From assembly GCA_020718585.1 (NCBI GenBank), contig DYRS01000003.1, positions 6,716 to 45,327 on the forward strand: 38,612 bases of DNA, written 5' to 3'. A program made the position numbers and the translations under genes. Below, in pieces: positions 1 through 38,612 of this stretch. Position 1 is the stretch's first letter, and the number at the start of each line of letters is the position of its first letter. A model generated the notes under the pieces. It made no database searches. It was not told where the DNA came from and saw nothing but the letters and a program-made list of their open reading frames with translations. The stretch is from Chthoniobacter flavus (GTDB lineage Bacteria; Verrucomicrobiota; Verrucomicrobiia; Chthoniobacterales; Terrimicrobiaceae).

Positions 1-2101
1 AAATCGGGCTTCCGTAGTTGATGAAGCCGTCGAACTCGATCACGCGAGGAGCAAGAACGAGCTCGATGGTGTAGCCGTCCGGACCGACCGTCGGCTCGAC
101 CTCCAGAGTGATGCCGGTCGGCTTCATTTCAAAAGCCGTCGGGGTGGTGGGAGTCACAGGACTGTATTGGGAGATTCCGACGCTGGGCGCGACTTGCGGG
201 AGATCATATTCTGTCGGGTAGCGGAATTCGCGGACGATTTCGATCGTGGCGCGGAGCCCGCTTTTGGTGGTGACTTTGGGAGCGCTGACGAGGTCCACTC
301 CCTTTGACTGGTTGAGCGCGCGGAGAATGATCTGGAACTGAGGGTTGGTGAAGACGCCGGCGAGTGCCAGGACGGCGGGAGCGGTGCCAATCGGATTGCT
401 GAAGAGGAGCGCGTCCACGGCATTTGCGCTGATTGCAGTCGAGCCCGAGCGGTTGCCGGCCGTGATCGGGCCTTGAGACCCGGACGTGGCACCGGTGGGA
501 ACCCCTCCGCTTGAAAATGGGAAATTGGCGGGATTCATGCCGGTTCCCCCGGGGGTCGTTCCGCCGCCGCCGTAAACTCCGGTGCCGAACGGCAGGGCGA
601 ACTGGCCGAGGAGCCAGTCGAAGCCGAGTTCCTTGAGATTATTTTGGCTGACCTCGAGGAATTTCGCCTCGATTTCGACCTGAGTTGCGGGGGCGGTGAG
701 CGAGTTGTCAACGAGGGTATCCACCAGATCGAGGTTCGACTGGGTATTTTTGACGATCAGTCGGCTGGTCGAGGCGACGAAGTTTGCGCTGGCGCCCTCG
801 GGGAACGTGACCCCCTGGGTTTCGAGGAATTCGCGGGCACCCGAGCGGTTACCGACCACCGACTGCGAGCCGGCTGCGACACCGGGGGCGGAGGCGGTGG
901 CGGGGAGCGAGGTGATGAAGCTGGGCGGGACCTTGTATTCCTTGGTGATGAGGACATCGGTCGGCTCGGAGAGCGGGACGACGACGACCGAATACGGTTC
1001 GACCTTGAGCTTGAGGTTGGCGGCGCTGGCGACGTATCGGATCGCCTCGCGGAGCGGGATATCCGAGAGGGTGAGCGAGAGCGGGAGGGTCGAGTCCTCC
1101 TGCTCCTTAGCGAGTTTGAGAATGATATTGACGCCCTTGCGGTTGGGGTCCGACTCGTCCTTGTCGGCGGCGACGGCGAGGCGCTTGAGCTGGTTGAGCG
1201 CCTCGCGGATTGTGGCGTCGCTGAAGTTGACCGTCGGGAGGATGAGGTCGTCGAGCTTGCGGTTGATCGAGGCGGTGCCGCGCGAGTCAAGCTGCGGCTG
1301 CTCGATGATCTGCGAGCCGACCACCTCGAATTTTTTGACCGGCAGCTCCCATGCCTTGTTGATCTGGCGCATCATGTCGCCGCGCGTCTCGCTGTAGGCG
1401 ATGTCGGAGTATTTCTGGCGCGCGACATTGACCTGTTCCATCCCGCGGCGGGCGGCGATGTTGTATTTATCCACGTTGAGGACCTGCTCGTAGCGTTTGA
1501 ACGCGAGGTCGTAGCGGCCGGTGGCATAAAACCCCTGGCCCTCCTGCAGGAGCTGCTTGACCTCCTCCACGTTGGCGACAAAGGAGGGGGTCATGGTCTG
1601 GCTGAAGAACGAGGTTTTGTCCTTGAGCTCGTTGCTGAGGGCGACGGCCGGCTTGTAGGTCGGGTTGTAGCGGTCCTCCAGGACGACGGCGACGGTGGTC
1701 TTGGCGTCCTCGAAGCGGCCCTCGGAAATCCTCTGACGGGCGAGCTTGACGGCCGCAGCGCAGAACCCGTCAAGCGCGGCCTGGCGGACAGCGGCGGTGG
1801 CGTCGCCCCCGATCGGCAGCATGTCCACCGCGCTCTTGTAATACGCGAACGCGCTCTCGAAGTCTTGGGATTCGAGCGCCTTCCGGCCCTTTTCGGCGAC
1901 GGTGGTGGCATAGTCGGCGGTTTGGGACGAGCGCTGAATCTGGCCGGCGACCGTGCCCTGAACGCCCGGGTATTGGGCTGGAGCAGGGAGAAGCGAAAGG
2001 CCGATCAGGGCGGCCAGGAGCGAAAAGAGGGACGGACGCGCGGGCGGAAAGCCCATGCGACGGAAGGGCAGGGTCGGATTCATGAATGGTTCTGGCTGCA
2101 T
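1..2101 (-). CDS. Type IV pilus/type II-III secretin (PilQ/GspD-like, Amuc_1098-like) with N-terminal TPR-like region; runs off the left edge
   Basis: My reverse translation from ATG at 2101 gives MQPEPFMNPTLPFRRMGF...LLAALIGLSLLPAPAQYPGVQG... (signal peptide), TPR-like AFAYYKSAVDMLP / GQGFYATGRYDLAFKRYEQVLNVDKYNIAARRGMEQV, then secretin-type ...TQVEIEAKFLEVSQNNLKELGFDWLLG... and ...NPQFQIILRALNQSKGVDLVSAPKVTTKSG... . No stop in the window, so it is absent from the ORF track. Confidence 0.86.
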   Translation of the reverse strand, partial: MQPEPFMNPTLPFRRMGFPPARPSLFSLLAALIGLSLLPAPAQYPGVQGTVAGQIQRSSQTADYATTVAEKGRKALESQDFESAFAYYKSAVDMLPIGGDATAAVRQAALDGFCAAAVKLARQRISEGRFEDAKTTVAVVLEDRYNPTYKPAVALSNELKDKTSFFSQTMTPSFVANVEEVKQLLQEGQGFYATGRYDLAFKRYEQVLNVDKYNIAARRGMEQVNVARQKYSDIAYSETRGDMMRQINKAWELPVKKFEVVGSQIIEQPQLDSRGTASINRKLDDLILPTVNFSDATIREALNQLKRLAVAADKDESDPNRKGVNIILKLAKEQEDSTLPLSLTLSDIPLREAIRYVASAANLKLKVEPYSVVVVPLSEPTDVLITKEYKVPPSFITSLPATASAPGVAAGSQSVVGNRSGAREFLETQGVTFPEGASANFVASTSRLIVKNTQSNLDLVDTLVDNSLTAPATQVEIEAKFLEVSQNNLKELGFDWLLGQFALPFGTGVYGGGGTTPGGTGMNPANFPFSSGGVPTGATSGSQGPITAGNRSGSTAISANAVDALLFSNPIGTAPAVLALAGVFTNPQFQIILRALNQSKGVDLVSAPKVTTKSGLRATIEIVREFRYPTEYDLPQVAPSVGISQYSPVTPTTPTAFEMKPTGITLEVEPTVGPDGYTIELVLAPRVIEFDGFINYGSPI

Positions 2102-2118
2102 GGAAGGGACTCTCGCTG

Positions 2119-3054
2119 TCATTCGGGCTTGGTAATCCGAATTTTTTGTCCTGTGACAAGATCCTGTATCTGGGCTTCTTCTGCAGAAATGTCAATAAGT
2201 TTGTATTTATGATCCTTCTGCGGCGGGAGAGAAAATTCGTCATCTTTTTTCACGCGGAGCTTCGAGTTATCGTAGAGGTAGAGGAATTCGCCGAACGACG
2301 TCGGGTCGTTGGCCTCGCGGTTATAGACGAGGGGGATTTTATGCCCGGACTCGATATTTTCGATGGTAAGGACCGATGCGTCGGTTTCCATTTCGTTGAC
2401 GACGGCGGTCTTTTTCTCGTAGCCGACGACCTTGTAGGGGGTGCCGACGATCATCTCGCCGATCTTGAGAAACTGGGTCGGTGACTTTTTGTTTTTGGCA
2501 TTGACGCTGAACGTCTCACCGTCGCCGGAGTCGCCGCTGAACTTGAGGTAGAACGCGACCGGGTCGAATTTTGTGAGGCGGAGTTTCGTGTGGAAGGCGG
2601 GGGTCGCCTCATCGTTTGTCGGATCGGTGCCGGCAAGAAACTCGTCGAGGTTTGTGAACCCGTCGCTATCGGGATCCTGGTCCTTGATGTCGGGAGCTGC
2701 GTAGTCGAGGTTATACTTGATGAGCCAGGCATTTTTGATCGGCGGGTGGAGATCCTCGCCGCCCTCGAGCGGATCAAAAATCCTGCCGTCCTTGAGCACA
2801 TAAGGGCGGGAGACGAAGAGCGAGCCCTCGCTCGGCGACCATGCGCCCGGGGCTGCCGCGCGCTCGGCTGCGACACCGACGGATTTGATGTCGGCGACGG
2901 GCACCGTGTTATCCGGCTTTTTCGAGCTGTTGCGGTCGGAAAACTTTTTCGAAAACGAATCCGCTTGAAGCGAGAGCCATGCGGCGGAGGCGATCAGCAC
3001 GACCGCCGCGATGCCGAGGAGGATGCGTTCGTAGTTTTTCGTGATCCAGTCCAT
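2119..3054 (-). CDS. Membrane-anchored pilus-operon protein, Amuc_1099-like, with a DxDxDG calcium-loop motif
   Basis: N-terminal TM (MDWITKNYERILLGIAAVVLIASAAWLSLQ), position between the Amuc_1100-like gene and the secretin, internal DQDPDSDGFTNLDEFLAGTDPTND. Confidence 0.7.
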   Translation of the reverse strand: MDWITKNYERILLGIAAVVLIASAAWLSLQADSFSKKFSDRNSSKKPDNTVPVADIKSVGVAAERAAAPGAWSPSEGSLFVSRPYVLKDGRIFDPLEGGEDLHPPIKNAWLIKYNLDYAAPDIKDQDPDSDGFTNLDEFLAGTDPTNDEATPAFHTKLRLTKFDPVAFYLKFSGDSGDGETFSVNAKNKKSPTQFLKIGEMIVGTPYKVVGYEKKTAVVNEMETDASVLTIENIESGHKIPLVYNREANDPTSFGEFLYLYDNSKLRVKKDDEFSLPPQKDHKYKLIDISAEEAQIQDLVTGQKIRITKPE

Positions 3055-3060
3055 GTCGCT

Positions 3061-3954
3061 TTACTTTTTGGGGGCTGCGGGTTCGGTGAAGTCGAACATT
3101 TCGAGCCGCAGAGTAACCTTGAGGAGTTCGCGTCCGAGGATGACTTGGAGAGATTTTTTGTCGATTCCTGCGGCGGCGAAGGGGTTCGCCGGCTGTGCTG
3201 CGGATTCTGCGGGTGCCTTGGCGGGAGCCGTCGGGCTGGTATTTTGGAGGGAGACCGATCGGATGATGAGGAATTGGGCCGGGGCGAGGATCGTATTGAC
3301 GACGGCGCGGACTTTCCCCTGCTCGGCGGTGAACGTGATATCGAATTTGAACCGCCGGAAAACCGCCTCGGGCGCGTCGTCCTTTTGGCGGCCGGTCGGC
3401 TGGGGCGCGGCGGACTCCTCGGGCAGCGGGTCGCGGGCGATCGAATCTACCGAGTTGACTTTGAAGTCAACAAGCCGGGTGACGAGCGACTGGATGACCC
3501 GGAACTGCCTGAAAAGTGCGGGTGCCGCGAGATCGGTCGGGACCTGGGTCTGGTATTGGTCGAACCCGAAATAGAATTTTTCCGGCAGCTTGACCCCTTT
3601 TTCTTCGGAGAGCTTGCGGATGTCGTTCACGGCGACCCGGAGGTCGTCCATAAATTTCTGCGGAGTGATCGACGGGTCGAGCGGGACCTCCATTTTTGCG
3701 AGTTGTGACTGGAGCTGGAGGATGCGGGCGGCGTAGTCGTCGCGGCCGAGCTGGAGAGCCTTGAGGTTTTCGGTGCTCGGAAACGGAACCTTCGCTTGAA
3801 GTTTGTGGAGTTTGCCCACCGCCGTCGAGTAGGTGTCGGCCGACTGCGAGTAGGCCATGGAGGCATCCGAAATGAGATAACCGAGCACGCCGACGGCGGC
3901 GAGCGTGAATACCGCGAGCCCGGCGAGAAACGGGTTTTCCTTGAGCCAGTTCAT
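3061..3954 (-). CDS. Amuc_1100-like pilus-associated membrane protein (PilO-like)
   Basis: 297 aa, N-terminal TM. FYFGFDQYQTQVPTDLAAPALFRQFRVIQSLVTRLVDFKVNSVDSIARDPLP resembles the recalled Amuc_1100 segment WLGFQVYSTQAPSVQAASTLGFELKAINSLVNKLAECGLSKFIKVYRPQLP. Operon context matches. Confidence 0.75.
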   Translation of the reverse strand: MNWLKENPFLAGLAVFTLAAVGVLGYLISDASMAYSQSADTYSTAVGKLHKLQAKVPFPSTENLKALQLGRDDYAARILQLQSQLAKMEVPLDPSITPQKFMDDLRVAVNDIRKLSEEKGVKLPEKFYFGFDQYQTQVPTDLAAPALFRQFRVIQSLVTRLVDFKVNSVDSIARDPLPEESAAPQPTGRQKDDAPEAVFRRFKFDITFTAEQGKVRAVVNTILAPAQFLIIRSVSLQNTSPTAPAKAPAESAAQPANPFAAAGIDKKSLQVILGRELLKVTLRLEMFDFTEPAAPKK

Positions 3955-5705
3955 GGGAGGGGGATCGGTGTGCGGAGCGGGAGGACAAGCGTGTAGCCAT
4001 ACGCCCAGCTTTCTCCGGTGCGGGTTGTCCGCTGCGTGATGATTTTCGCCTTGTCGTCGGGGAGGTTGAAAACCGGCGACGCCTTCAAGTTCTCGACAAA
4101 TTCGTCAATGATCCGGGCCTCCTTTTCATTTGGCGGGTTGTCGAGGTAGAGGCCCTTGATTTCGAGCGCGATGATCGCCGACGGCCCGGAAGCAGCAGGG
4201 GCGGCGGCGGTAGGCTGGCCGGGCCGGGCCGGGCCAGCGGCGGTCTTGTCACCGGCGACCGACTTGCCACCGGACGTGATCGGCGTGAGTTCGGTGATCC
4301 AGATGTAGCGCTCGGGGAGCCTGGCACCGAGATCGTCAAGGATTCCGACCCACGCAGTGCGCTCGGAGGCGGCGAGCAGGAGCGGGGCGACGGTGGATTC
4401 GAGCTTCTTTTGTTCCGCGGCAATTTTATCCATCTCTCCGGCCAGCTTCTCCAACTTCGAGACATCGGCATTCACCCCCTCGCCCACCTCGTCGGTAATC
4501 GTCCTCATCCGGTCGAAATACAGCCACCATGCGCCGAGCGCGAGCAGCAGGCAGAGGGATGCGACAAGCAGAAACGGCTTTCGGCGCGAGAGATCCTGCT
4601 CGCGGATGATCGAATCCGGCCGGAGGTTGATCTCGATCGGACAATTATCGAGCGCGCGGACCGCGACGCCGACGAGTTCTCCGACCGTCTGGGCCTTGGC
4701 GGCGAGGCTGTCGGCGACGTCGGAGTTTGTGACGGTCACGTTCTTGAGGGGATTGAAGAACTCGATTGGCACCTGAAGTTTTTCGCTGAAAAACTCGACC
4801 GTATAAGGGAGGGCGACAGTGCCGCCGCAGAGGAATGCACGGACCGGCTGGCTCCCGCCCTGACTCGTCCGGTAGAAGCTGATCGAGCGCGCGATCTCGG
4901 CGTGGAGCCGGGTCATCGTATTGCGGACGACTTTTGCGATCCGCGCCTCTGTCGGGTCGCTCGGCTCAGCGTAGGCACCTCCGAGGCTCACGCTGCCCTT
5001 CTCAATTTTTAGGCGTTCGGCGACCGTGATGTCCTGCTTGAACTCCTTTGCGACGGCCGCGCTGATCGTGCTTCCGCCCACGGGGATGCTGCGGCTGAAA
5101 ACCCGTGCGTCCTCGACGAAAACAAGGTTTGTCGTCCGGGCGCCGAGATCAATGAGCAGCGAGCATCCGGACGCCTCCGGGTAGCTGTAGCGGAACGCGT
5201 TGAAGAGTGCCATCGGTGCCACGTCAATGACATTCGGATTGAGCCCGCCCGCGGCCACGGACTCCGAGACCTCGACGAGCTGGTCGGATTTGATCGCGAC
5301 GAGCGCGACGTCCCAGTTGCCGTCCCGCTGGGCGCCCATGATCTGGTAGTCCCATGTCACCTCGTCAATCGGGAACGGGACGTTCTGCTGGGCCTCAAAC
5401 GCGATGATCGCGCTGACATCGTCCGCTTCGGTGCCGGGGAGTTTGACAAAACGGGAAAAAACCGACTGGGCGGGGAGCGAGAGGTTGACCGGGGATTTGG
5501 CCGGGACGTGAAGCTCGCGCCGGAGCTGCTCGACCGCCTCCTTGATCTGGGCCGACCGGGTGGCGTCGGCCGACGGGTCGGCGATCAGCCCGCTTTCGCC
5601 GAACGCATGGAGGCTGAGCCCGCCGTCGGGCAGCCTGTGAAACTCGGCCAGACTCACGGTCTGCATCCCGAGGTCGAGCGAAAATATACGTGCGGGCTTG
5701 GCCAT
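3951..5705 (-). CDS. pilM: PilM (FtsA/actin-like ATPase fold) with C-terminal TM and PilN-like region
   Basis: 584 aa; IFSLDLGMQTVSLAEF, FVKLPGTEADDVSAIIAFEAQQNVPFPIDEVTWDYQI, LLIDLGARTTNLVFVEDARVFSRSIPVGG, then TM KPFLLVASLCLLLALGAWWLYF followed by coiled-coil and PilN-like WVGILDDLGARLPERYIWITELTPI. Confidence 0.86.
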   Translation of the reverse strand: MAKPARIFSLDLGMQTVSLAEFHRLPDGGLSLHAFGESGLIADPSADATRSAQIKEAVEQLRRELHVPAKSPVNLSLPAQSVFSRFVKLPGTEADDVSAIIAFEAQQNVPFPIDEVTWDYQIMGAQRDGNWDVALVAIKSDQLVEVSESVAAGGLNPNVIDVAPMALFNAFRYSYPEASGCSLLIDLGARTTNLVFVEDARVFSRSIPVGGSTISAAVAKEFKQDITVAERLKIEKGSVSLGGAYAEPSDPTEARIAKVVRNTMTRLHAEIARSISFYRTSQGGSQPVRAFLCGGTVALPYTVEFFSEKLQVPIEFFNPLKNVTVTNSDVADSLAAKAQTVGELVGVAVRALDNCPIEINLRPDSIIREQDLSRRKPFLLVASLCLLLALGAWWLYFDRMRTITDEVGEGVNADVSKLEKLAGEMDKIAAEQKKLESTVAPLLLAASERTAWVGILDDLGARLPERYIWITELTPITSGGKSVAGDKTAAGPARPGQPTAAAPAASGPSAIIALEIKGLYLDNPPNEKEARIIDEFVENLKASPVFNLPDDKAKIITQRTTRTGESWAYGYTLVLPLRTPIPLP

Positions 5706-5718
5706 CGAAATTTGCCCG

Positions 5719-6372
5719 TCAGTTTTGGGATTTGATTTTTACCGGCTCAAAGTAATCCCACTCGAGCGATGCAAATGGCGTCTGGTCCTTGTTGCGGATG
5801 AGACCGGGCAGGGCCGTCCAATTCGGCGTGCCATCCCACCAGCCCTTCTCGCCTTTGATTCCCTGAGGTTTTGCCGAGAGGAGCGCAAGCAGGCCGTTCT
5901 TCCCGGTGACGGTGACGCCGACATCAAAGACCGCCTGCTGGGCGTTGACAGGCGGCTTGTCGTTGAACAATTTGGCGAGCGTGCGCGGGCTCACGAAGGC
6001 GACCGAGTGGAGGCCTTTCTCCGGCGGGGTGAGCTCGTGGGTGACCGAGCCGGTGAGGAGCGTGTTTTTCCGGTCTTCGGTGACCGAGGCGTTATTGAGA
6101 AGGATGTAGTAGTTGAACGTGAGCTCCTCGCCGACCTTCGAGCCCTTGGCGGCTTTGTCGTGATCGAATGCTACCTCGATCTCAAGCCATTTCCCCGGCC
6201 GCGGCTGGCCTTTTTTCGTGTAACCCCCGCCGCCAATCTTCGGCGTGTCAACCAGCGAGGTCTCGATTTTTTGAATCTGAATCTCCGAGTTGATCGGAGA
6301 GGTCTGGGCACGGGCCGGAGAAAAAAACACAAGGCCAGCGAAGAGGGATATTGCAATCGGTAAAGCGCGCAT
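5719..6372 (-). CDS. Secreted pilus-operon protein, Amuc_1102-like
   Basis: Signal peptide MRALPIAISLFAGLVFFSPARAQ; first gene of the five-gene operon. ORF-track start at 6642 is an upstream extension; ATG at 6372 is preferred. Confidence 0.68.
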   Translation of the reverse strand: MRALPIAISLFAGLVFFSPARAQTSPINSEIQIQKIETSLVDTPKIGGGGYTKKGQPRPGKWLEIEVAFDHDKAAKGSKVGEELTFNYYILLNNASVTEDRKNTLLTGSVTHELTPPEKGLHSVAFVSPRTLAKLFNDKPPVNAQQAVFDVGVTVTGKNGLLALLSAKPQGIKGEKGWWDGTPNWTALPGLIRNKDQTPFASLEWDYFEPVKIKSQN

Positions 6373-6583
6373 AGCAGACGCGTTGCCTAGATGATTTGTA
6401 TCGCAAAGTAAATAAAGAAAAACGCATCCTACGTTGGATCTGGGAAAATTGCGACTTCCCGGAAATCCCATCGGCCGAACGGAACTCGTCGCACGATCGG
6501 GCCTCGGCACCCCGGGCGACGGAGAGGAACGCATGGGCAAGCTGGCTGCCCGGGCCCGAACATATGACGGCCAACCCCTATGA

Positions 6584-7270
6584 TCAGGCTGTGGGCAGGT
6601 CGCGCGGCGGACGCGGGTTTGCTTTTCGGAACCAGTTTGCAAGATGCTTTTTCATCCCCTCGCGAAACGTCAGGTAGTGGCCGCACGGCTCCCCGCCCCG
6701 GCGGATCGCGGCCAGGAGCGCGGGGAGCGTGATATCGTCCATCTCAAAGGCGGTGGAGCTGATTCCGACGGCCGACCCGTGGTGGGCGTCGCTGCCGGCG
6801 AGCATCGAAAGCCCGCGCCCGCGAGCATAGGCGAGCGCCCGGTCGTTGTAGCTACGCGATGTCACCGCAGCGTTGAAAATTTCGAGTGCCTCCAGCTCGA
6901 GCGTGTCGAGAACTGCTGGGCGGATCCCCGCGCGCCAGCGGTCGAACGGATGGGCGGGAACGGCAATGCCGCCGCCGGCTTTTATTATTTCCAGAACCTC
7001 TCCGGCGGGCGCGCCCTTGAGCCGCGGAAGCGTGATCCCGAGGCAGAGCAGGTGGCCCGATGCCGTGCTCACCTCGACCCCCGGCACCACGAGAAACCCG
7101 TCGGGAACCGGCCTCCCCTTGAGATATTCATGGGCGTCGCATGTGTCGTGGTCGGTGATCGCGATCCCGCTCAACCCCCGCGCCCGGGCAGCCGCAATAA
7201 GGGTTTCCGGCGAACCGGCGGCGTCCTTCGAAAAGAACGAATGCACATGGAGATCGAAGCGATGGAGCAT
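6584..7270 (-). CDS. PHP-domain metal-dependent phosphoesterase
   Basis: MLHRFDLHVHSFFSKDA, GIAITDHDT, VPGVEVS, VPAHPF, GSDAHH: the PHP metal-ligand motifs. Confidence 0.88.
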   Translation of the reverse strand: MLHRFDLHVHSFFSKDAAGSPETLIAAARARGLSGIAITDHDTCDAHEYLKGRPVPDGFLVVPGVEVSTASGHLLCLGITLPRLKGAPAGEVLEIIKAGGGIAVPAHPFDRWRAGIRPAVLDTLELEALEIFNAAVTSRSYNDRALAYARGRGLSMLAGSDAHHGSAVGISSTAFEMDDITLPALLAAIRRGGEPCGHYLTFREGMKKHLANWFRKANPRPPRDLPTA

Positions 7271-7324
7271 GACGGACGATATTTCCCTTTGACGGATGCC
7301 CGCTGGCAAGCCTCAATTGCGGGC

Positions 7325-7696
7325 ATGAGTGCGGCATTCAAGGAATGGGCGGTCGTTTGCGAGGCGCTCGGCGACGGATGTCAGTGCGTCATCCTGCGCA
7401 AGGGCGGGATCAGCGAGGGCCGGGCCGGGTTCGCATTCGAGCACGGAGAGTTCTTTCTTTTCCCGACATGGTTCCATGAGCAGATCGCGAAGACCACCGT
7501 CCCCGAGGGGACGCTTCCACCCGAGGAACTCGCCGGGGAAATTGAAATCCGCTTCGCGGCCGCCCTCGAGTGGACGAAGCTCGTCACCGACGCCGCCCGG
7601 CTCGACTCGCTGCGCGAATTCCACATTCTCGACGAATCGGTCGTCGGCGAGCGCTTCCACTATTTCCAACAAACCACCACCAGACAAATCCCATGA
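7325..7696 (+). CDS. DUF1802 family protein, apparently C-terminally short
   Basis: MSAAFKEWAVVCEALGDGCQCVILRKGGISEGRAGFAFEHGEFFLFPTWFHEQ is DUF1802-like; the ORF ends ...VGERFHYFQQTTTRQIP*. Start inferred at 7325. Confidence 0.7.
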   Translation: MSAAFKEWAVVCEALGDGCQCVILRKGGISEGRAGFAFEHGEFFLFPTWFHEQIAKTTVPEGTLPPEELAGEIEIRFAAALEWTKLVTDAARLDSLREFHILDESVVGERFHYFQQTTTRQIP

Positions 7697-9942
7697 TCGA
7701 ACGCCGCTCAAAAATCCTCCGCCACCGCGTCCTCCTCGTTGATGACGACCTTGAAATGTCGAGCGCCGCCGGGCGCGCGGCACTGATGCTCAAATCCGAG
7801 CTCGAGCTCAACGACGTGGATGTCGTCTGCGCCCCCGGCGCGGCCGACGGCCGCGGGCTATTCGTGTCCGACGCCGGACTCCACGGCGTGCTGGTGGACT
7901 GGACGCTCGGCAACGATCCCGACGCCCCACACGCGGCGGCGATGGACCTCATCCGGTTCATCCGCTCGCGGAATGAGAAAATCCCGATCTTCCTCCTCAC
8001 CGACCGCGAGCGCGGCGCCGAGCTTTCCGAGGAAGTGCTCACGCTGGTCAGCGAGCTCGTGTGGCTGATGGAGGACAGCGCGCCATTCCTAGCCGGACGC
8101 ATCCAGGCGGCCGTGAAAAAATATTCCGGCGGCCTGCTCGGGCCGATGGTGTCGGCACTCATCGAGTTCGACCTTGTCCACGAATACTCATGGCACACGC
8201 CCGGCCACACCGGCGGGACCGCATTCCAGAAGTCGCCTGCCGGACGCCTTTTCTACGACTACTTTGGCGAGGCGATGTTCCGCAGCGACCTCTCGATCAG
8301 CGTCGGTGAGCTCGGCTCGCTCCTCGACCACTCGGGACCGATCGGCGACGGCGAAAAATATGCGGCCAAGGTCTTCGGCGCGCACCGCACGTATTCTGTA
8401 ACGAACGGGACCTCGACCTCGAATCGGATCATCTGGATGGCCTGCGTCGGGCGAGGGCAGAAGATCTGGGTGGACCGCAACTGCCACAAGTCGAACGAGC
8501 AGGGGATCACGCTCACCGGCGCGATGCCGCATTACCTCATGCCCACCCGCAACCGCTACGGGATCATCGGCCCAATCCCGCCCGCGAACCTCCTCGCGTC
8601 GAAGCTCGTCGAGGGCGGACGCCCGGTCCACGCGGTCATCACGAACTCGACCTACGACGGGCTCACCTACAACGTCGGCCGCGTCCTCGAGGTCGTCGGC
8701 GACTCGCTCGACCGGATCCACTTCGACGAGGCATGGTATGGATACGCACGCTTCCACCCGCTCTACGCCGGACGCTTCGCGATGCGCGGAAATCCCAAGG
8801 ACCACCCGGCCGACGCCCCGACGATCTTCGCGACGCACTCGACGCACAAACTCCTCGCCGCGCTCTCCCAGGCGTCGTTCATTCACGTCCGCGACGGCCG
8901 CAACGCGATTGATCACACCCGGTTCAACGAGTCGTTCATGATGCACGGTTCGACCTCGCCGTTCTACCCGATCATCGCTTCAAACGATGTGAGCGCCGCC
9001 ATGATGGACGGCAAGAGCGGAGAGGTCATCGTCGAGGAATCCCTCCGCGAGGCGGTCGCGTTCCGGCAGACGGTCACCCGGCTCTGGCGCGAGCACAGCG
9101 ACCGCGACGATTGGTTTTTCCAGACATGGAATCCGCTCCACATCACAAACCCGCAGACCGGAAAACAGGAGACGTTCGAGTCGGCGAGCCCGGACCTTCT
9201 GGTCTCCGAACCTTCCTGCTGGGTGCTCCATCCGGGCGATGCATGGCACGGGTTCGACCTCGAGGACGACTACTGCATGCTCGACCCGATCAAGGTCTCG
9301 GTGATCACGCCGGGAGTGAACCCCGACGGATCGATCGCCGAATCCGGGTTCCCGGCCGCACTCCTCACCGCCTACCTCGACGCGCGCGGGATCGTCGTCG
9401 AAAAGACCAGCGACTACGCGACGCTCTTCCTGTTCTCGCTCGGCATCACCAACGCAAAGTGGAGCACGCTCGTCCACGCACTGCTCGCATTCAAGCGCGA
9501 CCACGACTCCAATGCGCCGCTCAACACGTGCATCCCCGCAGTCGCCGGATTTTACCCCGGCCTCGGGCTCCGCGACCTCGCGGAAAAAATGCAGGCCCAC
9601 ATGCGCGCGGGCGCAATCCTCCAGTCCCAGGCCCGCGCGTTTTCCGTGCTGCCGGAAATGGCGATGACCCCCGCCGACTGCTACCAGAAGCTTGTCGCCA
9701 ACGAGGTCGAGCGGATCAGCGTCGCCGACGCAGCCGGTCGCACCGCCGCCACCGGACTCGTCCCGTATCCTCCCGGCATCCCGATGGTCATGCCCGGCGA
9801 AAAGCTCGGCACAAAGGACGAGCCGTTCCTCGCCTACCTCCTCGCCATTCAGGAATGGGATACGAAATTTCCCGGCTTCGCCCACGACACCCACGGCGTC
9901 GAGCCCGAGGACGGCATCTACAAAATCCTCGTGCTCAAATGA
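7693..9942 (+). CDS. Orn/Lys/Arg decarboxylase class I (PLP-dependent) with N-terminal receiver-like wing domain
   Basis: VLLVDDDLEMSSAAGRAA...VLVDWTLG wing; HTPGHTGGTAFQKSPAGRLFYDYFGEAMFRSDLS; VTNGTSTSNR; HFDEAWYGYARF; PLP lysine motif ATHSTHKLLAALSQ. ATG at 7693 overlaps the upstream stop (ATGA). Confidence 0.92.
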   Translation: MIERRSKILRHRVLLVDDDLEMSSAAGRAALMLKSELELNDVDVVCAPGAADGRGLFVSDAGLHGVLVDWTLGNDPDAPHAAAMDLIRFIRSRNEKIPIFLLTDRERGAELSEEVLTLVSELVWLMEDSAPFLAGRIQAAVKKYSGGLLGPMVSALIEFDLVHEYSWHTPGHTGGTAFQKSPAGRLFYDYFGEAMFRSDLSISVGELGSLLDHSGPIGDGEKYAAKVFGAHRTYSVTNGTSTSNRIIWMACVGRGQKIWVDRNCHKSNEQGITLTGAMPHYLMPTRNRYGIIGPIPPANLLASKLVEGGRPVHAVITNSTYDGLTYNVGRVLEVVGDSLDRIHFDEAWYGYARFHPLYAGRFAMRGNPKDHPADAPTIFATHSTHKLLAALSQASFIHVRDGRNAIDHTRFNESFMMHGSTSPFYPIIASNDVSAAMMDGKSGEVIVEESLREAVAFRQTVTRLWREHSDRDDWFFQTWNPLHITNPQTGKQETFESASPDLLVSEPSCWVLHPGDAWHGFDLEDDYCMLDPIKVSVITPGVNPDGSIAESGFPAALLTAYLDARGIVVEKTSDYATLFLFSLGITNAKWSTLVHALLAFKRDHDSNAPLNTCIPAVAGFYPGLGLRDLAEKMQAHMRAGAILQSQARAFSVLPEMAMTPADCYQKLVANEVERISVADAAGRTAATGLVPYPPGIPMVMPGEKLGTKDEPFLAYLLAIQEWDTKFPGFAHDTHGVEPEDGIYKILVLK

Positions 9943-9954
9943 CCGAACACGGAC

Positions 9955-10051
9955 AAAAAATACCAGAGAACCACGGCAAGGGGGAGAGGAGTGCCGTTGC
10001 TGCATTCCTGCCCTGGCGGGGTTCGTCCGTCCCCGATCCATGGTCTCTGGC
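9955..10051 (-). ncRNA. ffs: Bacterial small SRP RNA (4.5S-like)
   Basis: Minus-strand GCCAGGGCAGGAATGCAGCAACGGC reproduces the SRP Domain IV core: GCC/GGC stem, AGG opposite AGCA internal loop, GCA-GGAA-TGC tetraloop hairpin. Terminal helix CCAGAGACCATGG / CCGTGGTTCTCTGG pairs continuously, followed by TATTTTTT. Confidence 0.9.
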
Positions 10052-10057
10052 ACCCTG

Positions 10058-10085
10058 ACTATAAATCGCCCATTCCCCCCTGCAA
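10058..10085 (-). promoter_or_regulatory. sigma70-type promoter of the SRP RNA
   Basis: Minus strand: TTGCAG (-35), 16 nt, TATAGT (-10), about 7 nt upstream of the predicted RNA 5' end. Confidence 0.7.
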
Positions 10086-10104
10086 CAAAATAGAAATGAA
10101 TTCG

Positions 10105-10126
10105 CAACATTTTGGCAACATTTTGG
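10105..10126. repeat. 11-bp tandem duplication (caacattttgg x2)
   Basis: caacattttgg caacattttgg read directly, immediately upstream of a -35-like element. Confidence 0.85.
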
Positions 10127-10127
10127 C

Positions 10128-10156
10128 TTGCAGCAACCGGACCGGGTAGTTATTCA
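10128..10156 (+). promoter_or_regulatory. Putative sigma70-type promoter of the coiled-coil gene
   Basis: TTGCAG, 17 nt, TATTCA, 33 nt upstream of ATG at 10190. Confidence 0.45.
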
Positions 10157-10189
10157 CACCCTCGCCTACTAACCAATTTCTATTCTGCC

Positions 10190-10990
10190 ATGGGTAAAGT
10201 TCTCCTCTACACTTCGATCGCCCTCACCCTCGCCACTGCGGCAATCGGGTTCGTCAACCGCGGACACCTAACCGAAACCAAAGTCAATCTGGACACCGCG
10301 AAACAGGATCTCGAAAAAAAATCCGGTGAGCTCGCCACGTCCCAGAAAAGCTTGAAGGAAGCAAAAGACGCGATGGGGACAATCACTGCGGAAAAAGAGC
10401 AGCTCACGACCGAAGCCGCATCAAAATCTGCCGAGCTCGAAAAGTCAAAATCCCAAGTCGCCGACCTCACGTCCCAGATCGGCCCGAAGGATACCGAGAT
10501 CACCACGCTCAAAGCCGACGTGGCCGCCAAGACGGCGGAGATCGAAATCCTCAAGACCGGCACAAGCGGCACCGCCGGAGCCGATACGGAAAAGGACACA
10601 AAAATCGCCGACCTGGAGGCACAGGTCCAAGAGAAAGAGACGCTCCAGACCAAACTCTCCTCTGAACTCGACAGTGCCCGCGCACAGGTCGAAGATCTCC
10701 GCAAAGAAAAGTCAAACCGCACGGCCGGCCTCATGCGCAAGGGGCTCGAGGGGAAAATCCTCGCGGTCAACCAAGCGTGGAATTTTGTGGTTCTCAGCCT
10801 CGGCGACCGCAACGGGGTCGTCGGCAATGCGGAGATGCTCATCAAACGCGGCAACCAGCTTGTCGGCAAAGTACGCATCACCTCGGTGGAACCCTCGACG
10901 TCCATCGCGGACATCGTTCCCGGCAGCGTCTTGCGCGGGGTCAGCATCCAACCCGGCGACAATGTTATCTATCAAGCGACTGCTGAATAG
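10190..10990 (+). CDS. Membrane-anchored coiled-coil protein with C-terminal small beta domain
   Basis: N-terminal TM (MGKVLLYTSIALTLATAAIGFV), long Lys/Glu heptad-like coiled coil, C-terminal NFVVLSLGDRNGVVGNAEMLIKRGNQLVGKVRITSVEPSTSIADIVPGS. Confidence 0.8.
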   Translation: MGKVLLYTSIALTLATAAIGFVNRGHLTETKVNLDTAKQDLEKKSGELATSQKSLKEAKDAMGTITAEKEQLTTEAASKSAELEKSKSQVADLTSQIGPKDTEITTLKADVAAKTAEIEILKTGTSGTAGADTEKDTKIADLEAQVQEKETLQTKLSSELDSARAQVEDLRKEKSNRTAGLMRKGLEGKILAVNQAWNFVVLSLGDRNGVVGNAEMLIKRGNQLVGKVRITSVEPSTSIADIVPGSVLRGVSIQPGDNVIYQATAE

Positions 10991-11150
10991 CCTGCTCTTG
11001 GCGGCCGCCTTCATCCTGCTACCCGGCTGCGCAGCAACCACCGACGATTCGCCCGAGTCCCAGCACGCCGGCAGCAACATCCCATGGAACCGCCCGGAAA
11101 AATGGGAGGGCCCGGGGGTCATGGGCTCGATGATGTCCGGCTCCCGCTAG
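10962..11150 (+). CDS. Small lipoprotein (62 aa)
   Basis: MLSIKRLLNSLLLAAAFILLPGCAATTDD: signal peptide and lipobox LLPGC; overlaps the preceding CDS by 29 nt. Confidence 0.7.
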   Translation: MLSIKRLLNSLLLAAAFILLPGCAATTDDSPESQHAGSNIPWNRPEKWEGPGVMGSMMSGSR

Positions 11151-11273
11151 CCCGCAGAGCAGATCCCTTGAGATGTCGGCTCAAAAATGCCGGCACTTTG
11201 CCGCGCTGGATTTGAGAGGATTTGCTGCGGCCAGACGAGTTCGGCACGGCATTTCCGATTGCCGCGCGCGTTT

Positions 11274-12557
11274 TCAGGCACTCCCATTTCCGATCCGCGC
11301 CCACGCTTCGAGGGCGGTGAGCGATCCGAAATCTGAGTAGAGCTGAAGGAGGCCCTGCTGCTGGCGGGCGGTGCGCATGAGCCGACGGTCCACCAAGCCA
11401 ACAAGCCACTCGCTGGCGAGACGGATGCGTCCGCCAGGGGTCGTGCCGGAGAGCGCACAGATCGCCTCGCGCGCCCGGTCAAGCGGAATGGATGGAAAAT
11501 ACGCGTTGACGAGCAAATCCCTGACCCGATCCGGCCCGACGAGTGCGAGATCGTTTTCGAGGCGAGCAGCCGAGAGGTTCCAGTGACGGGTCCAATACGG
11601 ATGCGAGAGGTTGCGAAAAAATTCCACAAAGCCGGTTTGGCCGGCGGACCGAACGGCGGCGCGGAGGCGCGGGAAGCCAACGGCGACGGCAGCAAGGGCG
11701 CCGAACCGGCGGTGCGGGTGGTTCGACGGCCGGATGCCGCTCAATTTCCAAATTTCGCGCGGGAGGACGAGCCGCGCGAGCGGGTCGCGAAGCGTCCACC
11801 AGCAATCCCAGAGTGGTTTCAGGTAGTCGCGGGTCGCATCGTCGGCCTCGTCAAACACGCGGGGTTGGAGGAATCCCGCGAGCCCGAAAAGGAGTGCTTC
11901 GCCGGTCGGTCCACCCGCCGCCCGGAGCCCCGCCCGCTGCGCGGCGAGCAGAAACGGGATCGCATTATTCTTGTAGCCGAGCCCGGCAGCGACCGCGTGG
12001 AAAAGCGCGGTGTCCGCGCCGTGCAGCGAGACCGCGCGCGCGTAGGCGGCGGATTTTGCGCGAAGCCGAAACTCCGCCGCCTCCTCGATCATCGCCTGCG
12101 CCTCGTCGTGCGCCACCGCTCCGGGGTGCCCGGCCAGCGGACAGGCCGGCCTTTCATCGAGCGCAAGCCGGGCCTGTGGGACTTCACAAAATTCCGACGT
12201 GCGCGCAAAAGCGGCAACCCGGGAGGTATTGACAAAGAGCTGGAGACGGACGCCGGTATACGCGGGGTTCGTTGCATGGCCGTGGCGCTCCCAGTCGCGG
12301 GCATCCATGTCCACCTCAAGATCGCCATCACATTCCGCCGTCCCGTCAAACCGGAACCGGACGCCCCTGAAATCCGGGCCGGCCTCGCGGTTCCAATCCC
12401 CAAAATGCAGGATCTCGACCCGCCTGCCGTCGGTCGTCGTCCAGACCGATCCGTATTCGCCCGCGAAAAGCCGTGCCTGGATTTCGATCTCCGGGATCCG
12501 TGCGGGCGGCGACTCGCGCACGGCCAAATCCCGGCGGGCATCGCCATACCGGATCAT
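11274..12557 (-). CDS. DUF2851 family protein
   Basis: EIEIQARLFAGEYGSVWTTTDGRRVEILHFGDWNREAGPDFRGVRFRFDG...DGDLEVDMDARDWERHGHATNPAYTGVRLQLF. Confidence 0.8.
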   Translation of the reverse strand: MIRYGDARRDLAVRESPPARIPEIEIQARLFAGEYGSVWTTTDGRRVEILHFGDWNREAGPDFRGVRFRFDGTAECDGDLEVDMDARDWERHGHATNPAYTGVRLQLFVNTSRVAAFARTSEFCEVPQARLALDERPACPLAGHPGAVAHDEAQAMIEEAAEFRLRAKSAAYARAVSLHGADTALFHAVAAGLGYKNNAIPFLLAAQRAGLRAAGGPTGEALLFGLAGFLQPRVFDEADDATRDYLKPLWDCWWTLRDPLARLVLPREIWKLSGIRPSNHPHRRFGALAAVAVGFPRLRAAVRSAGQTGFVEFFRNLSHPYWTRHWNLSAARLENDLALVGPDRVRDLLVNAYFPSIPLDRAREAICALSGTTPGGRIRLASEWLVGLVDRRLMRTARQQQGLLQLYSDFGSLTALEAWARIGNGSA

Positions 12558-14254
12558 GGACGAAGCTCCGGGAGCGGCGGCATCGGCAGCGGGGTCGGCT
12601 CGGGCGTCGGGGCGGGCTCAGCCGTCGCCGCAGGCACGGCGTCGGGCGTGGCGGCCGGGGCGGGAGTCGCCTCGGGCACCGGCCCGCTCAACCCGATCGG
12701 CTCGATCGAAGGCAAGGGAAGCGGACCGGTGGAAAAGCGCGCAAAGAGGTCGCGGCGCGGGCCCGGCGGCAGTTCGGATGTTGCCGAAAGTGCCCGTGCA
12801 GCAGCATCCGACCGCCTCCCGAGCGCGAGCAGGGTCTGGATGGATTCCAGATCGAGCCGGATTCTTGTTGCAGGGTCTTTGGCAAGATTCAGTGCCAGAT
12901 CAAAGCTTGCGAGGGCACCGGTCGGATCGCCCGCTGCGACCTGGGCCGCACCCAACGCCTCGACAAACATGCTCGTGCCGGATTCCCCGGCGGCGGCGCG
13001 AAGGTCGGATGCCGCCTGCACGGTATTCCCGTCCGCGCCGAGCACGATCCGGCGATAGGTTTTCCATGAGCTCGCGCTCGGGAGCCCGCCGACCGCACGC
13101 CACGAGGCATACGGACGGTAGAGCGGGTCGCCGACGACGACGCCCATCCACGAAAGTGCCTTCTGCGCCATCCACGCGCTCTCGGCAAGCGTGAACCCGC
13201 TCATCAGGCGGTCCTGAAAAACATCGAGATTCGCGGTGAGCGAGAGATACGGCTCATAGACATTGCCGAGCGTGGCGGCCGCGCCGCGCGCGAGCAGCGG
13301 ACCGCACCAGTTGGCGGTCGTGCTCCGCAGGGTGGACGCGCTGAACGAGTGGATATGCACGGCGACCGCGCCGGTCTGGAATTGGAACGCGGTGTCCGCA
13401 AACGGCCCGTCGGCCGCCCCGGCATACCATCCAAAATAAACCGCCGCATCGGTGATCGGGTATCCGGCGGGAAATGTCGGCGGCAGGTTGTCGAACAGGA
13501 CAGGAAGCCCCTGAGTCCGCATCAGGCCGGCAACGTTGGCCAGCCACTGGTCGCCCTCCGCGTAGCCGCCGGTCGTGATCCCGCGCGCGTCCACATACGA
13601 CCAGCCTTCGAGCCCTCCCTTCTCGGCGGCAACCGCATCGTCAATCATCGCCCGCACGATAAACGGCGTCGGCCCGTCGAGCCGCGCGGTCAGCAGAATC
13701 CCCGGATAAACCGGATTGTCCCGGATCGCCGTGAAGCGCCGAAAATACGGGTTGGGAACAACCCCCGCCGGCCCGGGCAGCGGCATTCCGAGCGTCGCCA
13801 GCTCGCTGTCCACCGATGCGTCATTGCGCGAGGCGATCTGCGCCGGCAGGTTCGGGATCGTATCCGATGGCGGGATCGCCGGGTCGTTGGCAATCTTCAG
13901 CGGGATGCCGCGCACGAGCGCGACAAAGCGGATTGTTGACGAGGTGACAACCTGCCGCCCGGATGCGTCGCGGCCCAACGTCCACCACCCGCGCTTCCGG
14001 AAAAGCGCGCGGAGCGGCGAGGCAATCCCACCCTCGTAGTCCGCCCGCTGGATCTCTTCGGCCGCCGGACAATCGAGCCCGACAACTTGGTTCGAGGGAA
14101 TGCTCCGCCGGTTCGCGTAATACTGGGCGAGGCCCTGCGAGTTCGGGTCGTTTTTATTGTAAACAACAAGCGTTGATGACGAGTCAATCCCATCCGCTTG
14201 TAAAGCGGACACCGCAAAAATCCCTGCCGCAAAAATCACCGCGTGCCACCTCAT
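12554..14254 (-). CDS. TIGR03790 family protein
   Basis: Signal peptide MRWHAVIFAAGIFAVSALQADG; TLVVYNKNDPNSQGLAQYYANRRSIPSNQVVGLDCP...EGGIASPLRALFRKRGWW. Stop/start overlap with the DUF2851 gene. Confidence 0.8.
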   Translation of the reverse strand: MRWHAVIFAAGIFAVSALQADGIDSSSTLVVYNKNDPNSQGLAQYYANRRSIPSNQVVGLDCPAAEEIQRADYEGGIASPLRALFRKRGWWTLGRDASGRQVVTSSTIRFVALVRGIPLKIANDPAIPPSDTIPNLPAQIASRNDASVDSELATLGMPLPGPAGVVPNPYFRRFTAIRDNPVYPGILLTARLDGPTPFIVRAMIDDAVAAEKGGLEGWSYVDARGITTGGYAEGDQWLANVAGLMRTQGLPVLFDNLPPTFPAGYPITDAAVYFGWYAGAADGPFADTAFQFQTGAVAVHIHSFSASTLRSTTANWCGPLLARGAAATLGNVYEPYLSLTANLDVFQDRLMSGFTLAESAWMAQKALSWMGVVVGDPLYRPYASWRAVGGLPSASSWKTYRRIVLGADGNTVQAASDLRAAAGESGTSMFVEALGAAQVAAGDPTGALASFDLALNLAKDPATRIRLDLESIQTLLALGRRSDAAARALSATSELPPGPRRDLFARFSTGPLPLPSIEPIGLSGPVPEATPAPAATPDAVPAATAEPAPTPEPTPLPMPPLPELRP

Positions 14255-14308
14255 GCCGGCGCGGCTCCGCATCCCGCTAAAAACTGAACACTGAAATCTG
14301 AGCACTGG

Positions 14309-17300
14309 TCAGGGTTGCCGGGTGTCGGCGATGATCGAAGCGAGGCGCTTGACGGCCGGGAACGAGAGCATCTCCGCCCACGCGCATTTGACCGGGACGA
14401 CCCGCGCCGAGGGCAGGATGGCGAGCCACGAGGCGGCGGCGTCGGGCGGAAAGTCCGAGGGGACGATGATCCGCGCGCGCAGGTCGCAGCGGACGAACCG
14501 GTAGCGGAGCCATGCCTCGACATGCGCGCGGGCGGGCTCGCCGGTCGCCGGAAACGGTTCAAGCCGCCCGTCGGGTTTCAGCCGCTGGAAGGCATTTTTC
14601 ACCGAGGCGAGCCAGCCGGCCGGCTGTTCGGTCTGCGGCGGCGGGGTGCCGATCAGGATCAATTGGGGGACCGGTCGCCGGGATGCCGCGAGCTGGCGGG
14701 CCATCTCAAGGGCGGCGATTCCGCCAAACCCGAACCCGCAAAGCTCGAACGCGAGCGACGGGTCTTCCTCGACGAGCGAGGTGATCCACTCGGCGGCAGC
14801 ACCTTCGACCGTGCGGTGGACGGCGTCCGGATCGCATATCCCGCGGGCGGTGAGCCCAAGAATTTTCCGTCCGGTTCCGAGTGCCGCGACAAAGTCGCGG
14901 TAAGTTTCCGGCACGCCGGATGCCGTCGGCACCAGCACGAGCGGCGAGCCGCCCTCCGGCTGGAGCACGCTGATCGGCACCCACGGGGTTGCGGCCTTCG
15001 CGGGTTTCGGGGGCGCAGCCTCGGCGGGTTTCGGCTCCAGATCGGGTTTGGCCTGCGGCATCGGCAGTTGGGACGCATCAATCCAGCCGCCGCGCGTGAG
15101 CGGCCACTCGGCGACCGCCGACGTGCCATCGACCTCGCAGGGTTCGAGTGCCCAAATGTGTGCGCCCTCGAACGCGTCGAGCACGTTATTTTCGGCAATG
15201 AGCGCAGCCGCGCGCGGACCGCGAGCGAGTTCCGGCGCGGCATCGCCCTCGAGGCGGATGTCTCCCGCCAGGCTCAGCCACGCGCGGAGACCGGATTCGA
15301 TCCCGCGCCGACCTTTGGGATTCGACAACGATTTCCAGCCAGGAAACCGCATGCGGAGGTGTCCGGCGTGACCCGGCGGCAGATCGTGGGAATCGTCGTC
15401 GGTGACCGCCACCTCGGTCCCGGCAACCGGCCGCCCGACCGCCAGCATCGCTCCGTCGGGGGTCGCGTCGCCCGCGATCCCCAGCCCGCAGAGACCGGAA
15501 AGACTGAAAAACGTGTGCGTACGGACGCGTCCGCCGGTGCAATGGTTCCAGACATCGAGCGCGAGCTTCGAGGCGGTTCCCATCTCAACGGCAACGATGC
15601 GCAGCGGAGACTCCGACGCATCGTCGCCGCGCGCCCAGCGGGCGGCCTGGTTGCTCCACTCGGGAGCGGTGAGCCGAAGATGGGTTGCCCCGGAATGCAC
15701 GGGGTCAAGGAGATCGTCGCCCGCAATCAACACGGTCCCCCCGCCCAGCAGAGGGATCAGCCACTCGTCGAAAAATGCGCCGCCGCCGGCCGCCGAGTGG
15801 GCAAGAAATGAATCCCCCGGCCAAAAATCCAGCATCCGCGCGCCCTCGACGGCGGCCGCCACAAGCGACTCATGGGTCAGTGCCCGAACAACCGGCGCGA
15901 TGCCGGCGAAATACCCGGGGAGGATCGCTGCAGGCGCATCCGGCTTGTTCGCGGCCCGGGGCACCTCGGCCAGCTCCATCGCATCCCACTCCTGGTCAAT
16001 GATGATCCGCCGCTTGGCCGAGGTGTCGAGCAGCGGCGCGCTCGCGCCGTCGCAAAAAACGAGCCCCGCATCGTGCGCTGCGAGAGCCGCCTCAATCCAC
16101 TCGGGCGGAGCGGCCGGATCAAGCGCAAGGCAGCAGTTGCCCGCCTTCCACGAACCGATCAGCGCGATCGCAATCCATGAAGACGGCGACAAAAACAGCG
16201 CGACATGCCATCCGCCGGAAAGCGAGGTATGCACGAGGTGCGCGGCCAGGCGGTCGGAAAGCGTGTTCAGCTCAAGAAACGTGAGCTCGTGTTCGCCCGC
16301 CCGGACGGCGACCGCGTTGGGGGTCTTTGCGACGTGTGCGCGGAACGCGTCGAGCGCATTGGCCGGGTGCTCGGCGGGGTCGGGCCCGCGCGACATCTCG
16401 CGGAGTTGCCTGGCCTCCGGCCCGGGCAGCAGCGGGATCTGCACGCGCGGCTTCGCCTCGTAGGATGCGAACCCCTGGATCAGACCGGCCAGAAGCTGGA
16501 GGAGTTTGCGCGCAGCCGTCTCGCTGCCAAGCGGGCCGTGGACACGCAGCGACAGGCCGGGACGGGCTTCGAGGAGGAGGAGGTCCGGACGACTCCGCGT
16601 GAGCTTTGCGTCAAAGTTGATCCACCGGGGGAGCGCGGTGTGGACGATGTCGTTGATGTCCGGACCGCCCCATGCAAAACCGCAGGTCAGGCCGCCGACT
16701 CCCGCACCGTCGGTCGTGAGCACCGCACCCGGCGCGATCCATGCGTTGGCCGCCGCGATCTCGTGCCTCGCACACGCGTCAGCAAGCCAAGTCTTCGAGT
16801 CCCACGCATGCACGACCGGCAGCCAGTTTTCAAAATACCCAACCGCGCGGTGCGAGCGGCGGACGTCGAACCGGCGGACCGTCGTGTTGCCAGTCGCGCC
16901 GAGCCGACGGAGAGCAAGCGCCCACAGCGACTCGACAACGACCCCCGGGTCAAGGGATTTGCAGGCTTCGGAAAACCGGGCGGCCTCTTCGCGTCCGAGA
17001 TCCCATGTCGCCCCGGCCGCCGCGCGCCCCGGCGGACGCAGGTGCAAAACCATCGGCTCGGGCACCGGCTTCAGGATCCCCGACCATGCCGAAGGCGAGC
17101 CGGTCGTCGCCGCGGCAGGCTCGTCGGCGGAAAGCGGACGCTCGAGCGCGATCAGCCAGTCGAGCATGAGCCGCGCGAACGAGGATTCGTCGAGCAGATA
17201 CGAGGGCACCGAAAGCAGGTAATGCGTCCCGCCGCCTGGCAGCGCGATCTCGGTCATCCGCACCGACCCGCGCCCGTCGAACGGCACGGCAAGATCCGCG

Positions 17301-17590
17301 GTCTGAAACTCCGCCCAGCGGCCCGGAACCTCCTCCGGCTTCGCCGCCTGCCAGTCGAGCTCCTCCCAAACCGTCCCGCCGGAATCCGCCACGAGCAGGG
17401 TCGCCCCGCCGCCGGGCGTGCCGGTGAGCCGCGCGCGAAGGATGTCATGGGTGGCACATGCAGTGTCCCATGCCCCCCGCACCGCCGCACGGTCCATCTT
17501 TTCCCCGAAGCTCACCGAGACCTGCGAATGCGCGTCCTCCCGGTGGAGAAACGCGGCGGACTGCATCGGATTGGCGGAAATCTCTTTCAT
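14309..17590 (-). CDS. NRPS-like protein: degenerate condensation - degenerate adenylation - degenerate thioesterase, no carrier domain (1093 aa)
   Basis: Start MKEISANPMQSAAF at 17590. C-like N-terminus (THYLLSVPSYLLDESSFARLMLDW), A-like middle (AFRAHVAKTPNAVAVRAGEHELTFLELNTLSDRLAAHL...ALIGSWKAGNCCLALDPAAPPEWI), TE-like C-terminus (PLVLVPTASGVPETYRDFVAALGTGRKILGLTARG...FELCGFGFGGIAALEMARQLA). Confidence 0.82.
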   Translation of the reverse strand: MKEISANPMQSAAFLHREDAHSQVSVSFGEKMDRAAVRGAWDTACATHDILRARLTGTPGGGATLLVADSGGTVWEELDWQAAKPEEVPGRWAEFQTADLAVPFDGRGSVRMTEIALPGGGTHYLLSVPSYLLDESSFARLMLDWLIALERPLSADEPAAATTGSPSAWSGILKPVPEPMVLHLRPPGRAAAGATWDLGREEAARFSEACKSLDPGVVVESLWALALRRLGATGNTTVRRFDVRRSHRAVGYFENWLPVVHAWDSKTWLADACARHEIAAANAWIAPGAVLTTDGAGVGGLTCGFAWGGPDINDIVHTALPRWINFDAKLTRSRPDLLLLEARPGLSLRVHGPLGSETAARKLLQLLAGLIQGFASYEAKPRVQIPLLPGPEARQLREMSRGPDPAEHPANALDAFRAHVAKTPNAVAVRAGEHELTFLELNTLSDRLAAHLVHTSLSGGWHVALFLSPSSWIAIALIGSWKAGNCCLALDPAAPPEWIEAALAAHDAGLVFCDGASAPLLDTSAKRRIIIDQEWDAMELAEVPRAANKPDAPAAILPGYFAGIAPVVRALTHESLVAAAVEGARMLDFWPGDSFLAHSAAGGGAFFDEWLIPLLGGGTVLIAGDDLLDPVHSGATHLRLTAPEWSNQAARWARGDDASESPLRIVAVEMGTASKLALDVWNHCTGGRVRTHTFFSLSGLCGLGIAGDATPDGAMLAVGRPVAGTEVAVTDDDSHDLPPGHAGHLRMRFPGWKSLSNPKGRRGIESGLRAWLSLAGDIRLEGDAAPELARGPRAAALIAENNVLDAFEGAHIWALEPCEVDGTSAVAEWPLTRGGWIDASQLPMPQAKPDLEPKPAEAAPPKPAKAATPWVPISVLQPEGGSPLVLVPTASGVPETYRDFVAALGTGRKILGLTARGICDPDAVHRTVEGAAAEWITSLVEEDPSLAFELCGFGFGGIAALEMARQLAASRRPVPQLILIGTPPPQTEQPAGWLASVKNAFQRLKPDGRLEPFPATGEPARAHVEAWLRYRFVRCDLRARIIVPSDFPPDAAASWLAILPSARVVPVKCAWAEMLSFPAVKRLASIIADTRQP

Positions 17591-17597
17591 GGTGTTC

Positions 17598-18290
17598 TCA
17601 GCCGGTTGGCTTTTTTCTGTATTGAGCAGGCTGGTCGAGGAGCCGCAGTTGAGGCTCGACATGTCCGTTTCGCAAGGCAACTCCATTGAACGAGTTTTGC
17701 TCGACGTCCTCGTTCCCCCACTGGTTCCAACCATCCCTCCGAAACCTGGCAAATAGTTCAAGGTAGGGTCCGGGGGAGCAGTCTTCAACGAGATCGTATA
17801 TTTCATCCGGCTTGCGGGAATGCTCGCGTTTCTGCGTGGCCAGCAAGTTGACCTGTCGCCTTCCCGGCTGCAGGGTCCTCATGCTTCCGCGCACCCCGAA
17901 AAGCACAAGTTCGGTGACGTTTCGGAAATAAAAACCGACGCCCCGGCCATCCGGCCCGGCATCTTTCCTGATTTTATACCAAACGAGATTGCTTTTGTAA
18001 GTGAACCCCCAAGCCTCCATCACCTTGAGGCCTTCCTGCAGAAGAGCATTGGGAACCCAGAGATAAAGGTGGGACTTTGCCGCCGCCAGGCGGGGAATCG
18101 GGAGCTCCATGATCTCCTTCAACTCCATTGTCGGGTATCGCAGCAACCTCTTGTGCTCGGGAGCCATCTTGCCGGTGCGATTCTGGAACTGCCACGGCGG
18201 ATCAGCAAGGATGGTCGAGTATCTTGCCGTTGCCTTTGCAAGCAAATCGTCGGCCGGGGTCGGCTCTGTGATGTTAACAACCTTCGTCAT
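17598..18290 (-). CDS. MT-A70 family adenine-specific DNA methyltransferase
   Basis: YSTILADPPWQFQNRTGK (DPPW motif), HLYLWVPNALLQEGLKVMEAWGFTYKSNLVWYKIRK, FRNVTELVLFGVRG, REHSRKPDEIYDLVEDCSPGPYLELFARFRRDGWNQWGNE. Confidence 0.92.
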   Translation of the reverse strand: MTKVVNITEPTPADDLLAKATARYSTILADPPWQFQNRTGKMAPEHKRLLRYPTMELKEIMELPIPRLAAAKSHLYLWVPNALLQEGLKVMEAWGFTYKSNLVWYKIRKDAGPDGRGVGFYFRNVTELVLFGVRGSMRTLQPGRRQVNLLATQKREHSRKPDEIYDLVEDCSPGPYLELFARFRRDGWNQWGNEDVEQNSFNGVALRNGHVEPQLRLLDQPAQYRKKPTG

Positions 18291-18867
18291 ACAGTGTGTT
18301 CTTAATACCAAAAACCAAAACCGGACAACCTCCCGCGCCTCCGCCTTCGACCTTTGGAAGCAGCTTCGACATGTGAGTGGTGGACTGCCCGTAGGAAGAT
18401 CCCCGACCGAGGTTGTTGAAAATCGTTTGCAGCGCATCCGAGCGGGTGACGATAATCCCCACGGAAATCACCCGAAGTTCGAAAAGCAGCCTAAAATTGT
18501 TCAAGTCCCTGTCATAGAAGGGATCTTTGTTGTTCCACTCGATTTCCAGAGCGACCCGGTTCTTGAAACAATCCACCGAATGGGTCGGACTGTTCACGGA
18601 CGCTCCGTCCACAACAACCGATGTGTCGAATTCCTTTTCGATCCAGCCCCTAGCTTTGTTGAGGTGGGTGTCAAACCATTTCGAAATCTCGGATTTGTTC
18701 CCCCCTTTTGTCGTGATAAAGGATTTGCAAAGCTTGAAGCGGGGCAAAACATCGCAGATATCGGACCACTCGCTTGGAAAATCTTTTTCGAGTATCGCGG
18801 AGGCGTGCCGCCATTCATGAATCTCGTAATGGTCTCGGATTTTCTGTGGCAGTGCGCTGATCGGCAT
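18274..18867 (-). CDS. BglII/BstYI family type II restriction endonuclease
   Basis: PTHSVDCFKNRVALEIEWNNKDPFYDRDLNNFRLLFELRVISVGIIVTRSD; D-x8-E-x-E spacing fits the recalled BglII active-site layout (D-x8-E-x-Q). Confidence 0.88.
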   Translation of the reverse strand: MPISALPQKIRDHYEIHEWRHASAILEKDFPSEWSDICDVLPRFKLCKSFITTKGGNKSEISKWFDTHLNKARGWIEKEFDTSVVVDGASVNSPTHSVDCFKNRVALEIEWNNKDPFYDRDLNNFRLLFELRVISVGIIVTRSDALQTIFNNLGRGSSYGQSTTHMSKLLPKVEGGGAGGCPVLVFGIKNTLYDEGC

Positions 18868-18935
18868 GGGAAAGGTAGATTCTAGTTGGCCGGGAGGTCA
18901 GCGCGCTAGAGATATTTTTTCTTCAACCGCACCGC

Positions 18936-20069
18936 TTACAAGAGCGAGTCTGTGACCGCGCCGGTGGAGGCGGTCGAGACGTGGGAGGCGTATTTTGCGA
19001 GGACTCCCCGGCGGTAGCGGGGCGCAGGCTTTTTCCATTTGGCGAGGCGGGCGGCGATTTCCTTTTGCGGGATGCCGAGCGTGAGCTTGCGCGTGGGCGC
19101 GTCAATCGTGATCGGGTCGCCCTCGCGGACGACCGCGAGCGGCCCGCCCTCGAATGCCTCGGGCGTGATGTGCCCGACAACAAACCCGTGGGTGCCGCCG
19201 GAGAAGCGTCCGTCGGTGATGAGCGCAACATCTTTTCCGAGACCGCCGAGCGCGATCGTGACGGTGATCGCATTCTCGAACGCCTCCTTGCAAAAAATGT
19301 CCGACGGGCGAATGCCTTGCTTCAGAAGGTTGAGCACCGCCGCGCCGGCATCGCGGCAGTCGCGGACCTTGTGCTGCGAGACCGCGGCCTGGGCCGAGCT
19401 GTTCGGGAGGCTGAACCCGAGCGCCTCGATCGCCGAGGCCATCGTGTTCGCAGTATACATCCCGCCGCATGAGCCCGGACCCGGGATCGCGCACGACTCG
19501 ACATCGTGAAGTTCCTTGTCGGAGATTTTTCCCGCCGCATTTTGTCCGACCGCCTCAAAGACCGAGACGACATCAAGATTCCGACCGGCGAGGCATCCGG
19601 GAAGGATTGTGCCGCCATAGACGAAGACCGCCGGACGGTTCATCCGGGCGACCGCCATGATGCAGCCCGGCATGTTTTTGTCGCACCCGCCGATCGCGAC
19701 GAACCCGTCAAACCCCTGGCATCCGACGACCGTCTCGATCGAATCTGCGATGACCTCGCGCGAGACGAGCGAGTATTTCATCCCTTCGGTCCCCATCGAA
19801 ATCCCGTCGGAAATCGTGATCGTATTGAAGATCACCGCCTTCCCGCCCGCTGCATCAACCCCCAGCGCGGACTCGCGGGCAAGCTGGTCAATGTGCATGT
19901 TGCACGGAGTCACCATACTCCACGTCGAGGCCACACCGATCTGAGGCTTCGCAAAATCGCTCTCCTTGTAACCCGCCGGATACAGCATCGCGCGGCTCGG
20001 CGCACGGCTCCGACCGTCGAGGACAATCGAGGAATACGGGCGCATCTGCGCGGAAGATTTGGAACTCAT
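18936..20069 (-). CDS. ilvD: Dihydroxy-acid dehydratase, apparently internally deleted (377 aa versus about 555 expected)
   Basis: MVTPCNMHIDQLA, GGCDKNMPGC, PGPGSCGGMYTANTMASAIEALG and LITDGRFSGGTHGFVVGHITPEAFEGGPLA are IlvD motifs; AFENAITVTIALGG joins directly to LGKDVALITDGRF. Confidence 0.93.
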   Translation of the reverse strand: MSSKSSAQMRPYSSIVLDGRSRAPSRAMLYPAGYKESDFAKPQIGVASTWSMVTPCNMHIDQLARESALGVDAAGGKAVIFNTITISDGISMGTEGMKYSLVSREVIADSIETVVGCQGFDGFVAIGGCDKNMPGCIMAVARMNRPAVFVYGGTILPGCLAGRNLDVVSVFEAVGQNAAGKISDKELHDVESCAIPGPGSCGGMYTANTMASAIEALGFSLPNSSAQAAVSQHKVRDCRDAGAAVLNLLKQGIRPSDIFCKEAFENAITVTIALGGLGKDVALITDGRFSGGTHGFVVGHITPEAFEGGPLAVVREGDPITIDAPTRKLTLGIPQKEIAARLAKWKKPAPRYRRGVLAKYASHVSTASTGAVTDSLL

Positions 20070-20135
20070 GAGCGGTCCAATCTAGCAGCCCGCACGACAT
20101 TTCCAAGCACTCGGGCCGAAAAAATCAAACGCACC

Positions 20136-21362
20136 TCAGCCGACCTCGCACCGAACCCTGCGGGCGGCGGCGGCGGCGTCCGCCTCGGAGGCTGCGTGGA
20201 TCACGAGGATCGGCTCGCCCTTGGCGATGCGCTCACCGGATTTTTTGATTTCGGAAAACCCGACCGACGGGTTGATCGAGTCGGCGGCGGTGTTGCGTCC
20301 GGCGCCGAGGCGGACGGCGGCCACGCCGATCGCGCCGGCATCGAGCGATTTGACAACTCCGTCGCGCGGGGACGGGAGAGTGACGACGACCGGGGCGGCG
20401 GCGGGCGGACGTTCGAGCGTGCGAGCGTCACCGCCCTGGGCCTCGACGATTTCGAGAAATTTCCTCCAGGCCGATCCGTCGGCGAGCCGCCGGGCGTGGA
20501 CGTCGCGCGGCGAGTTGGAGACCGCGCACGCGAGGTCGAGCGTGAGCGCGACGAGGTCGTCCGGCCCGCGTCCCTGCAGCGATTCCACCGCCTCGCGAAC
20601 CTCGAGCGCATTGCCGACCGCGCGACCGAGCGGCTCGTCCATCGGGGTCAGGACGCATGATGTGCGCACGCCATTTGCCTCGCCGACCGCCGCGAGCCCG
20701 GCGGCGAGAAGCGCGGCGTCGTCGCGGGATTTCATGAATGCGCCGGCCCCGAATTTCACGTCGAGAACGAGCCGATCAAGCGACTCGGCGAGTTTTTTTG
20801 ACATGATGCTCGCGATGATGAGCGGGCGCGACGGCACGGTCGCGGTCACGTCGCGCAGCGCGTAGAGCTTTCGGTCGGCCGGGCAGAACCCGTCGGTCTG
20901 CCCGGCCATGAAGACCCCGATCTTTTCGATTTGGCGGAGGCAGGCGGACGCGTCGAGGCGGACGTTGAACCCCGGGATGCTCTCGAGCTTGTCGAGCGTG
21001 CCGCCGGTGATCCCAAGCCCGCGCCCGGAAACCATCGGCACCCAGAGCCCGTCGCATGCGAGGAGCGGGGCGAGGATGAGAGAAACCTTGTCGCCGATCC
21101 CACCGGTCGAGTGCTTGTCCACCTTTGGCGGCGAACCGCCCGGCCATCGGAACACATGCCCGCTGTCCCGCATGGATGCGGTCATCGCGGATGTTTCGAC
21201 ATCGGACATGCCGCGGAAAAATACCGCCATCGCGAACGCGGCCATCTGGTAATCGGGCACGCCGCCGCGCGAATACCCGGCGACGAGCTCCGCGATCTCG
21301 GAGGGTTCAAGGCTCCCGCCGTCGCGCTTTTTTTCAATCAGCGTGGGAATATGCACCGGCAC
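20136..21362 (-). CDS. deoA: Thymidine/pyrimidine-nucleoside phosphorylase
   Basis: VDKHSTGGIGDKVSL, MVSGRGLGITGGTLDKLESIPGF, LDVKFGAGAFM. GTG start at 21362. Confidence 0.9.
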   Translation of the reverse strand: MPVHIPTLIEKKRDGGSLEPSEIAELVAGYSRGGVPDYQMAAFAMAVFFRGMSDVETSAMTASMRDSGHVFRWPGGSPPKVDKHSTGGIGDKVSLILAPLLACDGLWVPMVSGRGLGITGGTLDKLESIPGFNVRLDASACLRQIEKIGVFMAGQTDGFCPADRKLYALRDVTATVPSRPLIIASIMSKKLAESLDRLVLDVKFGAGAFMKSRDDAALLAAGLAAVGEANGVRTSCVLTPMDEPLGRAVGNALEVREAVESLQGRGPDDLVALTLDLACAVSNSPRDVHARRLADGSAWRKFLEIVEAQGGDARTLERPPAAAPVVVTLPSPRDGVVKSLDAGAIGVAAVRLGAGRNTAADSINPSVGFSEIKKSGERIAKGEPILVIHAASEADAAAAARRVRCEVG

Positions 21363-22775
21363 TCAGAGCACGATGAGCTCGATCCGCTGGTTCGCGAGCG
21401 GGCAGTGCGGAGACGGCCCCGCGACCAGGAGGACCATGCGGCACGGCAGCCCGAGATCCTTGACCAGCGCGCGCGCGCAGTCGTTCCAGGAATCCGGCTC
21501 GCTTTCAACATGCACCGGCAGGACCCCGCCCGAGAAGCACAGCCCCTGCAAGGCGGCGTGGTCGGAACCGACGGCCAGGATCCAGATCCCCGGATGCCCG
21601 CTCGAGGCCGCCCGCGCGTTGTGGCCGCCGACGGTCGGCACCAGCACCGCATCGCAACGGGTCAGGCGGATCGCATGCTCGACGAGGCGGACGTTCGAGC
21701 CAAATCCCGCGGCCGCATCGGCGGGGTCGGAGACGGTTTGCCGGACCGCCAACTTTGCGCGGTGCGACTCGGTAGCTGTGGCGATTTTTCCCAGCATCGC
21801 GACCGACTCGACCGGGAACGCGCCCATTGCGGACTCGCCGGAAAGCATCACGCAGTCGGTGCCGTCGAGGATCGCGTTTGCGACGTCGGTCGCCTCCGCG
21901 CGGGTCGGCAGGCGGCTGGAGATCATGGATTCGAGCATCTGGGTCGCCGTGATGACCGGCTTGTGCGCGCGGTTTGCTTTTGCGATGAGCTGCTTTTGCA
22001 GGACCGCGATCTCCTCAATCGGGACCTCGACCCCGAGGTCGCCGCGCGCAACCATGATCCCGTCGGACGCAGCGAGGATCTCGTCAAAATTCCCGATCGC
22101 CTCCCAGCGCTCGATTTTAGCGATGATAAACGGATGGTATCCGAGCGCGGCCGCGGCCTCGCGGACGGCCGTAATGTCGGCGGCACTCTCGACAAACGAC
22201 TGGCTGATCGCGTCCACCCCGTGGGCCAGTGCAAATTCGAGGCACTTCCGGTCGTGGTCGGTGAACGCGCTGATGCCGAGCGCGATCCGCGGCAGGTTCA
22301 GGCCCTTGCGCGAGCGCAGCTCGCCGCCCACGGCGACCGTGCAGAGCACGTCGTTCCCCTCGACCCGCCCGACGATCAACTGCACGACCCCGTCGTTGAG
22401 GAACAGCCGGTCGCCCGCCTTCACCACCTGCGGAAGCCGCTCGAAACTCATCGAAACCCGGTGGCAATCGCCGACGATTTCCTCGCTCGTCAGGACAAAC
22501 GGATCGCCTGTCGCCAGCGAGATCGGCTCGGGCGATATCGCCCCCAGCCGCATCTTCGGTCCCGGCAGGTCGGCCATGATCGCCACCCGCTGGCCGGACG
22601 CCTCGGACGCCGCGCGGATCCGCGCGATCACATCGGCATGCCCGCCGAACTCGCCGTGCGAAAAGTTGAGGCGGGCGACGTTGACCCCGGCACGGATCAG
22701 GCGCTCGAGCATTTCGGGGGAATTCGAGGCGGGGCCGATCGTGGCGACAATTTTTGTTTTGTGGTCGGGTGGCAT
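21363..22775 (-). CDS. pyk: Pyruvate kinase
   Basis: KTKIVATIGPAS, ARLNFSHGEFGGH, ADLPGPKMRLG, GIMVARGDLGVEVPIEEIAVLQKQLI, TATQMLESMI, CVMLSGESAMGAFPVESV. Confidence 0.95.
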   Translation of the reverse strand: MPPDHKTKIVATIGPASNSPEMLERLIRAGVNVARLNFSHGEFGGHADVIARIRAASEASGQRVAIMADLPGPKMRLGAISPEPISLATGDPFVLTSEEIVGDCHRVSMSFERLPQVVKAGDRLFLNDGVVQLIVGRVEGNDVLCTVAVGGELRSRKGLNLPRIALGISAFTDHDRKCLEFALAHGVDAISQSFVESAADITAVREAAAALGYHPFIIAKIERWEAIGNFDEILAASDGIMVARGDLGVEVPIEEIAVLQKQLIAKANRAHKPVITATQMLESMISSRLPTRAEATDVANAILDGTDCVMLSGESAMGAFPVESVAMLGKIATATESHRAKLAVRQTVSDPADAAAGFGSNVRLVEHAIRLTRCDAVLVPTVGGHNARAASSGHPGIWILAVGSDHAALQGLCFSGGVLPVHVESEPDSWNDCARALVKDLGLPCRMVLLVAGPSPHCPLANQRIELIVL

Positions 22776-22862
22776 TTGGCGGCTGGTGAATTTTCGTCAT
22801 GCTCGCGACCGACCGACCGGATGCAAGCCGATTATTTTTTTGCCGGGTGGGGCTCCCGGTAG

Positions 22863-22914
22863 AGCGGTTTCGCCGAAACCGCTTGCTTTCGTTCCGGACG
22901 GCTGCGGCGAGCCG
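22863..22914. repeat. Pair of palindromes (REP-like intergenic element)
   Basis: AGCGGTTTC-gcc-GAAACCGCT (22863-22883) and CGGCT-gcggcg-AGCCG (22899-22914), with a weaker CCGGG/CCCGG hairpin at 22843-22859. Confidence 0.6.
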
Positions 22915-22915
22915 C

Positions 22916-23719
22916 TTACCCGGCGTCCGGTCTGGTGTCGGCGAGGCGGTTTGACGTGCAGGTCCCGCGTTTCGACGCGCGGATGAAGTCGAAGAACTCG
23001 GTGGCTTCCGGGCCCCACCCTGAGCCGACCGCCTGATCGAGTGCCTCGCCGACGCGCAGACCGCTCCGATAGACGAGCTTGAACGCGCGCTTGATCTCCG
23101 TGCGAGCCGCCGGAGAGAACCCGCCGCGCCGGAGCCCGATGACGTTGAGCCCGACGAGGAGGTTGCGGAAGTTTGCGGTGACGAACGGGGGGATGTCCTT
23201 GTTGAAGCTCGAGCTGCCGGCGATCATCGCGCGGCGGCCGATCCGCATGAACTGGTGGAAGACGCTTCCCCCGCCGAGCACCGCGCTCTCGCCGACGTCC
23301 ACGTAGCCGGCGAGCAGGCAGTTGTTCGTGACGATGACGTGGTCGGCCAGGGACACGTTGTGCCCGAGGTGGCAGCCGACCATGAGGAAGCATCCGCTCC
23401 CGACAGTGGTCTCGGTCCCCTCCTTCGTCCCACGGTGAATCGTCACGTATTCGCGGATCCGGTTGCTGTCTCCGATCCGAACTCCGCTTGCGATCTCCGG
23501 GCTGTGCGCGAAATCCTGTGGCACCGCTCCGATCACCGCGCCGTAGCCGACTACGTTCCCGACACCCATTGTCACCCGGCCCTCGATGATCGCATGGGCC
23601 TGGATCACGCAGCCAGCACCGATCTCGGCTTCCCCGCCGATGACCGCATGCGGACCGACTTCGACGGTGTCCGCGAGCCGTGCGGACGGTGAGATAACTG
23701 CCGATGGGTGGATTTTCAT
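22916..23719 (-). CDS. lpxA: Acyl-ACP--UDP-N-acetylglucosamine O-acyltransferase
   Basis: Left-handed beta-helix hexapeptides; IGDSNRIREYVTIHRGTKEGTETTVGSGCFLMVGCHLGHNVSLADHVIVTNNCLLAGYVDVGESAVLGGGS. Confidence 0.93.
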   Translation of the reverse strand: MKIHPSAVISPSARLADTVEVGPHAVIGGEAEIGAGCVIQAHAIIEGRVTMGVGNVVGYGAVIGAVPQDFAHSPEIASGVRIGDSNRIREYVTIHRGTKEGTETTVGSGCFLMVGCHLGHNVSLADHVIVTNNCLLAGYVDVGESAVLGGGSVFHQFMRIGRRAMIAGSSSFNKDIPPFVTANFRNLLVGLNVIGLRRGGFSPAARTEIKRAFKLVYRSGLRVGEALDQAVGSGWGPEATEFFDFIRASKRGTCTSNRLADTRPDAG

Positions 23720-24411
23720 AGGAGTCCGGCGTCGCGGAAGCTGAAGTAGGGCGGTCGACCTCCGTCGGGCGAGCCGAGGATCATGTGGTCAATCAGGTTG
23801 ATCTGGAGCAGCCCGGCCGCCTCGCGGAGTGCCGAGGTGAGCCGCCGGTCGGCCGCGCTCGGCTGCGGGTCGCCGCTCGGGTGGTTATGCACCAGGACGA
23901 GCGCGTAGGCGGAGTGGATGATCGCCGGACGGAAAATCTCGCGCGGGTGCGCGACGCACTCGTTGATCGAGCCGAGCGCGATCTCCTCGACGAGCAGGAG
24001 CCGGAGCTTCGTGTCGAGCAGGATCACCCGCAGGGATTCGCGGCGGAGCAGGAGGAATTCCTGCCCGAATACCTCGTAGATTTTATCGGGCGCATCGAGC
24101 ACCGGGCGGTCCTCGCGGCACCTTGCGAGGCGCTTTCCGATTTCGAACGCGGCGGCGAGCTCGAGGGATTTTGCCTTTCCGATCCCCTTCGCCCGCGTCC
24201 TGATCGTGGCGGCTGTTTCGCGGGAGAGCGGGATCAGGCCGCCGCTGGCGGTGATGAGGTCGGATGCGACGACGAGCGCGTTCCGTCCGGGCTGTCCGGT
24301 GCGGATAAAGATCGCGAGCAGTTCGGCGTCGGTGAGCGCCTCGATCCCATGGCGGTCAGCCTTTTCCCGAGGCCGCTCCGAGAGCGGCATCTCCATGATG
24401 CGGCCGGCCAT
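23716..24411 (-). CDS. radC: RadC family JAB-domain protein
   Basis: SERPREKADRHGIEALTDAELLAIFIRTG; JAB motif LVLVHNHPSGDPQPSAADRRLTSALREAAGLLQINLIDHMILG. Confidence 0.93.
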   Translation of the reverse strand: MAGRIMEMPLSERPREKADRHGIEALTDAELLAIFIRTGQPGRNALVVASDLITASGGLIPLSRETAATIRTRAKGIGKAKSLELAAAFEIGKRLARCREDRPVLDAPDKIYEVFGQEFLLLRRESLRVILLDTKLRLLLVEEIALGSINECVAHPREIFRPAIIHSAYALVLVHNHPSGDPQPSAADRRLTSALREAAGLLQINLIDHMILGSPDGGRPPYFSFRDAGLL

Positions 24412-25397
24412 CAGATCGCTTCCAGAAGCTGGCGGAGATGCTCGGCGATCGCTCGCAGCCCGCGTGCAAATTTATTTTCGCGGATCGGATCGAGCTGCGC
24501 GAGTGCCTCCCCGACCAGCCGGAACGCGACCTCTTTCGCGGCGTCCATCGCGCCCGCGCTGCCGATCATCTGCGCGAGGAGTTCGGCGTCCACATCATCC
24601 TCCCTGAGCAGGAGTTCGCGCACGGTGTTCGGATCCTTCCCGCTCTGGAGCAGGAACAGGACCGGGAGGGTGAACTTCCCTTTTCTGAGGTCGGTTCCGA
24701 GCGTCTTGCCGGTCGCCTCCTCGCTGCCAGCAAGGTCAAGGATATCGTCGTAGACCTGGTAGGCGACGCCCAGCTTCGTGCCGAACGTCTTGAGCGACCC
24801 GATGACCGGCGGGCTCGCCTCGCTGATGAACGCCCCGAGTTCGCACGCGGCAGAAAAAAGCGCGGCCGTCTTCATCTCGATGATCCGGTAGTAGTCGGCG
24901 GTCGAGAGCTTGAGGTCGAACCGCCGCTGGGTCTGGATGATCTCGCCCGAGCAGACCTCGGAGGCGGCGTCGGCGATCCGGCGGCAGATGTCGCTGTTGG
25001 TGAAATTTGTCGAGAGCTTCAGGGCGTGAGCAAAAAGGACGTCGCCGAGCAGGACGGTGATCGCGTTTCCCCACTTTGCGTTCGGCGATGTCCGGTCGCG
25101 GCGCAGCTCGGCACCGTCCATGATGTCGTCATGCACAAGCGTCGCGATATGGATGAGCTCGATGATGACCGCCAGATCGACATGGTTCGCTGTGATTTTT
25201 CCGGTCGCGCCGCCGGCGAGCAGTGCCAGTGCCGGACGCAGCCGCTTGCCGCCCGCGCCGCACACGTAGGAGACATACCCCTCGACCGCAGGGTCAAACG
25301 CCTTCGCCTGCGCCCGGATCCGCTCCTCGACCGTGTAGAGGTGCGGGTTGATCAGATCGAACGCCTGCGAGAAGGAAATCGGTTCGGCGGATGTCAT
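24411..25397 (-). CDS. Trans-polyprenyl diphosphate synthase (octaprenyl-type)
   Basis: GGKRLRPALALL; first Asp-rich motif LVHDDIMDGAELRR; second VYDDILDLAGSEEATGKTLGTDLRKGKFTLP. Confidence 0.92.
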   Translation of the reverse strand: MTSAEPISFSQAFDLINPHLYTVEERIRAQAKAFDPAVEGYVSYVCGAGGKRLRPALALLAGGATGKITANHVDLAVIIELIHIATLVHDDIMDGAELRRDRTSPNAKWGNAITVLLGDVLFAHALKLSTNFTNSDICRRIADAASEVCSGEIIQTQRRFDLKLSTADYYRIIEMKTAALFSAACELGAFISEASPPVIGSLKTFGTKLGVAYQVYDDILDLAGSEEATGKTLGTDLRKGKFTLPVLFLLQSGKDPNTVRELLLREDDVDAELLAQMIGSAGAMDAAKEVAFRLVGEALAQLDPIRENKFARGLRAIAEHLRQLLEAI

Positions 25398-25400
25398 CGT

Positions 25401-26207
25401 TTAGATCGAATCGGCCTTCCAGGAAAGCAGGCGGCGGACGATGAAAAACGGGATCGCCAGAGCGACGGCTACGGCGGCCGCGAGGAGCGGAACAGGGATC
25501 ACTCTCGCCCGGCCGTGCTTGATCGCGCGCAGCCCGGCGGCCACAACATCCTGCGGGCTCGCCACAAACGCCGGGAACGCCTCGAAGTGGTCGGACGCGT
25601 CGCCCCCGCGGGTCGCCACGTCGAAGAATTCGGTCGACACCGGCCCCGGACAAAGCGCGCTGACGGTGATCCCCCTCGGGCGCAGCTCGATCGCGAGTGC
25701 CTCGGAGAAACTCGTCACATAAGCCTTCGTCGCCGAATAGACCGCCATGTTCGGCAGCGGAAAAAATCCGGCAACGCTGCTCACGTTGAGGATCGCCGCG
25801 CGGCCGGAGCGCAGCATCGTCGGCACGATCAGGTGGGTGAGGTGGGTGAGTGCCGTAATATTTACGTCGAGCATCGCCTTCACCCGCGTCCAGTCGCCCG
25901 AATGGAATTTCCCATGGTCGCCAAGCCCCGCATTGTTGATGAGGAAATCGACCGCGATCGCCTCGTCCGCCAGCCATGTCGCGAACGCCGCGCGCCGACC
26001 CTCGTCGGCAAGATCCGCCGCGTAGGTTCGCACGTCGAGTTCGGGGTGGATCCCGCGCAGCTCGGCTGCCAGTGCCTCGAGTCGGTCGTTCCGCCGCGCG
26101 ACCAGCACCAACCGGCGCGCATACGGCGCGAGCTGGCGCGCAAACTCCCCACCCAAACCCGACGACGCCCCGGTGATCAATGCTGTGCAACCCTCAAAAA
26201 AATTCAT
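25401..26207 (-). CDS. SDR family oxidoreductase with C-terminal TM
   Basis: CTALITGASSGLGGEFARQLA, NNAGLGDHG, NVSSVAGFFPLPNMAVYSATKAYV, LCPGPVSTEF, C-terminal hydrophobic PVPLLAAAVAVALAIPFFIVRRLL. Start taken at 26207. Confidence 0.9.
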   Translation of the reverse strand: MNFFEGCTALITGASSGLGGEFARQLAPYARRLVLVARRNDRLEALAAELRGIHPELDVRTYAADLADEGRRAAFATWLADEAIAVDFLINNAGLGDHGKFHSGDWTRVKAMLDVNITALTHLTHLIVPTMLRSGRAAILNVSSVAGFFPLPNMAVYSATKAYVTSFSEALAIELRPRGITVSALCPGPVSTEFFDVATRGGDASDHFEAFPAFVASPQDVVAAGLRAIKHGRARVIPVPLLAAAVAVALAIPFFIVRRLLSWKADSI

Positions 26208-26222
26208 AGACTTCGAATCTCG

Positions 26223-26576
26223 ATGATTGTCCTGAACGTATCCAGTCAAAAACCATTTACAACCGCCGATGGATCGACGATCCGCAGCATCCTCGACCGG
26301 ACAAACGCGCCGGTTGCGAACCAGAGCCTCGCCGAGGCGACCGTCCCGACCGACTCGGCAACCGAACGCCACTACCACCGCGCTTGCGAGGAATTTTACT
26401 TTATCCTCGAGGGCACCGGCACGATGGAGGTTGACGGCGACAGTCGCGAGGTCGGTCCGGGCGATGCGATCCTCATCCCGCCGGGTGCTCGCCACCAGAT
26501 TTCCGCCGCCTCGACGCTCCGGTTCCTCTGCTGCTGCGCGCCGCCCTACGCGCATGAGGACACGTTTTTCGACTGA
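26223..26576 (+). CDS. Cupin domain protein
   Basis: HYHRACEEFYFILEGTGTMEVDGDSREVGPGDAILIPPGARHQISA. Confidence 0.86.
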   Translation: MIVLNVSSQKPFTTADGSTIRSILDRTNAPVANQSLAEATVPTDSATERHYHRACEEFYFILEGTGTMEVDGDSREVGPGDAILIPPGARHQISAASTLRFLCCCAPPYAHEDTFFD

Positions 26577-27493
26577 TGGAGATTTTTGAGACGATGGACG
26601 GTCTTGCGTCGGCGGCGGGGCCGCTGACGGTTGCGGCCGGGGTTTTTGACGGGATGCACTACGGGCATCGGGCGGTCCTGCGTGCGGCGCTCGATGCCGC
26701 GCGGGCGGACGGCGGGTCCGCCGCCGCGCTCACGTTTGACCCGCACCCGTCGAAAATCCTCCGCCCGGACCGCGCGTCGCGCCTCCTCACCTCGACCCCG
26801 CACAAGCTCGCGCTGATGCGCGAGATGGGGATCCGGCACGCGCTCGTCATCCGCTTCGACCACGAATTCGCGGAGCTTGAGGCCGAGGAGTTTCTCCGCA
26901 GGCTCGCGTCCTCCGCCCGCTCACTCCGGCGGATCTGCGTCGGGTGCGGATGGCATTTCGGGCGCGCTCGGCTTGGCGATGGAGCACTTCTCCGGGCGCT
27001 CGGCCCGGTGCTCGGCTTCGAAACCGCCGAAGTCGAACCGGTCGCGATCTGCGGAACGGTCGTCAGCAGCACGCTCATCCGCCGGGCGGTGGAAGCCGGC
27101 GATCTCGACACCGCCGAGCACCTCCTCGGCCGCCGCTACTCGGTCCTCGGCACCGTCCGCCATGGAGCCGGGCTCGGACACAAGCTCGGATTTCCCACTG
27201 CAAACCTCGCCGCCCACAACGAACAGTTCCCGCCCGACGGCGTCTATGCCGTCCGCGTCCGCATCGGAGATTCCCACCTCCCCGGCGTCGCCAACATCGG
27301 AACCCGACCGACCGTCAAATCCCACGGCGAACGCCTGCTCGAAGTCCACCTCCCGAACTTCCACGCCGACCTCTACCACCGCGATCTCGAAGCCGAATTC
27401 GTCCGCTTCATTCGGCCGGAAAAAAAGTTCGCCGACACCGACTCCCTGCGCGACCAGATCGCCCGCGACATCGCATCAGCCCATATCGTTTGA
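26576..27493 (+). CDS. ribF: Bifunctional riboflavin kinase/FAD synthetase
   Basis: GVFDGMHYGHRAVL, LTFDPHPSKIL, VSSTLIRRAV, GHKLGFPTANL, GVYAVRV; TGATG overlap with the cupin stop. Confidence 0.92.
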   Translation: MEIFETMDGLASAAGPLTVAAGVFDGMHYGHRAVLRAALDAARADGGSAAALTFDPHPSKILRPDRASRLLTSTPHKLALMREMGIRHALVIRFDHEFAELEAEEFLRRLASSARSLRRICVGCGWHFGRARLGDGALLRALGPVLGFETAEVEPVAICGTVVSSTLIRRAVEAGDLDTAEHLLGRRYSVLGTVRHGAGLGHKLGFPTANLAAHNEQFPPDGVYAVRVRIGDSHLPGVANIGTRPTVKSHGERLLEVHLPNFHADLYHRDLEAEFVRFIRPEKKFADTDSLRDQIARDIASAHIV

Positions 27494-27526
27494 ATTATTG
27501 CCTCGCCCCAATGATTATGCCGGCGG

Positions 27527-29554
27527 CTATTTTTCGGCGAAGGCGTTGACCTGCTTGTGGCCGCCGGGGTCGGCGATCTGGTGTTCGATGCGCTCGCGCA
27601 GCAGGCGGGAGGGATCGTCGGCGGCCGGGATGGCGGCGAGAAATTCAAGGGCGCGGGGGAAGTCCTGATCGAGAAACGCGGCGAGGGCGGACGGGTAATT
27701 TCCCGCGATGGCTGCGGCTGCGGGATCGGCGTCGGCGCGGAATCCCATGAGCTCGTGGATGTCGAGTGGTGCGGCGCGTCCGGCGACCGCGACCCGGTCG
27801 AGCCGGCGCCAGAGGAATTCGTCCTCGCCGGCCGCTTCGCGGAGTGCGGTGCTGGCGATGATGCGGGTTGAGTAGTGCTTGTTGAGGCCCTCGAGGCGGC
27901 TGGTGAGGTTGACGCTGTCGCCGATTGCTGTGTAGGTGAACCGATCTGCCGTGCCGACGTTGCCGACGAGGCACGGGCCGAAGTGGAGGCCGACCCGCAC
28001 GTCGAACAGGCTCTGCCGCGCGCGCATCGCGGCGATCCCGCGCAGTGAGGCCCGGCACGCGCAGGCGGCCGGCAAGAGGATCCGCTCGGGCGCATTGAAG
28101 AGTGCCATGATCCCGTCGCCCAGGAACTTGTCAATGACCCCGTCGGCAGAGTGGATCGCGCCGCCGAAATCCTCGAAGTAGGAGGTCAGGATTTTCACGG
28201 CTTCCTCGGGCGGGATGTTTTCCGCGTGCGAGGTGAAGCCGACAAGGTCGCAGAACATGATCGCGATCTCGCGGCGCTCGCCGCCGAGCCCTGCGATTCC
28301 GCCGCTGTGCATGAGGTCGCGGACGAGGTCAACCGGCACGTAGTGCGAAAACGACTGGAGACCGGTGCGCATGATCTCGATCGAGTCCGAAAGCGCGCGG
28401 ATTTCCCGGATATCCGAGCGGAGGTCCGGGCGCGGCCCGAGGTCGAAGCGGGCGATCCGGGCGACATCCTTCGCGAGCGCCCGCAGCGGGGTCGCGATCC
28501 GCGCCGCCAGAAAATACCCGGCGACGAGCGAGGCGGCGAGCGCGACGAGCGCGGTGAATATCCCATGCCGAATTGTTTGTTCGAGTGCCCCGAACACCTC
28601 GTTCCGGCTGAAAATGATTGCGCTCATGCAGTCGAGGTCGCCCGGGACGGCGGCGCGGCGAACTCCGGCGATGAACGTGTCGTCCGACGTCGAAAACTCC
28701 ATAATCAGATGTCCGCCCTTGTTCTGGATTTTGTCGTAGGCTTCATCACCCTCGAGCCGCTCCTGGATTTTGGCGATGATCGGATCGTTGTGGGAATCCT
28801 TCGGCGAGGCGAGGAGTTGCCCTCGGATCGAGAAGACGAGGGTGTCGCCGCGGAATTCGTTTTTCAGATGTTCGAGGTAGCGGGTGATGTCCTCGAGGAG
28901 GAAGTCCACGGCGACGACGCCGATCAGTGAGCCGTCGGGCGCGCGCACCGCCTCGCTGACGCTGATCCCCCGGCCCTGTCCGCCGACGTAGTCGTAGGGC
29001 GGGGTCCACACGATCCCCTCGTGCTTGTCGGCGAGTTGAAACCAGATCCGCTCCCTCGCGTCGAAGATCACCGCCGGGCGGCCGGAGTCGAACCGCTCGA
29101 GTTTCCCGTCGCTGTTGCGGATCCAATCCTGCCATGATTCGCCGGGCGACGACACGTTGAGGATGATCCGGCCGTCTTGCATCAATGCGCCTGCGAACCG
29201 TCCGTCGGCATAGCCGAAGTAGATCCAGGTGATGCCAGACTCAAATTCCAGTGCCTCCGCGAACGTGCGCGCGACCTCGAGCGGGTCCGAGGTCGGGAGC
29301 TCGCCGTCGCGGATCCGCTTCCCGAGGGTTTTGAGCAGGCGTTCGGTCGGCAGGAAGAGCTCCTCGACGCGGCCGGTCACCGCATCGAGCGTGGTCTTGA
29401 TCTGGCGGTCAAGGAGTGCGCGGATGGCTGAGCCGAGGCCCATCGCCCCAAACCATGTCGTGCTCAGGCTCGACGCGAGGATGAGCCCAAGGATGACGGC
29501 GAGGAGGATGCCGCGAAACGAATACGCGCGGCGAGGCTTCGGGGGTTCGCTCAT
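27527..29554 (-). CDS. Class III adenylate cyclase with periplasmic sensor (dCache-like) domain and HAMP
   Basis: Two TMs, HAMP-like AARIATPLRALAKDVARIARFDLG, catalytic IAIMFCDLVGFTSHAE, IDKFLGDGIMALF, FTYTAIGDSVNLTSRLEGLNKHY. Start at 29554 or 29563. Confidence 0.88.
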   Translation of the reverse strand: MSEPPKPRRAYSFRGILLAVILGLILASSLSTTWFGAMGLGSAIRALLDRQIKTTLDAVTGRVEELFLPTERLLKTLGKRIRDGELPTSDPLEVARTFAEALEFESGITWIYFGYADGRFAGALMQDGRIILNVSSPGESWQDWIRNSDGKLERFDSGRPAVIFDARERIWFQLADKHEGIVWTPPYDYVGGQGRGISVSEAVRAPDGSLIGVVAVDFLLEDITRYLEHLKNEFRGDTLVFSIRGQLLASPKDSHNDPIIAKIQERLEGDEAYDKIQNKGGHLIMEFSTSDDTFIAGVRRAAVPGDLDCMSAIIFSRNEVFGALEQTIRHGIFTALVALAASLVAGYFLAARIATPLRALAKDVARIARFDLGPRPDLRSDIREIRALSDSIEIMRTGLQSFSHYVPVDLVRDLMHSGGIAGLGGERREIAIMFCDLVGFTSHAENIPPEEAVKILTSYFEDFGGAIHSADGVIDKFLGDGIMALFNAPERILLPAACACRASLRGIAAMRARQSLFDVRVGLHFGPCLVGNVGTADRFTYTAIGDSVNLTSRLEGLNKHYSTRIIASTALREAAGEDEFLWRRLDRVAVAGRAAPLDIHELMGFRADADPAAAAIAGNYPSALAAFLDQDFPRALEFLAAIPAADDPSRLLRERIEHQIADPGGHKQVNAFAEK

Positions 29555-29599
29555 GGGTCGCATCTGCGATCAGTGCAAGTTGCCGGGAGTGCGCATCTT

Positions 29600-29669
29600 G
29601 CCCGCTTTCCGAAGAAGCGGGCGGGACGCCCACGGTCCTGTGAGCCGCCGCGTCTGCAATTTTCGCAGA
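29600..29669. repeat. Two intergenic hairpins (REP-like)
   Basis: GCCCGCTT-tccgaag-AAGCGGGC (29600-29622) and TCTGC-aattttc-GCAGA (29653-29669). Confidence 0.55.
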
Positions 29670-29679
29670 GGAGTTCTGC

Positions 29680-32064
29680 TCATGGCTTCGTGAGCTTCTT
29701 GAAGAGCTTGGGGATCGGCGGGGTGATCTGGCGGATGATTTTTGGCCGCCAGGCCGGTTCGCCGACCGTGCCGGTCGAGACGTATTCGAAGAGTTTGCTG
29801 ACCGGGTAGAAGACGATGCCGGGAATCCCGCGCGCGTTGATGCGCATGCTCACGTCGAGTCGGCTGGTCATGAAGTGGATGTCGCCCGATCCATACATGC
29901 TGAACCCCTTGCCCTCGATGACGAGGTTTTTTGTATTGATCACTTCCCTGGCCACCGTGAAGTCGGCGGTCGCGAGGCGCGCGGAGTGGTAGCCGACCCC
30001 GGGCAGGATCGTCCCGAGGATCTCGGAAAACGGTCCGAGCACCGGGATCGCCAGGACGTTGCCGTCCTCGACCCGGATACTTCCCGACCCGCGCATCAGG
30101 TTTTCTTGGCCGGTGCGGGCTTTGAATTTGTAGCTGCCGCTCATCACGCCCTTCGAGTCGTCGTAGCCGAAATAGAGCTTGGTGAGCTGGGAAAAATTGA
30201 CCCTTGAGTAGCTGGTATCGGCCTCGAATGTGGGATCTCGCGGGTCGGTCGAGACGACCGCGCGGACCGCCATTGTCCCGCCCATGAGCGCGGCCCGGCG
30301 GATGTCGGCGATCACTTTTGACCCGACGATGTTCACCTGTCCGGACGTCTTTCCGAATTTGAGCGTGCGCCCGAGGAGGTCGTAATCGAGGCCGGCGGCG
30401 GATTCGACCGAGATCGCGAGGTTGTTTTTTGTGGGATCCTTGAGGTGGACTTTTCCCTGGACGGTCGCCGACGGGGCGGCGCAAAATCGGTAAGGCTTCA
30501 CGGCGTCGGCGATCTTCGGATCAATCCACATGAGCACGTCGTAGGGGACGAGCGTCGAACGGATCCCGTTGAGCCGGGCCTCTTGGAGCCCGACGTCGTA
30601 GGCGAACGACCCGGTCCCGCGCCCGGCACCGGTCGCCACCACCAGATTTTTATAGGTCACGCACCGGTCGCCGAGCTCAAAGTCGGACTGCGCGCTGTCC
30701 ACCCATGACCCGCGCATCGCGGTGCGTCCGAGCTTGATCCGGCCGGTCCCGCGCAGGTTTGCAAAATCCGCCTTCGGCCCGCGCAGGGAAAGCGAGACGT
30801 CCGGCAGGTCGGCGAATTCCATTTTTGAGATGAACTCGCGGGTCTTCGGGTCGCAGAGCCCGAGGAGCGCGGTCGGGGCGATCGTCGTGCGGGCGTTGAT
30901 CCGGAAATCGTGCGGCGCGATCCAGAGTTCGCCAGTGAGCTCTCCTTTCCCAACGGCGACCCGCATGTCTCGCGAGAAAAATGAGCCGTTCTTCCATGCG
31001 AACTGGCAGCCGACCTCGCGGAACTCGACCCCCCGGAACGAAACCGAGGGGGCGGAGAGCGCGCCGGTCACCTGCACGGATGGTTTGCCGGTCCCGATGG
31101 TGAACCGCACGTCGAGCTGCGGAGGACGCCTGAATTCGAGCGTGCGCAGGGCCTCGGAGTTTTTTGCCGCGATCACCAGAAACGGCTTTGGGCTGAGGGT
31201 CGAGAGTGCCGAGCCCTCGGCGACGCCGCTTGCGCGCGACCACTCGGCCGAGGCCTCGAGCGCGCCAGATTTGTCGGTGGCTGCGAACCTTTGGACCCGA
31301 AGAACTCCCTCCTCATACCCGCCTTGGATCTCCAGGCTTTTGAGTGACCAACCCTTGCCGAGGATCTCTCCGGATCGGAACGAAAGCGCCTCCACCCGCA
31401 GGGAATCCGGATTTGCAAGGTCTGCCTCGACCTCCGCGTGAAGCACCGGCTCCCCCTCCGGAAATTTCAGCTTCTCAAACTCGTCCAGCACCTTTCTCGC
31501 GAGGTCTGGATTGCCTTGTGACGCGCTCCCCTGCGCATGGTGGAACGCCGCCGGATTGAGAAATTGTCCGGTGATTTCTACACGGATCCCCTCGACGAGC
31601 CCGCTGAGTCGGCTGAGCCGGAGCCGGTCGCCGAGCAGCACGATCTCGGCATCCACTTCGTCCAGATCGAGCCGCAGCGCATCGTTCCCCGCGCCCACGG
31701 GAATCGAAACCGAGGCGTCCGCGAGCGAGAGCCGGTCCACGACGATCCTCCCCCGCGTGAGCTCGCTCAGGTTCAGCGAAAGCGAAATCCCGCTCACCCT
31801 CGCGAGGAGGCGTCCGTCGGCCGTCCGGTCGCGAATCGTGGTATCCCGCGCAAGCAGTCCTGAGAACGGATCGAGCGCCAACCGCCCGATCGTGACCTCG
31901 AGCGCGTTGCTGCTCAGCGCAGCCGAAAGCGCCTCGCGCGCCCCAAACCCGATCCCAACCTTGCGCAGGTAGAGCGCGGCTGCTGGGATGCCCAGAAATA
32001 TTGCCACCAGCACGAGACGGATCGCGTTTTTTCCCAAGAAATGGATCGCAGGGTGAACTTTCAT
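29680..32064 (-). CDS. AsmA-like C-terminal domain protein (envelope)
   Basis: N-terminal TM; repetitive beta architecture; C-terminal GSGSIRVEDGNVLAIPVLGPFSEILGTILPGVGYHSARLATADFTVAREVINTKNLVIEGKGFSMYGSGDIHF. Confidence 0.78.
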   Translation of the reverse strand: MKVHPAIHFLGKNAIRLVLVAIFLGIPAAALYLRKVGIGFGAREALSAALSSNALEVTIGRLALDPFSGLLARDTTIRDRTADGRLLARVSGISLSLNLSELTRGRIVVDRLSLADASVSIPVGAGNDALRLDLDEVDAEIVLLGDRLRLSRLSGLVEGIRVEITGQFLNPAAFHHAQGSASQGNPDLARKVLDEFEKLKFPEGEPVLHAEVEADLANPDSLRVEALSFRSGEILGKGWSLKSLEIQGGYEEGVLRVQRFAATDKSGALEASAEWSRASGVAEGSALSTLSPKPFLVIAAKNSEALRTLEFRRPPQLDVRFTIGTGKPSVQVTGALSAPSVSFRGVEFREVGCQFAWKNGSFFSRDMRVAVGKGELTGELWIAPHDFRINARTTIAPTALLGLCDPKTREFISKMEFADLPDVSLSLRGPKADFANLRGTGRIKLGRTAMRGSWVDSAQSDFELGDRCVTYKNLVVATGAGRGTGSFAYDVGLQEARLNGIRSTLVPYDVLMWIDPKIADAVKPYRFCAAPSATVQGKVHLKDPTKNNLAISVESAAGLDYDLLGRTLKFGKTSGQVNIVGSKVIADIRRAALMGGTMAVRAVVSTDPRDPTFEADTSYSRVNFSQLTKLYFGYDDSKGVMSGSYKFKARTGQENLMRGSGSIRVEDGNVLAIPVLGPFSEILGTILPGVGYHSARLATADFTVAREVINTKNLVIEGKGFSMYGSGDIHFMTSRLDVSMRINARGIPGIVFYPVSKLFEYVSTGTVGEPAWRPKIIRQITPPIPKLFKKLTKP

Positions 32065-32139
32065 GGCAGGGGAAATCTCAAAAATTGTCGTTCGGGCGAC
32101 CCGTCTGCTGCTCTGCTGGGAGGATGAGCCGGTGCGGCA

Positions 32140-33429
32140 TCATTCGTAGCGGAGCGCCTTGACCGGATCGAGCCGCGCGGCGAACCATGCAGGAATGAGG
32201 GCGGCGAACGAGCAGATGAAAAATGCGCTGACGCAGATGATCGCGACGTCGGAGGGGATGATCTGAGCGGGGATCTCGCTGAACTGGTAAACCGAGGGCG
32301 GGAAGATTTCGATGCCGAGGCTGGTGGCGAGCCAGCGGTTGACGTCGTTCCGGTATTGGACCATCGAGATCCCGAGGGCGAGTCCGGCGGCGGTGCCGAA
32401 GACTCCGACGACCATGCCTTGGGCGAGGAAGACGCCGATGATCTGGTGGGTGCGGGCACCGAGCGCCTTCATGACCCCGATCTCGCGGGTTTTCTGGACG
32501 GTGACGGTGATCAGCGTGTTCATGATCCCGAACGCGGCGACCAGGACGATAAACATGAGAAGAAAGAACATGACGTTCCGCTCCATGCGGATCGCGTCGA
32601 AGATCTGCTTGTTGAGGTCAATCCATGTGAGCGCGGAGAGCGGTCCGGGAAGCTTCGCGCCGAGGCGCTCGCTGATTTCGGGGGCGAGGTAGGGATCGGT
32701 CGTGCGGAGGGCGATCCCGTGGACCGCGTCGCCGAGCGTGTAGAGCTCCTGTCCGATGTACAGCGGCACGATGAGGAACTCGCTGTCGTAGAGGTAGCGT
32801 CCGCTCTCGAAGATCCCGGAGACTTCGAGCTGCTTCGGGAGGACCATTTCCTTCAGCGACGATGTGTCGGCCGACTTGCCGCCCTCCTTTTCGATGCGGG
32901 CGATCTCGTCGAAGATCTGGTCGAGGTTGCCGGGGGAATAGAGGGTGATTTTGTCTCCGACCCCGGCACCGAGCGTGCGCGCGAGCTCGGACCCAAGGAC
33001 CGTTTTGTCGCCTTCCAGATCGTAGGCACCCTCGATGATGAATTCGCCGACGGCGACCACCTTTTCCTCAAGCTCCGGCTCGACACCCCGGATTTTCGGG
33101 GCGAGTCGGCGGTTTTGAAATTCGACGATGACCGGTCCCTGCACGAACGGCGCGGCAGCCGTGACCCCCGGCTCTGCCGTGCAGATTGCCATCGTCTTCG
33201 ACCAGCCATCCATAACCGACTGGTTGGAAACAACGATGTGCGCGTCAAACCCGATGACCTTCCTCCGAAGCTCCTGCTCGAACCCGGTCATCACCGAAAT
33301 CACCAAGATCAGCACCGTGATCCCAAGCGTGACCCCGAGGATCGAGACGAGCGTGATGATCGAAAGAAACGTCCGCTTCGGCTTCAGGTAGCGAAGTGCC
33401 AAAAACAGGCTGAAGCGGTCTTGGAACAA
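32140..33429 (-). CDS. LolC/LolE-type FtsX-like ABC permease
   Basis: FLALRYLKPKRTFLSIITLVSILGVTLGITVLILVISVMTGFEQELRRKVIGFDAHIVV; C-terminal TM block ending DPVKALRYE. Confidence 0.92.
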   Translation of the reverse strand: MFQDRFSLFLALRYLKPKRTFLSIITLVSILGVTLGITVLILVISVMTGFEQELRRKVIGFDAHIVVSNQSVMDGWSKTMAICTAEPGVTAAAPFVQGPVIVEFQNRRLAPKIRGVEPELEEKVVAVGEFIIEGAYDLEGDKTVLGSELARTLGAGVGDKITLYSPGNLDQIFDEIARIEKEGGKSADTSSLKEMVLPKQLEVSGIFESGRYLYDSEFLIVPLYIGQELYTLGDAVHGIALRTTDPYLAPEISERLGAKLPGPLSALTWIDLNKQIFDAIRMERNVMFFLLMFIVLVAAFGIMNTLITVTVQKTREIGVMKALGARTHQIIGVFLAQGMVVGVFGTAAGLALGISMVQYRNDVNRWLATSLGIEIFPPSVYQFSEIPAQIIPSDVAIICVSAFFICSFAALIPAWFAARLDPVKALRYE

Positions 33430-33440
33430 GAACGCCGCCC

Positions 33441-33929
33441 TTAAAACGGGATGTCGTCGCCTTCCTCGGCCGGTGACGCCGACTGCGAGGGGGCGGGGGC
33501 GGACTGGCGGGGCGGGGCGGAGCGCTGCTGCTGGCGGGGTTCGCGCGGTTCATAATGACCGCCGTGCTCGGACTCGCCGCCGCCGGAGCCGCCGGGACGG
33601 GCACCGAGGAATTGGAAGTTTTCTCCGACGACCCGCAGCTTGCTGCGTTTTTGTCCGCTCTGCTTGTCGTCCCATGTGTCGAAATGGAGCCGACCCTCGA
33701 CGTAGATTGATCGGCCTTTTTTCACATGCTCGCCGATCGTCTCGGCCTGACGTCCCCAGAACGTAACCTCGACGAACGTGACGTCCTCGCGCTTTTCGCC
33801 GTTGTCGAGCGTGTAGCTGCGGTTGATCGCCATGCCGATGTCGGTCACGGCGCTGCCCTTGGGGGTGAATTTGACCTCCGGGTCGCGGGTCACGTTGCCG
33901 ATGAGAATGACTTTGTTGACGTTGGCCAT
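33441..33929 (-). CDS. ssb: Single-stranded DNA-binding protein
   Basis: NKVILIGNVTRDPEVKFTPKGSAVTDIGMAINR; acidic C-terminal tip EEGDDIPF. Confidence 0.95.
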   Translation of the reverse strand: MANVNKVILIGNVTRDPEVKFTPKGSAVTDIGMAINRSYTLDNGEKREDVTFVEVTFWGRQAETIGEHVKKGRSIYVEGRLHFDTWDDKQSGQKRSKLRVVGENFQFLGARPGGSGGGESEHGGHYEPREPRQQQRSAPPRQSAPAPSQSASPAEEGDDIPF

Positions 33930-33941
33930 GGCGTGCGGGAA

Positions 33942-34250
33942 TTAGGCGGCTGCGGGGTTTTTCTTGGCGGGGAGCTGCAGGTAATTCTGCAGGAGGATGT
34001 CCGCGTCCAGCTTCAACTTCTTTTGTAGCTTGTCAATCGTCGAAGGCTCGGCCTCGAAGACAAAATTGACATAGTAGGCACTCTTCGTGTGGTGCGATTC
34101 ATAGGCGAGCTCGCGCTTTTCGAGCCTCTGGACCTGTTCGATGACAGCTCCTTCGGCGGCGAGCACTTTTTCAAGGCGCTCGATGGTTTCTTTCGCGGTG
34201 TCTTCCTTCCCCCGTGTGTCGAGGGCCAGCAGGGCTTCGTAACGTTTCAT
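33942..34250 (-). CDS. rpsF: 30S ribosomal protein S6
   Basis: MKRYEALLALDTRGKEDTAKETIERLEKVL...KRELAYESHHTKSAYYVNFVFEAEPSTIDKLQKKLKLDADILL. Confidence 0.93.
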   Translation of the reverse strand: MKRYEALLALDTRGKEDTAKETIERLEKVLAAEGAVIEQVQRLEKRELAYESHHTKSAYYVNFVFEAEPSTIDKLQKKLKLDADILLQNYLQLPAKKNPAAA

Positions 34251-34822
34251 GTGTTTTTTTGGTTGAATTGATTCATGGCGGCCTCGAGGCCGTGTGCGTT
34301 GGAAAATTCGAATGCGTCGGCCGCGCGCTGGACCGCCGCTCCGAGTGCTGTGCGCTCGGATTCCTCGAACCGACCGAGGACATGGTCGTGGAGCGGACGT
34401 CCGTCGGGCGCGCCGATCCCGACGCGGATGCGCGGGACGGACTCGGAACCGAGGTGAACAAGCACCGACTCGAGACCGTGGTGGCCGCCGGCCGTGCCCG
34501 ATGGGCGGAGCCGGACCGCGCCGAGCGGGAGCGAGGCGTCGTCAATCACGACCATGACCTCCTCTCGCCGGAGCTTGAAATACCGGGCGTATTCGCCGAC
34601 CGCCTCGCCGCTCAAATTCATGAACGTCTGCGGCTTCAAAATCGCGCGCCCGCCGCACTGGGCGAGTTCGGAATTCCATTTCGCGCTGAACGCGAACGCG
34701 CAGGCCGCCCGACGGGCGAGTTCGTCCGCAACGAGAAAACCGACATTGTGCCGCGTCCCCACGTATTCGCGTCCCGGATTGCCCAGGCCGACGACGAGAC
34801 GAAAGACCGCGGAGGATTCCAC
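34247..34822 (-). CDS. pth: Peptidyl-tRNA hydrolase
   Basis: LVVGLGNPGREYVGTRHNVGFLVADELA, LKPQTFMNLSGEAV, VIDDASLPLGAVRLRPSGTAGGHHGLESV. GTG start. Confidence 0.95.
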   Translation of the reverse strand: MESSAVFRLVVGLGNPGREYVGTRHNVGFLVADELARRAACAFAFSAKWNSELAQCGGRAILKPQTFMNLSGEAVGEYARYFKLRREEVMVVIDDASLPLGAVRLRPSGTAGGHHGLESVLVHLGSESVPRIRVGIGAPDGRPLHDHVLGRFEESERTALGAAVQRAADAFEFSNAHGLEAAMNQFNQKNT

Positions 34823-34834
34823 GCGCGGGGATGG

Positions 34835-35500
34835 CTACTTCTTCTCCCCGGCGGCAGCCGCCTCGGGCTTTTTCTCTTTGAGAACCTCGGGAGATTCCGC
34901 TGCAGCGGCGGCGACCGACTCTTCGGCAACCTTCGGCTCAGCAACGATGAAAACCGTGAGGTCGGCGTCGTCCTCGGCGGTGACGCCAGCAGGAAGCGGG
35001 AGGTCGCGGACGTGGATCGAGTCGCCGACCTTGAGGTGCGTGATATCCACCCGGATGATCTCGGGAAGGTTCTGCGGAAGGCAGCGGATCGAAAGCGTGC
35101 GGATACTTTGCTCAAGGAGCCCGCCGAAGCTCTTGACGCCCTCGGATTCTCCGAACGGTTCGACGACGATATCCGTGGAAATCTCCTCGGTCATCGAGAC
35201 CGCATGGAAATCCACATGGACGATCCCGGTGCGCAGCGGATGCCGCTGGATCTCCTGAATGAGCGAAAGCCGGTTCGTCATTTTCCCGTTCTCCTCGATC
35301 TCGAGATCCACGAGAATGTTCTCGCCGACCGCGTGGGAGAGGAGAGCTTGGAGATCGCGCTGCGAGACCTCGAGATTGGCGGGTTCGACGTGGGATCCGT
35401 AGATGACGGCGGGGACGCCGCCGCGCGCGCGGACCTGTTTGACCGCGTTGCGGCCGCTTTCGGGGCGGGGGCGCGCGGAGAGTTTTACTTGCTTTGCCAT
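34835..35500 (-). CDS. rplY: 50S ribosomal protein L25/general stress protein Ctc
   Basis: RGGVPAVIYGSHVEPANLEVSQRDLQALLSHAVGENILVDLEIE...VDFHAVSMTEEISTDIVVEPFGESEGVKSFGGLLEQ. Confidence 0.92.
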   Translation of the reverse strand: MAKQVKLSARPRPESGRNAVKQVRARGGVPAVIYGSHVEPANLEVSQRDLQALLSHAVGENILVDLEIEENGKMTNRLSLIQEIQRHPLRTGIVHVDFHAVSMTEEISTDIVVEPFGESEGVKSFGGLLEQSIRTLSIRCLPQNLPEIIRVDITHLKVGDSIHVRDLPLPAGVTAEDDADLTVFIVAEPKVAEESVAAAAAESPEVLKEKKPEAAAAGEKK

Positions 35501-35510
35501 AAATGTTTTT

Positions 35511-36470
35511 TTAGTTCGATTTCAGTTCAAAAAGCGAGCTCACCGACTCATCGTCGTGAATCCGCCGTATGCCTTCGCCGAGCAACTCGGCGACCGACAG
35601 CACCTTGACCCGCCGGTCGGACGTTGTGTGGACCGGCACGCTGTCGGTGGTGATTAGCTCCTTGATTTCGGAGTCTTTCAATCGCTCGACCGCCATATCT
35701 GTCAGGACCGTGTGCGAAACGCCAGCATAAATATCGAGCGCGCCGTGCGACCGCAGCATTTTCGCCGCGCTGGTGAGCGTGCCAGCCGTCTCGGTGAGGT
35801 CATCCACGATGAGCACATTTTTCCCCGCGACCTCGCCGATGACGTGCGAGGCCTCGGTCTCGACCGCGCTGACGCGCCGCTTGACGACGATCGCGAGTTG
35901 CGCGCCGAGTGCCTGCGCGTAGGCGGAAGCCATCTTAACTCCGCCGACGTCGGGGGAGACGACGACGAGGTTTTCAAGGTTGAGTTTGTGGAGGTGCTGG
36001 ACCATGACCGGGCGCGCGTGCAGGTGGTCCACCGGGATGTCGAAGAACCCCTGGAGCTGCTGCGCGTGGAGGTCCATCGTGAGCACGCGGTTCACGCCGG
36101 CCGCGACGAGAAGGTTCGCAACGAGCTTGGCCGTGATCGGCACCCTCGGCTGGTCCTTGCGGTCTTGCCGCGCGTATCCGAAGAACGGAAGCACGGAGGT
36201 GATACGTGCCGCGCTCGCCCGCCGTGCGGCGTCCACGAGAATCAGCAGCTCCATCAGGTTCTGGTTCGTGGGCGGACAGGTCGGCTGGATGATGAAGACA
36301 TCGCGGCCGCGGATGTTGTCGTTGATTTTGACGTAGGTCTCGCCGTCGGGAAACGAACTCACCGATGCGTCGGCGAGCTTCACTTCGAGAAAATCGCAGA
36401 TGTCTCTCGCGAGTGCCGGATGCGCGTTTCCGGTGAAGATTTTCATCTCGAGGTTCGACGGACGGATCAT
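35511..36470 (-). CDS. prs: Ribose-phosphate pyrophosphokinase
   Basis: KIFTGNAHPALARDICDFL, FSF-like SSFPDGETYVKI, GYARQDRKDQPRVPITAKLVANLL, DLHAQQLQGFFDIPVDHLHA, VLIVDDLTETAGTL. Start 36470 or 36446. Confidence 0.95.
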   Translation of the reverse strand: MIRPSNLEMKIFTGNAHPALARDICDFLEVKLADASVSSFPDGETYVKINDNIRGRDVFIIQPTCPPTNQNLMELLILVDAARRASAARITSVLPFFGYARQDRKDQPRVPITAKLVANLLVAAGVNRVLTMDLHAQQLQGFFDIPVDHLHARPVMVQHLHKLNLENLVVVSPDVGGVKMASAYAQALGAQLAIVVKRRVSAVETEASHVIGEVAGKNVLIVDDLTETAGTLTSAAKMLRSHGALDIYAGVSHTVLTDMAVERLKDSEIKELITTDSVPVHTTSDRRVKVLSVAELLGEGIRRIHDDESVSSLFELKSN

Positions 36471-36493
36471 GATTTTTTGGAGGCGGGCGGCGG

Positions 36494-37123
36494 TTATTCG
36501 GCGACCGGCTCGGGCGCGGGCGGCAGGTTGAGCGGGATCGTCGGCTCGATTCGCGATTGGGCGAGGCGCGCGATATACGCGCTCTCCAAAACGTCGCACC
36601 TCGCTGAAAGTTCCTTGTCCGTTTTTTTCATTTTTTTGAAAAGCAGCCGGTAATACTCGCGGAGCGCGGAGCGCTCGTCCTCGAACGTTTTTGCGGATTT
36701 CGCTTGTTCCTTGAGGGCGACGACGGCGGGATCTTTTTCGATCTCGGTGCGAACCTCTTGGTAGCGGATCTTGATTTTTCGGTCGAGCTCCGCCGCACTC
36801 GGGCCGGTCGGGGGCGCGGGCGGCGCGGATGCGTCGTCAGGAATCACCGCGTTCGGGTCGGCGAATGCCGAGTCGGGAAGCGATGCGTCAAGGGCCGGCT
36901 TCGGAACGTCGGATTCAGAGACCATTGGGGGCTCGGCCGCGCCGGCGTCGGGAGGCAGCGGGATCACGTCTTCTTCGGCAACCTTGGCCGCCGGGCTCGC
37001 GGCAGGAGATGCCGACGAGGATCCCGCCGGCGTCACCGAGACTTCGGGAGTGGGCGAGGAAACCGGTGGCGGATCCTGCGCGAGGAGCGGGACGGCAAGA
37101 AATAGGAACAGAAAATAATACAT
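36494..37123 (-). CDS. Hypothetical secreted protein with Pro/Ala/Ser-rich linker and C-terminal helical region
   Basis: Signal peptide MYYFLFLFLAVPLLAQ; low-complexity PA/S linker; charged helical C-terminus. Start 37123 replaces the overlong ORF-track start. Confidence 0.7.
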   Translation of the reverse strand: MYYFLFLFLAVPLLAQDPPPVSSPTPEVSVTPAGSSSASPAASPAAKVAEEDVIPLPPDAGAAEPPMVSESDVPKPALDASLPDSAFADPNAVIPDDASAPPAPPTGPSAAELDRKIKIRYQEVRTEIEKDPAVVALKEQAKSAKTFEDERSALREYYRLLFKKMKKTDKELSARCDVLESAYIARLAQSRIEPTIPLNLPPAPEPVAE

Positions 37124-37126
37124 CGT

Positions 37127-38374
37127 GTGTGCGGCGGATGCGGCGAACTTGAAATGAGAGCAAATTTGCACTCTCTTGGCAAGCGCATGCATCACCGTGC
37201 CGGACAGAATTTTCAAATCATCGAAGCCGCCCGCGCGATGCGGCGGCGGCGGGGATTCGTTTTTCTTGATTCGGGATCGCCCGGAGACGCGGGGATTTCG
37301 CTTCTGGCGTGCGAACCGGACCTGGTGATTTCTGGAGCCGGATCGGGAGACGACTGGGGCCGGCTGGAGAGCGAACTCGACCGGCGTCGGGACGCCGGGT
37401 GCCCGCACGGGGCGGCGGTCGGGCATGTGGACTTCGATGGGAATTTCCATTTCGGATTCTACGACCAGCCGCACAGTTTTTTTCATGGGGAGGCACGCTG
37501 GGAGAATCCGCCGGCGGCATTCGATGCCGGCGGGGCCGGGCCTGAGCGGGCGCTGAAATTCCGTCCGAGTCTCGCGCGGGAGGACTTTTTGGCGATGGTC
37601 TCGGCCGCTCGGGAACTCATTGCGGCGGGGGATATCTACCAGGTCTGTCTTTCGCATCCGTTCGAGGCGGACGCCGCCGGCTGCGACGCGTGGCAGTTTT
37701 TCGAGCGGCTTCGCGAGCGGTCGCCGGCACCGTATTCCGCGTTTCTCGACACCGGTAAATTCCAGATCGCCTCGGCCTCGCCGGAATGTTTTCTGCACAT
37801 GGACGGGCGCGCGGTCGAGACGCGTCCGATCAAGGGGACGCGCCCGCGGAGGAGCGATCCGGGCGGCGACAGGCAGAGCGTGGACGATCTCGTGACCTCG
37901 CCGAAGGAGGTCGCAGAGCTCGTGATGATCACCGACCTCGAGCGCAACGACCTCGGGCGGGTCTGCGAATTTGGCAGCGTGTGCGTCGCCGACATGCTCC
38001 GCCTCGAGTGCTACGAGCAGGTTTTTCACATGGTTTCGACCGTGCGCGGGACGCTTCGCGCGGACGTCAGCCATGTGCGTGCGCTTCGGGAATGCTTCCC
38101 TGGCGGCTCGATCTCCGGCGCGCCAAAAAAGCGCGCCCTGGAAATTATCCGCTCGCTCGAACCCTTCCCTCGCGGGCTCTACACCGGCGTGATCGGGTAT
38201 TTCGGATACGCCGGTGCCAGCCGGTTTTCGATTGCGATCCGCACGGCGGTCTTCAGCGGCGGGCGCGCGACGTTCCATGTCGGAGCGGGAATCGTCGCCG
38301 ACTCGGTTCCCGAAATGGAATGGCAGGAGACGCTCGACAAAGCTGCCGGACTCCTTCTTGCCGCCAGCCCGTAG
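37127..38374 (+). CDS. pabB: Chorismate-binding enzyme (aminodeoxychorismate synthase component I)
   Basis: AAGDIYQVCLSHPFE, ASASPECFLHMDGRAVETRPIKGTRPR, LVMITDLERNDLGRVCEFGSV, FPGGSISGAPKKRALEII, YTGVIGYFGYAG. True start uncertain (37127, 37154 or 37187). Confidence 0.9.
   Translation: MCGGCGELEMRANLHSLGKRMHHRAGQNFQIIEAARAMRRRRGFVFLDSGSPGDAGISLLACEPDLVISGAGSGDDWGRLESELDRRRDAGCPHGAAVGHVDFDGNFHFGFYDQPHSFFHGEARWENPPAAFDAGGAGPERALKFRPSLAREDFLAMVSAARELIAAGDIYQVCLSHPFEADAAGCDAWQFFERLRERSPAPYSAFLDTGKFQIASASPECFLHMDGRAVETRPIKGTRPRRSDPGGDRQSVDDLVTSPKEVAELVMITDLERNDLGRVCEFGSVCVADMLRLECYEQVFHMVSTVRGTLRADVSHVRALRECFPGGSISGAPKKRALEIIRSLEPFPRGLYTGVIGYFGYAGASRFSIAIRTAVFSGGRATFHVGAGIVADSVPEMEWQETLDKAAGLLLAASP
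37156..37175. promoter_or_regulatory. Candidate operator palindrome between divergent genes
   Basis: GAGA-GCAAATTTGC-ac-TCTC: perfect 10-bp palindrome GCAAATTTGC (37160-37169) with GAGA/TCTC flanks. Confidence 0.3.
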
Positions 38375-38423
38375 GGCGTTGCTCTGAAAGCCCCCTCGTT
38401 GGCAAAGGGCAACCAATGGGAGG

Positions 38424-38522
38424 TCAGGCGGTGATGAGCAGCCAAACCCCGCCGGCAAAAACCAGAATCCCGCAGACGAATTTCACGACCCGGACACCTT
38501 GTGATTTCTCGTTCCTGTTCAT
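38424..38522 (-). CDS. Candidate 32-aa single-pass membrane microprotein
   Basis: MNRNEKSQGVRVVKFVCGILVFAGGVWLLITA*: basic N-terminus then one hydrophobic segment; absent from the ORF track because of its size. Confidence 0.4.
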   Translation of the reverse strand: MNRNEKSQGVRVVKFVCGILVFAGGVWLLITA

Positions 38523-38612
38523 ACACAGATGCGGGCGCAAAAAGGCCAAAAACGGGATGATTTCGCATCGCAACTCATTGACTATCAACATGCGTGATTT
38601 TCGGGAAATGCC

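What the first reader, a model, noticed from the sequence alone, without database searches (positions are those of the whole stretch)
14309..17590. NRPS-like C-A-TE protein in which every catalytic motif appears destroyed
Seen in sequence: one uninterrupted 1093-codon ORF with recognisable condensation, adenylation and thioesterase folds. C motif HHxxxDG reads PSYLLDE (both His lost). The TE nucleophile elbow GxSxG reads GFGFG (Ser to Gly, codon ggg). The TE catalytic His region (recalled as GDHFxML) reads CAWAEML (His to Trp). The A-domain P-loop region (SGTTGxPKG) reads GYFAGIAPVVRALTHES, and I find no NxYGPTE-like motif and no A10 lysine. No carrier domain (no GGxS site) lies between A and TE; a Pro/Ala/Lys linker is there instead. 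The reading frame is intact over 3.3 kb, so selection for a non-catalytic role (scaffold, acyl/aminoacyl binding, sensor) is more plausible than simple decay.
Basis: partly seen in the sequence, partly recalled or inferred. Interest (0 to 1): 0.88.

Follow-up and report, generated by a model that had tools for sequence, protein, structure and literature searches.

The report
Conserved catalytically dead peptide-synthetase-like protein
A large protein built like a peptide-making enzyme (a nonribosomal peptide synthetase module), but with nearly every catalytic residue missing, has been kept intact in dozens of related bacteria, including a nematode symbiont with a tiny genome, which suggests it does an unknown non-catalytic job.

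Summary
Window 14309-17590(-) encodes a 1093-aa C-A-TE protein whose catalytic motifs are gone: both C-domain His, the A3 P-loop, A5, A7/A8, the A10 Lys, and the TE Ser, Asp and His. It is not a decaying copy. Orthologs occur once per genome in 33 genomes from four families of Chthoniobacterales (Verrucomicrobiota). They share one origin (support 100), none has an internal stop, and dN/dS is 0.07-0.29 over nine pairs. The TE nucleophile column is Gly in 32 of 32 copies. One family keeps a relic carrier domain without its Ser, so the ancestor was C-A-T-TE. Outside family f7 and the window itself, the gene lies 3-78 bp downstream of ilvD wherever measured. Two complete Xiphinematobacter genomes (about 0.916 Mb) keep it as their only detectable condensation-domain and AMP-binding-family protein, so it cannot be helping an active NRPS there. 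Best reading: a whole NRPS module exapted as a non-catalytic housekeeping binding or scaffold protein, perhaps tied to branched-chain amino-acid synthesis. The pseudoenzyme claim is strong; the specific function is inferred and weak. Structure prediction of the whole protein failed.

The parts
14309..17590 (-). pseudo-NRPS gene, 1093 codons plus stop
   Evidence: orthologs in 33 genomes
16376..17590 (-). degenerate condensation (C) domain, residues about 1-405
   Evidence: weak Pfam match here, Condensation 129-150 bits in f7 orthologs; boundaries approximate
17186..17206 (-). C-domain HHxxxDG position, reads PSYLLDE (residues 129-135)
   Evidence: alignment
15056..16375 (-). degenerate adenylation (A) domain with shortened C-terminal subdomain, residues about 406-845
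   Evidence: Pfam AMP-binding 7.7e-25; alignment; boundaries approximate
15887..15913 (-). A3 (P-loop) position, reads YFAGIAPVV
   Evidence: alignment
15077..15091 (-). A10 position, reads GGWID, catalytic Lys replaced by Trp
   Evidence: alignment
14984..15055 (-). Pro/Ala/Lys linker where a carrier domain would be; family f9 keeps a relic carrier here without Ser
   Evidence: alignment
14312..14983 (-). degenerate thioesterase (TE) domain, residues about 870-1093
   Evidence: Pfam Thioesterase 3.8e-12; low-confidence model resembles NRPS TE domains
14723..14737 (-). TE nucleophile elbow, reads GFGFG (Ser replaced by Gly)
   Evidence: alignment; Gly in 32 of 32 copies covering the column
14366..14386 (-). 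TE catalytic His region, reads CAWAEML
   Evidence: alignment
18936..20069 (-). ilvD (dihydroxy-acid dehydratase), upstream neighbour kept in most carriers; this copy lacks 187 internal codons
   Evidence: Pfam ILVD_EDD; comparison with VE2 IlvD

Best explanation
The gene encodes a pseudo-NRPS: a complete C-A-T-TE module that lost its catalytic chemistry in an ancestor of four Chthoniobacterales families and was then kept under purifying selection as a non-catalytic protein. Shown: one origin, one copy per genome, loss of nearly all catalytic residues, intact frames, low dN/dS in all three domains, a place directly downstream of ilvD in most lineages, and survival in the 0.9-Mb Xiphinematobacter genomes with no other condensation or AMP-binding protein. 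Inferred: the folds remain as binding surfaces, so the protein acts as a scaffold or ligand sensor in core metabolism and is expressed with IlvD. A link to branched-chain amino-acid synthesis is the most likely single pathway (about 0.3). The confidence given is for a non-catalytic, selected binding or scaffold role; the bare claim of a conserved pseudoenzyme family deserves about 0.9.
For: 33 orthologs with the same losses; monophyly with support 100; dN/dS 0.072-0.292 over nine pairs, and at most 0.263 in each domain of seven pairs; relic carrier domain in f9; ilvD adjacency with gaps of 3-78 bp in 19 loci; ilvD tree consistent with one gain; only PF00668 and PF00501 protein in both complete Xiphinematobacter genomes; family-specific invariant residues, among them the Gly that replaces the TE Ser.
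Against: No ligand, partner or phenotype is known. No usable full-length structure. In f7 the gene is not next to ilvD, and f12, f13 and G005 keep ilvD without it, so IlvD does not need it. Some residues of the old active sites survive in places: C-domain Asp in most copies, both C-domain His in G026, TE Asp in the two Xiphinematobacter copies.
Confidence: 0.72

Rival explanations
1. The protein has a new or migrated catalytic activity, so it is not a true pseudoenzyme (as the pseudokinase SelO turned out to AMPylate proteins).
For: Reviews warn that proteins called pseudoenzymes from motifs can have migrated residues or new chemistry (PMC10211241). Some family-specific polar residues are invariant: H123, D327, and nearly so D805.
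Against: No invariant new Ser, Cys or Lys that could rebuild a TE triad or an adenylation site appears among the family-specific residues; all three domains would have to be rebuilt.
Confidence: 0.15
2. A lineage-specific NRPS gene in slow decay, still open by chance.
For: All canonical motifs are lost, and the C domain of this copy is barely recognisable.
Against: dN/dS far below 1 in every pair, including Xiphinematobacter (0.176, interval 0.145-0.210); no internal stops in 33 genomes; kept in a reduced genome with 817 proteins and 4 pseudogenes (PMC4607532).
Confidence: 0.03
3. A helper or docking subunit of an active NRPS assembly line in the same cell.
For: C, A and TE folds are those of an NRPS module, and some carriers do hold other NRPS genes (G000, G003, G026, G055).
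Against: Of 16 carriers searched, only G055, G007 and G026 have a condensation-domain match outside this gene; both complete Xiphinematobacter genomes and the three Terrimicrobium-like genomes have none.
Confidence: 0.04
4. The ilvD neighbourhood reflects only shared expression or inherited gene order; the protein's role has nothing to do with branched-chain amino acids.
For: In f7 the gene stands apart from ilvD but survives. f12 and f13 keep redoxin-TPR-ilvD without it.
Against: The adjacency persists across three families whose other gene order around it has been scrambled.
Confidence: 0.5

Closest known systems
Terminal single-module NRPS of C-A-T-TE layout (EntF and AB3403 in the PDB; here G265, locus L146)
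   Same: Same order of domains and significant profile similarity over the whole length; G265 aligns from end to end at 522 bits
   Different: Those keep the A, T and TE motifs (G265: SGTTGKPKG, NTYGPTE, GGDSL, NGKVD, GWCYG with Cys nucleophile, LIDAY, SSHRD); the pseudo family has lost them
NRPS-like enzymes (A-T-TE or A-T-R)
   Same: Truncated NRPS architecture outside classical assembly lines (from general knowledge and abstracts)
   Different: Those are working enzymes with A, T and TE or R activity; this family keeps none of the motifs
Pseudoenzymes in general (reviews PMC5106787, PMC10211241)
   Same: Recognisable folds, lost catalytic motifs, conserved under selection
   Different: Described mostly for single domains such as kinases and phosphatases; here a whole multi-domain assembly-line module. 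The term search in PMC10211241 found no nonribosomal, polyketide, thioesterase or condensation case

Membership tests
Nonribosomal peptide synthetase (working) | Adenylation core motifs A3, A5, A7, A8 and A10 Lys | tested here: not met
   absent in every copy that covers them
Nonribosomal peptide synthetase (working) | Condensation motif HHxxxDG with the second His | tested here: not met
   PSYLLDE here; second His lost in all copies but G026
Nonribosomal peptide synthetase (working) | Carrier domain with GGxS site | tested here: not met
   absent here; relic in f9 reads GRTK
Nonribosomal peptide synthetase (working) | TE Ser or Cys, Asp and His | tested here: not met
   Gly, Gly and Trp here; nucleophile Gly in 32 of 32
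NRPS superfamily by descent | Significant sequence similarity to C, A and TE domains | tested here: met
Pseudoenzyme family | Loss of catalytic motifs shared by orthologs | tested here: met
Pseudoenzyme family | Purifying selection | tested here: met
Pseudoenzyme family | No catalytic activity in vitro | not testable with these tools
   needs a biochemical assay
Pseudoenzyme family | Fold retained | tested here: inconclusive
   full-length model failed at pLDDT 31; the TE model, pLDDT 53, resembles TE domains only roughly

The most novel reading that the evidence does not exclude
A whole NRPS module has become a dedicated non-catalytic housekeeping protein, retained for function even in a strongly reduced endosymbiont genome: a new kind of multi-domain pseudoenzyme, possibly a metabolite sensor or scaffold for branched-chain amino-acid synthesis.
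Probability: 0.55. Interest if true: 0.8.

Novelty: new variant of a known kind. Interest (0 to 1): 0.68.

Why it matters
Pseudoenzymes are well known for single domains such as kinases, but in the papers I could search I found no report of an entire assembly-line module inactivated in all its domains and then kept across several families of bacteria. Automated annotation is likely to call it an NRPS or AMP-binding enzyme and so overstate biosynthetic potential in Verrucomicrobiota. Its survival in Xiphinematobacter, where no other AMP-binding-family protein is detectable, argues for an important role and makes the question testable: a cultured relative carries it next to ilvD (G006, probably Terrimicrobium sacchariphilum NM-5, which is published as 4,751,807 bp in three contigs; PMC5532833).

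Tried and rejected
TE domain alone: pLDDT 53, pTM 0.57; matches NRPS TE domains with TM-scores near 0.5 and large rmsd, so it supports the fold only, not residue positions. Named relatives from genome contigs: one hit, Chthoniobacterales bacterium VE2. Literature: the paper searches and term look-ups turned up no report of a pseudo-NRPS and none of this protein. Rejected: recent decay (selection, distribution), NRPS helper as a general role. One flanking-gene dN/dS control (0.772) came from wrong coordinates in G009 and is discarded.

Full report
The ORF and its motifs. The minus-strand ORF 17590-14309 codes for 1093 residues with no interruption. Pfam recognises AMP-binding (7.7e-25) and Thioesterase (3.8e-12); Condensation is weak in this copy (0.25) but strong in some orthologs, up to 149.9 bits. 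Aligned with catalytic NRPS modules from the same class, the copy lacks the C-domain His pair (PSYLLDE), the A3 loop (YFAGIAPVV), A5 (TFFSLSG), most of A7/A8, the A10 Lys (GGWID), the TE Ser (GFGFG), the TE Asp (LIG) and the TE His (CAWAE).

Where it comes from. The genome is a 2.58-Mb draft in 345 contigs. Relatives place it in Chthoniobacterales: the one named ortholog record is Chthoniobacterales bacterium VE2, and G031 is one contig of 915,884 bases, the exact published size of the Xiphinematobacter genome (PMC4607532).

Distribution. A profile of 21 orthologs finds the family in 33 of 213 genomes held for the order: 23 in f1, four in f7, four in f9 and two in f2. Of the three f1 genomes without it, G014 has no ilvD match either and G024 has only a fragment of ilvD at a contig end, so the locus may be unassembled; G005 has ilvD with other genes beside it, a probable true loss, though that genome is 71% complete. 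Samples of 287 genomes of the class and 291 of the phylum show no member outside the order; the best outside hit, G265, scores 512 bits against at least 833 bits for the pseudo copies in that search. Copies split between contigs (G008, G010, G020) or cut short (G022) lie at contig ends, so these are assembly breaks. No member has an internal stop; the TGA noted for G001 and G002 appears to be the terminal stop read through, since one search reports none inside.

Shared inactivation. The TE nucleophile column is Gly in all 32 copies that cover it. A3 and A10 motifs are absent in every copy that covers them. The second C-domain His is lost in all but G026 (HHSLFDE). The TE Asp survives only in the two Xiphinematobacter copies. 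Family f9 retains some 60 residues that align with a carrier domain, where the GGHS site reads GRTK; Pfam does not call a carrier domain there, so this rests on the alignment. The ancestor was thus most likely a C-A-T-TE module.

History. A tree of 21 pseudo copies and 21 catalytic rows puts the pseudo copies on one side of one branch with support 100. The ilvD tree groups the carriers with f13 and leaves f12 and the other families outside, so one gain with losses in f13 and G005 is the simplest history; several branches of that tree are weakly supported.

Selection. Nei-Gojobori dN/dS for nine pairs is 0.072-0.292; a tenth pair (G047, G055) is saturated. Bootstrap intervals for seven pairs stay below 0.26, and C, A and TE taken separately reach at most 0.263. 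Flanking genes of the same genomes give 0.06-0.18 and ilvD 0.01-0.06. The protein is constrained about as much as ordinary neighbours and less than ilvD. Synonymous sites of the more distant pairs are near saturation, so those values are rough.

Context. In f1, f9 and f2 the gene lies directly downstream of ilvD on the same strand, with gaps of 3-78 bp in 19 loci measured. A redoxin-TPR-ilvD block is present without the pseudo-NRPS in f12 and f13. In f7 the gene adjoins the redoxin gene in three of four genomes and ilvD is elsewhere. In the window a BglII-type restriction endonuclease and an MT-A70 methylase sit between ilvD and this gene.

Xiphinematobacter. In both complete genomes the only PF00668 and PF00501 matches are this ORF. 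The symbiont has lost every other detectable AMP-binding protein yet kept these 3.6 kb. The published account lists 817 proteins and 4 pseudogenes, and the term search of its text finds no mention of an NRPS (PMC4607532). The symbiont is proposed to supply essential amino acids to its host (PMC4607532, PMC7857533), which would suit a branched-chain role, but that is circumstantial.

Mechanism. What is shown is a conserved pseudoenzyme. What it binds is inferred. Family-specific invariant residues lie mostly in the first third of the C domain (S25, G29, W75, W80, W92, L117, P118, H123), with D327, G702 and G954 elsewhere; no new catalytic set is evident. I favour a binding or scaffold protein in core metabolism, with the branched-chain link at about 0.3. 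The full-length model failed, and the TE model supports only the fold.

Noticed in passing
window 17598-18867 (-): A BglII-family restriction endonuclease (18274-18867, Pfam 5.8e-46) overlaps an MT-A70 methylase (17598-18437). The pair has lower GC (0.50-0.55 against 0.63-0.69 for the genes around it) and sits between ilvD and the pseudo-NRPS, a place that is empty in the 19 relatives measured: an R-M island inserted in this genome.
   Followed up: partly
window 18936-20069 (-): ilvD lacks 187 internal codons (residues 276-462 of the VE2 protein) in frame; the only other ilvD-like match in the genome is a paralog at 37-53% identity on contig C266. A true deletion or an assembly error.
   Followed up: partly
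L059, L060, L062, L063 (family f9 orthologs): A relic carrier domain is kept with an invariant GRTKP in place of the GGxSL site, so it too may be under constraint.
   Followed up: partly
L146:7915-11840 (+), genome G265: Single-module C-A-T-TE NRPS with a Cys-type TE (GWCYG) and a C motif of PHLLLDG, the best-scoring catalytic relative of the pseudo family; product unknown.
   Followed up: partly
window 11274-14305 (-): A TIGR03790 family protein (12554-14305) overlaps a DUF2851 protein (11274-12557) by 4 bp on the same strand just downstream of the pseudo-NRPS; neither has a match among the loci fetched around the orthologs.
   Followed up: no
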